A program made the position numbers and the translations under genes. From Candidatus Nomurabacteria bacterium RIFCSPLOWO2_01_FULL_39_18 (lineage in GTDB: Bacteria > Patescibacteriota > Minisyncoccia > Phycocordibacterales > UBA9973), in the NCBI GenBank assembly GCA_001787005.1, contig MFUV01000004.1, positions 64,911-105,769 on the forward strand: DNA of 40,859 nt, read 5' to 3'. Shown piece by piece: positions 1-40,859 of this stretch. Position 1 is the first letter of the stretch; each line of letters begins with the position of its first letter. Under the pieces are notes generated by a model. That model did no database searches, had not been told where the DNA came from, and saw only the letters and a list, made by a program, of their open reading frames with translations.

Positions 1-2506
1 TTGATAGATATTCCACCAGATCTATCTTCCCATAAATGTTTAAAAGTGGAAATCTATTGTCTCTGGTCGAAATACTTTTTTCGGTTTCTCTCTGTAATTT
101 TATTTCTGGCAATCTAGCGCTTACCCAACGGGAAACTACCCCCATTACCTCTTTGTCCAACCCTAAATTCTCTAGCTCCCCAAGAGATGGCTCGTGCCCC
201 AATTTCAGAATTTTATCAATCGCGCCATGCACCGCACTCCCGAATTCCAAACTCTCTGATTTGGGCTCCGGCAGTTGCAATAAATTCCTAAAATACCATT
301 TCCACGGACATTCGAAAAAATTATTCAGCAATGAGACGGAAACTTTTCTTTCCCTATATTTTTCCGCTACCAGTTTTACGAGATTTGATATATCTGTATT
401 CTTTTCTTTTTTAATTTTTCTTGGCACATTTTTGATTTTTTGTTTCTCAAAAATTTCTTCCGGCAGATCTTTTATTACTTTGCTGACCTCCTGCTCTCCG
501 CCACCGGAAGAGTGGGTCGCGTAAGAAATTGTGCAGAACCTCTTGGCGCGAGTTATCGCTACATATAATTTGCGCTTGGTAACATCAGCATCTCTCTCTA
601 AAACTTTCTCGGCAATTGCTTCGGGTAAAACAAAGCCCATTTTTCTGCCCCTACTCATTGAAGATTCGTCCATATGCGCAATCCATACATAATCAAATTC
701 TAATCCTTTGGAAGAATGGAGGGTCAGAACTTTTACCCCTTCTTTTTCACCCATAAGGAGTGGTACTTCCTCCCCATAACTCTCTAATCGACCAAGAAAA
801 GATACTAGCTCCCGGAGGGTAAGCTCCTGGTTTTTTTCTGCCTCTTTTTGGATTAAAGAAAGTATGGTATCTAAGATTTCTTTTCCAGAAACCAATTTAT
901 CATTATCATTTTCACCCTCTAATAAAAATTCTGTGCCGACAGTTCGAACGATTTCTGATACACTGCCATCTTGGGAAAGTTTTTTCCATCTGGAAAGTTT
1001 CCCTACCCACTTATCCACGCTATTGGTTTCACTAAAAAGTTTTTGCGGTTTTTCTTCCGCTATTTTAGCAAGAGAAAATTCTCTCATATTTTGTAGAGCT
1101 AAATATGTATGCGCTTCAAGCGGAGTAATGCCGGAGGACTTGTCGAAAAAAGAAACTGCGAGAGCGGGTGTAACAGAAGGATCACTAATGATTCTTAAAA
1201 CTCGCAAAAATGCCTGAGCTTCGGCTTCATCAAAGAGGTTAAAAGCATCGAGCGCTGACACTTCTAAGCCTTCCTCATGCAGAATCTGGAGCGCACTACG
1301 TACTTCTACATTTTTAGGTACAAGTATGGCGCAATTATTTGCTTTTACTCCCTTTTTCATTTTCTTTTTTATATCCATGGCGGCAACGACGATCTCATCA
1401 TCCGGGTATTTTGCTTCTACGAGCCGTAGGATATGATTTTCTTTACTCTGACTCATTAATTTCTCCTCGGTCATGATACTCCGGAGGAGTGCGTGTGAAG
1501 CGTCCAGTATCACTTGGGTGGAGCGATAATTATCCACCAGGGTTATAAGTTTTGATTTCTTGAAAGTTTTTTTAAAACCCTGGAAATGGTCAATGGAAGC
1601 GCCGCTAAAACCATATATGAGTTGTCTATCATCCCCCACCACAAAAATATCCGGGCGCTCTAAGCTGCCCCAAACATTCTTTAAAAATTGATTCTGAACA
1701 GCGCTGGAATCCTGATGCTCATCAACTAAAATATATAAATATTGTTCTCGAATATCTGAGACTGTGTCAGGAGATAGTTCAGTAATTTTTACTAAATTCT
1801 CCAGTACATCATCGTAATCAAACACATTTCTTTGTTTCTTCACTTCTTCATATAAATTAAAAAATTTAACAAATTCCCCGCTTCGTCTTAAGCCTTCTAT
1901 CTTATTTGAGACCTCTTTTTTGAGTTGCCCCTTGCTTTCACCTCTTTGTGAAATATTCTCTGGATCGCTCTCTACGACCCTTATTTCTTTCTCAACTTCA
2001 GATAAGAAATACTCCGCGCTAATTCGCTCACGCTTGAGGAGTGTGATGAGTGATTTCAAATCAGAGAAATACCTACTGCTGTCCCCGCGTGGGCGAAGAT
2101 ATTGCCAATCATTCTTTTCTAAAATCTCACCGAAAATGATCGCCGTATCCGCATCGTCTAAAAGCGTGGGTGGCATATGAAGACCCAGTACTTTATAATA
2201 TTCTTCGATAATTTTCATGCCGAAACTATGAAAAGTAAAAATATTTACTTTCTCCCCAGCTTCACCGATATATTGAGCAAGGCGTTTCTTCATCGCCTCT
2301 ACGGCTGAATTAGTGAAGGTGAGCGCTAGTATTCCATCTGCCTTGATGTCTGTCTTTTTTAAGATATTAGCAATACGTAGCGCCAAGATCTGCGTTTTCC
2401 CCGTTCCTGGACCCGCCACCACCATCACCGGTCCATCTATCGTATCCACGGCTTCCTTCTGAGCTTTATTGAGCTTTTTATATTCTTCAGTGAAAACAGA
2501 AATCAT
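1..2506 (-). CDS. UvrD/PcrA-like superfamily 1 helicase fused to a C-terminal PD-(D/E)XK nuclease (3' end outside window)
   Basis: The minus-strand frame is open from ATG at 2506 to the window edge, at least 835 residues. Residues 31-38 are a Walker A (AGPGTGKT), about residue 262 is the Walker B DEHQD (usually DEFQD/DEYQD), followed by GDDRQLIYGFSGA (motif III), TLHSSKGLEFD (motif V) and YVAITRAKR (motif VI). After the helicase core comes a RecB/Cas4-type nuclease region: FFECPWKWYFRNLL, then FGSAVHGAIDKIL, then GKIDLVEY at the window edge, matching the GxxxH and GxIDxx nuclease motifs. Family knowledge: such fusions unwind and resect DNA in repair and recombination. The final catalytic QxxxY part is beyond the edge. 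It lies 8 bases after the DUF475 gene and probably ends that operon. Helicase call is certain; a specific name such as UvrD or AddA is not justified. Confidence 0.93.
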   Translation of the reverse strand, partial: MISVFTEEYKKLNKAQKEAVDTIDGPVMVVAGPGTGKTQILALRIANILKKTDIKADGILALTFTNSAVEAMKKRLAQYIGEAGEKVNIFTFHSFGMKIIEEYYKVLGLHMPPTLLDDADTAIIFGEILEKNDWQYLRPRGDSSRYFSDLKSLITLLKRERISAEYFLSEVEKEIRVVESDPENISQRGESKGQLKKEVSNKIEGLRRSGEFVKFFNLYEEVKKQRNVFDYDDVLENLVKITELSPDTVSDIREQYLYILVDEHQDSSAVQNQFLKNVWGSLERPDIFVVGDDRQLIYGFSGASIDHFQGFKKTFKKSKLITLVDNYRSTQVILDASHALLRSIMTEEKLMSQSKENHILRLVEAKYPDDEIVVAAMDIKKKMKKGVKANNCAILVPKNVEVRSALQILHEEGLEVSALDAFNLFDEAEAQAFLRVLRIISDPSVTPALAVSFFDKSSGITPLEAHTYLALQNMREFSLAKIAEEKPQKLFSETNSVDKWVGKLSRWKKLSQDGSVSEIVRTVGTEFLLEGENDNDKLVSGKEILDTILSLIQKEAEKNQELTLRELVSFLGRLESYGEEVPLLMGEKEGVKVLTLHSSKGLEFDYVWIAHMDESSMSRGRKMGFVLPEAIAEKVLERDADVTKRKLYVAITRAKRFCTISYATHSSGGGEQEVSKVIKDLPEEIFEKQKIKNVPRKIKKEKNTDISNLVKLVAEKYRERKVSVSLLNNFFECPWKWYFRNLLQLPEPKSESLEFGSAVHGAIDKILKLGHEPSLGELENLGLDKEVMGVVSRWVSARLPEIKLQRETEKSISTRDNRFPLLNIYGKIDLVEYLS

Positions 2507-2513
2507 TCCTACA

Positions 2514-3446
2514 TTATATCTTATTTAGTTCCACTTTTGATTTCCAAAAGAAAAATCCAATTATGATAAATGTCGCGAGCGGAGAAACATATTCTGGTAT
2601 GTGAAAGCCGAAACTATGAAAGATCATAATGATGCCCAATACCAAAATAGAATACATGGCGCCGTTTTTCAAATAAACATATTTTTTAATATGCTCTATA
2701 TTGCGAAGTGTCAGCTCCCTGACTAAAAGCGCGCCGAACCCGTTTCCCAATAAAATCAAGGGTATAGAGAGAGTAAAAGCAAAAGCGCCCAATACTCCGT
2801 CAATAGAAAAAGTCGTATCAATTATTTCCAAAAAGAAAAGCTTTGAAAGATCAGAATGGGCGCCTGCCTGCGCAGGCAGGCTGCCGAGCATTTTTTTTTC
2901 TTGTTCTTCCGCATTTTGTTTGAAACCGTGAGTGATGAAAAACAGACTAGATCCGACGACCGCGCCGAAACCCATCAAGTTGCTTTGTTTAAGGGCGAAC
3001 CAAGCAATGATTGAAAGTAAAATAGAAACAGTCGCATAAAACCAAACCCCCTTTGACATAAAAAATTCTTCAGCCAGGGGTAAACCCATTTTTTTGTCTT
3101 CGAGGAAAAGCCAGTGTAAAAAAAGAAAAAGTAAGAAAACCCCGCCAGCAACAAGTAAGATTGGAGCTGACTGATTGATGGATTCAAGTACTAATGGATC
3201 GCTCGACCAAGCAGCAGACAAAATCTGCATCGGAGAAAGCGTCGTGTTAAAAGCCCAGACTATTATAAAAGGCAAAAGCCCACGAACTAAAAAAACCGCA
3301 ATAAACATCCCCCACGTCAAGAACCAACGTCTGGCCCTGGCTCCCATAGTATTTAAAACTTCGGCATTAATGATGGCATTGTCAACAGACGAAACTGCCT
3401 CGAAAAGTGAAAGACCGATTATTGTGAACAGGGCGGAGAATATCAT
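2514..3446 (-). CDS. DUF475 / TerC-superfamily integral membrane protein
   Basis: A 310-residue polytopic membrane protein. The N-terminus has FEAVSSVDNAIINAEVL and the second half has EIIDTTFSIDGVLGAFAF, the duplicated acidic-membrane motif (SSxDNA and DTTFSIDGV) typical of DUF475, a relative of TerC. About eight hydrophobic helices are visible. TerC relatives are implicated in metal ion (Mn) export and tellurite resistance; the substrate here is unknown. Its ATG overlaps the TGA of the upstream DoxX-like gene (ATGA), so the two are translationally coupled. Residues near 187-192 (LPAQAGAH) are encoded by a perfect 20-base palindrome at 2862-2881 that looks like an inserted repeat in a cytoplasmic loop. 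Confidence 0.85.
   Translation of the reverse strand: MIFSALFTIIGLSLFEAVSSVDNAIINAEVLNTMGARARRWFLTWGMFIAVFLVRGLLPFIIVWAFNTTLSPMQILSAAWSSDPLVLESINQSAPILLVAGGVFLLFLFLHWLFLEDKKMGLPLAEEFFMSKGVWFYATVSILLSIIAWFALKQSNLMGFGAVVGSSLFFITHGFKQNAEEQEKKMLGSLPAQAGAHSDLSKLFFLEIIDTTFSIDGVLGAFAFTLSIPLILLGNGFGALLVRELTLRNIEHIKKYVYLKNGAMYSILVLGIIMIFHSFGFHIPEYVSPLATFIIIGFFFWKSKVELNKI
2862..2881. repeat. Perfect 20-bp palindrome inside the DUF475 gene
   Basis: GCCTGCCTGCGCAGGCAGGC equals its own reverse complement and is much richer in GC than the flanking coding sequence. It is read in frame as part of LPAQAGAH. A closely similar near-palindrome lies in frame in the ATP-grasp gene at 24806-24823, encoding PARAG. 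Two unrelated genes carrying the same element suggests a dispersed mini-repeat rather than conserved protein sequence. Confidence 0.85.
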
Positions 3447-3892
3447 GATTGTGATTTATTAGAAGAAGGTAAGTTTGCAACAATCCCAATAGCGGCAGCA
3501 ATGATGCCAAGATTTTTTATAATATATTGCCCTTCTAGAGTTGGGACCAAAAACCCGCTCCAGGTAGCCTCTGGCAATACAAATAGAGGTAGAAATGTAA
3601 GCAACATATGTAAAAACAAGAGAGGTAAAACTATTCGTTCAAAACCGCGAAAAAGAAAGAGAACCCCTATCAGGCACTCAAAAAGACCAAAAAGAATCAT
3701 GAAGTGGTTAAAAGAAATAAAATTTATTGTTTGTTCAAATAGCGCTTGCATCAACCCGCTGGCAGGAGATAATCCAACAACTTTTAATGCACCGAACCAG
3801 AAGAAGACAACAAATAAGCCGAGTCGCGCAAAAGGCACTGACACCGACTTAAAAAAATATATCAGTCGATCGTCTATTTTTTGTAAATTCAT
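3443..3892 (-). CDS. DoxX/DUF417-like four-helix membrane protein
   Basis: 149 residues with four hydrophobic segments (about 15-38, 60-80, 86-105 and 122-140). The motif FFWFGALKVVGLSPASG in helix 1 and LEGQYIIKN before helix 4 match the DoxX/DUF417 group of small quinone-linked or stress-related membrane proteins. Function in the family is poorly defined. The stop codon overlaps the ATG of the DUF475 gene, so they form a two-gene unit. The gene is preceded by the hypothetical at 3919-4698 with a 26-base gap and no clear Shine-Dalgarno site. A second, unrelated-looking DoxX-type gene is at 25896-26255. Confidence 0.75.
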   Translation of the reverse strand: MNLQKIDDRLIYFFKSVSVPFARLGLFVVFFWFGALKVVGLSPASGLMQALFEQTINFISFNHFMILFGLFECLIGVLFLFRGFERIVLPLLFLHMLLTFLPLFVLPEATWSGFLVPTLEGQYIIKNLGIIAAAIGIVANLPSSNKSQS

Positions 3893-3918
3893 TCTGTTAG
3901 AATTAGCTTTGGTCTTAT

Positions 3919-4698
3919 CTAGTAGACTTTATTGCCATATACCACGGTCTTACTTGCTGTAATCTGCATTTTTATTTCCACTGTTTTGCCAACAGGATAT
4001 TCATTTTGGTCTGTGTCTTCACCAACAAAAACCATAAGATCATAATCTTTGTTTCTATTCGCATCTTTTGTATCTGCAAGTATGATGCTGGGTTGCATAT
4101 AAAGCTCGCAAGTTCCAGCGGCAACGCAAGGCGGCTGTGCAGGAATACCGACGACCACGCCGCGAACTGTAACAATTTTCTGGTCTAACGCAGACCTATG
4201 CTCAACGAGATATTTTACTGATATTGGCGCAGTGGGAACTTTCGTGAGCGAATAATTAGGATAATTGTACAAGCCGCCTCTGTCATCATCTGGATTATAT
4301 GGTTGTATTGTTACCGGTTCCGATGGATTCACTCCGCAAGGAGCAAATTCGCAATTGGGTGCCGTTCTGCTGGTCCAGCTCCCATCGGGGCAAAGTTTTG
4401 CGTCTTGGGTACAGTAAATGTTCCCTGGATTTATGGGATTTGTTGGTTCAGTTGTTAACTCTTCAATAAAAGTACTCCCATCCGGAGCAGAGCATTGTCT
4501 GGGGTAGCTCTCCCCAACTGGATATCCCGCTTTTGCGCAATCTTCAAAACTGCCAATTACTGTCGTGGTTTCCGGCGGCGGCTGTCGATTTATAATTAAG
4601 TACCCCGCTATCCCTGCAAGAATAATAACCCCGATAGCTCCCACTATTGTATTGATAAATCCTTTTTTATATTGATTTTTTTGTATGTATTGGTTCAT
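3919..4698 (-). CDS. Membrane-anchored Cys-rich hypothetical with a C-terminal OB-like domain
   Basis: 259 residues. A positively charged N-terminus precedes one hydrophobic helix (about 18-36), so the rest is probably outside the cell. Next come two short Cys motifs: SFEDCAKAGYPV...PRQCSAPDG and YCTQDAKLCPDGSWT...NCEFAPCG, which look like small disulfide-stabilised modules. The last 100 residues (VKYLVEHRSALDQKIVTVRG, then ILADTKDANRNKDYDLMVFVG) resemble an OB-fold domain with a calcium-like DxNxNxDxD loop. I do not recognise a function. A good promoter (TTGCTT-N17-TATACT) lies upstream at 4750-4778. Confidence 0.8.
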   Translation of the reverse strand: MNQYIQKNQYKKGFINTIVGAIGVIILAGIAGYLIINRQPPPETTTVIGSFEDCAKAGYPVGESYPRQCSAPDGSTFIEELTTEPTNPINPGNIYCTQDAKLCPDGSWTSRTAPNCEFAPCGVNPSEPVTIQPYNPDDDRGGLYNYPNYSLTKVPTAPISVKYLVEHRSALDQKIVTVRGVVVGIPAQPPCVAAGTCELYMQPSIILADTKDANRNKDYDLMVFVGEDTDQNEYPVGKTVEIKMQITASKTVVYGNKVY

Positions 4699-4749
4699 AG
4701 TAGTTAAAAATTAATTTTATTTTAATAAAAATATCTACAACCTATTTTA

Positions 4750-4778
4750 AGTATAGACTGCTGGTCTAGAAAAAGCAA
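4750..4778 (-). promoter_or_regulatory. Promoter of the 3919-4698 gene with an inverted repeat in the spacer
   Basis: On the minus strand TTGCTT (4778-4773) is followed after 17 bases by TATACT (4755-4750). The spacer and -10 overlap the inverted repeat TAGAC-TGCTG-GTCTA at 4754-4768, a plausible operator. The start codon is 52 bases after the -10. No factor is identified. Confidence 0.55.
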
Positions 4779-4838
4779 TAAACTGATAGGGAACGTAAAG
4801 AATGATTTAAAATTTTCTTCAGCAAAAAAGAACCTCGA

Positions 4839-5915
4839 TCATTCGCATATCCCTTTGACAAGACCAAGCCGTCCTTCGAATGTATCTTTCTGTGGATTGC
4901 CGAAATACCATAGCCAGATTTTATTATTCAAAATAATAGCGCTTGGCCCGCCGACTGTCCAAGCATCCCAATAATCTTCTCGTGGTTTTATTATAGGGTT
5001 ATTCGGATTCTTCTGCCATTTGATGCCGTCGGAACTGAAGGCATGACCGATTGCCCCTTTTTGAAGTGTTACTTCATCGCTCCATTCCGCCACGCCAAAA
5101 TAAAACATGTGGTAGCCATTCTGGCTTTTGGCAACATTGACATGGCTGACTAAAGTATCGTCCCACTCTCCGTCACGGCCAATATCCATGATCGGCTCCT
5201 TCAGCCTTTCCCAACTTATTCCGTCCAAAGAAGTAGCATAACCAATTCGGAAAGCAGGTTTGCCGTCTTTTTCACCTAAGCCCGAATACCACATTTTATA
5301 AATTTTTTCGTTGCTGTCGTATATTACGCTGGGTTCCATGACTCCGTTATTGGAACCCTGCTCCCATGTATTTTCTGGCATAAAAATAGGTTTTTCGTTT
5401 TTCTTCCACGATATACCGTCGTCGGAAAATGCTACCCCAATAGCAAAGTCATCGTGATCTTTGAAACTCGAAGAATAGTACATGCGATATTTCCTTTGCG
5501 AGTCTTTTATAACCGAGGCAGTTTCCACACCAATTGCATCCCAGCCTGAACCCGGCTTAACCACCCCTTCTTTAACATTGCTCCATGTAACACCGTCATT
5601 GCTTTGCGCACTACTTATAGCTATTTGCTTGTTGGAGAACGCAGAAAACCACATGTTGAATGATTGACTGCCAAGCTCTGTGGTATCGTTCACATATTGC
5701 CAGCGCAAAGGAAATTTGCATTCAAGCTTGCTTAACGAGATATCTGGGGCAAGTATCGTGGGGTCAGAAAGAATATTAGAAGACACTAAGTTGCTACCAT
5801 TTTCATGCCTGATCGAACCATCTAAATTCAGATTTTTAAACTTGTCTTTAGGAAATACATGTAAAATTATAAATCCCAAAATAAGTATCCCCGCAATCCA
5901 AAGTATTTTCTTCAT
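4839..5915 (-). CDS. Membrane-anchored five-bladed beta-propeller protein, glycoside hydrolase (GH43/32-like) fold
   Basis: 358 residues with one N-terminal hydrophobic anchor (residues 4-20), so the propeller faces outward. The body repeats a blade signature: SNDGVTWSN, FSDDGISWKK, TSLDGISWER and FSSDGIKWQK, each after a strand like YRMYYSS, YKMWYSG or YHMFYFG. This SxDGxxW plus MxYSG pattern is typical of the GH32/43/62/68/130 propeller superfamily. Catalytic acids cannot be placed with confidence, so it may be an enzyme on glycans or a binding protein. TATAAT lies only 12 bases before the ATG, giving a very short leader. Confidence 0.75.
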   Translation of the reverse strand: MKKILWIAGILILGFIILHVFPKDKFKNLNLDGSIRHENGSNLVSSNILSDPTILAPDISLSKLECKFPLRWQYVNDTTELGSQSFNMWFSAFSNKQIAISSAQSNDGVTWSNVKEGVVKPGSGWDAIGVETASVIKDSQRKYRMYYSSSFKDHDDFAIGVAFSDDGISWKKNEKPIFMPENTWEQGSNNGVMEPSVIYDSNEKIYKMWYSGLGEKDGKPAFRIGYATSLDGISWERLKEPIMDIGRDGEWDDTLVSHVNVAKSQNGYHMFYFGVAEWSDEVTLQKGAIGHAFSSDGIKWQKNPNNPIIKPREDYWDAWTVGGPSAIILNNKIWLWYFGNPQKDTFEGRLGLVKGICE

Positions 5916-5927
5916 ATTAATGAGTCA

Positions 5928-5933
5928 ATTATA
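5928..5933 (-). promoter_or_regulatory. -10 box for the propeller gene
   Basis: TATAAT on the minus strand ends 12 bases before the ATG at 5915. Transcription would start about 6 bases before the start codon. The -35 region is weak. Confidence 0.5.
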
Positions 5934-5978
5934 TCACGAACTTTCCTTTTGGGTAAAATAGTGTAAATTAAAAAGTAA

Positions 5979-6064
5979 GGAAGGGTGTACCGAATGGTAA
6001 GGTACTCGCTTGGAAAGCGAGCGAGCGAAAGCTCTTGCAGGTTCGACTCCTGTCCCTTCCGCCA
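5979..6064 (+). tRNA. tRNA-Ser (anticodon GGA)
   Basis: Acceptor arm GGAAGGG (5979-5985) pairs with CCCTTCC (6054-6060); discriminator G at 6061 and encoded CCA at 6062-6064. Anticodon stem CTCGC/GCGAG encloses the loop TTGGAAA with GGA at 6012-6014. A long variable arm (GAGC-GAAA-GCTC) and T arm GCAGG-TTCGACT-CCTGT make it a class II serine tRNA. It reads UCC and UCU codons. It lies head-on to ligA, two bases beyond that gene's stop. Confidence 0.95.
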
Positions 6065-6066
6065 AC

Positions 6067-9220
<3,154 letters not shown>

Positions 9221-9229
9221 TTTACTTGT

Positions 9230-9257
9230 AGGGTAGTGAGCTTCGCTCTACTGCCCT
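9230..9257. repeat. Palindrome of the GGGTAGT-GAG family between two pilin-like genes
   Basis: AGGGTAGTGAG-CTTCG-CTCTACTGCCCT forms an imperfect hairpin overlapping the stop codon of the upstream pilin-like gene. Related copies occur at 13322-13386 and 35014-35057. Confidence 0.65.
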
Positions 9258-9903
9258 ATTCCACCCAGCTAAATAAATTATCAGAAAAAACAATGTTGTA
9301 GGTTCCGGAACCCTGGGTCCAATAAACGGTGGAAAGAACTTTCGTTTCATTGGGACTGATTTGAATAACATTGATTTTTCGGCTATAACCAGAGTTTACT
9401 CCTCCGACATAACTATACTTCCCATTAGAAGAATTATAAAGCAAAGGAGCATTGGAACATGTAGTAGAAGTGCAATTGAGCAAAAGCAGATCCGTCATCG
9501 GCAGAGAAGAATCAGAGAAGGATACATTCCTGTCATCGGCATAACAGCCATTGGCAGTTGCGCAAACACTGCTAGATGGAAAGGTGCCCCCTGCGACTTT
9601 TGTATTAAACGCATTCCAGCCAACTGCACCAGATGCGGAATAAAGCACGTAGGTGTCTCGCAAATTCTTAATATACTCTACTCCTTCTGCCGCCAGATAT
9701 GAAGCTATTATTTTTCTTTTAGCATAATTAGCGCCAGAAATACCTTGAGACAAAATTGACAGAAGGGCTAGAACAGAGGTAACGAAAATGGAAATAGCCA
9801 CGAGCGTCTCGAGTAGGGTGAAGCCCCGCCTGCAAAAGCTATGCTTAAGGCATTGCGGGCAGGCTTTATTCTGACTATTTACTTTTTTTGAAAAAAATTG
9901 CAT
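9256..9903 (-). CDS. PilV-like minor prepilin
   Basis: 215 residues with a prepilin signature RRG27/F28TLLETLVAISIF, Glu at mature position 5, followed by a helix and AEGVEYIKNLRDTYVLY, a pattern common in PilV/GspI-type minor pilins. PilD would cleave after G27 and methylate F28. The leader is unusually long (27 residues versus 6-12) because residues about 13-26 (KACPQCLKHSFCRR) come from a palindromic stretch at 9821-9866. The C-terminal half is a beta-rich domain with a disulfide candidate (CTSTTC). Spacing of 13 bases from the PilW-like gene suggests one transcript. Confidence 0.85.
   Translation of the reverse strand: MQFFSKKVNSQNKACPQCLKHSFCRRGFTLLETLVAISIFVTSVLALLSILSQGISGANYAKRKIIASYLAAEGVEYIKNLRDTYVLYSASGAVGWNAFNTKVAGGTFPSSSVCATANGCYADDRNVSFSDSSLPMTDLLLLNCTSTTCSNAPLLYNSSNGKYSYVGGVNSGYSRKINVIQISPNETKVLSTVYWTQGSGTYNIVFSDNLFSWVE
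9821..9866. repeat. Palindromic insert in the PilV-like leader
   Basis: Arms AAGCCCCGCCTGCAA (9821-9835) and TTGCGGGCAGGCTT (9853-9866) are imperfectly complementary with a spacer that contains GCTATGCTTAAGGC. In frame it adds about 14 residues to the prepilin leader peptide. Confidence 0.6.
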
Positions 9904-9916
9904 TTCTTATGATCAA

Positions 9917-10525
9917 TTAAATATCTATCAATCTTTGCGACACTGAAGTTTGCAAGGCAAAGGGCGTATCGACATTTTGATAAGTTATTTTACCAACCAA
10001 TTTGATAGTAACAAAAGGTTGCTGACTATTGGTTGCTATAGATTCAGCGCCCAACACTGAAAAAGAAGAAGCCGCCGTATCAATAACCACTTCGTCGGGA
10101 GTGAGTTGAGTAAAACTAGCTAAATCATAGGGTCCTGCTGTTGATTTAAAAATTTTACCACTACCGTCTATGTAGTAAACCCATTGGTCATCATTATTAT
10201 TCGGATTGCCATAAGTATATTCAAAAGCTATCGCCCAACCGCTCTCACAGCTTCTTGGAGTATCCATTTCACTACTACTGGATGGAATTTCATCTCCTGA
10301 TTCAAAACAACGATAATTGTAGCCGATTCTTAAATTTCTGGATATATCTTCCATGACAAAGTTTAAATTATCCATAATCGAACGCATGTTCTGCGCTTTT
10401 CTATGAAGTAAATTTGCATTTAAAAGCGTACCCATGCTCAAAGTAGTAATAACTATAAAAAGAGAGACTGCAATCATGGTTTCTACTATTGTATATCCTT
10501 GGTTGTTGATTTTTGTACTTTGCAT
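9917..10525 (-). CDS. PilW-like minor prepilin
   Basis: 202 residues. The prepilin signature is NQG10/Y11TIVETMIAVSLF with Glu at mature position 5, then a long amphipathic helix (RKAQNMRSIMDNLNFVMEDISRNLRIGYNYRC), as in PilW/GspJ-type minor pilins. The remainder is a beta-rich globular domain with Cys in YRCFE and PRSCES that could form a disulfide. It sits between the FimT-like and PilV-like genes, the usual order of a minor-pilin set that primes pilus assembly. Confidence 0.85.
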   Translation of the reverse strand: MQSTKINNQGYTIVETMIAVSLFIVITTLSMGTLLNANLLHRKAQNMRSIMDNLNFVMEDISRNLRIGYNYRCFESGDEIPSSSSEMDTPRSCESGWAIAFEYTYGNPNNNDDQWVYYIDGSGKIFKSTAGPYDLASFTQLTPDEVVIDTAASSFSVLGAESIATNSQQPFVTIKLVGKITYQNVDTPFALQTSVSQRLIDI

Positions 10526-10564
10526 TTGGTTGACTACTAAAACCTCGCAACTATAATCTAAAGC

Positions 10565-11173
10565 TTAATTCACTTGAATACGACCAGAAGCATACAACTT
10601 TACCTTCGCGGTGGCTCCTTTGGTAGAAAGTAATGTAATTTCGGCATAAGTAACTTCTGATGTGCAACCAGCTACGTTCCCGCCCATTCGAGCAACCGAA
10701 TCAGGTCTAGTAAAAGCGACGCTAAAACCAGTAACACTAGAACAATCGCCCGGCCCAGTTACTAAAACAGCAGATAGAGAATTTCCTTTTGTTATATTTA
10801 CAACCTCTTGAACTTCACCAGAGACACTGTACGGCCACGAGCAACCCACCGGGGTACTGCAACCACCAGAATTATCTAAATCAGCAAAATAAACAAATTG
10901 CGTTGGAGTATTTACATCAAAGTAAAGCCCATAGGCAGGTTTCCAGGTAGAACTTGCGGCTTGATTCAATTTACCAGAGAGGGCCGACTTTTGTGCCTCC
11001 ACCACCTTTAGAGCAATGTCGCTCGATAAATTTTTCATATCTATTTTATCTTGGAATAAACCATAATTATAAATAACCACAGAAGATAAAACAGAGAAAA
11101 TACCCAAAACAACAATGAGTTCTACATAGCTCATCCCCCTGTTATTTTTTATTTTTTGATTAATTTTTATCAT
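10565..11173 (-). CDS. FimT/GspH-like minor prepilin
   Basis: 202 residues with prepilin motif NNRG13/M14SYVELIVVLGIF and Glu at mature position 5. The mature N-terminus starts with Met rather than Phe, tolerated in minor pilins. The following pattern (LSSDIALKVVEAQKSALSG) and the C-terminal AKVKLYASGRIQV strand resemble the FimT/GspH fold. FimT in other bacteria binds DNA for uptake; whether this one does is unknown. The ATG overlaps the TGA of pilD (ATGA), so it is coupled to the peptidase that processes it. Confidence 0.85.
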   Translation of the reverse strand: MIKINQKIKNNRGMSYVELIVVLGIFSVLSSVVIYNYGLFQDKIDMKNLSSDIALKVVEAQKSALSGKLNQAASSTWKPAYGLYFDVNTPTQFVYFADLDNSGGCSTPVGCSWPYSVSGEVQEVVNITKGNSLSAVLVTGPGDCSSVTGFSVAFTRPDSVARMGGNVAGCTSEVTYAEITLLSTKGATAKVKLYASGRIQVN

Positions 11174-11964
11174 GAACTAAAAAAGGGGAAGAAATGTAAT
11201 TCCAAAATAAACGCCAAAAACGCACCCAAAACCAAAAATGGAGCAAAGGGAATTTCACTTTTCATCCCATATTTTCGGGACACAACAATAAGAATAAACC
11301 CAATGATAGCTCCAGACCAGAAAGCAACCACCAGACCCGAGAGTGCGCGAGATAGGCCCAATAACCATCCGAGTCCAAGCGCAAGCTTAGCATCCCCCAG
11401 CCCCATCCAGGCGCCTTTTGAAATGAGCCAAAATAAAGCGAAGGGCGACGCAATCAATATGCCCGAGAGAAGCTCAAGAATCGATGGAGTATGAGGAAGA
11501 AAACCATAAGAAGTGAAAACGAATAGACCTAAAAACGCAAGAATGCCGAAGAAAAGAGAAAGTTGGTCAGGAATTACTTTATGTTTTAGATCATACACAG
11601 CAATAACCAGGAGGAGCGAAAACATAAACATATAATAAGCATAGGTGCCAGTAAATACGAACGTATCAATAAAGAACATGTATTGGAACTTAAAAAACAA
11701 AGAAACAGACACAAGCCCAGCCATAAGTTCGACGAGAGGATATTGAACAGAGATTTTTGTTTTGCAGGTTTTGCATCTGCCGCGAAGCGTGACAAAACTG
11801 AGAAGGGGTATGAGCTCGTACCAGCAAAGTTTGTTTTGACAAGACATGCACGCGCTACGGCCTCCGAGAGATCTCGCAGTATTGTATCGGTAGATTATGA
11901 CATTTAAAAAACTCCCGATGATAAGGCCGAAGGAGAAGAAAATGATTGTGATAATGATATCCAT
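11170..11964 (-). CDS. pilD: Prepilin peptidase / N-methyltransferase PilD (A24 family)
   Basis: 264 residues, several membrane helices. The N-terminal domain has GSFLNVIIYR and the zinc-binding pairs C39xxC42 and C64xxC67. The two catalytic aspartates are in VYDLKHKVIPD and GLGDAKLALG, the aspartyl-protease motifs of the A24 family. It cleaves prepilin leaders after Gly at the cytoplasmic face and methylates the new N-terminus; the clients are the pilins on both sides. It starts 16 bases after the stop of the pilin at 11980-12456. Confidence 0.95.
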   Translation of the reverse strand: MDIIITIIFFSFGLIIGSFLNVIIYRYNTARSLGGRSACMSCQNKLCWYELIPLLSFVTLRGRCKTCKTKISVQYPLVELMAGLVSVSLFFKFQYMFFIDTFVFTGTYAYYMFMFSLLLVIAVYDLKHKVIPDQLSLFFGILAFLGLFVFTSYGFLPHTPSILELLSGILIASPFALFWLISKGAWMGLGDAKLALGLGWLLGLSRALSGLVVAFWSGAIIGFILIVVSRKYGMKSEIPFAPFLVLGAFLAFILELHFFPFFSS

Positions 11965-11979
11965 TAAAAATACTGCGAA

Positions 11980-12456
11980 TTAATTACAAGCATAGTCTGT
12001 TGCACTAGTCAACGTGGAACCTGCTGTTGCAATAGATTTATTTGTTGAATCAACACACCACATACCACCTTGTCTGAGAGGAACTTCAGCCGCCCAGGCG
12101 CTCGCGCCATTATTGCATGTCGCGGTTGTCAGTGAACCAGCGGCATTAATAGCGTAGGAAGATAATCCAGCCGCTTTGGCCGCGGCTAAAACAGCCAGTC
12201 CAATCCCCTGGGCTCCGCCAACTGCGCCATTGGTGCAAACGTTAGTGTAAGTATTAGGTGCTACCGTATTGGTATTATAAAAAACCTCTGCTTGCGAGCG
12301 AGAACCAGCTAAATTTGATTTAACCCCTCCATCGCCGCCTTTTTTTCTTGCATCATTCAGTGATGCGATAACAACCGCAGCCAAAACTCCAATAATCACA
12401 ATCACGACCAGAAGTTCAAGCAATGTAAAACCTTTTTGTAAATTAATTTTTTTCAT
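11980..12456 (-). CDS. Type IV pilin (major-type)
   Basis: 158 residues: short leader MKKINLQKG9, then F10TLLELLVVIVIIGVLAAVVIASLNDARKKG, the classic class III prepilin signal with Glu5 and the SLNxAR motif frequent in Patescibacteria pilins. The globular part is short with Cys pairs (VCTNG, ATCNNG, WCVDS, DYACN) that probably form disulfides. The start codon abuts an unusual long-range inverted repeat (12457-12555), and the upstream pilin is separated by a terminator, so it has its own regulated transcript. Confidence 0.92.
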   Translation of the reverse strand: MKKINLQKGFTLLELLVVIVIIGVLAAVVIASLNDARKKGGDGGVKSNLAGSRSQAEVFYNTNTVAPNTYTNVCTNGAVGGAQGIGLAVLAAAKAAGLSSYAINAAGSLTTATCNNGASAWAAEVPLRQGGMWCVDSTNKSIATAGSTLTSATDYACN

Positions 12457-12555
12457 CCCGTTTAGAAGTTACCCTAATGATATTCTATTTAATATAGCAT
12501 TAGGCAAACTTAATTAATTCTTATAATTTATTCCCGAAAGTAAACTTCTAACGGG
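12457..12555 (-). promoter_or_regulatory. Leader of the pilin gene with a long-range inverted repeat (TCTAACGGG type)
   Basis: CCCGTTTAGAAGTTAC (12457-12472), touching the ATG, pairs with GTAAACTTCTAACGGG (12540-12555) apart from small slips. An inner hairpin with CTAATG...CATTAG ends lies at 12474-12503, next to the gene-proximal arm. The same design occurs before the cupredoxin gene at 30626-30744. It could hide the translation start or be a small mobile element. Confidence 0.6.
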
Positions 12556-12598
12556 ATTCATAAATACCTGCATACCATTATACCATACCTAGAAAAGC

Positions 12599-12633
12599 AA
12601 AAACCACCCTGAGATACTCGAAGGGTGGTTTTT
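12599..12633 (-). terminator. Rho-independent terminator after the pilin at 12665-13186
   Basis: AAAAACCACCCT (12599-12610) and AGGGTGGTTTTT (12622-12633) form a perfect 12-bp stem with an 11-base loop. A/T tracts at both ends make it work in both directions. It separates the two pilin genes. Confidence 0.88.
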
Positions 12634-12664
12634 GAGAAATAAAACCAGCTATCCTAAATCTAAA

Positions 12665-13186
12665 CTAGTCAACACAAGCACCAGCAGCGACTTCTAAGTT
12701 AGCATTCGCTTGGACAGTATTGTCCGCCATGACAACTTCTTTTGATTTACCAGTACTGTCTACGCACCACCCCTTGAGAATATCTGACTTATACCCCGCA
12801 ACTACAGCCCACGCTGTCCCCCCAACTGTGGAGCTACAAGATACCGTACCACCAGCATTATCTGCTGCTACAAGTTGCAAATTTATGCTTGGCAAAGCAA
12901 AGATACTATCCCCTGTCCCAGAAGTAGGACAAGCAGCTGGAGCTTGCACAGCGGGAATTGTCGCAGAACAAGCAACTCCCGCATCACCGTAACATCCATT
13001 GAGAGTATCGTATTGCAATTCAGCATTTGCCCTAATTCCAGACAAATTAGCCTTTACTGCAGCATCAGAGCCCTTCGCGCGAGCAGAGTTTAGAGACGCC
13101 AACACCACGGAAGCTAGAATACCGATGATTGCCACTACGACCAAGAGTTCGATCAACGTAAAACCTTTTTTAAAATTCATTTTCAT
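12665..13186 (-). CDS. Type IV pilin (probable main structural pilin)
   Basis: 173 residues. Leader MKMNFKKG8 then F9TLIELLVVVAIIGILASVVLASLNSARAKG, a canonical prepilin signal with Glu at mature position 5 and SLNSAR. The head domain has four or more Cys (GCYG, VACS, APAACP, GWCVDS, AGACVD) able to form disulfides. It has its own promoter (TATAAT at 13281-13286), a long leader with two tandem hairpins and a strong terminator, which fits a highly made subunit. Paralogous to the pilin at 11980-12456 but more canonical. Confidence 0.93.
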   Translation of the reverse strand: MKMNFKKGFTLIELLVVVAIIGILASVVLASLNSARAKGSDAAVKANLSGIRANAELQYDTLNGCYGDAGVACSATIPAVQAPAACPTSGTGDSIFALPSINLQLVAADNAGGTVSCSSTVGGTAWAVVAGYKSDILKGWCVDSTGKSKEVVMADNTVQANANLEVAAGACVD

Positions 13187-13195
13187 AATTATTTT

Positions 13196-13223
13196 CAGCC
13201 TGAGGCTGATCCGCCTCGGGCGG
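13196..13223. repeat. Two tandem hairpins in the pilin leader
   Basis: CAGCC-TGA-GGCTG (13196-13208) and CCGCC-TCG-GGCGG (13211-13223) are two perfect 5-bp stem-loops two bases apart, GC-rich in an AT-rich leader, ending about 10 bases before the pilin ATG. They may affect mRNA stability or be a dispersed repeat. Confidence 0.75.
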
Positions 13224-13280
13224 AAATTGTTAATAAAATTAATAATTCGACTGATTTTTAATTATTTTTAATATCTTTCA

Positions 13281-13286
13281 ATTATA
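13281..13286 (-). promoter_or_regulatory. -10 box for the pilin gene
   Basis: TATAAT on the minus strand with TTGTAT about 15 bases upstream. Transcripts would carry a leader of roughly 85-90 bases containing the tandem hairpins. Confidence 0.5.
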
Positions 13287-13321
13287 ACATATCAAATTCA
13301 GATACAAGAAAGTTATCCACA

Positions 13322-13386
13322 GGGTAGTAGAGCTTTGCGATATGTGAAGCATGCGCCTTTGGCGCATCGCAAAGTCTCACTACCCC
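13322..13386. repeat. Long compound palindrome downstream of pilC
   Basis: Outer arms GGGTAGT...ACTACCC, GAG/CTC and CTTTGCGAT/ATCGCAAAG enclose an inner hairpin ATGCGCC-TTT-GGCGCAT. It lies just after the pilC stop and may also protect or end that transcript. It shares its GGGTAGT/GAG arms with repeats at 9230 and 35014. Confidence 0.8.
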
Positions 13387-13397
13387 TGTCCACACCC

Positions 13398-14606
13398 TTA
13401 GGTAATTCCTCCGGCCAGATTGTAAATCGGCACCAAAATGGAAACAAGGAGCAGTCCGACTCCTAGACCCAAAACCACAATCATTACTGGTTCTATCAGA
13501 CCCACCATTGTGTCAACCGCATCATCTACTTCACGCTTGTAGAAATCAGCTAGAGTTTTCAAAATAACGCCCAAAGATCCAGTTTCTTCTCCCACTTTTA
13601 TCATCTGCACTACGATGGGCGGTATTTCTTCCTTGTATTTCTCAAATGCGACAGAGAGAGCCAAGCCCGACTTAACGCCATCTGCCACTTCTTTTAAAAT
13701 TTCCCTGTAAACGAAACTACCAACCACATCCGAAGTAATATCAATCACCCGAAGTATCTGAACACCTGAAGAAAGCATTATATTCATGTTGTCCGCTATT
13801 CTTGAAAGGTAAAGCTGTTTGTATAAATTTCCCACGACCGGCACAGAAAGGCGCGTCCTATCAAGGTAGATCTTGCCATGCTCCGTTGTAGATATTCTCC
13901 AAAGCCAGACAGCTAAAAATATTAAGATGATTAATACAAAGAAACCATAATTTACAAAAAAACTTGAAATTGCAATAATCACTTTTGTATAGAAGGGAAC
14001 CGCTTGGCCGGAATCGAGTATAATCGCAGAAAGTCTCGGAATCACAACTACAAACATAAGACTCATCACTATAAAAAAAGTTATGATGACAAACACTGGA
14101 TAAATAAGAGCATTTCTGGTCTTGGTGGTAATAGCGTATTGACGATCTAAATATTCCGCTAAACTTAGAAAAATTTGATTGAGTTTTCCAGTTTCCTCCC
14201 CTACTTTAACCATGTTTAAATAGAAATTTGAAAAGATATCGGGATGGCGAGAGAGCGAGCCCGATATAGAAACTCCCGCCTTGAGGTCATCGCAAACTTG
14301 GACAAGTTTCGAACCTAAAAGTTTATTTTCTGTATTGGCTGAAAGCATGGTGAAAGCTTTCAGGGCGGATATTTGCGCCTCAAATAAAGTCGCAATCTGG
14401 CGCGAAAGGATTACCACGTCCTTTGTCGACACTTTGTCAAAAAAAGAAAATTGTAGGACTGACTTTTTCTCTCCCTCTTCTTTTATGGAAATTACAACGA
14501 GTCCCCTATGCTGAAGACCGCTGATCGCCATATCACGAGTAGGAGCTTCTATTTCTCCTTCTTTATTTACTCCTTTGTCGTCTACTGCTTTATATATGAA
14601 TAACAT
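13398..14606 (-). CDS. pilC: Type IV pilus inner-membrane platform protein PilC (GspF family)
   Basis: About 402 residues from ATG at 14606 (MLFIYKAVDDKG, the usual PilC start); an earlier ATG at 14660 would add 18 residues encoded largely by a palindrome. Two GspF domains are visible, each with VGEETG (DIFSNFYLNMVKVGEETGKL and IPPIVVQMIKVGEETGSL), and three membrane helices, including the C-terminal MIVVLGLGVGLLLVSILVPIYNL. PilC is the membrane base on which PilB and PilT act. It follows pilT closely. Confidence 0.95.
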   Translation of the reverse strand: MLFIYKAVDDKGVNKEGEIEAPTRDMAISGLQHRGLVVISIKEEGEKKSVLQFSFFDKVSTKDVVILSRQIATLFEAQISALKAFTMLSANTENKLLGSKLVQVCDDLKAGVSISGSLSRHPDIFSNFYLNMVKVGEETGKLNQIFLSLAEYLDRQYAITTKTRNALIYPVFVIITFFIVMSLMFVVVIPRLSAIILDSGQAVPFYTKVIIAISSFFVNYGFFVLIILIFLAVWLWRISTTEHGKIYLDRTRLSVPVVGNLYKQLYLSRIADNMNIMLSSGVQILRVIDITSDVVGSFVYREILKEVADGVKSGLALSVAFEKYKEEIPPIVVQMIKVGEETGSLGVILKTLADFYKREVDDAVDTMVGLIEPVMIVVLGLGVGLLLVSILVPIYNLAGGIT

Positions 14607-14621
14607 ATTTTTTATTTTGTT

Positions 14622-14664
14622 CCACATGTCGGACATAGGGGATTCCCCTATGTCCGACATGTGG
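14622..14664. repeat. 43-bp perfect palindrome at the pilT-pilC junction
   Basis: Two 21-base arms (CCACATGTCGGACATAGGGG then A, and its exact reverse complement) surround a single central T at 14643. On the pilC strand it contains three in-frame ATGs and reads MSDIGESPMSDMW. It lies 6 bases after the pilT stop. No T tract follows, so it is not a typical terminator. Confidence 0.9.
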
Positions 14665-14669
14665 TCTTA

Positions 14670-15737
14670 CTACATCATGCGCTTTAATCCCTTTGGATTA
14701 AGCGAGTACTGGTGGGCATTCTCTATGGAGATTTCTCCGGCGCGCACAAGCTCCACAAGCGAATGATTCAAATCCACCATCCCGGACTCCATTCCCGTCT
14801 CTATCACCACATCGATCTCATGCGTTCTTTTCTCGCGAATGAGGTTGGCTACGGCATTGTTGTTCAAAAGAAGCTCGTAAGCAGGGATGAGTCCGCCGGC
14901 AATTCGCGGAATTAGTCTTTGGGAAAAAATACCTAGAAGCGATGATGATAGTTGGGCGCGAATTTGATCCTGTTGGTCTCCCGGGAAAGAATCGATTATT
15001 CTATCTATCGTCTGAGAAGCATTGTTGGTATGCAAAGTTGAAAGTACCAGGTGTCCGGTTTCGGCGGCAGTTACGGCAGTGGCTATAGTCTCTGGCGTAC
15101 GCATTTCACCGATCATTATCACATTAACATCCTCACGAAAAACTGATTTGAGCGCTACATGAAAATCACTGGTATCAATGCCCACTTCACGTTGATTAAT
15201 GATCGATTTATTTGGTATATATACATGCTCAATCGGATCTTCGATCGTCACTATATGGCGCGCTTGCTCATTGTTGATTAAATTAACCATCGCGGAGAGA
15301 GTGGTCGACTTTCCTTGTCCGACAGGACCAACTACTAGAAAAAATCCCTGTTTCTTGCGAGCCAAATCCGCGAGAATTGGAGGCAGTCGCAATTCATCCA
15401 GAGCTTTCACCTTCGGTACTAGCCGAAAAGCAATGTTGATGGAGCCTTTTTGGAAAAAGGCATTGCCGCGCAACCTCGCTTCTCCGCGGAAATCATAAGA
15501 AAAATCAGTTTCCTTAGTTTCCATAAACTTATCGAGGTGTGTTTTGTCTAAAATTTCACCCAGAATTCCCGTCATGTCCTCCATTGTAAAGACTGAATCC
15601 TTAACAAGAAATATAAGTTCCCCGGCAACACGAATAGCTGGCACACGCCCCGCGCCCAAATGCAGATCCGACCCTCCTTCTCGGATAACGGTCAGAATGA
15701 GTTCTGCAAGTTTGTTTTTATAATCTGTAATTTTCAT
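14670..15737 (-). CDS. pilT: Pilus retraction ATPase PilT
   Basis: 355 residues. N-terminal PAS-like part with GGSDLHLGAG, then the RecA-like core: Walker A GPVGQGKST (K143; most relatives have GPTGSGKST), Asp box TIEDPIEHVY, Walker B VIMIGEMR, and His box TAAETGHLVLSTLHTNNA. These are the secretion/retraction ATPase motifs, and AIRxVAGEL plus the size favour PilT over PilB. It powers pilus retraction, needed for twitching and DNA uptake. Its ATG overlaps the stop of the receiver-domain gene (ATGA). Confidence 0.95.
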   Translation of the reverse strand: MKITDYKNKLAELILTVIREGGSDLHLGAGRVPAIRVAGELIFLVKDSVFTMEDMTGILGEILDKTHLDKFMETKETDFSYDFRGEARLRGNAFFQKGSINIAFRLVPKVKALDELRLPPILADLARKKQGFFLVVGPVGQGKSTTLSAMVNLINNEQARHIVTIEDPIEHVYIPNKSIINQREVGIDTSDFHVALKSVFREDVNVIMIGEMRTPETIATAVTAAETGHLVLSTLHTNNASQTIDRIIDSFPGDQQDQIRAQLSSSLLGIFSQRLIPRIAGGLIPAYELLLNNNAVANLIREKRTHEIDVVIETGMESGMVDLNHSLVELVRAGEISIENAHQYSLNPKGLKRMM

Positions 15738-16132
15738 TTTTCAATAACTTTTTTGGGTAAAATATTCAGAACTTGCTCTATTACTTCCATCGGAGTAGAA
15801 CTCGCCTTCACGATATAACCTGCTATCCCCAGCTCCTCGCCTCGACTAATATCTTCAGTTTCGCTCTTGTTCGATAAAATTATTTTTACAGAATCCGGGG
15901 ACAACCTCTCATTATTTATCTTCTTTAGCATTTCAAAGCCATCCATTTCAGGCATTATTATATCAAGCAGGATAACATCGGGATTGAGTTTATCTTCTAG
16001 TTTTTCTATCGCCTGCGCACCGCTTGAAGCCGTATGTACTATGAAATTATTCTGGCTAAATTTAAGCGCGTACATGTCCAGAAGAAAATTGTCATCATCG
16101 ACTATTAAAATTTTTCTTTTTTCTCCTTCCAT
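15734..16132 (-). CDS. Stand-alone response regulator receiver (CheY-like)
   Basis: 132 residues, a single receiver domain. Acidic pocket D12-D14, phosphoacceptor D57 (VILLDIIMPEMDG), switch Ser in IILSNKSE and conserved Lys in GYIVKAS. There is no output domain, so it must act by protein contact, as CheY- or PilG/PilH-type regulators do. Sitting between pilB and pilT and overlapping pilT by 4 bases, it probably tunes the extension and retraction motors. No histidine kinase is in the window. Confidence 0.93.
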   Translation of the reverse strand: MEGEKRKILIVDDDNFLLDMYALKFSQNNFIVHTASSGAQAIEKLEDKLNPDVILLDIIMPEMDGFEMLKKINNERLSPDSVKIILSNKSETEDISRGEELGIAGYIVKASSTPMEVIEQVLNILPKKVIEK

Positions 16133-16144
16133 ATGCCAGAGCTT

Positions 16145-16150
16145 ATTATA
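16145..16150 (-). promoter_or_regulatory. -10 box before the receiver-pilT-pilC genes
   Basis: TATAAT on the minus strand, 12 bases before the ATG at 16132. The 68-base gap after pilB suggests a separate transcript with a leader of only about 6 bases. Confidence 0.5.
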
Positions 16151-16200
16151 CTATATAAACAATCAAAAACTAAACCATTGTTGATAACTCTACAGATTTT

Positions 16201-17946
16201 CTAACTTTGGTCGCTAAAATTATATACCTCCCTGAAGGGAATAATGCCTTCAATGGATTTGATTACGGCATCTTCTCTCATCATCAACATTCCCTTCTTG
16301 CGGGCAACTTTATAAATTTCGGCATTGGTGGGATTTTTTAAAATTACAGCCTCTATTTCCTTATCTACTTTAAACATTTCAAAAATGGCAATGCGACCCT
16401 TCAAGCCAGAAGGACATTCGGGAGATGGGACAGCATCATATATTTCATCCTTGATCGTAATCTTTTTCCTATATTCATCTGGTAGATCTTTTAATTGCTC
16501 TTCAATCTGAATTTTTATTCCCGGGTCCAGTGGTATGAGTTTCCTGGATGCAGGATAAATGGTCTTGGCCAGACGTTGGGCCACGGAGATAATCAAAGTT
16601 GGCGCGATCAGATACGGATCGATGCCCATATCGATGAGACGGGGAATCGCTCCGATGGCATCGTTGGTGTGAAGGGTAGAGAGGACAAGATGCCCAGTCA
16701 GAGCCGCTTGGATGGCAAGTTGAGCTGTTTCCTTATCGCGAATTTCTCCGATCATTATTATGTCCGGATCTTGCCGAAAAATAGAACGTAGTCCCGTCGC
16801 AAAAGTATATCCGATCTCGGGCATTACTTGGGATTGATTGACGCTAGCCATATGGTACTCGACTGGGTCTTCTAGAGACACAACATTATTTTTTTCTTTA
16901 TCAAGTTCGTTTAACATAGAATACAAAGTGGTTGATTTACCGGATCCCGTTGGTCCAGTGACAAGAATGATCCCGTACGGGGCGTCCAGCGCCTCCTTGA
17001 CAATTTTCAGATTTGTTTCTGAAAGACCCAATTGATCCAGGGGTTTAACTCCTTTTTCAGAATCTAAAATACGCATCACGATCTTCTCTCCATAATATGC
17101 GGGCATGGTAGAAACACGAAAATCAATTTTGCGTCCATCGATATTGGCGCTGAAAGATCCATCTTGAGGCTTTCTTTTTTCATCCAAGCGAAGTTTGGAG
17201 AGAATTTTTATACGCGCAATTATCCCGCTATAAACATTAAGGGGGAGAACAATGCTGGTGTAGAGAGAGCCGTCTACGCGGTAACGCACTTTTATTTTAT
17301 CTCCCCCGTGTTCGATATGAATATCGGAAGAATTCCCTTCGATGGCATTGCGTAGAATAACGGCAACTATTTTTATAACTGGCGCATCTTCTACTATTTT
17401 CGATTCTACTCCCCCTTTGATATTCTTTATTTCTTTGCTTAGATTTTCTTCACTTAAGCTCTTTGCATCAAAAGCTTCGTCTTCATCCATTTCTTTTAAT
17501 GCTTCATCAACTTGACTTGATAAACCCTTGTAAGCTTCTATCACACTTTCATAATCGCTCTTGGAAATCAAGTATACCTTGAAGGGAATGCCCAATTTGG
17601 CCGAAATGAATTGAAGGGCATCCATTGCCTGTGTATTTTCTGGATTCGTAACACCTACCCACAACACCCCTTCTTGCAGATTAATCGGAACAAACTGATA
17701 ATGTTTTGCCGAGTCTTCTGAGATATATTTAAGAATGTCAAAAGATAATTCATGGATATTCACTTTTTTTATTGGCATTTTTAAATAACCTCCTTTTATT
17801 TCAAGAATTTTTTCTTCTGGAATACCGTATTCTATAAGAGCTTCGTCTATATTTCCATTAAATTTTTCTTTGGCGCGACTTTTCAGCTCGCCTATTTGGC
17901 TCTCATTGATTACGCCTACTTTACTTAATTCCTCTAAAAAACTCAT
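16201..17946 (-). CDS. pilB: Pilus extension ATPase PilB (GspE family)
   Basis: 581 residues: N-terminal GspE/MshEN domain (about 1-150), a linker, then the ATPase core with SSDIHIEHGGD, Walker A GPTGSGKST (K337 region), Asp box SLEDPVEYHMASV, Walker B IIMIGEIRD and His box ALTGHLVLSTLHTNDA. PilB drives pilin polymerisation. The tetra-Cys zinc site of many PilB proteins is reduced to one Cys (SPECPSGLKGRIAIFE). It is 7 bases after the PilP-like gene. Confidence 0.95.
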   Translation of the reverse strand: MSFLEELSKVGVINESQIGELKSRAKEKFNGNIDEALIEYGIPEEKILEIKGGYLKMPIKKVNIHELSFDILKYISEDSAKHYQFVPINLQEGVLWVGVTNPENTQAMDALQFISAKLGIPFKVYLISKSDYESVIEAYKGLSSQVDEALKEMDEDEAFDAKSLSEENLSKEIKNIKGGVESKIVEDAPVIKIVAVILRNAIEGNSSDIHIEHGGDKIKVRYRVDGSLYTSIVLPLNVYSGIIARIKILSKLRLDEKRKPQDGSFSANIDGRKIDFRVSTMPAYYGEKIVMRILDSEKGVKPLDQLGLSETNLKIVKEALDAPYGIILVTGPTGSGKSTTLYSMLNELDKEKNNVVSLEDPVEYHMASVNQSQVMPEIGYTFATGLRSIFRQDPDIIMIGEIRDKETAQLAIQAALTGHLVLSTLHTNDAIGAIPRLIDMGIDPYLIAPTLIISVAQRLAKTIYPASRKLIPLDPGIKIQIEEQLKDLPDEYRKKITIKDEIYDAVPSPECPSGLKGRIAIFEMFKVDKEIEAVILKNPTNAEIYKVARKKGMLMMREDAVIKSIEGIIPFREVYNFSDQS

Positions 17947-17953
17947 AATTAGA

Positions 17954-18376
17954 TTAGGGAGTTGCGGATGCCGGAGGAGTTGTGGGTGGTGGGGTGGTTG
18001 TATTTATTACTTGCGCTTCAATGCTATCAGTTCCAATTGGGGCAAACGGGTTTGGCCGGCCTTCATTCCCGGGAGGGATAAGTATAATACTGGAATCACG
18101 CAAACTGTTATACGCCTTATCAGAAAAAATAGTGTCGTCCAACCTTATATTTTTGACACTCAAAAGCAGGGCCAAGAAATCTTTGGCGATGGAGGATTGG
18201 CTCTCATTTATTGTATTCTGCATCACAGAGTTCGGAGGGGGAGATACGATAGTCGTGGCAGAGGAAGAAACCAGGCCGGACTCAGGCTCATCTTCACGTA
18301 TGAAAAAAATATAAATCAAAATAAAGATTACTGCGATACTTGAAAATATTATTATGTTTTTGGTTTTTGGGGACAT
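17954..18376 (-). CDS. Small anchored pilus protein, PilP-like
   Basis: 140 residues: one N-terminal membrane helix (8-25), a low-complexity linker and a short conserved core (FSDKAYNSLRDSS then GRPNPFAPIG), ending in a Pro/Thr-rich tail. The GRxNPF motif resembles that of PilP-type proteins, and the gene lies in the usual PilP position after pilO (1-base gap). PilP normally joins PilN and PilO to the secretin; no secretin is present here, so a linking role to the cell surface is only an inference. Confidence 0.6.
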   Translation of the reverse strand: MSPKTKNIIIFSSIAVIFILIYIFFIREDEPESGLVSSSATTIVSPPPNSVMQNTINESQSSIAKDFLALLLSVKNIRLDDTIFSDKAYNSLRDSSIILIPPGNEGRPNPFAPIGTDSIEAQVINTTTPPPTTPPASATP

Positions 18377-18377
18377 T

Positions 18378-18983
18378 TTAATTTTTCAGCCAATAAGTTT
18401 TAATTTTAAAGTCGAATTTATAAACTTCCGGTCCGGGCAAGGCAAGAACATTCCTTATGTCCGAGCCGGATGAAAATCTAATCGAAGATATGTCCACAAT
18501 CCTTAGGTTGCTTTCTAAATCTTTCATGAAATTAATGAAATTATTGTAAGTGCCTGTGGTAGAAAATTCTAAATCCCAAGAACCATAATCTTTAAACTGG
18601 TCCCCGGAGCCTGTGCTACCTTGTGTTATTGCCGCATCTCCAGTGGTCGAGGTATTTTTCTTTAATGTATCATACCTAACATCTCTCAAGACCATCCCAT
18701 AGGGCAGAGCTACTTGCTCTATTTCGAGAATCAAGCGTATGTTGTCAATATTGTCTGGCAAAAGCTTCTTGATTTTTAATAAATTCTCCGGACTAATGGT
18801 ATTATATTTAGCGGTTAGTTTGTCTCGTTCGTTTTCCAGCGCTTTAGAATTATCAAGCGCCTCATTATAAGCCGTTGCCTGCATATTTAATTCTTCAATT
18901 TGTTTATAAAGGGGATCAGTGAACATGAAAAATCCGACGACACTGATTCCTATCAATATGGCTGCTAAAACATATCTAATCAT
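18378..18983 (-). CDS. pilO: Type IV pilus alignment protein PilO
   Basis: 201 residues with one N-terminal membrane helix (5-21), a coiled-coil stretch (about 28-65: YKQIEELNMQATAYNEALDN), then a ferredoxin-like domain. LLPDNIDNIRLILEIEQVALPYGMVL and YNNFINFMKDLESNLRIVDI are typical PilO patterns. It pairs with PilN in the membrane to align the motor and platform. It is 9 bases after pilN. Confidence 0.88.
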   Translation of the reverse strand: MIRYVLAAILIGISVVGFFMFTDPLYKQIEELNMQATAYNEALDNSKALENERDKLTAKYNTISPENLLKIKKLLPDNIDNIRLILEIEQVALPYGMVLRDVRYDTLKKNTSTTGDAAITQGSTGSGDQFKDYGSWDLEFSTTGTYNNFINFMKDLESNLRIVDISSIRFSSGSDIRNVLALPGPEVYKFDFKIKTYWLKN

Positions 18984-18992
18984 AAAAATAAA

Positions 18993-19640
18993 TTAAATTT
19001 CTATATCATCTGGAACAGTGGGTATGGGGCTATCGACTTTTTCTCCCCCTTCTTCAACTAAAAGTGTTTTTTTGTAATCAACAAAACTGGGATCAACTGA
19101 AAATTCCAAGTCAAAAAGAACATTGCCTTTTTCGTCAAGTTTAAGATTGGAAAAAATTGGATCGATGAAGTTCTTGTTATTGAAGAGATCTGCCTGCAAC
19201 GCCACAGAACGATAACCCACTCCCACACCATTCATTTTGACAAGTATCTTTGGATTCTCTTCCTTGGTAAAATCATAATTAAATTGAGTGTAACGAATGG
19301 TCTTCATGGTAATTTTTTGGAGTTCCTTAAAAATAGGTGTTACCGCTATATGCTTCGACAGAATTTCGGTTGATGCGTTGAGACGCCTGCCCAATGTTTG
19401 CAGTTCTGTTATCTTAGCGGGCTCAAAACGATTTTTGGCTATATTTAAATTATTTTCCATTTCTGCGATGTTTCTTACTTTGATCCCCTTGTAGAAATAA
19501 AGAACGCCCGTCGCCACAACCACGCAAAATAAGATGAAAATTGAAATAATCACGAAAAAATTAACAGGACGCCCCGCTGGAACACGTTCTGTGATTATGG
19601 ATTTTTTAGGTATGAATGATGTTTGGAAATTCGGCTCCAT
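18993..19640 (-). CDS. pilN: Type IV pilus assembly protein PilN
   Basis: 215 residues: short cytoplasmic N-terminus, one membrane helix (about 27-48), then a coiled-coil and PilN-like domain. The N-terminal NFQTSFIPKK is the type of segment that docks into PilM. A real Shine-Dalgarno (GGAGG, 19647-19651) precedes the ATG, unusual here, and TATAAT lies just above it (19653-19658), so pilN may be transcribed both from its own promoter and with pilM. Confidence 0.82.
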   Translation of the reverse strand: MEPNFQTSFIPKKSIITERVPAGRPVNFFVIISIFILFCVVVATGVLYFYKGIKVRNIAEMENNLNIAKNRFEPAKITELQTLGRRLNASTEILSKHIAVTPIFKELQKITMKTIRYTQFNYDFTKEENPKILVKMNGVGVGYRSVALQADLFNNKNFIDPIFSNLKLDEKGNVLFDLEFSVDPSFVDYKKTLLVEEGGEKVDSPIPTVPDDIEI

Positions 19641-19700
19641 TTTATACCTCCATTATATTACAAAACAAGACATAATGGAAATATGTTGTGTATAACTCCA

Positions 19701-20849
19701 CTATTGTAATCTCCGCAGCGCCAACCCTACCGCAACTGCGAATTCAGGACCTATGGCTTCAAGAACCTTACCCAAAAATTCCGGCGCGCCTACTTTGTTG
19801 AAGGGATGACCGATGGCTATTTCTGCTCGAAAATTATTGGTTGCCACTTCTTTTAACCCTTTCAAGAGAGAACCGCCGCCCGAAAATATTACTTTGCTGA
19901 TAGTTTGACCATATTTCTTTTCATATCCCAAGAGCACGTTATTCGTTTCAGAAAAAATATAATCGATGTGAACTTTAATTGTGTCCGCTAAACTTTTCTC
20001 TGTGGGATTTCCGAAGAGGCCGAATTCTTTCTTCATTTTTTCCGCTTCAGAAAAAGAAACGCCCAGAGACTGGGAAATAGATAGAGAAATATCAGCCCCT
20101 CCCCGCTCCACCGAATGATAACTCTTGATGATGCCAAATTCAACGAAAGAAAGCTTGGTCCGCGATGCGCCGAAGTCTATCAAAAGTACCGGAGAAAGTT
20201 CGTGCTCAAAGTTGGCCCTGATTGAAGAAAATATTTCAATCTCAAAAAAAGAAACGGAGAGAGCACTCTGGGATACAATGGAACGAAATCTTGAAACTGC
20301 GTCGTTTTGCGTGGCGACGACAAGCACATTTGTCTTTTCTTGTGACGCCTTTGGAAGACTGGCCTTGTCTTCGTCAGTCAGGTCAGCATTTGCTTCTTCG
20401 AAGGAGAATTCTTTTTTCGGCATTAGAAAATAATCAAGCGAAACTTCGGTGATCGGAACAGGAATATACTTTCGAGCCTCTGTTGGAATGACTGATGCTA
20501 TTTCAGCTTCTTTGACTTGAACAGGAAGTTCAATTGTGAAAATTAAACTCAATTGAACCGGAATAGAGAAAGCCATTGAGGTACTAGTCGTGCCAGCTTG
20601 TTTTAAAACTTCCTTTAAGGCTTCAGCCACTTTTTCGACGGGAAGATTAGTGACAGATCCTGCGTCGAGTTCAGCATAAGGGCCAAGCGCTATCGCTCCA
20701 TAAGTCTCAAGTACCACCTTTCCCCCCCTTTTTTTAATTTCAACTATTTTAATGGCGGAAGATCCGATATCAACACCAACGGCATAATTGTCCTCACTGC
20801 CCGCAATATGGCTTATTTTCGAAAAAATATTTTTAAATGGGTTAATCAT
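19701..20849 (-). CDS. pilM: Type IV pilus assembly ATPase PilM
   Basis: 382 residues, actin-like (FtsA/PilM) fold. Nucleotide-binding motifs YAVGVDIGSSAIKIVEIK near residues 23-40, LLIDFGASRTKLSFVE, and VIFSGGGSLLKGL. IPTEARKYIPVPITEVSLDY is a strong PilM signature. It is the cytoplasmic member of the PilMNO alignment complex and starts the pilus locus. TATAAT lies 10 bases before the ATG; comF is divergent across a 45-base gap. Confidence 0.95.
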   Translation of the reverse strand: MINPFKNIFSKISHIAGSEDNYAVGVDIGSSAIKIVEIKKRGGKVVLETYGAIALGPYAELDAGSVTNLPVEKVAEALKEVLKQAGTTSTSMAFSIPVQLSLIFTIELPVQVKEAEIASVIPTEARKYIPVPITEVSLDYFLMPKKEFSFEEANADLTDEDKASLPKASQEKTNVLVVATQNDAVSRFRSIVSQSALSVSFFEIEIFSSIRANFEHELSPVLLIDFGASRTKLSFVEFGIIKSYHSVERGGADISLSISQSLGVSFSEAEKMKKEFGLFGNPTEKSLADTIKVHIDYIFSETNNVLLGYEKKYGQTISKVIFSGGGSLLKGLKEVATNNFRAEIAIGHPFNKVGAPEFLGKVLEAIGPEFAVAVGLALRRLQ

Positions 20850-20859
20850 TTGTGCTAAT

Positions 20860-20888
20860 ATTATAGCATAACTGTGTCCCGTTAGAAA
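20860..20888 (-). promoter_or_regulatory. Promoter of pilM (short-leader)
   Basis: TATAAT (20865-20860) preceded after 17 bases by TTTCTA (20888-20883). The latter belongs to TTTCTAACGGGA, the same core motif found before the pilin (12457) and cupredoxin (30626) genes. The expected start is about 4 bases before the pilM ATG. Confidence 0.55.
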
Positions 20889-20894
20889 TCCGAT

Positions 20895-21608
20895 ATGAAA
20901 AGAAGAAATGAAAAAAAAATTATTAGTAAGATTTCCAATGGGATGGGTCTTTTAAGCACTATCTTAGGTATAATTTTTCCCTCCAAATGCCTGGTGTGCG
21001 GAAGAGATGGAACAGATTTGTGTCTGACCTGTCTTTCGGACTTTCCGGGAGCGGAACGCGAGAGTGCAAGGTGGATTTTCCCCATTTTTGATTATCGTTA
21101 TCCACCGATGAAAAGAGCTGTGTGGCTTCTGAAATATAAAGGCAAGAAGACTATCGCCAGCGTTTTCGCGGAAGTTTTATATGGCAGAATTTTAGAAGAA
21201 CTTTCAGAATTAAGCATAATGGAAAATTTCCGCGAGCCAGTACTGATACCCGTCCCCCTCTCGAGCAAAAGATACAGAGAAAGAGGATTCAATCAGGCGG
21301 AATTAATTTGTAGAGAATTGATAAAAATAAATGATCTACGCCATGGCCTAGATCTAAAATTAGAAAATAATATTTTAATTAAAATAAAAGACACGGAACA
21401 TCAAGTAAAAATTGAAAATCGTAAAGAGCGTATGACCAATGTAGTCGGTTCTTTTTCTGTCAGAGACGAAAGTATAAATCAAATAAAAGGTCGGAACATA
21501 ATTCTCTTAGACGATGTCGCCACCACCGGAGCCACCTTAAACGAAGCAAAGAAAATCCTCAAACACGCCGGCGCCAGAAAAGTAATAGCTTTTACAATAG
21601 CCCACTAA
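20895..21608 (+). CDS. comF: ComF-family phosphoribosyltransferase-like competence protein
   Basis: 237 residues. N-terminal zinc-ribbon-like motif (KCLVCGRDGTDLCLTCL), the central YRYPPMKRAVWLLKYKGKK and the PRPP-binding loop IILLDDVATTGATL near the C-terminus define ComF. PVPLSSKRYRERGFNQAE is the other family hallmark. ComF helps bring incoming single-stranded DNA into the cell during transformation. Divergent from pilM, which fits pilus-based DNA uptake. Its end is 2 bases from the convergent gene at 21611. Confidence 0.93.
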   Translation: MKRRNEKKIISKISNGMGLLSTILGIIFPSKCLVCGRDGTDLCLTCLSDFPGAERESARWIFPIFDYRYPPMKRAVWLLKYKGKKTIASVFAEVLYGRILEELSELSIMENFREPVLIPVPLSSKRYRERGFNQAELICRELIKINDLRHGLDLKLENNILIKIKDTEHQVKIENRKERMTNVVGSFSVRDESINQIKGRNIILLDDVATTGATLNEAKKILKHAGARKVIAFTIAH

Positions 21609-21610
21609 AC

Positions 21611-22702
21611 TTATTTTACGAAGTAAATGTTTTTTAATGTCTGGTTATTGGTGTAATTTGTTTCCTTTACTCGCTTATCCAGATTCATACTATAGTAAAA
21701 TTCAACATTCCCTCCTTTTTGGAAACAAAAACTGGAAAATTTATCGCATTGTATATCTTCCCAATAAAACTTATGCTCCCAAACTTCGCCTGGGGCAATA
21801 GTAATCGGATAAGAACCTGCAGAGATAAGATATTTTTTATTTGGACCAGAAAATATTTGTTCTTCCATGGCCTGATCGATCACTGCTTTTGTACCTTGGT
21901 TTGTCACTGTAAAAATAATCTCGGCATTTCCATTATTTATATTGGGGTTTGTGGGCACAACTTTTATATCAGTTGCCAAATCTACATAGCCATTCTTGTC
22001 ATCTACAATAGACTGTTTTCTTTTTTCTTCTTGATCCATTTCCCACTTTATACTTGCGGCAAGATCAAGTTTCCAAGTATCTCCTTCTTTAATAAAGACC
22101 ATGTTTTGTGTATCTATCTTTCCTCCCGATACAACTGTAATATTGGCCACAATATCTAAATCTGACTGAGAAACACTATTGATCGTGAACGAGCTAGTTG
22201 ATTCGGCCATCTTGGCGGATGAGAAAAAGGCAGCAGTTTCGGCGGAAGAGTGTTTTACAATAAGGGCTGTATTTTCTGTGAGATACCCCTGCCGTATATC
22301 TTCAAGAATTATCTTGACTTTTTCAATGTCTGGATTAGAAGATGTTGATGTTTGGGAAGATGCCTGACTTACCCCTTCATTTATTACCAGTTCTGCGCTT
22401 GGCATAAGGGGTATTCCTGTTTTCTGCTTTGCATAAAAAATATAACCACCCGTCGCCAGAGCAACCAAAAGAATGACAGGAAGTATTATTTTAAGAAGCG
22501 TGTGTTTAGGTTGCGACTGTATGGTATGGTCAGAAACTCCTGGGGACGCAGGAGATATCGGAATCGGATTTTGTCCAGCTTCGGTGGCAGTCTTGATATC
22601 TTCCGGAGACCAACCCGAAGATAGCAAATTTTGTTTTATCTGTTCATCACTTACACCCTGTTGTTTAGCTTTTTTTATATAGTCTATTAGTTCGGGGTAC
22701 AT
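21611..22702 (-). CDS. Single-pass membrane hypothetical with an N-terminal UBA-like helix pair and a C-terminal CARDB-like domain
   Basis: 363 residues. Residues 3-40 (LIDYIKKAKQQGVSDEQI, then SGWSPEDI) form a short helical module often found at the N-terminus of Patescibacteria membrane proteins. One helix follows (about 69-91). The extracellular part has a DUF4878-like section (IRQGYLTENTALIVKHSSAET) and a C-terminal Ig/CARDB-like domain (TVTNQGTKAV, YPITIAPGEVWEHKFYW, NYTNNQTLKN) with two Cys. Possibly an adhesion or sensing protein; function unknown. GATAAT lies only 6 bases before the ATG, suggesting leaderless mRNA. Confidence 0.75.
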   Translation of the reverse strand: MYPELIDYIKKAKQQGVSDEQIKQNLLSSGWSPEDIKTATEAGQNPIPISPASPGVSDHTIQSQPKHTLLKIILPVILLVALATGGYIFYAKQKTGIPLMPSAELVINEGVSQASSQTSTSSNPDIEKVKIILEDIRQGYLTENTALIVKHSSAETAAFFSSAKMAESTSSFTINSVSQSDLDIVANITVVSGGKIDTQNMVFIKEGDTWKLDLAASIKWEMDQEEKRKQSIVDDKNGYVDLATDIKVVPTNPNINNGNAEIIFTVTNQGTKAVIDQAMEEQIFSGPNKKYLISAGSYPITIAPGEVWEHKFYWEDIQCDKFSSFCFQKGGNVEFYYSMNLDKRVKETNYTNNQTLKNIYFVK

Positions 22703-22778
22703 ACTGGAATTATCTCATATTTTTAAATAAATCAAAACGCAAATGTGCAGAACTTTTTTCTTTTTTTCTGTATATAAT

Positions 22779-23864
22779 TTAATTTGGGTGATTTGCTATC
22801 AAATACCATTCATCCCAATGCTTATCTGTAATCAAGCCGAAAACTCCGAGCCACGAGAAACTAGTTCGATTTCTCGAAAGATCGCTCTCTCGGTTAAAAG
22901 AAAAACTCAATCTGCCTCTATCAACACCCTTTAAATACATCTTGTATCCGTTCAGTTGTCTTACGATTTCCAATCCCCTGGGCGTAAGCTTGCGCGCTAA
23001 TTTTGTCATATTTTGTCCGAATATTATAAACCAGGCAAACCAAGAAAACACTGCAAACCCTACAAGAAACACTTTTACAATCTCAATGTCTGATACAATA
23101 ATATAAATATTATTTAGATGCGGCAGAAGAATACTTGCCAATAAATACCCAACCGAGAAAACAACAATAACAGGCAGAAGAATTATGCCAGCAATAAATA
23201 CCCCAACGACAGGAATAAAACTTAAAAATACAGAAAAGAAAACACCAAAAGTAAGTGAACCGGCAAAAATACTGATAACGGTAATTATCTTACTTTCTTT
23301 TTCCATATACCCACGAGAAAGAGCTAATCCATATAAATCCTTATACCAAAAATCAAACCATACACCATTAAGTTCGTTGTAACCATCGCCATCGTAGCCG
23401 TGCTTGCTTAGTTTCTCTTGAAGTTTGCCAGACATACCAACTTTTTCATTTAATCTGTCTAAAAACTTCTTTTCCTCTTCAGCACAATCCATATTTTTAT
23501 AATTTTCATGAATTTCGTATTCTAAGAGAGATTCAGTAGTGAAGCTAAGTTTCTTCAGCAAGCCATCTTCAAATAAATTAATCAGAGTCAGAAGCTGATT
23601 GCCGGTTTTTGTAACTTCGCCCGCCATTCCCCCTTCCCTACCAGAAACCATGATATATCTAGCAAAGACAGGACTAAGATCTTTGGGTGGATCATACTCC
23701 GGAACTACGGATTTCGGGTCTTGTCTTACTGAACGAGCTTTGGCTAAAACAAAAATAGCCACAGCCCAGCTAAAAATAAAAGTAAAAAGACAAGCAAGGA
23801 AAAAACTATCTGTATCTGCAAAATTTTTGAGTATCGTGTTAGTTGGAAATAGTATGTTTGGCAT
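22779..23864 (-). CDS. DUF2207-like membrane protein, C-terminal half only
   Basis: 361 residues. VPEYDPPKDLSPVFARYIM is the junction motif of DUF2207 proteins, and LTPRGLEIVRQLNGYKMYL near the C-terminus is another hallmark. Membrane segments are seen at about 20-40, 195-245 and 262-285. Full-length relatives begin with a signal peptide and a large extracellular beta domain; here only one short helix precedes the junction, so that domain is missing or lost. Role unknown. Confidence 0.75.
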   Translation of the reverse strand: MPNILFPTNTILKNFADTDSFFLACLFTFIFSWAVAIFVLAKARSVRQDPKSVVPEYDPPKDLSPVFARYIMVSGREGGMAGEVTKTGNQLLTLINLFEDGLLKKLSFTTESLLEYEIHENYKNMDCAEEEKKFLDRLNEKVGMSGKLQEKLSKHGYDGDGYNELNGVWFDFWYKDLYGLALSRGYMEKESKIITVISIFAGSLTFGVFFSVFLSFIPVVGVFIAGIILLPVIVVFSVGYLLASILLPHLNNIYIIVSDIEIVKVFLVGFAVFSWFAWFIIFGQNMTKLARKLTPRGLEIVRQLNGYKMYLKGVDRGRLSFSFNRESDLSRNRTSFSWLGVFGLITDKHWDEWYLIANHPN

Positions 23865-23941
23865 TCTTGTATCAATTTAATCGGAACATCCCTAATGCGA
23901 TTATTATGCTAATATAATAACATAGATTCTGTATAAAAATT

Positions 23942-25171
23942 ATGAAACACTGTAAAGATTGTGAGCCAGCGCAAGAAATACATGTCGTCGCTTATATATC
24001 CGTGGTTTTGGGCTGGATAGACGAGCCATTTTTCTCCATGATGGAAAAGCTTTTTAAAAATTTTGCTGAAAAAATGGCAGACAAGATTACTTTGCCCTTT
24101 TTTAATTTAATGGTCTTTTTGCGACTAGGACATTGGTCTTTCAAGCCAGACGACAAGGACACTCTCCGCACAAAATGTTTCTGGGAAGAAGCAGAGAGAC
24201 GCGGAATAAAAATGAAAGAATTCCATCTCGGTCCGATTAAAGATGGCTTTGTTGCTGAATTCGGGGAAGGAGATAAGCGTAAAACAATAATTTTTGACGG
24301 TTTGCCTCGTCCGGGACTAAAGGAATCTCCCGCGCTCAAATGGATGGACAACAAGGGCATCATGAAAGAGAAATTCAAGAAAGAGGGTTTACCAGTAGCG
24401 GAGGGCGGAGTGGCTTGGAGTAAATCTGGAGCGTTAAAAATTTTCAATAGCTTGCAGAAAGCCCAGAAGAGACCTGTGATAACAAAACCAAATTTGGGCT
24501 CTAGGAGCAGGCATACCTTGATTCACATAGATACTCCGGAGAAATTGATATACGGTTTTAAAAAAGCAAAAAAACTTTCGCCGCTGGTCGTGATCGAAGA
24601 AGAATTGCGGGGATTTCTTTTCCGGGGAACTTTAATCGGAGGCAAATTAGCGGGTGTGGTGAGGCGAGATCAGCCGGAAGTGATGGGCGACGGCATCCAC
24701 ACCCTGCAAGAATTAATGGACAAAGAAAATGAAAGACCGGAAAGAAACGGTCCGATTTTTTATAAAATTATTATTGATCCGGACGCGGAAGCTGAATTAA
24801 AAAGACCTGCCCGCGCAGGCGGGGAAAATATCACCATGCGAGATATCCCGCCCAAAGGAAAAGTCATCACTTTTTCCCAGAAGACCAGCCGAGGTTGCGG
24901 AGGCACAACCACGGAAGTCACAGACATCGTGCATGGAGATAATGTGGCAATGTTGGAGCATGTCGCAAGCTTTCTAGACGATCCGCTTATCGGAGTAGAC
25001 TTCATCATCGAAGACATCACTAAATCCTGGAAGGAGGAACAGCACTGTGGAATTATTGAATGCAACAGCCTGCCCTTTATCGATTTGCACCATTACGTAT
25101 TGTTCGGCAAGCCCAATAATGTAGCTGGCAAGCTTTGGGATCTAGTAATGCCGGAGTCAAAATCAGATTAA
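23942..25171 (+). CDS. ATP-grasp ligase, cyanophycin synthetase-like
   Basis: 409 residues. ITKPNLGSRSRHTLI and VVIEEELRGFLFRGTLIGGK are the ATP-grasp nucleotide-binding strands; VVRRDQPEVMGDGIHTLQEL matches the GDGxHTxxEL motif of cyanophycin synthetase and related amino-acid ligases; GVDFIIEDI and IIECNSLPFIDLHHY are the Mg-binding end. It lacks the Mur-ligase half of CphA. It likely joins an amino acid or peptide to a carboxylate with ATP; substrates are unknown. KRPARAGGE near residue 288 is encoded by a palindrome (24806-24823). TATAAA lies just before the ATG. Confidence 0.85.
   Translation: MKHCKDCEPAQEIHVVAYISVVLGWIDEPFFSMMEKLFKNFAEKMADKITLPFFNLMVFLRLGHWSFKPDDKDTLRTKCFWEEAERRGIKMKEFHLGPIKDGFVAEFGEGDKRKTIIFDGLPRPGLKESPALKWMDNKGIMKEKFKKEGLPVAEGGVAWSKSGALKIFNSLQKAQKRPVITKPNLGSRSRHTLIHIDTPEKLIYGFKKAKKLSPLVVIEEELRGFLFRGTLIGGKLAGVVRRDQPEVMGDGIHTLQELMDKENERPERNGPIFYKIIIDPDAEAELKRPARAGGENITMRDIPPKGKVITFSQKTSRGCGGTTTEVTDIVHGDNVAMLEHVASFLDDPLIGVDFIIEDITKSWKEEQHCGIIECNSLPFIDLHHYVLFGKPNNVAGKLWDLVMPESKSD
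24806..24823. repeat. Near-palindrome inside the ATP-grasp gene
   Basis: CCTGCCCGCGCAGGCGGG has symmetric GC-rich arms with one mismatch and one wobble pair. It is read in frame as PARAG and matches the DUF475-gene palindrome at 2862-2881 in sequence family. Confidence 0.7.
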
Positions 25172-25687
25172 ACTGCCCTTCTCGTCCACGGAAATCTCTG
25201 AATCCGGATTGTAGGCGTTTGGATCCATCACCAGATGTGAAATATATTTTTCCTCCGTCACAAAACCACCTAAAAATTTCTGGAAGTCTACTTTCGCTTC
25301 TCGCTCCCCCCTCTCTTCCATATGTTCGATCGGGTGCGCCTCTGGCGTGAATTCATAATGCCCGCGAATTTCCCCATCGGAGAAAACACGCAAGTGATAT
25401 TGATCTTCAAAGTCTGCAAACTTCCTCCAGCTTAAAACCTGATCCTTGTCCGTCCAAGCCACGAAATGATTGCCAAAGCCCCATTTATTATGCAAATGTT
25501 TTTTCAATTCCTCTAAAGTTCTCCCGGGCGAAAGCCAGCCGATGTGGTATCTCTGCCTGCCGTTATCATGATGAACGATTCCCCACCTAAGAAGAGCCTT
25601 CTGCGTGGCTGGGAAAAATTTATAAACAAAATGCCAAATTCGGTATTTTATTTTATCGAAAAAAGTCATGGAAATATGATAACACAT
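25163..25687 (-). CDS. Hypothetical cytoplasmic protein
   Basis: 174 residues (168 if the second Met, at 25669, is used). No membrane helix. Aromatic- and charge-rich: KIKYRIWHFVYKFFPATQ, YHIGWLSPGRTLEELKKHL, WGFGNHFVAWTDKDQVLSWR and YHLRVFSDGEIRGHYEFTPE. The last reads like strands of a compact alpha/beta fold. It overlaps the end of the convergent ATP-grasp gene by 9 bases. I do not recognise a family. Confidence 0.7.
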   Translation of the reverse strand: MCYHISMTFFDKIKYRIWHFVYKFFPATQKALLRWGIVHHDNGRQRYHIGWLSPGRTLEELKKHLHNKWGFGNHFVAWTDKDQVLSWRKFADFEDQYHLRVFSDGEIRGHYEFTPEAHPIEHMEERGEREAKVDFQKFLGGFVTEEKYISHLVMDPNAYNPDSEISVDEKGSLI

Positions 25688-25757
25688 CTGGGCGGAAAAA
25701 TTATGTGTATACTATATATTATTTTAGTGATTTAGTGTATATTTAAAAAAGATAAAA

Positions 25758-25848
25758 GGAAGGTTGCGCCGAATGGTAAGGCAACGGTTTGCTAAACCGT
25801 GAGGACTTTAAAAATCCTCTATGGGTTCGACTCCCATACCTTCCGCCA
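25758..25848 (+). tRNA. tRNA-Ser (anticodon GCT)
   Basis: Acceptor GGAAGGT (25758-25764) pairs with ACCTTCC (25838-25844), discriminator G at 25845, encoded CCA at 25846-25848. Anticodon stem ACGGT/ACCGT encloses TTGCTAA with GCT at 25791-25793. A long variable arm (GAGGA...TCCTC) marks a class II serine tRNA; T loop GGTTCGACTCC. It reads AGC and AGU codons. Confidence 0.95.
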
Positions 25849-25895
25849 AGAAGGTAAAATATCATAATCCCACAGTACCTTGGTTTTTTTATTTA

Positions 25896-26255
25896 TTACT
25901 CTTTCTTTAGAAGATAGAAAAGAGTTAGTGGTGCTCCCCAGTTTGCGAAGCGCTCGATGAAATCCCAAACCGACTGTCCAACTATTGGTCGCAAAATTGC
26001 TGTAAAAAATCCCCAAAATGCCATCCAGAGAAGCAATGGCCTCACTGGACGAAACAAAACTATCAGAGCTAAGATTATGTCAACTACTCCGATAGCCAAT
26101 ATAATATTTAGGGCTGTGGGTTGGCTGAAACCGGATAACTTTTCCACCCACCCGACCCAGTCTGCTTTTCCACCCAAGGCGAGGGCTCCATGTCCCATAA
26201 ACTCACCGGCTACTGCAATCCTCAAAATCCACTGCATTATTTTTTCTTTATTCAT
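25896..26255 (-). CDS. DoxX-like membrane protein
   Basis: 119 residues and four hydrophobic segments. RIAVAGEFMGHGALAL and VEKLSGF in the first part are DoxX-like; PVRPLLLWMAFWGFFTAILRPI is the third helix. DoxX relatives interact with quinones or oxidative-stress enzymes, but function is not fixed. TATAAT lies at 26279-26284, 23 bases before the ATG. The gene points away from the B12-dependent operon, with a 247-base shared intergenic region. Confidence 0.75.
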   Translation of the reverse strand: MNKEKIMQWILRIAVAGEFMGHGALALGGKADWVGWVEKLSGFSQPTALNIILAIGVVDIILALIVLFRPVRPLLLWMAFWGFFTAILRPIVGQSVWDFIERFANWGAPLTLFYLLKKE

Positions 26256-26390
26256 ACTTTGTATCTTGTTAATTAATAATTATAACTAAAATTAATCTGA
26301 AAATTTGTAAAAATTTACTAATAAATAAGTATCTATAATCAAACAGCCTCGACAAACTATTTTAATTATAGCATAACTAGTTATCCACTT

Positions 26391-26451
26391 TTCATAAATC
26401 AACACCTTGAGAGTATAATGGTTTAGTAGTTGCGCAACTATGCAACTTATT
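26391..26451 (+). promoter_or_regulatory. Promoter and operator of the B12/ribonucleotide-reductase operon
   Basis: TTCATA (26391-26396), 17 bases, then TATAAT (26414-26419). Immediately downstream is TAGTTGC (26427-26433), 8 bases, GCAACTTATT (26442-26451). The first half also forms a perfect 12-bp palindrome AGTTGCGCAACT (26428-26439). The position at the expected start of transcription suits a repressor. The same TAGTTGC-N8-GCAACTTATT occurs before arsR at 29899-29923. Confidence 0.7.
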
Positions 26452-26502
26452 CATTATACACCCCGTTTGTCATCTCTCCAAGCGGTTCTAACAACTTCGA
26501 TC

Positions 26503-27048
26503 ATGGAAACACACAAAAAGAATTGGTTCAAATATATTGTCGGGTTTATTACTTGTCTCCTGATTCGGCTTATTCCATTTCGTCCCCCCAATATTGAGCC
26601 AATACTGGCGACACAAATGCCGTTCTCGAGAGCGTACGGGAAGATCGCTGGATTTTCGTTCGCGTTTTTAAGTATGGTTCTCTTTGACGTTTTAACCGCA
26701 AAAGTCGGAATGTGGACTTTCATCACCGCAGGCGCCTACGGGTTTCTGGGGTTGTGGGCGTCGTTCTATTTTAAAAATAAAAGCAATAGCTCGTGGAATT
26801 ATGCAAAGTTTGCCGTTATGGGAACTCTTGCTTTTGACATTGTTACTGGTCTCTCTATCGGCCCGCTTTTCTTCCGCCAGCCATTTATGGAGGCACTGGT
26901 CGGACAGATCCCTTTTACCGCACTTCATCTTGTAGGAAATATCAGCTTTGCGGTCTTTCTCTCTCCGTTTATTTATCGATTCATCATTGAGAATAAAAAA
27001 TTTGAAACGCAGTCAATCATGGCAATTTTAAAACTAAAACGAATATGA
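26503..27048 (+). CDS. ECF-type transporter S component, probably for cobalamin or a precursor
   Basis: 181 residues from ATG at 26503; an ATG at 26440 would add 21 residues but lies inside the proposed operator. Six hydrophobic segments, a size and pattern like ECF substrate-binding (S) subunits: SFAFLSMVLFDVLTAKVGMWT, AYGFLGLWASFYF and GQIPFTALHLVGN. Its stop overlaps the ATG of the B12-dependent reductase (ATGA), and an adenosyltransferase follows, so B12 is the likely substrate. The energising EcfAAT subunits are not in the window. Substrate is inferred from context only. Confidence 0.7.
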   Translation: METHKKNWFKYIVGFITCLLIRLIPFRPPNIEPILATQMPFSRAYGKIAGFSFAFLSMVLFDVLTAKVGMWTFITAGAYGFLGLWASFYFKNKSNSSWNYAKFAVMGTLAFDIVTGLSIGPLFFRQPFMEALVGQIPFTALHLVGNISFAVFLSPFIYRFIIENKKFETQSIMAILKLKRI

Positions 27049-29327
27049 AAAATAATATAAATAAGAAAAAATATTCCCCGCTCCAGCAAATACAGAAACG
27101 CGACGGCATGATAGTTCCCTTTGATGAAAAACGCATAACTCGCGCTATCTTCCGAGCAATGCAATCAGTGAAAGAGGGTGATGAAATACATGCTACCCAA
27201 GTAATGTATAGAGTACTGGATGCGCTTCTAGTCCTAAGAGAAGAGAAGGAAATAAAAACTTTTATCCCGCACGTCGAGACAATACAGGATATTGTAGAAA
27301 ATGAGCTTATCGCTTCGAATTTTTTAGCAACAGCGAAAGCCTATATCCTTTATCGAAAAGAAAGATCATTAGTGCGAGAAAAAGTTGGTTTTGTGCCCGA
27401 AAAAGTAAAAAGTTTGGTTGCTGAAGGTAAAAAATATTTTAGAAATTCGCTTGCTGAATTTGTTTACTATCGTACCTATGCAAGGTGGATAGAAGAAGAA
27501 GGTCGTCGTGAAACATGGATTGAAACTGTTGATCGTTATGTTAATTTTATGCGCGATAATATAAACGGCAAACTCACCGAAGCGGAGTACGCAGAAATTC
27601 GAGAAGCAATTCTTAAACAAGAAACGATGCCGTCCATGCGTCTTTTGCAATTCGCAGGCAAAGCAACCAGGCGGACAAATGTTTGTGCATATAATTGTTC
27701 CTTTATTGCTCCGAAAAGTTTCCAAGATTTTGCGGAGATTATGTATATCTCTATGTGCGGAACCGGAGTTGGCTGGTCGGTAGAAAGTGAAAACATCCAA
27801 GCGCTTCCGCAGATTCAAAAGCAGACGGGCAAAAAACTTCCAATCTATATAATCCCCGACAGCAAAGAGGGCTGGGCAGATGCGTTTGCTCTTGGTCTCA
27901 AGACATGGTTTACGGGGGGAGATATTATTTTCGATTATTCTCTTATTCGTCCTGCCGGCTCACGTCTTAAAACTATGGGGGGCAAGAGTTCAGGGCCCGC
28001 CCCGCTTCGATCTCTTCTTCTGTTTACTCGGCAGCGTGTGTTGCGTCGCCAGGGTAGACACCTGTCAAATTTAGATGCCCATGACATTATCTGCAAAATC
28101 GGTGAATGTGTCGTAGCGGGCGGTGTCCGCAGAAGCGCTATGATTTCACTTTCTGATTTAGATGATGAAATGATTCGCGACTCAAAAAAGGGTCAATTTT
28201 ATATTTCCGAGGGACAAAGAATGCTGGCAAATAATTCGGCAGTGTATCTTTCAAAGCCAACCACGACCGAGTTTCTGGAAGAATGGATCGCTCTAGTAAA
28301 GTCCGGTAGTGGCGAGCGAGGAATATTCAATCGCGGTGAGCTCTCCGGCACATTGCCAAAAAGAAGGCTTAACCAATGGAAAAATGGGGTGTACCCATCG
28401 TGGGGAACAAATCCGTGCGGAGAAATTGTTTTACAATCCAAACAATTCTGCAATCTTTCGGAAGTTATCGCAAGAGCAGATGACACTGAAGAGAGTTTAC
28501 TGCGAAAAATTCGTGTCGCGACGATATTGGGAACTTACCAATCAACTCTTACTTACTTTCCGTATCTATCAAAAGAATGGAAAAAGAATTGCGAGAAGGA
28601 GAGACTGCTTGGCGTATCCATCACCGGACAATGGGATTGCGAAAGAGTTCGTGATCCAAAGATCCTTGAAAAAATGAAGTTGACCGCAATTGAAACAAAT
28701 AAAAAATACGCAAAACGTTTTGGCATAGAACATTCAACTTGTATTACCTGTGTAAAGCCCTCAGGAACAGTTTCGCAAACAGTTGATTGTGCGAGCGGCA
28801 TGCATCCTCGCCACTCGCCATATTACATTCGCCGTATTCGCATCTCAGCCACCGATGCGCTTTTAAAAATGCTTAAGGATCAAGGCGTGCCGTATTATCC
28901 AGAAGTCGGACAAACCCTTGAAACTGCATCGACATTTGTACTTGAGTTTCCAGTCAAAGCGCCCGACGGAGTTATTTGCAAAGACGATATAAACGCGATT
29001 GCGCAACTAGAACATTGGAAGATAGTTAAACAACATTTTACTGAACACAATCCCTCAGTTACCGTTTCTGTTGGAGATGATGAGTGGTTAAAAGTTGCGA
29101 ATTGGGTGTACGAGAATTGGGATTTAGTCGGCGGGCTTTCATTCCTACCTCGCTCAAATCATATTTACCAATTAGCTCCATACGAGGCAATCACGAAAGA
29201 AAAGTACGAGGAAATGAAAAAACGTCTTGGCGATTTAGATTTTTCAAAAATTGTCACTTATGAAAGAGACGACGAGACAGAGATTAGACGTGAGCTTGCC
29301 TGTGTGGGCGGTCTTTGCGAAATATAA
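27045..29327 (+). CDS. nrdJ: Adenosylcobalamin-dependent ribonucleotide reductase (class II, RTPR-like)
   Basis: 760 residues. The N-terminal ATP cone (QIQKRDGMIVPFDEKRITRA, about 15-110) is an allosteric dATP/ATP site. The catalytic barrel has NVCAYNCSF (redox Cys), AGGVRRSA, TNPCGEI with the thiyl-radical Cys near residue 458 and FCNLSE, its partner Cys. The C-terminal C753-GGL-C758 pair re-reduces the active site. It makes deoxynucleotides using coenzyme B12 and needs no oxygen. No NrdA/B or NrdD is in the window. Overlaps the transporter gene by 4 bases. Confidence 0.95.
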   Translation: MKNNINKKKYSPLQQIQKRDGMIVPFDEKRITRAIFRAMQSVKEGDEIHATQVMYRVLDALLVLREEKEIKTFIPHVETIQDIVENELIASNFLATAKAYILYRKERSLVREKVGFVPEKVKSLVAEGKKYFRNSLAEFVYYRTYARWIEEEGRRETWIETVDRYVNFMRDNINGKLTEAEYAEIREAILKQETMPSMRLLQFAGKATRRTNVCAYNCSFIAPKSFQDFAEIMYISMCGTGVGWSVESENIQALPQIQKQTGKKLPIYIIPDSKEGWADAFALGLKTWFTGGDIIFDYSLIRPAGSRLKTMGGKSSGPAPLRSLLLFTRQRVLRRQGRHLSNLDAHDIICKIGECVVAGGVRRSAMISLSDLDDEMIRDSKKGQFYISEGQRMLANNSAVYLSKPTTTEFLEEWIALVKSGSGERGIFNRGELSGTLPKRRLNQWKNGVYPSWGTNPCGEIVLQSKQFCNLSEVIARADDTEESLLRKIRVATILGTYQSTLTYFPYLSKEWKKNCEKERLLGVSITGQWDCERVRDPKILEKMKLTAIETNKKYAKRFGIEHSTCITCVKPSGTVSQTVDCASGMHPRHSPYYIRRIRISATDALLKMLKDQGVPYYPEVGQTLETASTFVLEFPVKAPDGVICKDDINAIAQLEHWKIVKQHFTEHNPSVTVSVGDDEWLKVANWVYENWDLVGGLSFLPRSNHIYQLAPYEAITKEKYEEMKKRLGDLDFSKIVTYERDDETEIRRELACVGGLCEI

Positions 29328-29331
29328 TCGT

Positions 29332-29901
29332 ATGTTATACACCGGAAAAGGCGACAATGGAACAACGAAACTCTTTGATTGCCCGCAGGGCAAGAGAGTT
29401 AGTAAATCTGAGTTTGTCTTTGAAGTGCTCGGGACGCTGGACGAGCTTAACTCATCGCTTGGATACGCAAAGATACTTTCAAAAAAATCAAAGGATACAC
29501 TCTTTATCGAGACAAGAAAAGTTTTCTATGAAGAAATTCTTGATAAGCTTCAACAAAATTTATTTTGTATTCAAGCGGAATTGGGAGGATCGGATATACA
29601 TCCAACCAAAACTCATATAGATTATCTTGAGAAAGTTGTACATGAAGTAGACACGTTGCTTCCTCCAATTAAATCTTTCGTTATTCCCGGAGGAGGAGAG
29701 ACGGGAGCGTATCTGGACATCGCGCGAACCATTGCACGGCGAGCAGAAAGAGGGTGTGTGATTTTGCGAGATAAGAAAGAAAGAAAAATTGACGATATGA
29801 GTCTGCAATTTTTAAACAGACTTTCGAGCGTACTGTACGCTCTTGCTAGGTTTGCAAATTATCAAGAGGGATATACAGAGAAAAGACCCATATATCAATA
29901 G
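29332..29901 (+). CDS. PduO-type cob(I)alamin adenosyltransferase
   Basis: 189 residues from ATG at 29332, 4 bases after the reductase stop. MLYTGKGDNGTTKLF is the N-terminal ATP-binding motif; GTLDELNSSLGYAK, IPGGGETGAYLDIARTIARRAER and FLNRLSSVLYALARFAN are the other PduO (ATR) signatures. It builds adenosylcobalamin from cobalamin and ATP, the cofactor required by the reductase just upstream. Family proteins act as trimers in the cytoplasm. Upstream in-frame starts would lie within nrdJ and are rejected. Confidence 0.93.
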   Translation: MLYTGKGDNGTTKLFDCPQGKRVSKSEFVFEVLGTLDELNSSLGYAKILSKKSKDTLFIETRKVFYEEILDKLQQNLFCIQAELGGSDIHPTKTHIDYLEKVVHEVDTLLPPIKSFVIPGGGETGAYLDIARTIARRAERGCVILRDKKERKIDDMSLQFLNRLSSVLYALARFANYQEGYTEKRPIYQ

Positions 29902-29923
29902 TTGCATTTTCTCGCAACTTATT
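29899..29923 (+). promoter_or_regulatory. Candidate operator upstream of arsR
   Basis: TAGTTGC (29899-29905), 8 bases, GCAACTTATT (29914-29923): the same half-sites, spacing and flank as at 26427-26451. TATATC just upstream may be a -10. Suggests autoregulation. Confidence 0.6.
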
Positions 29924-29936
29924 TCATACTTCAACT

Positions 29937-30257
29937 ATGAAAGCGGTCACAAAAATAAAAAGACCTTTGCCAAGAATAGCGTATGAGCAAAATGCAGTAA
30001 CGTATAAAATACTAGCTAATTCAAAGCGCTTAGAAATTTTGAATCTCTTGCGGGAACAGGAAATGCCCGTAGAAACACTTGTAAAAGAGCTCGGCATCAG
30101 CAAAGCCAATGTGTCTCAGCATCTGGCGCTCCTTCGCCACGCAAGGCTAGTAACAGTACACAGAAAGGGCCTGAACGCCTTCTATAATATAATTGATCCC
30201 CGAATTGTCGAACCATGCCGCATTCTGCATAAACTTTCCCATAAAGACAAAAGTTAA
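29937..30257 (+). CDS. ArsR-family winged-helix regulator
   Basis: 106 residues. Winged helix-turn-helix: SKRLEILNLLREQEMPVETLV, ELGISKANVSQHLALLRHARL (recognition helix) and VTVHRKGLNAFYNII (wing). The classic metal site ELCVCDL is absent; the only Cys is in EPCRIL near the C-terminus, so it does not look like an As/Cd sensor. Its place after the reductase and adenosyltransferase genes, plus the shared inverted repeats, suggests it represses this operon and itself; the ligand may be a cobalamin form or redox state. It overlaps the convergent cupredoxin gene by 4 bases. Confidence 0.9.
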   Translation: MKAVTKIKRPLPRIAYEQNAVTYKILANSKRLEILNLLREQEMPVETLVKELGISKANVSQHLALLRHARLVTVHRKGLNAFYNIIDPRIVEPCRILHKLSHKDKS

Positions 30258-30625
30258 CTAAAGTTAATCTGAAAACTATACATTCCCATCCCACAAACTC
30301 CTCGCAGGGGTACACCAGCTTTTGGTGTACCTAGGTCAATTTCTGTTTCTCCAGTTTGAGGTAGAATTTTTTGGAATCCAACAGAATGGATAACAAGTGA
30401 AGCCGAACAATCATAAGTGCCATTTGTTTTCATAATAAGTTTTGTGGGTATGCCACCTTTTGCTTCTGTTATTTGCGGAGAATATCCGCCTTTAGCATCA
30501 ATGGTAATATACTGAACACCGTCTTTAATTTCTACACTTTGCGTTGATGTGGTTCCGCCGATAAAAATAATGGCAATGACAACGATAAGGGCAAGGGTGA
30601 TGATTATGTAAACCGTTTTATTCAT
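30254..30625 (-). CDS. Membrane-anchored cupredoxin-like copper protein
   Basis: 123 residues: N-terminal helix (4-22), then one cupredoxin domain. Candidate copper ligands: C73 in YDCSASLVIH with H80, and C111, M113 and M115 in GVCGMGMY, the EfeO/CopP-type pattern. It would hold copper outside the membrane, close to the CopA exporter and HMA-SafE protein of the same island. The start codon abuts the TCTAACGGG-type inverted repeat (30626-30744). A hairpin at 30309-30331 lies in the coding region. Confidence 0.85.
   Translation of the reverse strand: MNKTVYIIITLALIVVIAIIFIGGTTSTQSVEIKDGVQYITIDAKGGYSPQITEAKGGIPTKLIMKTNGTYDCSASLVIHSVGFQKILPQTGETEIDLGTPKAGVPLRGVCGMGMYSFQINFS
30309..30331. repeat. 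Hairpin inside the cupredoxin gene
   Basis: GGTACACCA (30309-30317) and TGGTGTACC (30323-30331) are a perfect 9-bp stem with loop GCTTT. It encodes GTPKAGVP, just before the copper-binding CGMGM motif. Confidence 0.7.
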
Positions 30626-30744
30626 CCCGTTAGAGATAGGAAATCTTTAGATTTCCGTAGTTATATTATTTTTAATTAAAATTTTCGACATAAAATTATT
30701 TTTCTATATTATTTCTAACAACAAACTATAAAATCTCTAACAGG
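30626..30744 (-). promoter_or_regulatory. Leader of the cupredoxin gene with a long-range inverted repeat (TCTAACGGG type)
   Basis: CCCGTTAGAGAT (30626-30637), touching the ATG, pairs with ATCTCTAACAGG (30733-30744). An inner hairpin GGAAATC-TTTA-GATTTCC lies at 30639-30656. Same layout as the pilin leader at 12457-12555. Confidence 0.6.
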
Positions 30745-30757
30745 ATTCATCTCCCCA

Positions 30758-31777
30758 TTATATATTAAATAAAGGATCAATGATGCCAAGACCTGCCAAT
30801 CCTGCTAACAGCGCAAACATGCCAAGACCTATCACCACAACTCCGGCAGACTTAAAGAAAAGAGATGCGTGTTTCCCGTGAGCGAAAGATGCCGAGCCAA
30901 AGGATAGAAATGCGAGCACTGGAAGCGTGCCTAGAGCAAATGTAAACATAATCAAAAAACCAGACATGAAAGATCCGCTTGAGAGAGCAACTACCTGCAT
31001 TGACTGAGTAAACCCACAAGGCAGAAAAAAAGTGCCGAACCCAATCACCAGCGGGGTAAGAGTTTTATGTTCTATTTTTTTGAAAAAGTTGAAAATACCA
31101 GATGGTAATGTCAATTTATTTTTGGTAAAAATTCCGACTAAGTTCAAACCAAGCATCAACATAACCAGAGATGCAATAATTCCCAATATCGCAGTAAATG
31201 TAAAATTAATGCCGATAGCATCGCCAATCACTCCAAGCACTCCGCCGAGTATCGCAAAGCTTGCCAACCTTCCAACGTGAAAAAGTAAGAAGGTTTTTGT
31301 ATCACTAACATTATCTTGCGAAATTTTAGCCGAAAGTGAAAGTACTAAACCACCGACAATAGCAAGACAGCTCGAAATCGATGCGATTAGTCCAATGATA
31401 AAGCTCGTTACCGGTGTCGTCTCCCCGCCAATACCTAGATTCAGGATTCCTGATTTTTGTAATACAAAGAATAAAATCAGAAATGCAAGACCAGTCGGCA
31501 CTGCTCTCCAAATAATGTTATCGCCACTTTTATCAATGGAAACCCCTGATAATTTTTCAACTGAAAGAGAGTAACCGTTTGGTTTTATTTTGCCAGTTAA
31601 TATGCTTGCAATTTCCTCGGGGCTTTTCTCGTTGTCAACCCTTACTTCGACAATTTCTTCTTCAAGATCAACTTTCGCACCTTTCACAAACTCTTGCTCG
31701 TTCAAAATATCTTCAATCAAGATTTTGCACGATGCGCAATGGGTACCAGATACGCGAAATGTGTATGTTTTTAGCAT
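30758..31777 (-). CDS. HMA domain fused to a SafE/DsbD_2-type membrane protein
   Basis: 339 residues. Residues 1-70 are a heavy-metal-associated domain with C14-A-S-C17 (GTHCASCKILIE). After a linker, six membrane helices follow with SSCLAIVGGLVLSLSA, LLFHVGRL and FLPCGFTQSMQVVALSSG, the paired intramembrane Cys motifs of the CcdA/SafE (UreH-like) group. Such fusions are found with copper exporters and may pass electrons or metal across the membrane. Its place before the cupredoxin gene and after other Cys-motif proteins supports a copper or thiol role. Confidence 0.87.
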   Translation of the reverse strand: MLKTYTFRVSGTHCASCKILIEDILNEQEFVKGAKVDLEEEIVEVRVDNEKSPEEIASILTGKIKPNGYSLSVEKLSGVSIDKSGDNIIWRAVPTGLAFLILFFVLQKSGILNLGIGGETTPVTSFIIGLIASISSCLAIVGGLVLSLSAKISQDNVSDTKTFLLFHVGRLASFAILGGVLGVIGDAIGINFTFTAILGIIASLVMLMLGLNLVGIFTKNKLTLPSGIFNFFKKIEHKTLTPLVIGFGTFFLPCGFTQSMQVVALSSGSFMSGFLIMFTFALGTLPVLAFLSFGSASFAHGKHASLFFKSAGVVVIGLGMFALLAGLAGLGIIDPLFNI

Positions 31778-31802
31778 TGAACATACAATTTATCACGAAA
31801 AA

Positions 31803-32474
31803 TTACGCCCCGCAACCTGTCACACTTTTTTGTTGTATTGGCGGAAACCAGAGAGCATTCACTTCTTGTGCAGTTTTATGCATATCCGTTTCAGTCGCTC
31901 CCTGTGAAGCCATCAGCTCAAGTAATCCGAGCATCGCCATACCGTGGTTGCAATCGGGGAAATAAGTTGAATTCTGACAACATGGTCGAAATATTCCTTT
32001 GGAAACTTTTTCAACTAATATCTGCTGTTCTGATGTGAGTGTTACGAAAGAATGCATGCTGTAATGGTCCATAGCGCTACCTTTTGCAAGCGTCCAGCCG
32101 CCAGTGGATGCGAAATTCCCCGCCCCGCCGTACCTTGGGTCCATCATTGGACCATTTTCCAAAATTGGATTCTTGTTCGCCAGTCCAAATGCCCAAAGCA
32201 TATTTAACATCATTCCGGAATTTTCTGAATTAACTGCCAGATTTTCGTTATTGGTGCCGTAAAGCAATTTTTTATTCGCTTCCGTCAGCCCGCCTCTTCG
32301 ACTATAAAGATTTTCGAACTTATCTTTATCTATCACCCCGGCTTCCACCATTTTTACTCCGAGATCTCCCCAATTGATAGCCGAGAAGGCTTTCGGTAGA
32401 ACAGGAGTGAAGCCAAAAAGAATAATAATGAGAATAATCAGAGAAGAATATAATATTTCTTTTATTTTGTTCAT
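31803..32474 (-). CDS. Exported protein of unknown function with a CC-x8-C-x-H motif
   Basis: 223 residues: cleavable-looking signal (about 1-32), then a helix-rich domain. The notable motif is C165-C166-QNSTYFPD-C175-N-H177-GMAMLGLLELM, with another Cys at 221 near the end. GNFASTGGWTLAKGSAMDHYSMHSF is also conserved-looking, rich in His and Met. Together these could form a metal or redox centre outside the membrane. Set between HMA-SafE and the CPICAG protein. I cannot assign a family. Confidence 0.8.
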   Translation of the reverse strand: MNKIKEILYSSLIILIIILFGFTPVLPKAFSAINWGDLGVKMVEAGVIDKDKFENLYSRRGGLTEANKKLLYGTNNENLAVNSENSGMMLNMLWAFGLANKNPILENGPMMDPRYGGAGNFASTGGWTLAKGSAMDHYSMHSFVTLTSEQQILVEKVSKGIFRPCCQNSTYFPDCNHGMAMLGLLELMASQGATETDMHKTAQEVNALWFPPIQQKSVTGCGA

Positions 32475-32498
32475 TTAATTTTTATTAATTAATAATTT

Positions 32499-32813
32499 TT
32501 AGCAACAGTCATCTAATTGCTCCTTTAATATTTCAGCTTTTCCATTATTTCTATTCACGATCTTTCGTCTCTTCAGAATCTTGTATTTTTCTTCAAGTTT
32601 ATTTGTAATACCCACAACAGATCCACCCATGAGCACTGCTGTTACCAGCTGATACTTCTCAACTGATAACAGCCCGTAACCCATTCCAAGAAGCATCCAA
32701 AGCCAAGTAAGCGAGACTCCGGCGCAGATCGGACATATTTTTATCGATAGTTTTTTATTCACAAACCAAATTACAGAGACTATCAGTAAGATTGATATTA
32801 TTGCAATAGTCAT
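32499..32813 (-). CDS. Small membrane protein with CPxC and terminal CC motifs
   Basis: 104 residues with three hydrophobic segments (about 2-18, 33-48 and 55-70). C27-P-I-C30 lies at the membrane edge (KICPICAGVSLTWLW), a thioredoxin-like spacing, and the protein ends in DDCC. Both motifs suggest thiol exchange or metal handling. It begins 1 base after the CcdA-like stop, so the two are surely coupled. No known family recognised. Confidence 0.75.
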   Translation of the reverse strand: MTIAIISILLIVSVIWFVNKKLSIKICPICAGVSLTWLWMLLGMGYGLLSVEKYQLVTAVLMGGSVVGITNKLEEKYKILKRRKIVNRNNGKAEILKEQLDDCC

Positions 32814-32814
32814 G

Positions 32815-33594
32815 TTAAATGAAAAAAATTAAAATACCGATAATAATCATCACAAGGCCAGTCCAGAATTTTAATCCATTCATGTTGTCACGCTTCCATA
32901 TTTGTACTTTTTCGACCAGCGCTTTTTGAGCCGCTACGAACAATACAACTACCAATGGGATAATCAGAATAAAATTATAGAGCAGAAGATAATTAAATCC
33001 GCTCATATAAGTCATTCTGTCACGCAAGAGACCTATAACCATAAGATATGGGCCACCCATGCACGGAAACTGACAAATACCGACAAGTAAACCCAATCCA
33101 AACACTGCCGGAAAAGAAGCCTTGTCCATTAATTTCCCCATTACACTATGGGCTACCCCGGGGATCTTGAGCTTGATCGGGAAAGTCGGGAAGAAACGAT
33201 TTATAAGATTAATCACTCCAAAAGCAATGAGCAATGTTGCGCCCAGTTTCCCCATAAAGTGTGGAGTATTGAAGAGATGCAATACTTTCAATATCCCGAG
33301 TCCTATCAAGAAATATGCCGTGAATATTCCAATTATATATGTCCCCCCTAATTTTAAGATTTTTTCTCTACTCATTTGAATTCCGAAAAGAAATGCGATG
33401 GTTATGAGAAGAATTGAGAACGAGCAAGGATGCACACTGTCTAGAAGCGCAGATATAAGGACAAGCGGCAAGAGCCATGTTCCCTGTCTGCTGATACTCC
33501 AAAGTATCGACGCAGTCGCAGAGCTGTTCTTGAGAATAACTATCCCAACTATAACGACAAACAAAACACCGACCGTAATAATAATTTTTTTCAT
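32815..33594 (-). CDS. CcdA/DsbD-like thiol-electron membrane carrier
   Basis: 259 residues and about seven membrane helices. The two Cys motifs are SVHPC57SFSILL and GIC173QFPC177MGGPYL, corresponding to the paired Cys of CcdA/DsbD that move electrons from cytoplasmic thioredoxin to exported thiols. The N-terminus has an extra helix before the first motif. It is flanked by DUF1573 (4-base gap) and the CPICAG protein, likely partners receiving the electrons. Confidence 0.88.
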   Translation of the reverse strand: MKKIIITVGVLFVVIVGIVILKNSSATASILWSISRQGTWLLPLVLISALLDSVHPCSFSILLITIAFLFGIQMSREKILKLGGTYIIGIFTAYFLIGLGILKVLHLFNTPHFMGKLGATLLIAFGVINLINRFFPTFPIKLKIPGVAHSVMGKLMDKASFPAVFGLGLLVGICQFPCMGGPYLMVIGLLRDRMTYMSGFNYLLLYNFILIIPLVVVLFVAAQKALVEKVQIWKRDNMNGLKFWTGLVMIIIGILIFFI

Positions 33595-33598
33595 TAGA

Positions 33599-34132
33599 TT
33601 AAGGAGTTACATTGGCTTTAATTTCAAACTGAAGTTTATTACCAGCCTCATCTTCGAGGTAAACAAACCGATCAATCATACCGACCCCGGCTGGACCGTG
33701 AGCATTTGGGTCATACACAACTTCTATATCGAGCGACCCACCAGCTTTTATGATTTCATTAGCTTTAGGAACTGTTCCACCATGACCCGGCATGCCAAAC
33801 GGCCTGCTTTTGCTTCCATTTTCTTTAATAATATAAGCAGTCGTGCACATGCAAGAAGTAGTTAAGCTTGGCACTTTTATATCTTCATTTGTAGGATTAG
33901 TCACCCTAAATACTCTGCTCACATTTCCGTTTTTCATAGAGATTGTGCCAAAATCATAGAATGTTTCTAGGGCAGTCAAAGTATTCGCCGCTACATTTCC
34001 TGTTCTAGCTGGATGTGATTTTGTTAGATTATTAGCGTTTAATTCTCTATTTTCTATTGACTTGCTCCACCACACTAAGCTGGTGACACCAATAATAATT
34101 ATAGTTATTGAGACAAGTGTTGTTTTGTTCAT
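33599..34132 (-). CDS. Membrane-anchored DUF1573 protein with CxC
   Basis: 177 residues: one N-terminal helix (5-21) and an extracellular Ig-like DUF1573 domain (YDFGTISMKNGNVSRVFRVTN). C94-M-C96 follows SLTTS, the CxC pattern of this family, and GMPGHGG (M114, H117) could provide metal ligands. DUF1573 function is unknown; pairing with a CcdA-like gene suggests its Cys pair is a redox partner. First gene after a terminator at 34157-34178, so it probably starts the thiol part of the island. Confidence 0.88.
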   Translation of the reverse strand: MNKTTLVSITIIIIGVTSLVWWSKSIENRELNANNLTKSHPARTGNVAANTLTALETFYDFGTISMKNGNVSRVFRVTNPTNEDIKVPSLTTSCMCTTAYIIKENGSKSRPFGMPGHGGTVPKANEIIKAGGSLDIEVVYDPNAHGPAGVGMIDRFVYLEDEAGNKLQFEIKANVTP

Positions 34133-34156
34133 AAGATTTTAGATAATTAGCATAGT

Positions 34157-34178
34157 AAAAAATCCTCTTGTGAGGATT
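34157..34178 (-). terminator. Rho-independent terminator
   Basis: On the minus strand AATCCTC-ACAA-GAGGATT is followed by TTTT. It lies 35 bases after the stop of the 139-residue gene and before DUF1573, separating two transcripts. Confidence 0.75.
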
Positions 34179-34212
34179 CATCGACACAGCTAAAGATCGT
34201 ACGACAAAATAA

Positions 34213-34632
34213 TTAGCTATGTCTTACATATGAAAGTGATGGACTATTCTCAAAAAGTGAGAGCCATTTATTTATTTCCTGCGAGTAGGAATAAAAATTC
34301 TTATTATCTAGGTAATATTTCCATTTATAAAAATGCTGTTTTTGATTAAAAAAATTCTGCTTGCCAAAGAAATACAGAACAACTCCCAAAATCAGAACTA
34401 AAAAGACAAATAGTGATGGAAAAATTGCGGTTGAAAACTGTTGCCACTTATTTATGTGATCGAGAGTATTTTCGCATATTGAATAACTATTTTCTGCGTA
34501 GGGGCAATTTATCATCGGCGTTCCGACTAAATGATCGGCATGATTGAACTGTAGCAAACCGAACACACCCATGCTTATAAAGGCAAGCAGAACGAAAACA
34601 CCGGCTAATGATTTTAATCTATGAAAACTCAT
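34213..34632 (-). CDS. Two-helix membrane hypothetical
   Basis: 139 residues with helices at about 8-28 and 68-90. The loop between them is outside and holds C43 and C53 (MINCPYAEN, SICEN), a likely disulfide or metal pair, with HADH before it. The C-terminal tail is basic and aromatic. It resembles small proteins that occur beside copper genes but no family is certain. It follows the Met-rich peptide gene with a 5-base gap. Confidence 0.72.
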   Translation of the reverse strand: MSFHRLKSLAGVFVLLAFISMGVFGLLQFNHADHLVGTPMINCPYAENSYSICENTLDHINKWQQFSTAIFPSLFVFLVLILGVVLYFFGKQNFFNQKQHFYKWKYYLDNKNFYSYSQEINKWLSLFENSPSLSYVRHS

Positions 34633-34637
34633 ATTGA

Positions 34638-34763
34638 TTATTTATTGATTTGTTTGAATAGCCAGATGCCGAGCAGAATGAGGTCAATCATCACCACTAT
34701 GGCAATGACAGAACCAAACCCTCCACCCATCATCCCGCTATACCCGTATCCATATCCCATCAT
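34638..34763 (-). CDS. Met/Gly/Tyr-rich small membrane peptide (41 residues)
   Basis: The frame starts ATGATG at 34763 and stops with TAA at 34638. The sequence begins MMGYGYGYSGMMGGGFG, then one membrane helix (SVIAIVVMIDLILLGIWLF) and a short basic tail. AAGGAG lies 12 bases before the first ATG. Four Met in the first 12 residues, in an extracellular-facing tail beside copA and cupredoxin genes, suggest weak Cu(I) binding, an inference. It is below usual gene-calling size but lies neatly between two genes in the same direction. Confidence 0.72.
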   Translation of the reverse strand: MMGYGYGYSGMMGGGFGSVIAIVVMIDLILLGIWLFKQINK

Positions 34764-34807
34764 GTAAGCATTATACTCCTTATTTATAATAAAGCTACTT
34801 CAATCTT

Positions 34808-35011
34808 TTATTGATTTTTGTTGTTAATGCCAAATGCGGTATGCAACCAGCACCATCCCAAAAAGCTCTCAATAAGAGCAATCCAGCCCACAATGGCAAT
34901 AACTAAATTTGCCCAACTTGCGTCAAAATGTGGCGCCCATGGTCCGAGCCACCAGAAAGCCAAGGCAAATCGCAATATCCTATCTAACCTTCCTAAATTT
35001 GAATTTGTCAT
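34808..35011 (-). CDS. DUF2892 small membrane protein
   Basis: 67 residues with two hydrophobic segments. MTNSNLGRLDRILRFALAF at the start and GWCWLHTAFGIN at the end are the DUF2892 pattern (as in the membrane part of YgaP). Family members occur with rhodanese-type and metal-stress genes. The Cys in GWCWL is conserved. Part of the copper and thiol island. Confidence 0.88.
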   Translation of the reverse strand: MTNSNLGRLDRILRFALAFWWLGPWAPHFDASWANLVIAIVGWIALIESFLGWCWLHTAFGINNKNQ

Positions 35012-35013
35012 AA

Positions 35014-35057
35014 AATTCCTGTCCCATAGCGAGCTTCGCTCTACTACTAGGATTTAA
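35014..35057. repeat. Palindrome of the GAGCTTCGCTC family upstream of DUF2892
   Basis: Arms AAATTCCT / AGGATTT (outer) and TAGCGAG / CTCTA (inner) around CTTCG. Shares GAG-CTTCG-CTCTACT with the copy at 9230-9257. It lies just before the DUF2892 start codon. Confidence 0.6.
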
Positions 35058-35117
35058 ATTATTTTAATAAATTTCGATCTTTTGTAATTTTTTACTTTTT
35101 GCAAAAATTAATCAATA

Positions 35118-35570
35118 TCACCAAATTCTCAACCCGATTTCCGAAACAAGTATCCCGTTGATATGATCAATTTCTTGATATATTGCGCTTGGTCCCTTCA
35201 AAATGGTCTCTTGCGATTCGCCCTTCAAATTCTGATATTTTACTTTTGCCAATAAATATCTCTTTACCATATAATATTTCTTTGAATTAAAACTGTAACA
35301 TGTCTCTACGCAGGGAAATGGAAAGCGTTTTTCTACCAGAACTGGATTTATTAAAACATTATATTCGTTTTTACTTTTTCTCAATACAATAATTCGTTTT
35401 GAGAAGCCAATTTGATTTGCGGCAAAACCCAGCCATTTGTTCCACCATTTTGAAACTGATTTTATGACAATCAATAATTCGTCAGCAATTTGTTTAGCTT
35501 CTTCAAAGTCAGTAACGGGTTCGCACTTTTGACACAATATCTTTTTTGGTTCTTTTATAATCTCTTTCAC
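35118..35570 (-). CDS. Divergent peptide deformylase-like protein with QExxH in place of HExxH
   Basis: 150 residues from GTG at 35570 (VKEIIKEPKKILCQKCEPV, a normal deformylase start); a TTG at 35627 would overlap the transposase gene. The three family motifs are seen in altered form: WLGFAANQIG (normally GxGLAAxQ), VETCYSF (EGCLS, with the metal-binding Cys kept) and YQEIDHINGIL (QHExDHLxG). The first His of HExxH is Gln (CAA), so one of the two metal-binding His is missing. Either it is inactive or binds metal differently. A standard deformylase should exist elsewhere. Confidence 0.85.
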   Translation of the reverse strand: MKEIIKEPKKILCQKCEPVTDFEEAKQIADELLIVIKSVSKWWNKWLGFAANQIGFSKRIIVLRKSKNEYNVLINPVLVEKRFPFPCVETCYSFNSKKYYMVKRYLLAKVKYQNLKGESQETILKGPSAIYQEIDHINGILVSEIGLRIW

Positions 35571-35595
35571 AGGTTGATTGAATGATATAATATTA

Positions 35596-36384
35596 AAGTA
35601 AGCAAGTCCGACTTGTTTACTTACCAATTCTCTAGCATAATATTTTTATATTTCTCACCCTTGGTGTTCATGTGAAAAGATAATAATCCTTTTGATTCTT
35701 TTTTAAATCTTGATTCATTTTTACAAAACTGTGAGACTATTTCTTCTGGGTCATCCACAATAGGACATGTCTCGTTCTTTATTGTTGCCCCAAAACTTGA
35801 AAATTGATAGTTAGTTGCCCATCGCCATGCTTTGTTAAAATTCTTCGATGCTTCCATAAGTCCACCCGGGTAAATTTCTAAGACATTTTTTACCAAAATA
35901 TAAAAAGGAAGGTAAAAAAAGTGACTCTCATCACTAATTGTTTTTCCTTTATACCCACCCTGAAACAAACTGCCTTTTTCGTTATATTTATGGTTATATG
36001 CAGTTGACATGCTACCACAAAGCCGTTGCATAAATTTTGCAATGCCACCCTCTCTCGTTTCCTGCATCAAAAGATGAAAATGATTCGGTAAAAGCGTCCA
36101 AGCAAGTATCCGAGTAAGAGGACGACGTTCTGGCCAATGAGACGGGCGATCATAAAGAGACAGTTTAGATGTTGCCTTGAGCCAGTTGGAATCGGTATGT
36201 TCATCATTCAGTAAAAAAAGAGATTGAACAAACCTAATTTCATCTTTATTATCTTCCGTAATTTTCATACCACGCGTACCACGCTTTATGACATGCATTA
36301 TGGAACCGACACCGTGAGGTTCAACTCTCATTTTATTATTTTAATACATTTATGTAATTAATGGAAGTCCGACTTATTTACTCT
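35596..36384 (-). mobile_element. REP-associated transposase unit with matching flanking repeats
   Basis: The Y1 transposase gene lies between two copies of AAGTCCGACTT[G/A]TTTACT: at 35604-35621 and 36365-36382. Each contains the palindrome AAGTCCGACTT; the left copy extends to a 13-bp imperfect stem (35596-35608 with 35610-35622). The arrangement resembles hairpin ends of IS200/REP-type elements. Confidence 0.65.
35621..36331 (-). CDS. REP-associated tyrosine transposase (RAYT, Y1/HUH family)
   Basis: 236 residues. HVIKRGTRG near the start, LLPNHFHLLMQE (HUH motif H-F-H) and MSTAYNHKYNEKGSLFQGGYKG with the candidate catalytic Tyr are the Y1 transposase signatures in RAYT form. Such enzymes cut and join single-stranded DNA at hairpins and are linked to the spread of REP palindromes. 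No frameshift or stop breaks the frame, so it may be active. It interrupts the copper island and overlaps the first possible start of the deformylase-like gene. Confidence 0.92.
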   Translation of the reverse strand: MRVEPHGVGSIMHVIKRGTRGMKITEDNKDEIRFVQSLFLLNDEHTDSNWLKATSKLSLYDRPSHWPERRPLTRILAWTLLPNHFHLLMQETREGGIAKFMQRLCGSMSTAYNHKYNEKGSLFQGGYKGKTISDESHFFYLPFYILVKNVLEIYPGGLMEASKNFNKAWRWATNYQFSSFGATIKNETCPIVDDPEEIVSQFCKNESRFKKESKGLLSFHMNTKGEKYKNIMLENW

Positions 36385-36439
36385 TGTTTACTATAAAGTA
36401 ATTTATGAACGAGTCCCCTTTTGGAGAGCTCGTCATAGA

Positions 36440-36661
36440 TTAAATTATTTTGCCTTTTTCTTCAAGTTTCATATGATGCATTGTTCCGAGTTGAAGCCAA
36501 ATGGCAATAAGGATAAGAACAGTTGCGTCGTTGAACAAATGCGTCTCAGACAAACCGAATGCAGAACCATTTGTACTTGCAGACCAAGCGCCAAAAAACA
36601 TTATTACTCCGACTAGTCCAACCAAAGCGCTGATCACATGAAATATTTTTGATAGTTTCAT
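36440..36661 (-). CDS. Small two-helix membrane protein downstream of copA
   Basis: 73 residues with helices at about 6-26 and 43-60, and a C-terminal TMHHMKLEE. FGAWSASTNGSAFGLSETHLFNDA forms the loop. The HHM near the end could bind metal. It is 37 bases after the copA stop in the same direction, probably in the csoR-copA operon. No family recognised. Confidence 0.72.
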   Translation of the reverse strand: MKLSKIFHVISALVGLVGVIMFFGAWSASTNGSAFGLSETHLFNDATVLILIAIWLQLGTMHHMKLEEKGKII

Positions 36662-36698
36662 AATATTTTATCCATTAACAATTTAATAATTTCGACCT

Positions 36699-39062
36699 TT
36701 ATAATTTTTTCGCCTTAATTCTAAGTGAATTCGACACCACAGATACGCTCGACATCGCCATCGCAAACCCGGCAAATACCGGAGACAGAAGCCAGCCGAA
36801 AATCGGATAAAAAACTCCGGAAGCGAGTGGAATACCGACAATGTTGTAAATGAAAGCCCAGAAAAGATTCTGCTTGATTCCGCGCATTGTTATTTTAGAA
36901 AGCTTTATCGCTTTTACCAGCTTTGAGATATCTCCGCCAAGGAGCGTGATGCCGGCAGATTCGATAGCAACATCTGTTCCAGTCGCCATCGCAATGCCTA
37001 TATCAGCCTGCGCGAGCGCCGGGGCATCATTCACACCATCGCCAGCCATAGCAACAATTTTTCCTTGTGACTGCAGTTCTTTTATTTTCTCCAATTTATT
37101 TGCAGGCAACACATGAGCAACCACATCATCAATGCCGACAAGGGATGCCATATATTTTGCCGCCTTTTCATCATCTCCAGTCAGCATTACTACCTTGATT
37201 CCGAGCCTGTGAAGATCTGTTACAGCTTGTTTCGATTCTGCTTTTATTTCATCGGCAACCATGACAAAACCCAAAACCTTTTCGCTTGTCGCAATAATAA
37301 CTGGAGTTTTCCCCTGTATCGTGTATTGTTCCAACTTTGAATTATCAAAAGAAAGTCCAAGATCCTGAATTAATTTTGCATTGCCAACAAAGTATCCAAC
37401 ACCCCCAACTGATCCTTTTAACCCCTTCCCCTTTATACTTTCGAAATTTTGCACTTCTGAAAATTTTATATTTTTTCCTGCCCCGTAGGAAGCCGCAGGC
37501 TTTCCTTCGAGGTTGCTGGCGTAATTAACAATCGCGTGAGCAATCGGATGTTCTGATTTTTTCTCAAGCGACATTAGTATGGAAATAAATTTTTCATCCG
37601 CTAAGCCAGAAAAGTTTTGGATATCGACAAGTGTCGGCTTGCCGATGGTAATCGTTCCGGTTTTGTCAACAATCACCGTATCCACTTTGTGAAGCTTCTC
37701 AAGCGTTGCCGCATCTTTGATTAAGATTCCTTCCTTGGCGCCTTTGCCCACTCCTACGATAATTGCCGTTGGGGTAGCAAGACCGAGCGCGCACGGACAA
37801 GCAATTACTAAAATCCCCACGAAGGAAACGAGGCCAAAGGACAACGCCTGCGAAAATCCCAGATACTGAGTGCCTATAAGAAGCCACAACCCCAGCGACA
37901 CGAAAGAGATCGCCAAAACAACAGGAACAAAAACACTTGAAATTTTATCAGCTAGCGCTTGTATCGGCGCCTTGCTCCCCTGGGCATCTTCAACCATCTT
38001 GATAATATGAGCAAGCAATGTTTCCGATCCGACTTTTGTCGCCTTGAAAGTAAACGACCCACTGGTATTAATCGTACCTGCCACAATTTCATCACCGATT
38101 TTCTTCCCTCTAGGCATAGGCTCGCCCGTCACCATCGATTCATCAATAAAAGAGGAGCCCTCGGTGATTATCCCATCGACGGGAATTTTTGTCCCCGGCT
38201 TTACAATAATGAGGTCGCCATGTACCACCTCTTCAACTGGAATTTCTATTTCTTCACCATTTTTGACGACAAGAGCAGTCTTCGCTTGTAGATTAAGAAG
38301 TTTTTCGATAGCATCACCAGTTTTCAATTTTGACCGAGCTTCCAGATATTTACCAAGCGCAATGAATGTAATAACGATTATTGTCACATCATAATAAGTT
38401 GCCTCAACATTTATAAAAGGTTTAAGAACATCTTCGAAGGCTGTAACAGTGAAGCTGTAAAGATAAGCAACCACCGTTCCGATACCAATCAAAGTATCCA
38501 TATTCGCCTTGCCATAACGGAGAAATCGGTAAAACCCAAGAAGATATGGTTTACCAACAACAAAAAGCACATAGGTTGCCATCAAGGGCAGAAAATGATG
38601 AAAAAATTCCATCAGCGCAGGATTCATTTCGGGAACTATCTTATATTTTATCAATATTTCCCAACTTAAAATAACGGCGCTAATGATTGAAAGCGGAATA
38701 GCAGATATCACTTTTATTTTCATGTCCTTGATTTCTGCCAACTTTTCTTGTTTTGACTGGCTAAGCCCGAGATGCGCTGCATGTTCGTCCTCGCTCATCC
38801 CCATTTCGCTGGCTGTCATATTTGCCGACATATTCATACGATGCTCTTGCGGCAAGACAAGCGAGTATCCAAGCGGTTCTAATTTTTTATTGAAAAATTC
38901 TGGATTAGTTTTGCTTTCATCGAAAGAGATTTTTGCGTTTTCGGTTCCATTGTTTACAGAAATTTCTTCGACACCGTCAATTTTTTTCACAGTTCTTTCA
39001 ATAATGCTTGCACAACTTACGCAACGCATTCCTTTTACTTTGTAAGTGTTTGTAATATTCAT
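36699..39062 (-). CDS. copA: Cu(I)-exporting P-type ATPase CopA
   Basis: 787 residues. N-terminal HMA domain with C14-V-S-C17 (GMRCVSCAS), then a Met/His-rich linker (MNMSANMTASEMGMSEDEH). Eight membrane helices with the metal-binding CPC in VIACPCALGLATPTA, the phosphorylated Asp in DKTGTIT, HP motif (KSEHPIAHA), MAGDGVNDAPALAQAD and MAMSSVSVVSNSLR in the last helix, the P1B-1 copper signature. It pumps Cu(I) out of the cytoplasm. It starts 27 bases after csoR, which controls it. Confidence 0.96.
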   Translation of the reverse strand: MNITNTYKVKGMRCVSCASIIERTVKKIDGVEEISVNNGTENAKISFDESKTNPEFFNKKLEPLGYSLVLPQEHRMNMSANMTASEMGMSEDEHAAHLGLSQSKQEKLAEIKDMKIKVISAIPLSIISAVILSWEILIKYKIVPEMNPALMEFFHHFLPLMATYVLFVVGKPYLLGFYRFLRYGKANMDTLIGIGTVVAYLYSFTVTAFEDVLKPFINVEATYYDVTIIVITFIALGKYLEARSKLKTGDAIEKLLNLQAKTALVVKNGEEIEIPVEEVVHGDLIIVKPGTKIPVDGIITEGSSFIDESMVTGEPMPRGKKIGDEIVAGTINTSGSFTFKATKVGSETLLAHIIKMVEDAQGSKAPIQALADKISSVFVPVVLAISFVSLGLWLLIGTQYLGFSQALSFGLVSFVGILVIACPCALGLATPTAIIVGVGKGAKEGILIKDAATLEKLHKVDTVIVDKTGTITIGKPTLVDIQNFSGLADEKFISILMSLEKKSEHPIAHAIVNYASNLEGKPAASYGAGKNIKFSEVQNFESIKGKGLKGSVGGVGYFVGNAKLIQDLGLSFDNSKLEQYTIQGKTPVIIATSEKVLGFVMVADEIKAESKQAVTDLHRLGIKVVMLTGDDEKAAKYMASLVGIDDVVAHVLPANKLEKIKELQSQGKIVAMAGDGVNDAPALAQADIGIAMATGTDVAIESAGITLLGGDISKLVKAIKLSKITMRGIKQNLFWAFIYNIVGIPLASGVFYPIFGWLLSPVFAGFAMAMSSVSVVSNSLRIKAKKL

Positions 39063-39089
39063 AATTTTATTTATAGTGAGTTTGTCAAA

Positions 39090-39353
39090 CTATTTTCGTT
39101 TTAATTGATAAACTTTTAGGATTTCCCTAGTGGCTTTGTCTGTTCGACCTTTCTTTATTTGATCCAATAAACAATGCCCTAGGTGCCCCTCCATGAGAGC
39201 ATCTTCTATGTTTGAAAGACCTTGTTTGATGGCCGAAGTTTGAGTAATGATATCAATGCAGTAGGCATTCTTTTCTACCATGTTTTGTATACCTCGAACC
39301 TGACCTTCTAAGATTTTTAATCTCCTTGCTAGTTTTTGTTTATTTGCTTGCAT
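39090..39353 (-). CDS. csoR: Copper-sensing repressor CsoR
   Basis: 87 residues, all helical. RRLKILEGQVRGIQNMVEK is the family hallmark, and C32, H57 and C61 reproduce the C-x24-H-x3-C spacing of copper-binding CsoR. In the family, Cu(I) binding releases it from DNA. A perfect operator palindrome lies in its own promoter (39365-39382), so it controls itself and copA. The ATG is at the predicted first base of the mRNA, so the message looks leaderless. Confidence 0.95.
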   Translation of the reverse strand: MQANKQKLARRLKILEGQVRGIQNMVEKNAYCIDIITQTSAIKQGLSNIEDALMEGHLGHCLLDQIKKGRTDKATREILKVYQLKRK

Positions 39354-39359
39354 ATTGCA

Positions 39360-39388
39360 AGTATATACCCCCTAGGGGGTATTGTCAA
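39360..39388 (-). promoter_or_regulatory. csoR-copA promoter with CsoR operator
   Basis: On the minus strand TTGACA (39388-39383), 17 bases, TATACT (39365-39360). The spacer is filled by ATACCCCCTAGGGGGTAT (39365-39382), a perfect 18-bp palindrome with the G/C tracts typical of CsoR sites. The -10 ends 6 bases before the csoR ATG. Confidence 0.9.
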
Positions 39389-39490
39389 GTGGCATCGACA
39401 AAAGAGTGGAAAAGTTTTAATCCACCAATAGTGCAACCTTATAAAAATATAATGCCCTCGATCTCAAGTCCGCTAGTTGTGCTCAGACTT

Positions 39491-39643
39491 CTAATTCAAT
39501 ATCCTTTCTCCCCTAATAAGTCTGATGAGAACGATAATAATCGCGATCACGAGAAGTACATGAATAAATCCTCCTAATGTATAAGAAGTTACCATGCCGA
39601 GAAGCCACAGAATAACTAAAACCACTGCTATTGTTGTAATCAT
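39491..39643 (-). CDS. lmo0937-family small membrane protein
   Basis: 50 residues (ATG at 39643, TAG at 39491). Two hydrophobic segments: ITTIAVVLVILWLLGMVTSY and GGFIHVLLVIAIIIVLIRLI, ending RGERILN. The pattern WLLGxVTSYTLGGFIHxLLVIA is the lmo0937 (DUF5670) family, often linked to envelope stress. Too short for usual gene calling but clear. 30 bases after the collagen-like gene, same strand. Confidence 0.85.
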   Translation of the reverse strand: MITTIAVVLVILWLLGMVTSYTLGGFIHVLLVIAIIIVLIRLIRGERILN

Positions 39644-39673
39644 AAAATTTTTGGTTAATTTATAATAAATTTT

Positions 39674-39895
39674 CTAGTTGCCGGCATCTCCAGTAGCACC
39701 AGTAGCTCCTGTAGAGCCTGTGGCTCCTGTAGCTCCTGTGGCACCCGTAGCACCTGGTAATGGTATTATTATGGTATTGTCTGGATTCTTATCTTGACGC
39801 AAAGCTGGTAAACCATAAATAAAGAAAGGCGCAATTAACGCAATCGCCACGATCACCCCCAACACCAAACCCATCCCTGGCGCCGTTACTGCCAT
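39674..39895 (-). CDS. Membrane-anchored collagen-like repeat protein
   Basis: 73 residues: one N-terminal helix (about 8-28, LVLGVIVAIALIAPFFIYG), a short charged stretch (RQDKNPDNT), then PLPGATGATGATGATGSTG and further G-A-T triplets up to the end (residues 48-72), eight Gly-X-Y repeats. The topology puts the repeat outside the cell. Thr in the Y position can be glycosylated and favours a triple helix. The codons vary between repeats (GCT/GCC, ACA/ACT/ACG/ACC). Possible surface fibre; function unknown. Confidence 0.8.
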   Translation of the reverse strand: MAVTAPGMGLVLGVIVAIALIAPFFIYGLPALRQDKNPDNTIIIPLPGATGATGATGATGSTGATGATGDAGN

Positions 39896-40016
39896 ATTGT
39901 GGTTTTTGTTAAGATTTGGAGATCGCGACTCACGTGCTTCAGCTGAATCCAGAAAAGAGCGTTAGGATATCCTTACACGGATTGGCACTTAACTCTTATG
40001 TATCCTGTAAGTTTAT

Positions 40017-40859
40017 TTATTTACCTTCGTACGCATCCTGGAGTGTCTTGATATCGAACTTTTTCATTTTGAGGAACGCTTGCGTAACCCGCACGATTTG
40101 CTCTTTACTGCCAGAGGTCATCATCTTATTCATAGCAGCTGGAGCAATCTGCCAAGAAACCCCGTATTTGTCTTTGAGCCACCCGCATTGTTCTGACTCG
40201 GGAACTGCGGACAATTTCCCCCAGTAATAATCAATCTCTTCTTGCGTATCACAGTTGACGATAAAGGAAACTGCTTCGTTGAAATCGAAATTGTGCTCTC
40301 CCCCACCGTCCATCGCGGCAAACCACGTGTCCGCGAGTTTGAAATCAGTGAACATAACCGTGCCTTCTTTGTTGGGTTCTGAGTTGGCAGGGTATTGGGC
40401 CAGTGTCCCGCGCTTCGAGTCCTTGAACACAGATAGATAAAAGTTAGAAGCTTCTTCCGCCTTACCATACTTTTTATCGACAAAGAGCATCGATGGGACG
40501 ATGAGCGGCCGCTCCTCCCCCTCGGGATTTGTCAGGATGAGCTGCCATGAGAGACCATATTTGTCCGCCACCCAGCCATAGCGTTTACTGAACGGATATT
40601 CCCCGATCTCCATCATAACCTTTCCACCTTCCGAGAGCTTCGCCCACACTTCATCTATTCTCTTGGCAGCATCCTTGTCTTGCGACAGATCGAAGTTGAC
40701 CATGAGCGATATGGCGGGAGTAAACTTGAAGTACGGCCCGGCGCTGATGGCCATAAATGATTGACCCTGAAGTTCAAAAGAGACGATATCGCAATCTCCC
40801 GATGGTGTGCCAGTTATGGTGGTTGTGTTCGTTACTTTTGAATTAGAAAACAAGGAAGT
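40017..40859 (-). CDS. Tandem VOC/PhnB-like (glyoxalase superfamily) protein, 5' end outside window
   Basis: At least 280 residues, open to the window edge. The visible start (TSLFSNSKVTNTTTI) is already inside the first VOC domain, which normally begins about 20 residues earlier, so the true start lies beyond 40859. Two repeats are seen: SKRYGWVADKYGLSWQLIL and EQCGWLKDKYGVSWQIAP, each following a PhnB-like FxxAVSFIVNCDTQEEIDYYWGKL pattern. Relatives are annotated as 3-demethylubiquinone methyltransferase-like, but most have no proven activity. Followed by a 121-base gap in which I see no clear gene. Confidence 0.88.
   Translation of the reverse strand, partial: TSLFSNSKVTNTTTITGTPSGDCDIVSFELQGQSFMAISAGPYFKFTPAISLMVNFDLSQDKDAAKRIDEVWAKLSEGGKVMMEIGEYPFSKRYGWVADKYGLSWQLILTNPEGEERPLIVPSMLFVDKKYGKAEEASNFYLSVFKDSKRGTLAQYPANSEPNKEGTVMFTDFKLADTWFAAMDGGGEHNFDFNEAVSFIVNCDTQEEIDYYWGKLSAVPESEQCGWLKDKYGVSWQIAPAAMNKMMTSGSKEQIVRVTQAFLKMKKFDIKTLQDAYEGK

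Follow-up and report, generated by a model that had tools for sequence, protein, structure and literature searches.

NrdR, a regulator of ribonucleotide reductase (RNR) genes, often controls its own gene besides these (PMC9110341), and in Pseudomonas aeruginosa both Anr/Dnr and an NO donor induce the class II RNR (PMC4860495). For Streptomyces nrdABS, the work of Borovok 2006, as cited in PMC5962746, describes a coenzyme B12 riboswitch. Within the ArsR family, RexT indicates that proteins without metal sites can serve as redox switches (PMC8960804). A literature search found no report of an ArsR protein controlling an RNR, nor of one sensing cobalamin. To our knowledge, hardly any transcriptional regulon has been described for the Patescibacteria.

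The locus considered here lies in the window, the whole stretch of 40,859 nucleotides analysed from a Candidatus Nomurabacteria contig. It comprises a B12-dependent RNR operon and, behind it, a gene for a small ArsR/SmtB-family protein (29937-30257), of which two inverted repeats would be the operators:

26381-26388, plus strand: DnaA-box-like element TTATCCAC, lying 33 bp ahead of the -10 box and agreeing with the 9-base TTATCCACA at 8 bases
26414-26419, plus strand: operon -10 box TATAAT, read directly from the sequence
26427-26448, plus strand: candidate operator O1, TAGTTGC-GCAACTAT-GCAACTT, of the S-component/nrdJ/pduO operon
26503-27048, plus strand: ECF transporter S component (PF07155, 28.9 bits against a cut-off of 26.7)
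27045-29327, plus strand: nrdJ, class II adenosylcobalamin-dependent RNR with ATP cone (PF03477, PF17975, PF21995, PF02867)
29332-29901, plus strand: pduO-type cob(I)alamin adenosyltransferase (PF01923; TIGR00636 over cut-off)
29899-29920, minus strand: candidate operator O2, AAGTTGCGAGAAAATGCAACTA on that strand, with a counterpart some 40 bp ahead of arsR in each of nine close orthologues
29902-29907, plus strand: arsR -35 box TTGCAT, inside O2
29925-29930, plus strand: arsR -10 box CATACT, 6 bp ahead of the start codon
29937-30257, plus strand: arsR, winged-helix regulator of 106 aa (PF01022, NF033788)

The paired sites and the regulator

The original prediction placed exact inverted repeats at 26427-26451 (TAGTTGCGCAACTATGCAACTTATT) and 29899-29923 (TAGTTGCATTTTCTCGCAACTTATT) and held them to be the only two in the window; both matches are indeed exact, and they stand alone even when three mismatches are allowed, with 0.13 sites expected from shuffles. 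Abundance of the motif at unrelated places of the same genome, against which the idea was to be tested, is not seen: a pattern scan for AGTTGC-N8-GCAACT over the whole 813-kb genome gave three exact sites, two of them the noted ones, and none with one mismatch, and the reversed-pattern control gave no exact site. The pair is far from chance in this genome. The third exact site (G000:C4:144091) lies within the S10 ribosomal operon and stands outside the proposed regulon account. O1 includes a perfect 14-bp palindrome, TAGTTGCGCAACTA, plus a third half-site, and is recovered in the genome-wide motif-model scan at E 3.4e-5, being itself a member of the training set; the consensus of the 12 operon-type sites is TAGTTGCGAAACTATGCAACTA.

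Two details did not stand up. Conservation had been thought limited to the half-sites, which is wrong across orthologues: the arsR copy is in reverse orientation, and once it is read on the opposite strand the spacer is kept, both copies then reading AGTTGC-GAAAnnAT-GCAACT. In that orientation the arsR copies share 4.4 of 8 positions with the operon spacer GAAACTAT, compared with 2.1 when left unreversed, an agreement equalled by 11 of 10,000 letter shuffles. The TATT flank common to both window sites is not kept in orthologues and was rejected as a component of the site.

The operon copy lies directly downstream of the -10 box, and relatives have TATAAT or TATACT at the equivalent position relative to the operator. 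The DnaA-box-like element is found 33-34 bp from the -10 box in nine related operator-bearing nrd promoters (the window, L044, L045, L046 nrdD, L047, L049, L050, L051 and L053) and 38-42 bp from it in three more distant ones; G001, G149 and G279 do not have it. At the other end, the operator copy spans the -35 to -10 region of the arsR promoter, the placement expected of a repressor operator. The spacing between these two boxes is exactly 17 bp in the window and in 9 of 9 relatives examined, the arsR mRNA is predicted to be leaderless, and the TAG of O2 on the plus strand is the pduO stop codon.

NrdJ has the RNR alpha/barrel with the B12-type insertion domain, all four Pfam profiles being over their cut-offs; against TIGR02505 it scores 297.6 bits, under that model's cut-off of 340. 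The S component is of the vitamin-uptake kind, with cobalamin assigned by context, and in L037 the PduO adenosyltransferase is replaced by CobA/CobO/BtuR. Non-riboswitch control had been predicted, and the Rfam search agrees, with neither a riboswitch nor any other Rfam RNA near the operon: the cobalamin family had no match over the window at the gathering threshold, and none at E up to 1 within 26100-27100.

The ArsR/SmtB domain is clear in the regulator (PF01022 at 52.1 bits, cut-off 22; NF033788 at 78.9 bits, cut-off 55), and the closest solved structures by sequence are HlyU and SmtB. In SmtB and CzrA the alpha5 metal ligands are Asp-x-His ... His/Glu; these are not conserved here, DPR...C94 replacing D-x-H. 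The metal-sensing ELCVCD-type Cys pair of alpha3N is missing as well, as had been noted from the start: neither the window protein nor any close orthologue has a Cys in alpha3. Cys94 in alpha5 is invariant in an alignment of 39 sequences; the window protein has one Cys per chain, and not the two that characterize redox sensors of the RexT/SqrR/BigR kind. An intersubunit or mixed disulfide, or other Cys chemistry, may operate instead. Profile searches of the 106-aa chain matched ArsR profiles only; they gave no B12-binding domain of known type, no nucleotide-binding domain, the ATP cone included, and no match to NrdR (TIGR00244, Zn ribbon plus ATP cone).

Distribution among related genomes

A search of relatives, the check suggested with the original prediction, showed that a dozen related genomes have sites in front of arsR and of the orthologous operon. 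In nearly all close orthologues one site precedes the RNR operon and another stands some 40 bp ahead of arsR, and the motif model finds one to three strong sites per ArsR genome, nearly all at these two promoters. It recovered the operon site of G149, a genome outside the training set, at E 1.5e-5, and gave a single match below E 0.01 in 32 ArsR-less congeners, inside a coding ORF. The exact pattern occurs nine times in 60 genomes, six of these sites falling within the three ArsR genomes. Sites inside dnaE (G018) and inside a methyltransferase-like ORF (G003) were taken as chance, both being coding and without an arsR.

The arrangement varies. In G116, G140, G253 and G279 arsR is divergent from nrdJ, and a group of ArsR proteins about 60% identical has degenerate sites, which the motif model misses in G073-G076. 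G001 has the operator and a class II RNR only, with no arsR detected, and in G070 arsR and the site accompany class I, with no nrdJ seen. Upstream regions of distant ArsR relatives (Nitrospirae, Deltaproteobacteria, Ignavibacteria, Acidithiobacillus) have no clear operator match. By eye, a few such relatives adjoin SQR-like and DsrE-like proteins, neighbours that hint at redox or sulfur roles.

The regulator keeps company with dual RNRs, that is, oxygen-dependent class I plus class II or III in one genome. Within the genus ArsR is present in 3 of 3 dual-RNR genomes and 0 of 33 others; in the order-wide sample an orthologue occurs in 8 of 11 against 2 of 236 (Fisher p 2.4e-11, and 1.9e-6 at genus level). 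These values overstate independence, the genomes being related, and many of the genomes are incomplete MAGs. Class I is also found in 16 of 17 further ArsR genomes. The dual-RNR genomes without a close ArsR are G054, G099 and G132, and the ArsR genomes that are not dual are G093 and G260, where the protein is about 56% identical and adjoins tatCA. The class I nrdAB genes lie elsewhere in the genome of the window, without this operator, and a search of 53 genomes gave no NrdR (search control positive in 9 of 14). Phylogenetic footprinting and the co-occurrence of motif and regulator strongly support the predicted regulon of the operon plus an autoregulated arsR, a candidate palindromic operator standing at the regulator's own promoter in the window and in nine relatives.

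As first described, however, the regulon was confined to B12, which is too narrow. In L046, the sole such case, the B12-independent class III nrdDG replaces nrdJ under the same operator and arsR; the copper nitrite reductase gene nirK shares the site in L052 and L039, in L217 and L219 a similar one stands ahead of tatCA, and an aspartase/fumarase-like gene perhaps shares the site too. The nrdJ-only congeners are without this ArsR, and a B12-only regulon was rejected.

A putative switch between RNR classes and its signal

On this evidence an autoregulated ArsR repressor probably serves as an RNR class switch in dual-RNR genomes. Its dimer would cover the -35 to -10 region of its own leaderless promoter, repressing arsR, and the region just downstream of the operon -10 box, repressing the S component, nrdJ and pduO. 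The oxygen-independent RNR would thus stay repressed as long as class I is working, to be released by a signal. In most genomes the enzyme so controlled would be NrdJ, along with the genes for B12 uptake and adenosylation; in one it would be NrdDG. Site conservation, promoter placement and co-occurrence with the regulator and dual RNRs are the parts that sequence supports; DNA binding by ArsR, and repression rather than activation, we infer. The signal would be linked to oxygen, redox or nitrogen oxides, and probably to oxygen or redox, acting at the single invariant Cys94. More tentatively, the single-cysteine ArsR might be the regulator of anaerobiosis (oxygen, redox or NO) in these ultra-small bacteria, standing in for FNR/Anr plus NrdR, with a small regulon of the resident oxygen-independent RNR, nitrite reductase and Tat export.

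Nitrogen oxides alone are an unlikely signal. A response to NO or nitrite, inducing NirK together with the oxygen-independent RNR as in the Pseudomonas Dnr regulon, would suit the site that in G001 separates the nrdJ operon from nirK, the one between nirK and arsR in L052, and the P. aeruginosa induction already cited (PMC4860495), but most ArsR genomes are without strong sites at nirK or other loci by the genome-wide motif model, and G010 has nirK adjoining nrdJ with neither arsR nor site.

We think it improbable that ArsR instead responds to a cobalamin form, tuning uptake, adenosylation and NrdJ jointly. Most operons do combine nrdJ with a vitamin S component and a PduO/CobO adenosyltransferase, often with DUF4430 proteins, and a riboswitch is lacking. 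Yet the B12-free nrdDG of L046 and the sites at nirK and tatCA do not fit, genomes that have this B12 module but nrdJ as their only RNR, e.g. G010, possess neither arsR nor operator, and the small protein has no known B12-binding domain. Cobalamin-form sensing is unlikely because the regulator tracks two RNR classes, not B12 use; oxygen/redox or nitrogen-oxide status fits better.

No more probable is a stand-in for NrdR that follows dNTP or RNR demand, sensing nucleotides or 5'-deoxyadenosyl compounds, not oxygen. Against the lack of NrdR in all 53 genomes and the regulator's attachment to RNR redundancy must be set its want of a nucleotide-binding domain, a class I operon without the site, and the possible sharing of that site by nirK, tatCA and the aspartase/fumarase-like gene, which dNTP control does not predict.

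That the repeats are a leader or inter-cistronic RNA stem and not a DNA operator is very improbable, for although both can form stems of 6-7 bp (z -2.6 for the leader of 83 nt, z -3.3 for a 51-nt stretch around O2) and the half-sites change in pairs (GGTTGC/GCAACC in L043 and L046), a dyad DNA site yields identical paired changes, the arsR -10 box, in a promoter of fixed spacing, comes only after the arsR copy, the operon and arsR copies are of opposite polarity, and Rfam has no match.

Comparison with described regulators

The predicted ArsR circuit on an oxygen-independent RNR in dual-RNR Paceibacteria seems to be without earlier report. The prediction covers regulator, operator sequence and target set at once, and is open to culture-free testing with purified protein and synthetic DNA; the circuit would show how NrdR-less reduced genomes decide whether to make DNA precursors by an oxygen-dependent or an oxygen-independent route, and would add ribonucleotide reduction to the processes under ArsR-family control. 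With SmtB, CzrA, HlyU and RexT the window protein shares the winged-helix fold, by profile, and a candidate palindromic operator over its own promoter; it differs from all four in its apparent target, an RNR operon, and from RexT in having one invariant Cys in place of a vicinal pair. Like NrdR, it would be a regulator of RNR genes, and NrdR too often controls itself (PMC9110341). NrdR, however, is a nucleotide sensor with an ATP cone, and the ArsR site is missing from the class I operon here. The Streptomyces nrdABS riboswitch likewise switches between classes in a genome with class I and class II; there the class I operon carries the sensor, an RNA, and here a putative protein site lies on the class II or III operon. 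The proposed circuit resembles Anr/Dnr in that the oxygen-independent RNR would be controlled apart from class I in a multi-class organism, by a regulator common to denitrification genes; Anr and Dnr, however, are activators of the CRP/FNR type, while the protein here is an unrelated one of ArsR type, and probably a repressor.

The predicted operator and its conservation

Both inverted repeats, AGTTGC-N8-GCAACT, lie where the original prediction placed them and match exactly, and the claim that the window holds only these two stands: allowing up to three mismatches returns the same two sites (0.13 expected). Throughout the 813-kb genome there are three exact copies and no one-mismatch version.

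26427-26448: site 1, at the S-component/nrdJ/pduO operon
29899-29920: site 2, before arsR
29937-30257, + strand: arsR
G000:C4:144091 (source genome): site 3, in the rplB-rpsS interval of the S10 operon

Site 3 differs from site 1 at one of 20 bases. The surrounding interval of about 1 kb (L006:5500-6500, that is G000:C4:143500-144500) holds several short basic ORFs, Shine-Dalgarno-led, as well as terminator-like hairpins, and site 3 overlaps promoter-like sequence on the - strand.

Scanning 84,980 species genomes recovered 12 ArsR orthologues with 77-96% identity from Nomurabacteria/Paceibacteria, together with about seven further ones of 62-63%. The usual order in the close group is S component, nrdJ, adenosyltransferase or other gene, arsR, the adenosyltransferase being PduO, with CobA/CobO instead in the related stretch L037. 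In nearly all close orthologues the motif recurs about 40 bp 5' of arsR and again 5' of the S component or nrdJ of the orthologous operon; 22 sites give the consensus AGTTGC-GAAAnnAT-GCAACT-A. The original observation is confirmed and extends, as judged from sequence, to a conserved pair of regulator and predicted operator.

A sequence-only model built from these sites, scanned genome-wide, gives one to three strong matches per genome in the close ArsR group, almost all at operon/arsR promoters, and recovers the operon site of a genome outside its training set (G149; E 1.5e-5). Thirty-two congeners without this ArsR yielded a single match at E < 0.01, within a coding ORF. Genome G001 is an exception, with a site retained 5' of the nrdJ operon and no arsR detected. 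Operator-like sites also lie 5' of an aspartate ammonia-lyase/fumarase-family gene in G149 (L227:1501-1519, E 0.0066) and, as AATAGTTTCGAAAAATTGAAACTATCGG, 5' of a secreted protein gene and beside a cupredoxin-like gene in genome G116 (L222:1501-1525, E 0.008).

Divergent from the operon is a DoxX-like membrane protein gene (25896-26255, - strand), likewise in stretches L037, L044, L045 and L049; L046 and L050 carry other DoxX-like genes at this position. 3' of the adenosyltransferase, L039, L043 and L209 encode DUF4430 proteins and a DUF4430-like/SQHop-cyclase-like surface protein, with likeness to transcobalamin-like B12 binders. In L057 (1360-5112), the stretch with a distant ArsR orthologue, nrdJ is interrupted by about 1.4 kb, probably an intein, inside one long open frame (1272 aa); nrdJ frames of similar great length occur in genomes G092 and G205.

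Predicted targets and ribonucleotide reductase classes

The pair was originally taken for a candidate ArsR regulon of B12-dependent dNTP synthesis; the pair is conserved, but its limitation to B12 did not hold. In L046 the operator lies 5' of nrdD (TIGR02487) and the activase gene nrdG (TIGR02495), in the same cluster as arsR; class III RNR does not need B12, and this genome has class I RNR and, judged by ATP-cone matches, no nrdJ. In L052 a site separates a copper nitrite reductase gene (TIGR02376, above cut-off) from a PNPOx-like gene, after which comes arsR; the G001 copy has the nrdJ operon on one side and nirK on the other; and in L217 and L219 an ArsR of about 56% identity adjoins tatC/tatA, with TATAAT and a similar site upstream. 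On these sequences the B12 label should give way to one of oxygen-independent RNR. Sensing of cobalamin or dNTPs by the ArsR protein may occur but fits this target set less well.

Class I (marked by its beta subunit, PF00268) and nrdJ seldom share a genome here: in a sample of 247 from the order, 11 have both, with about 50 expected under independence. ArsR is present in 8 of these 11 dual genomes versus 2 of the 236 others (p 2.4e-11; by genus p 1.9e-6; shared ancestry inflates both), within the genus in 3/3 dual genomes versus 0/33 others, and class I is present in 16 of the 17 further ArsR genomes. The pattern would suit a probable switch between RNR classes. The motif model found no such site at the class I operon of the source genome, and NrdR was detected in 0 of 53 genomes (the control in 9 of 14). 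Class I beta subunit frames in genomes G069, G070 and G016 run to 424-467 aa, with an ATP cone in the same frame in the first two.

Promoter placement and operator structure

At arsR the site overlaps a -35 of the form TTGC(A/G)(A/T), both in the window and in nine relatives; a spacing of exactly 17 bp leads to a -10 (CATACT, for instance), and ATG comes 6-7 bp later. From this spacing the arsR mRNA is predicted to be leaderless, the operator spanning the core of the promoter. The operon copy lies about 8 bp 3' of TATAAT, and both placements would suit repression. Folded as RNA, the repeats would give a weak hairpin, a reading that also leaves unexplained the fixed position of the arsR copy 5' of arsR's own -10. 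A cobalamin riboswitch is ruled out in the window, none being found at Rfam thresholds, in keeping with the proposed non-riboswitch control.

Conservation had been thought limited to the half-sites. The operon copies read TAGTTGCGAAACTATGCAACTA and the arsR copies TAGTTGCATTTTTTCGCAACTT, or AAGTTGCGAAAAAATGCAACTA on the opposite strand, and arsR-copy spacers agree with the operon spacer at 4.4 of 8 bases on the opposite strand versus 2.1 as read, a likeness equalled in 11 of 10,000 shuffles. Conservation thus reaches partly into the spacer, and the two copies run in opposite polarity, as two sequences alone could not show. Sites 1 and 3 contain the perfect palindrome TAGTTGCGCAACTA, and the distant orthologue in L057 has TAGTTTCGAAACTA before arsR, pointing to a possible 14-bp core plus one additional half-site.

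At 26381-26388 and in relatives, TTATCCAC agrees with the DnaA box TTATCCACA at 8 of 9 bases; it stands 33-34 bp 5' of the -10 in nine related nrd promoters, class III nrdD among them, and also near several nrdJ operons without ArsR. E. coli nrdAB is under DnaA control through DnaA boxes (PMC8203912).

The regulator and its possible signal

The window's ArsR (106 aa) matches ArsR profiles above cut-off. It lacks the alpha3 Cys motif, as originally claimed of the metal motif, and does not retain the SmtB-type alpha5 ligands; Cys94 in alpha5 is invariant in 39/39 aligned sequences, out to Nitrospirae and Acidithiobacillus. Our best guess is that the signal is linked to oxygen, redox or NO, since metal-free ArsR redox switches are known, RexT being an example (PMC8960804), and since in Pseudomonas aeruginosa Anr and Dnr induce the class II RNR without oxygen (PMC4860495).
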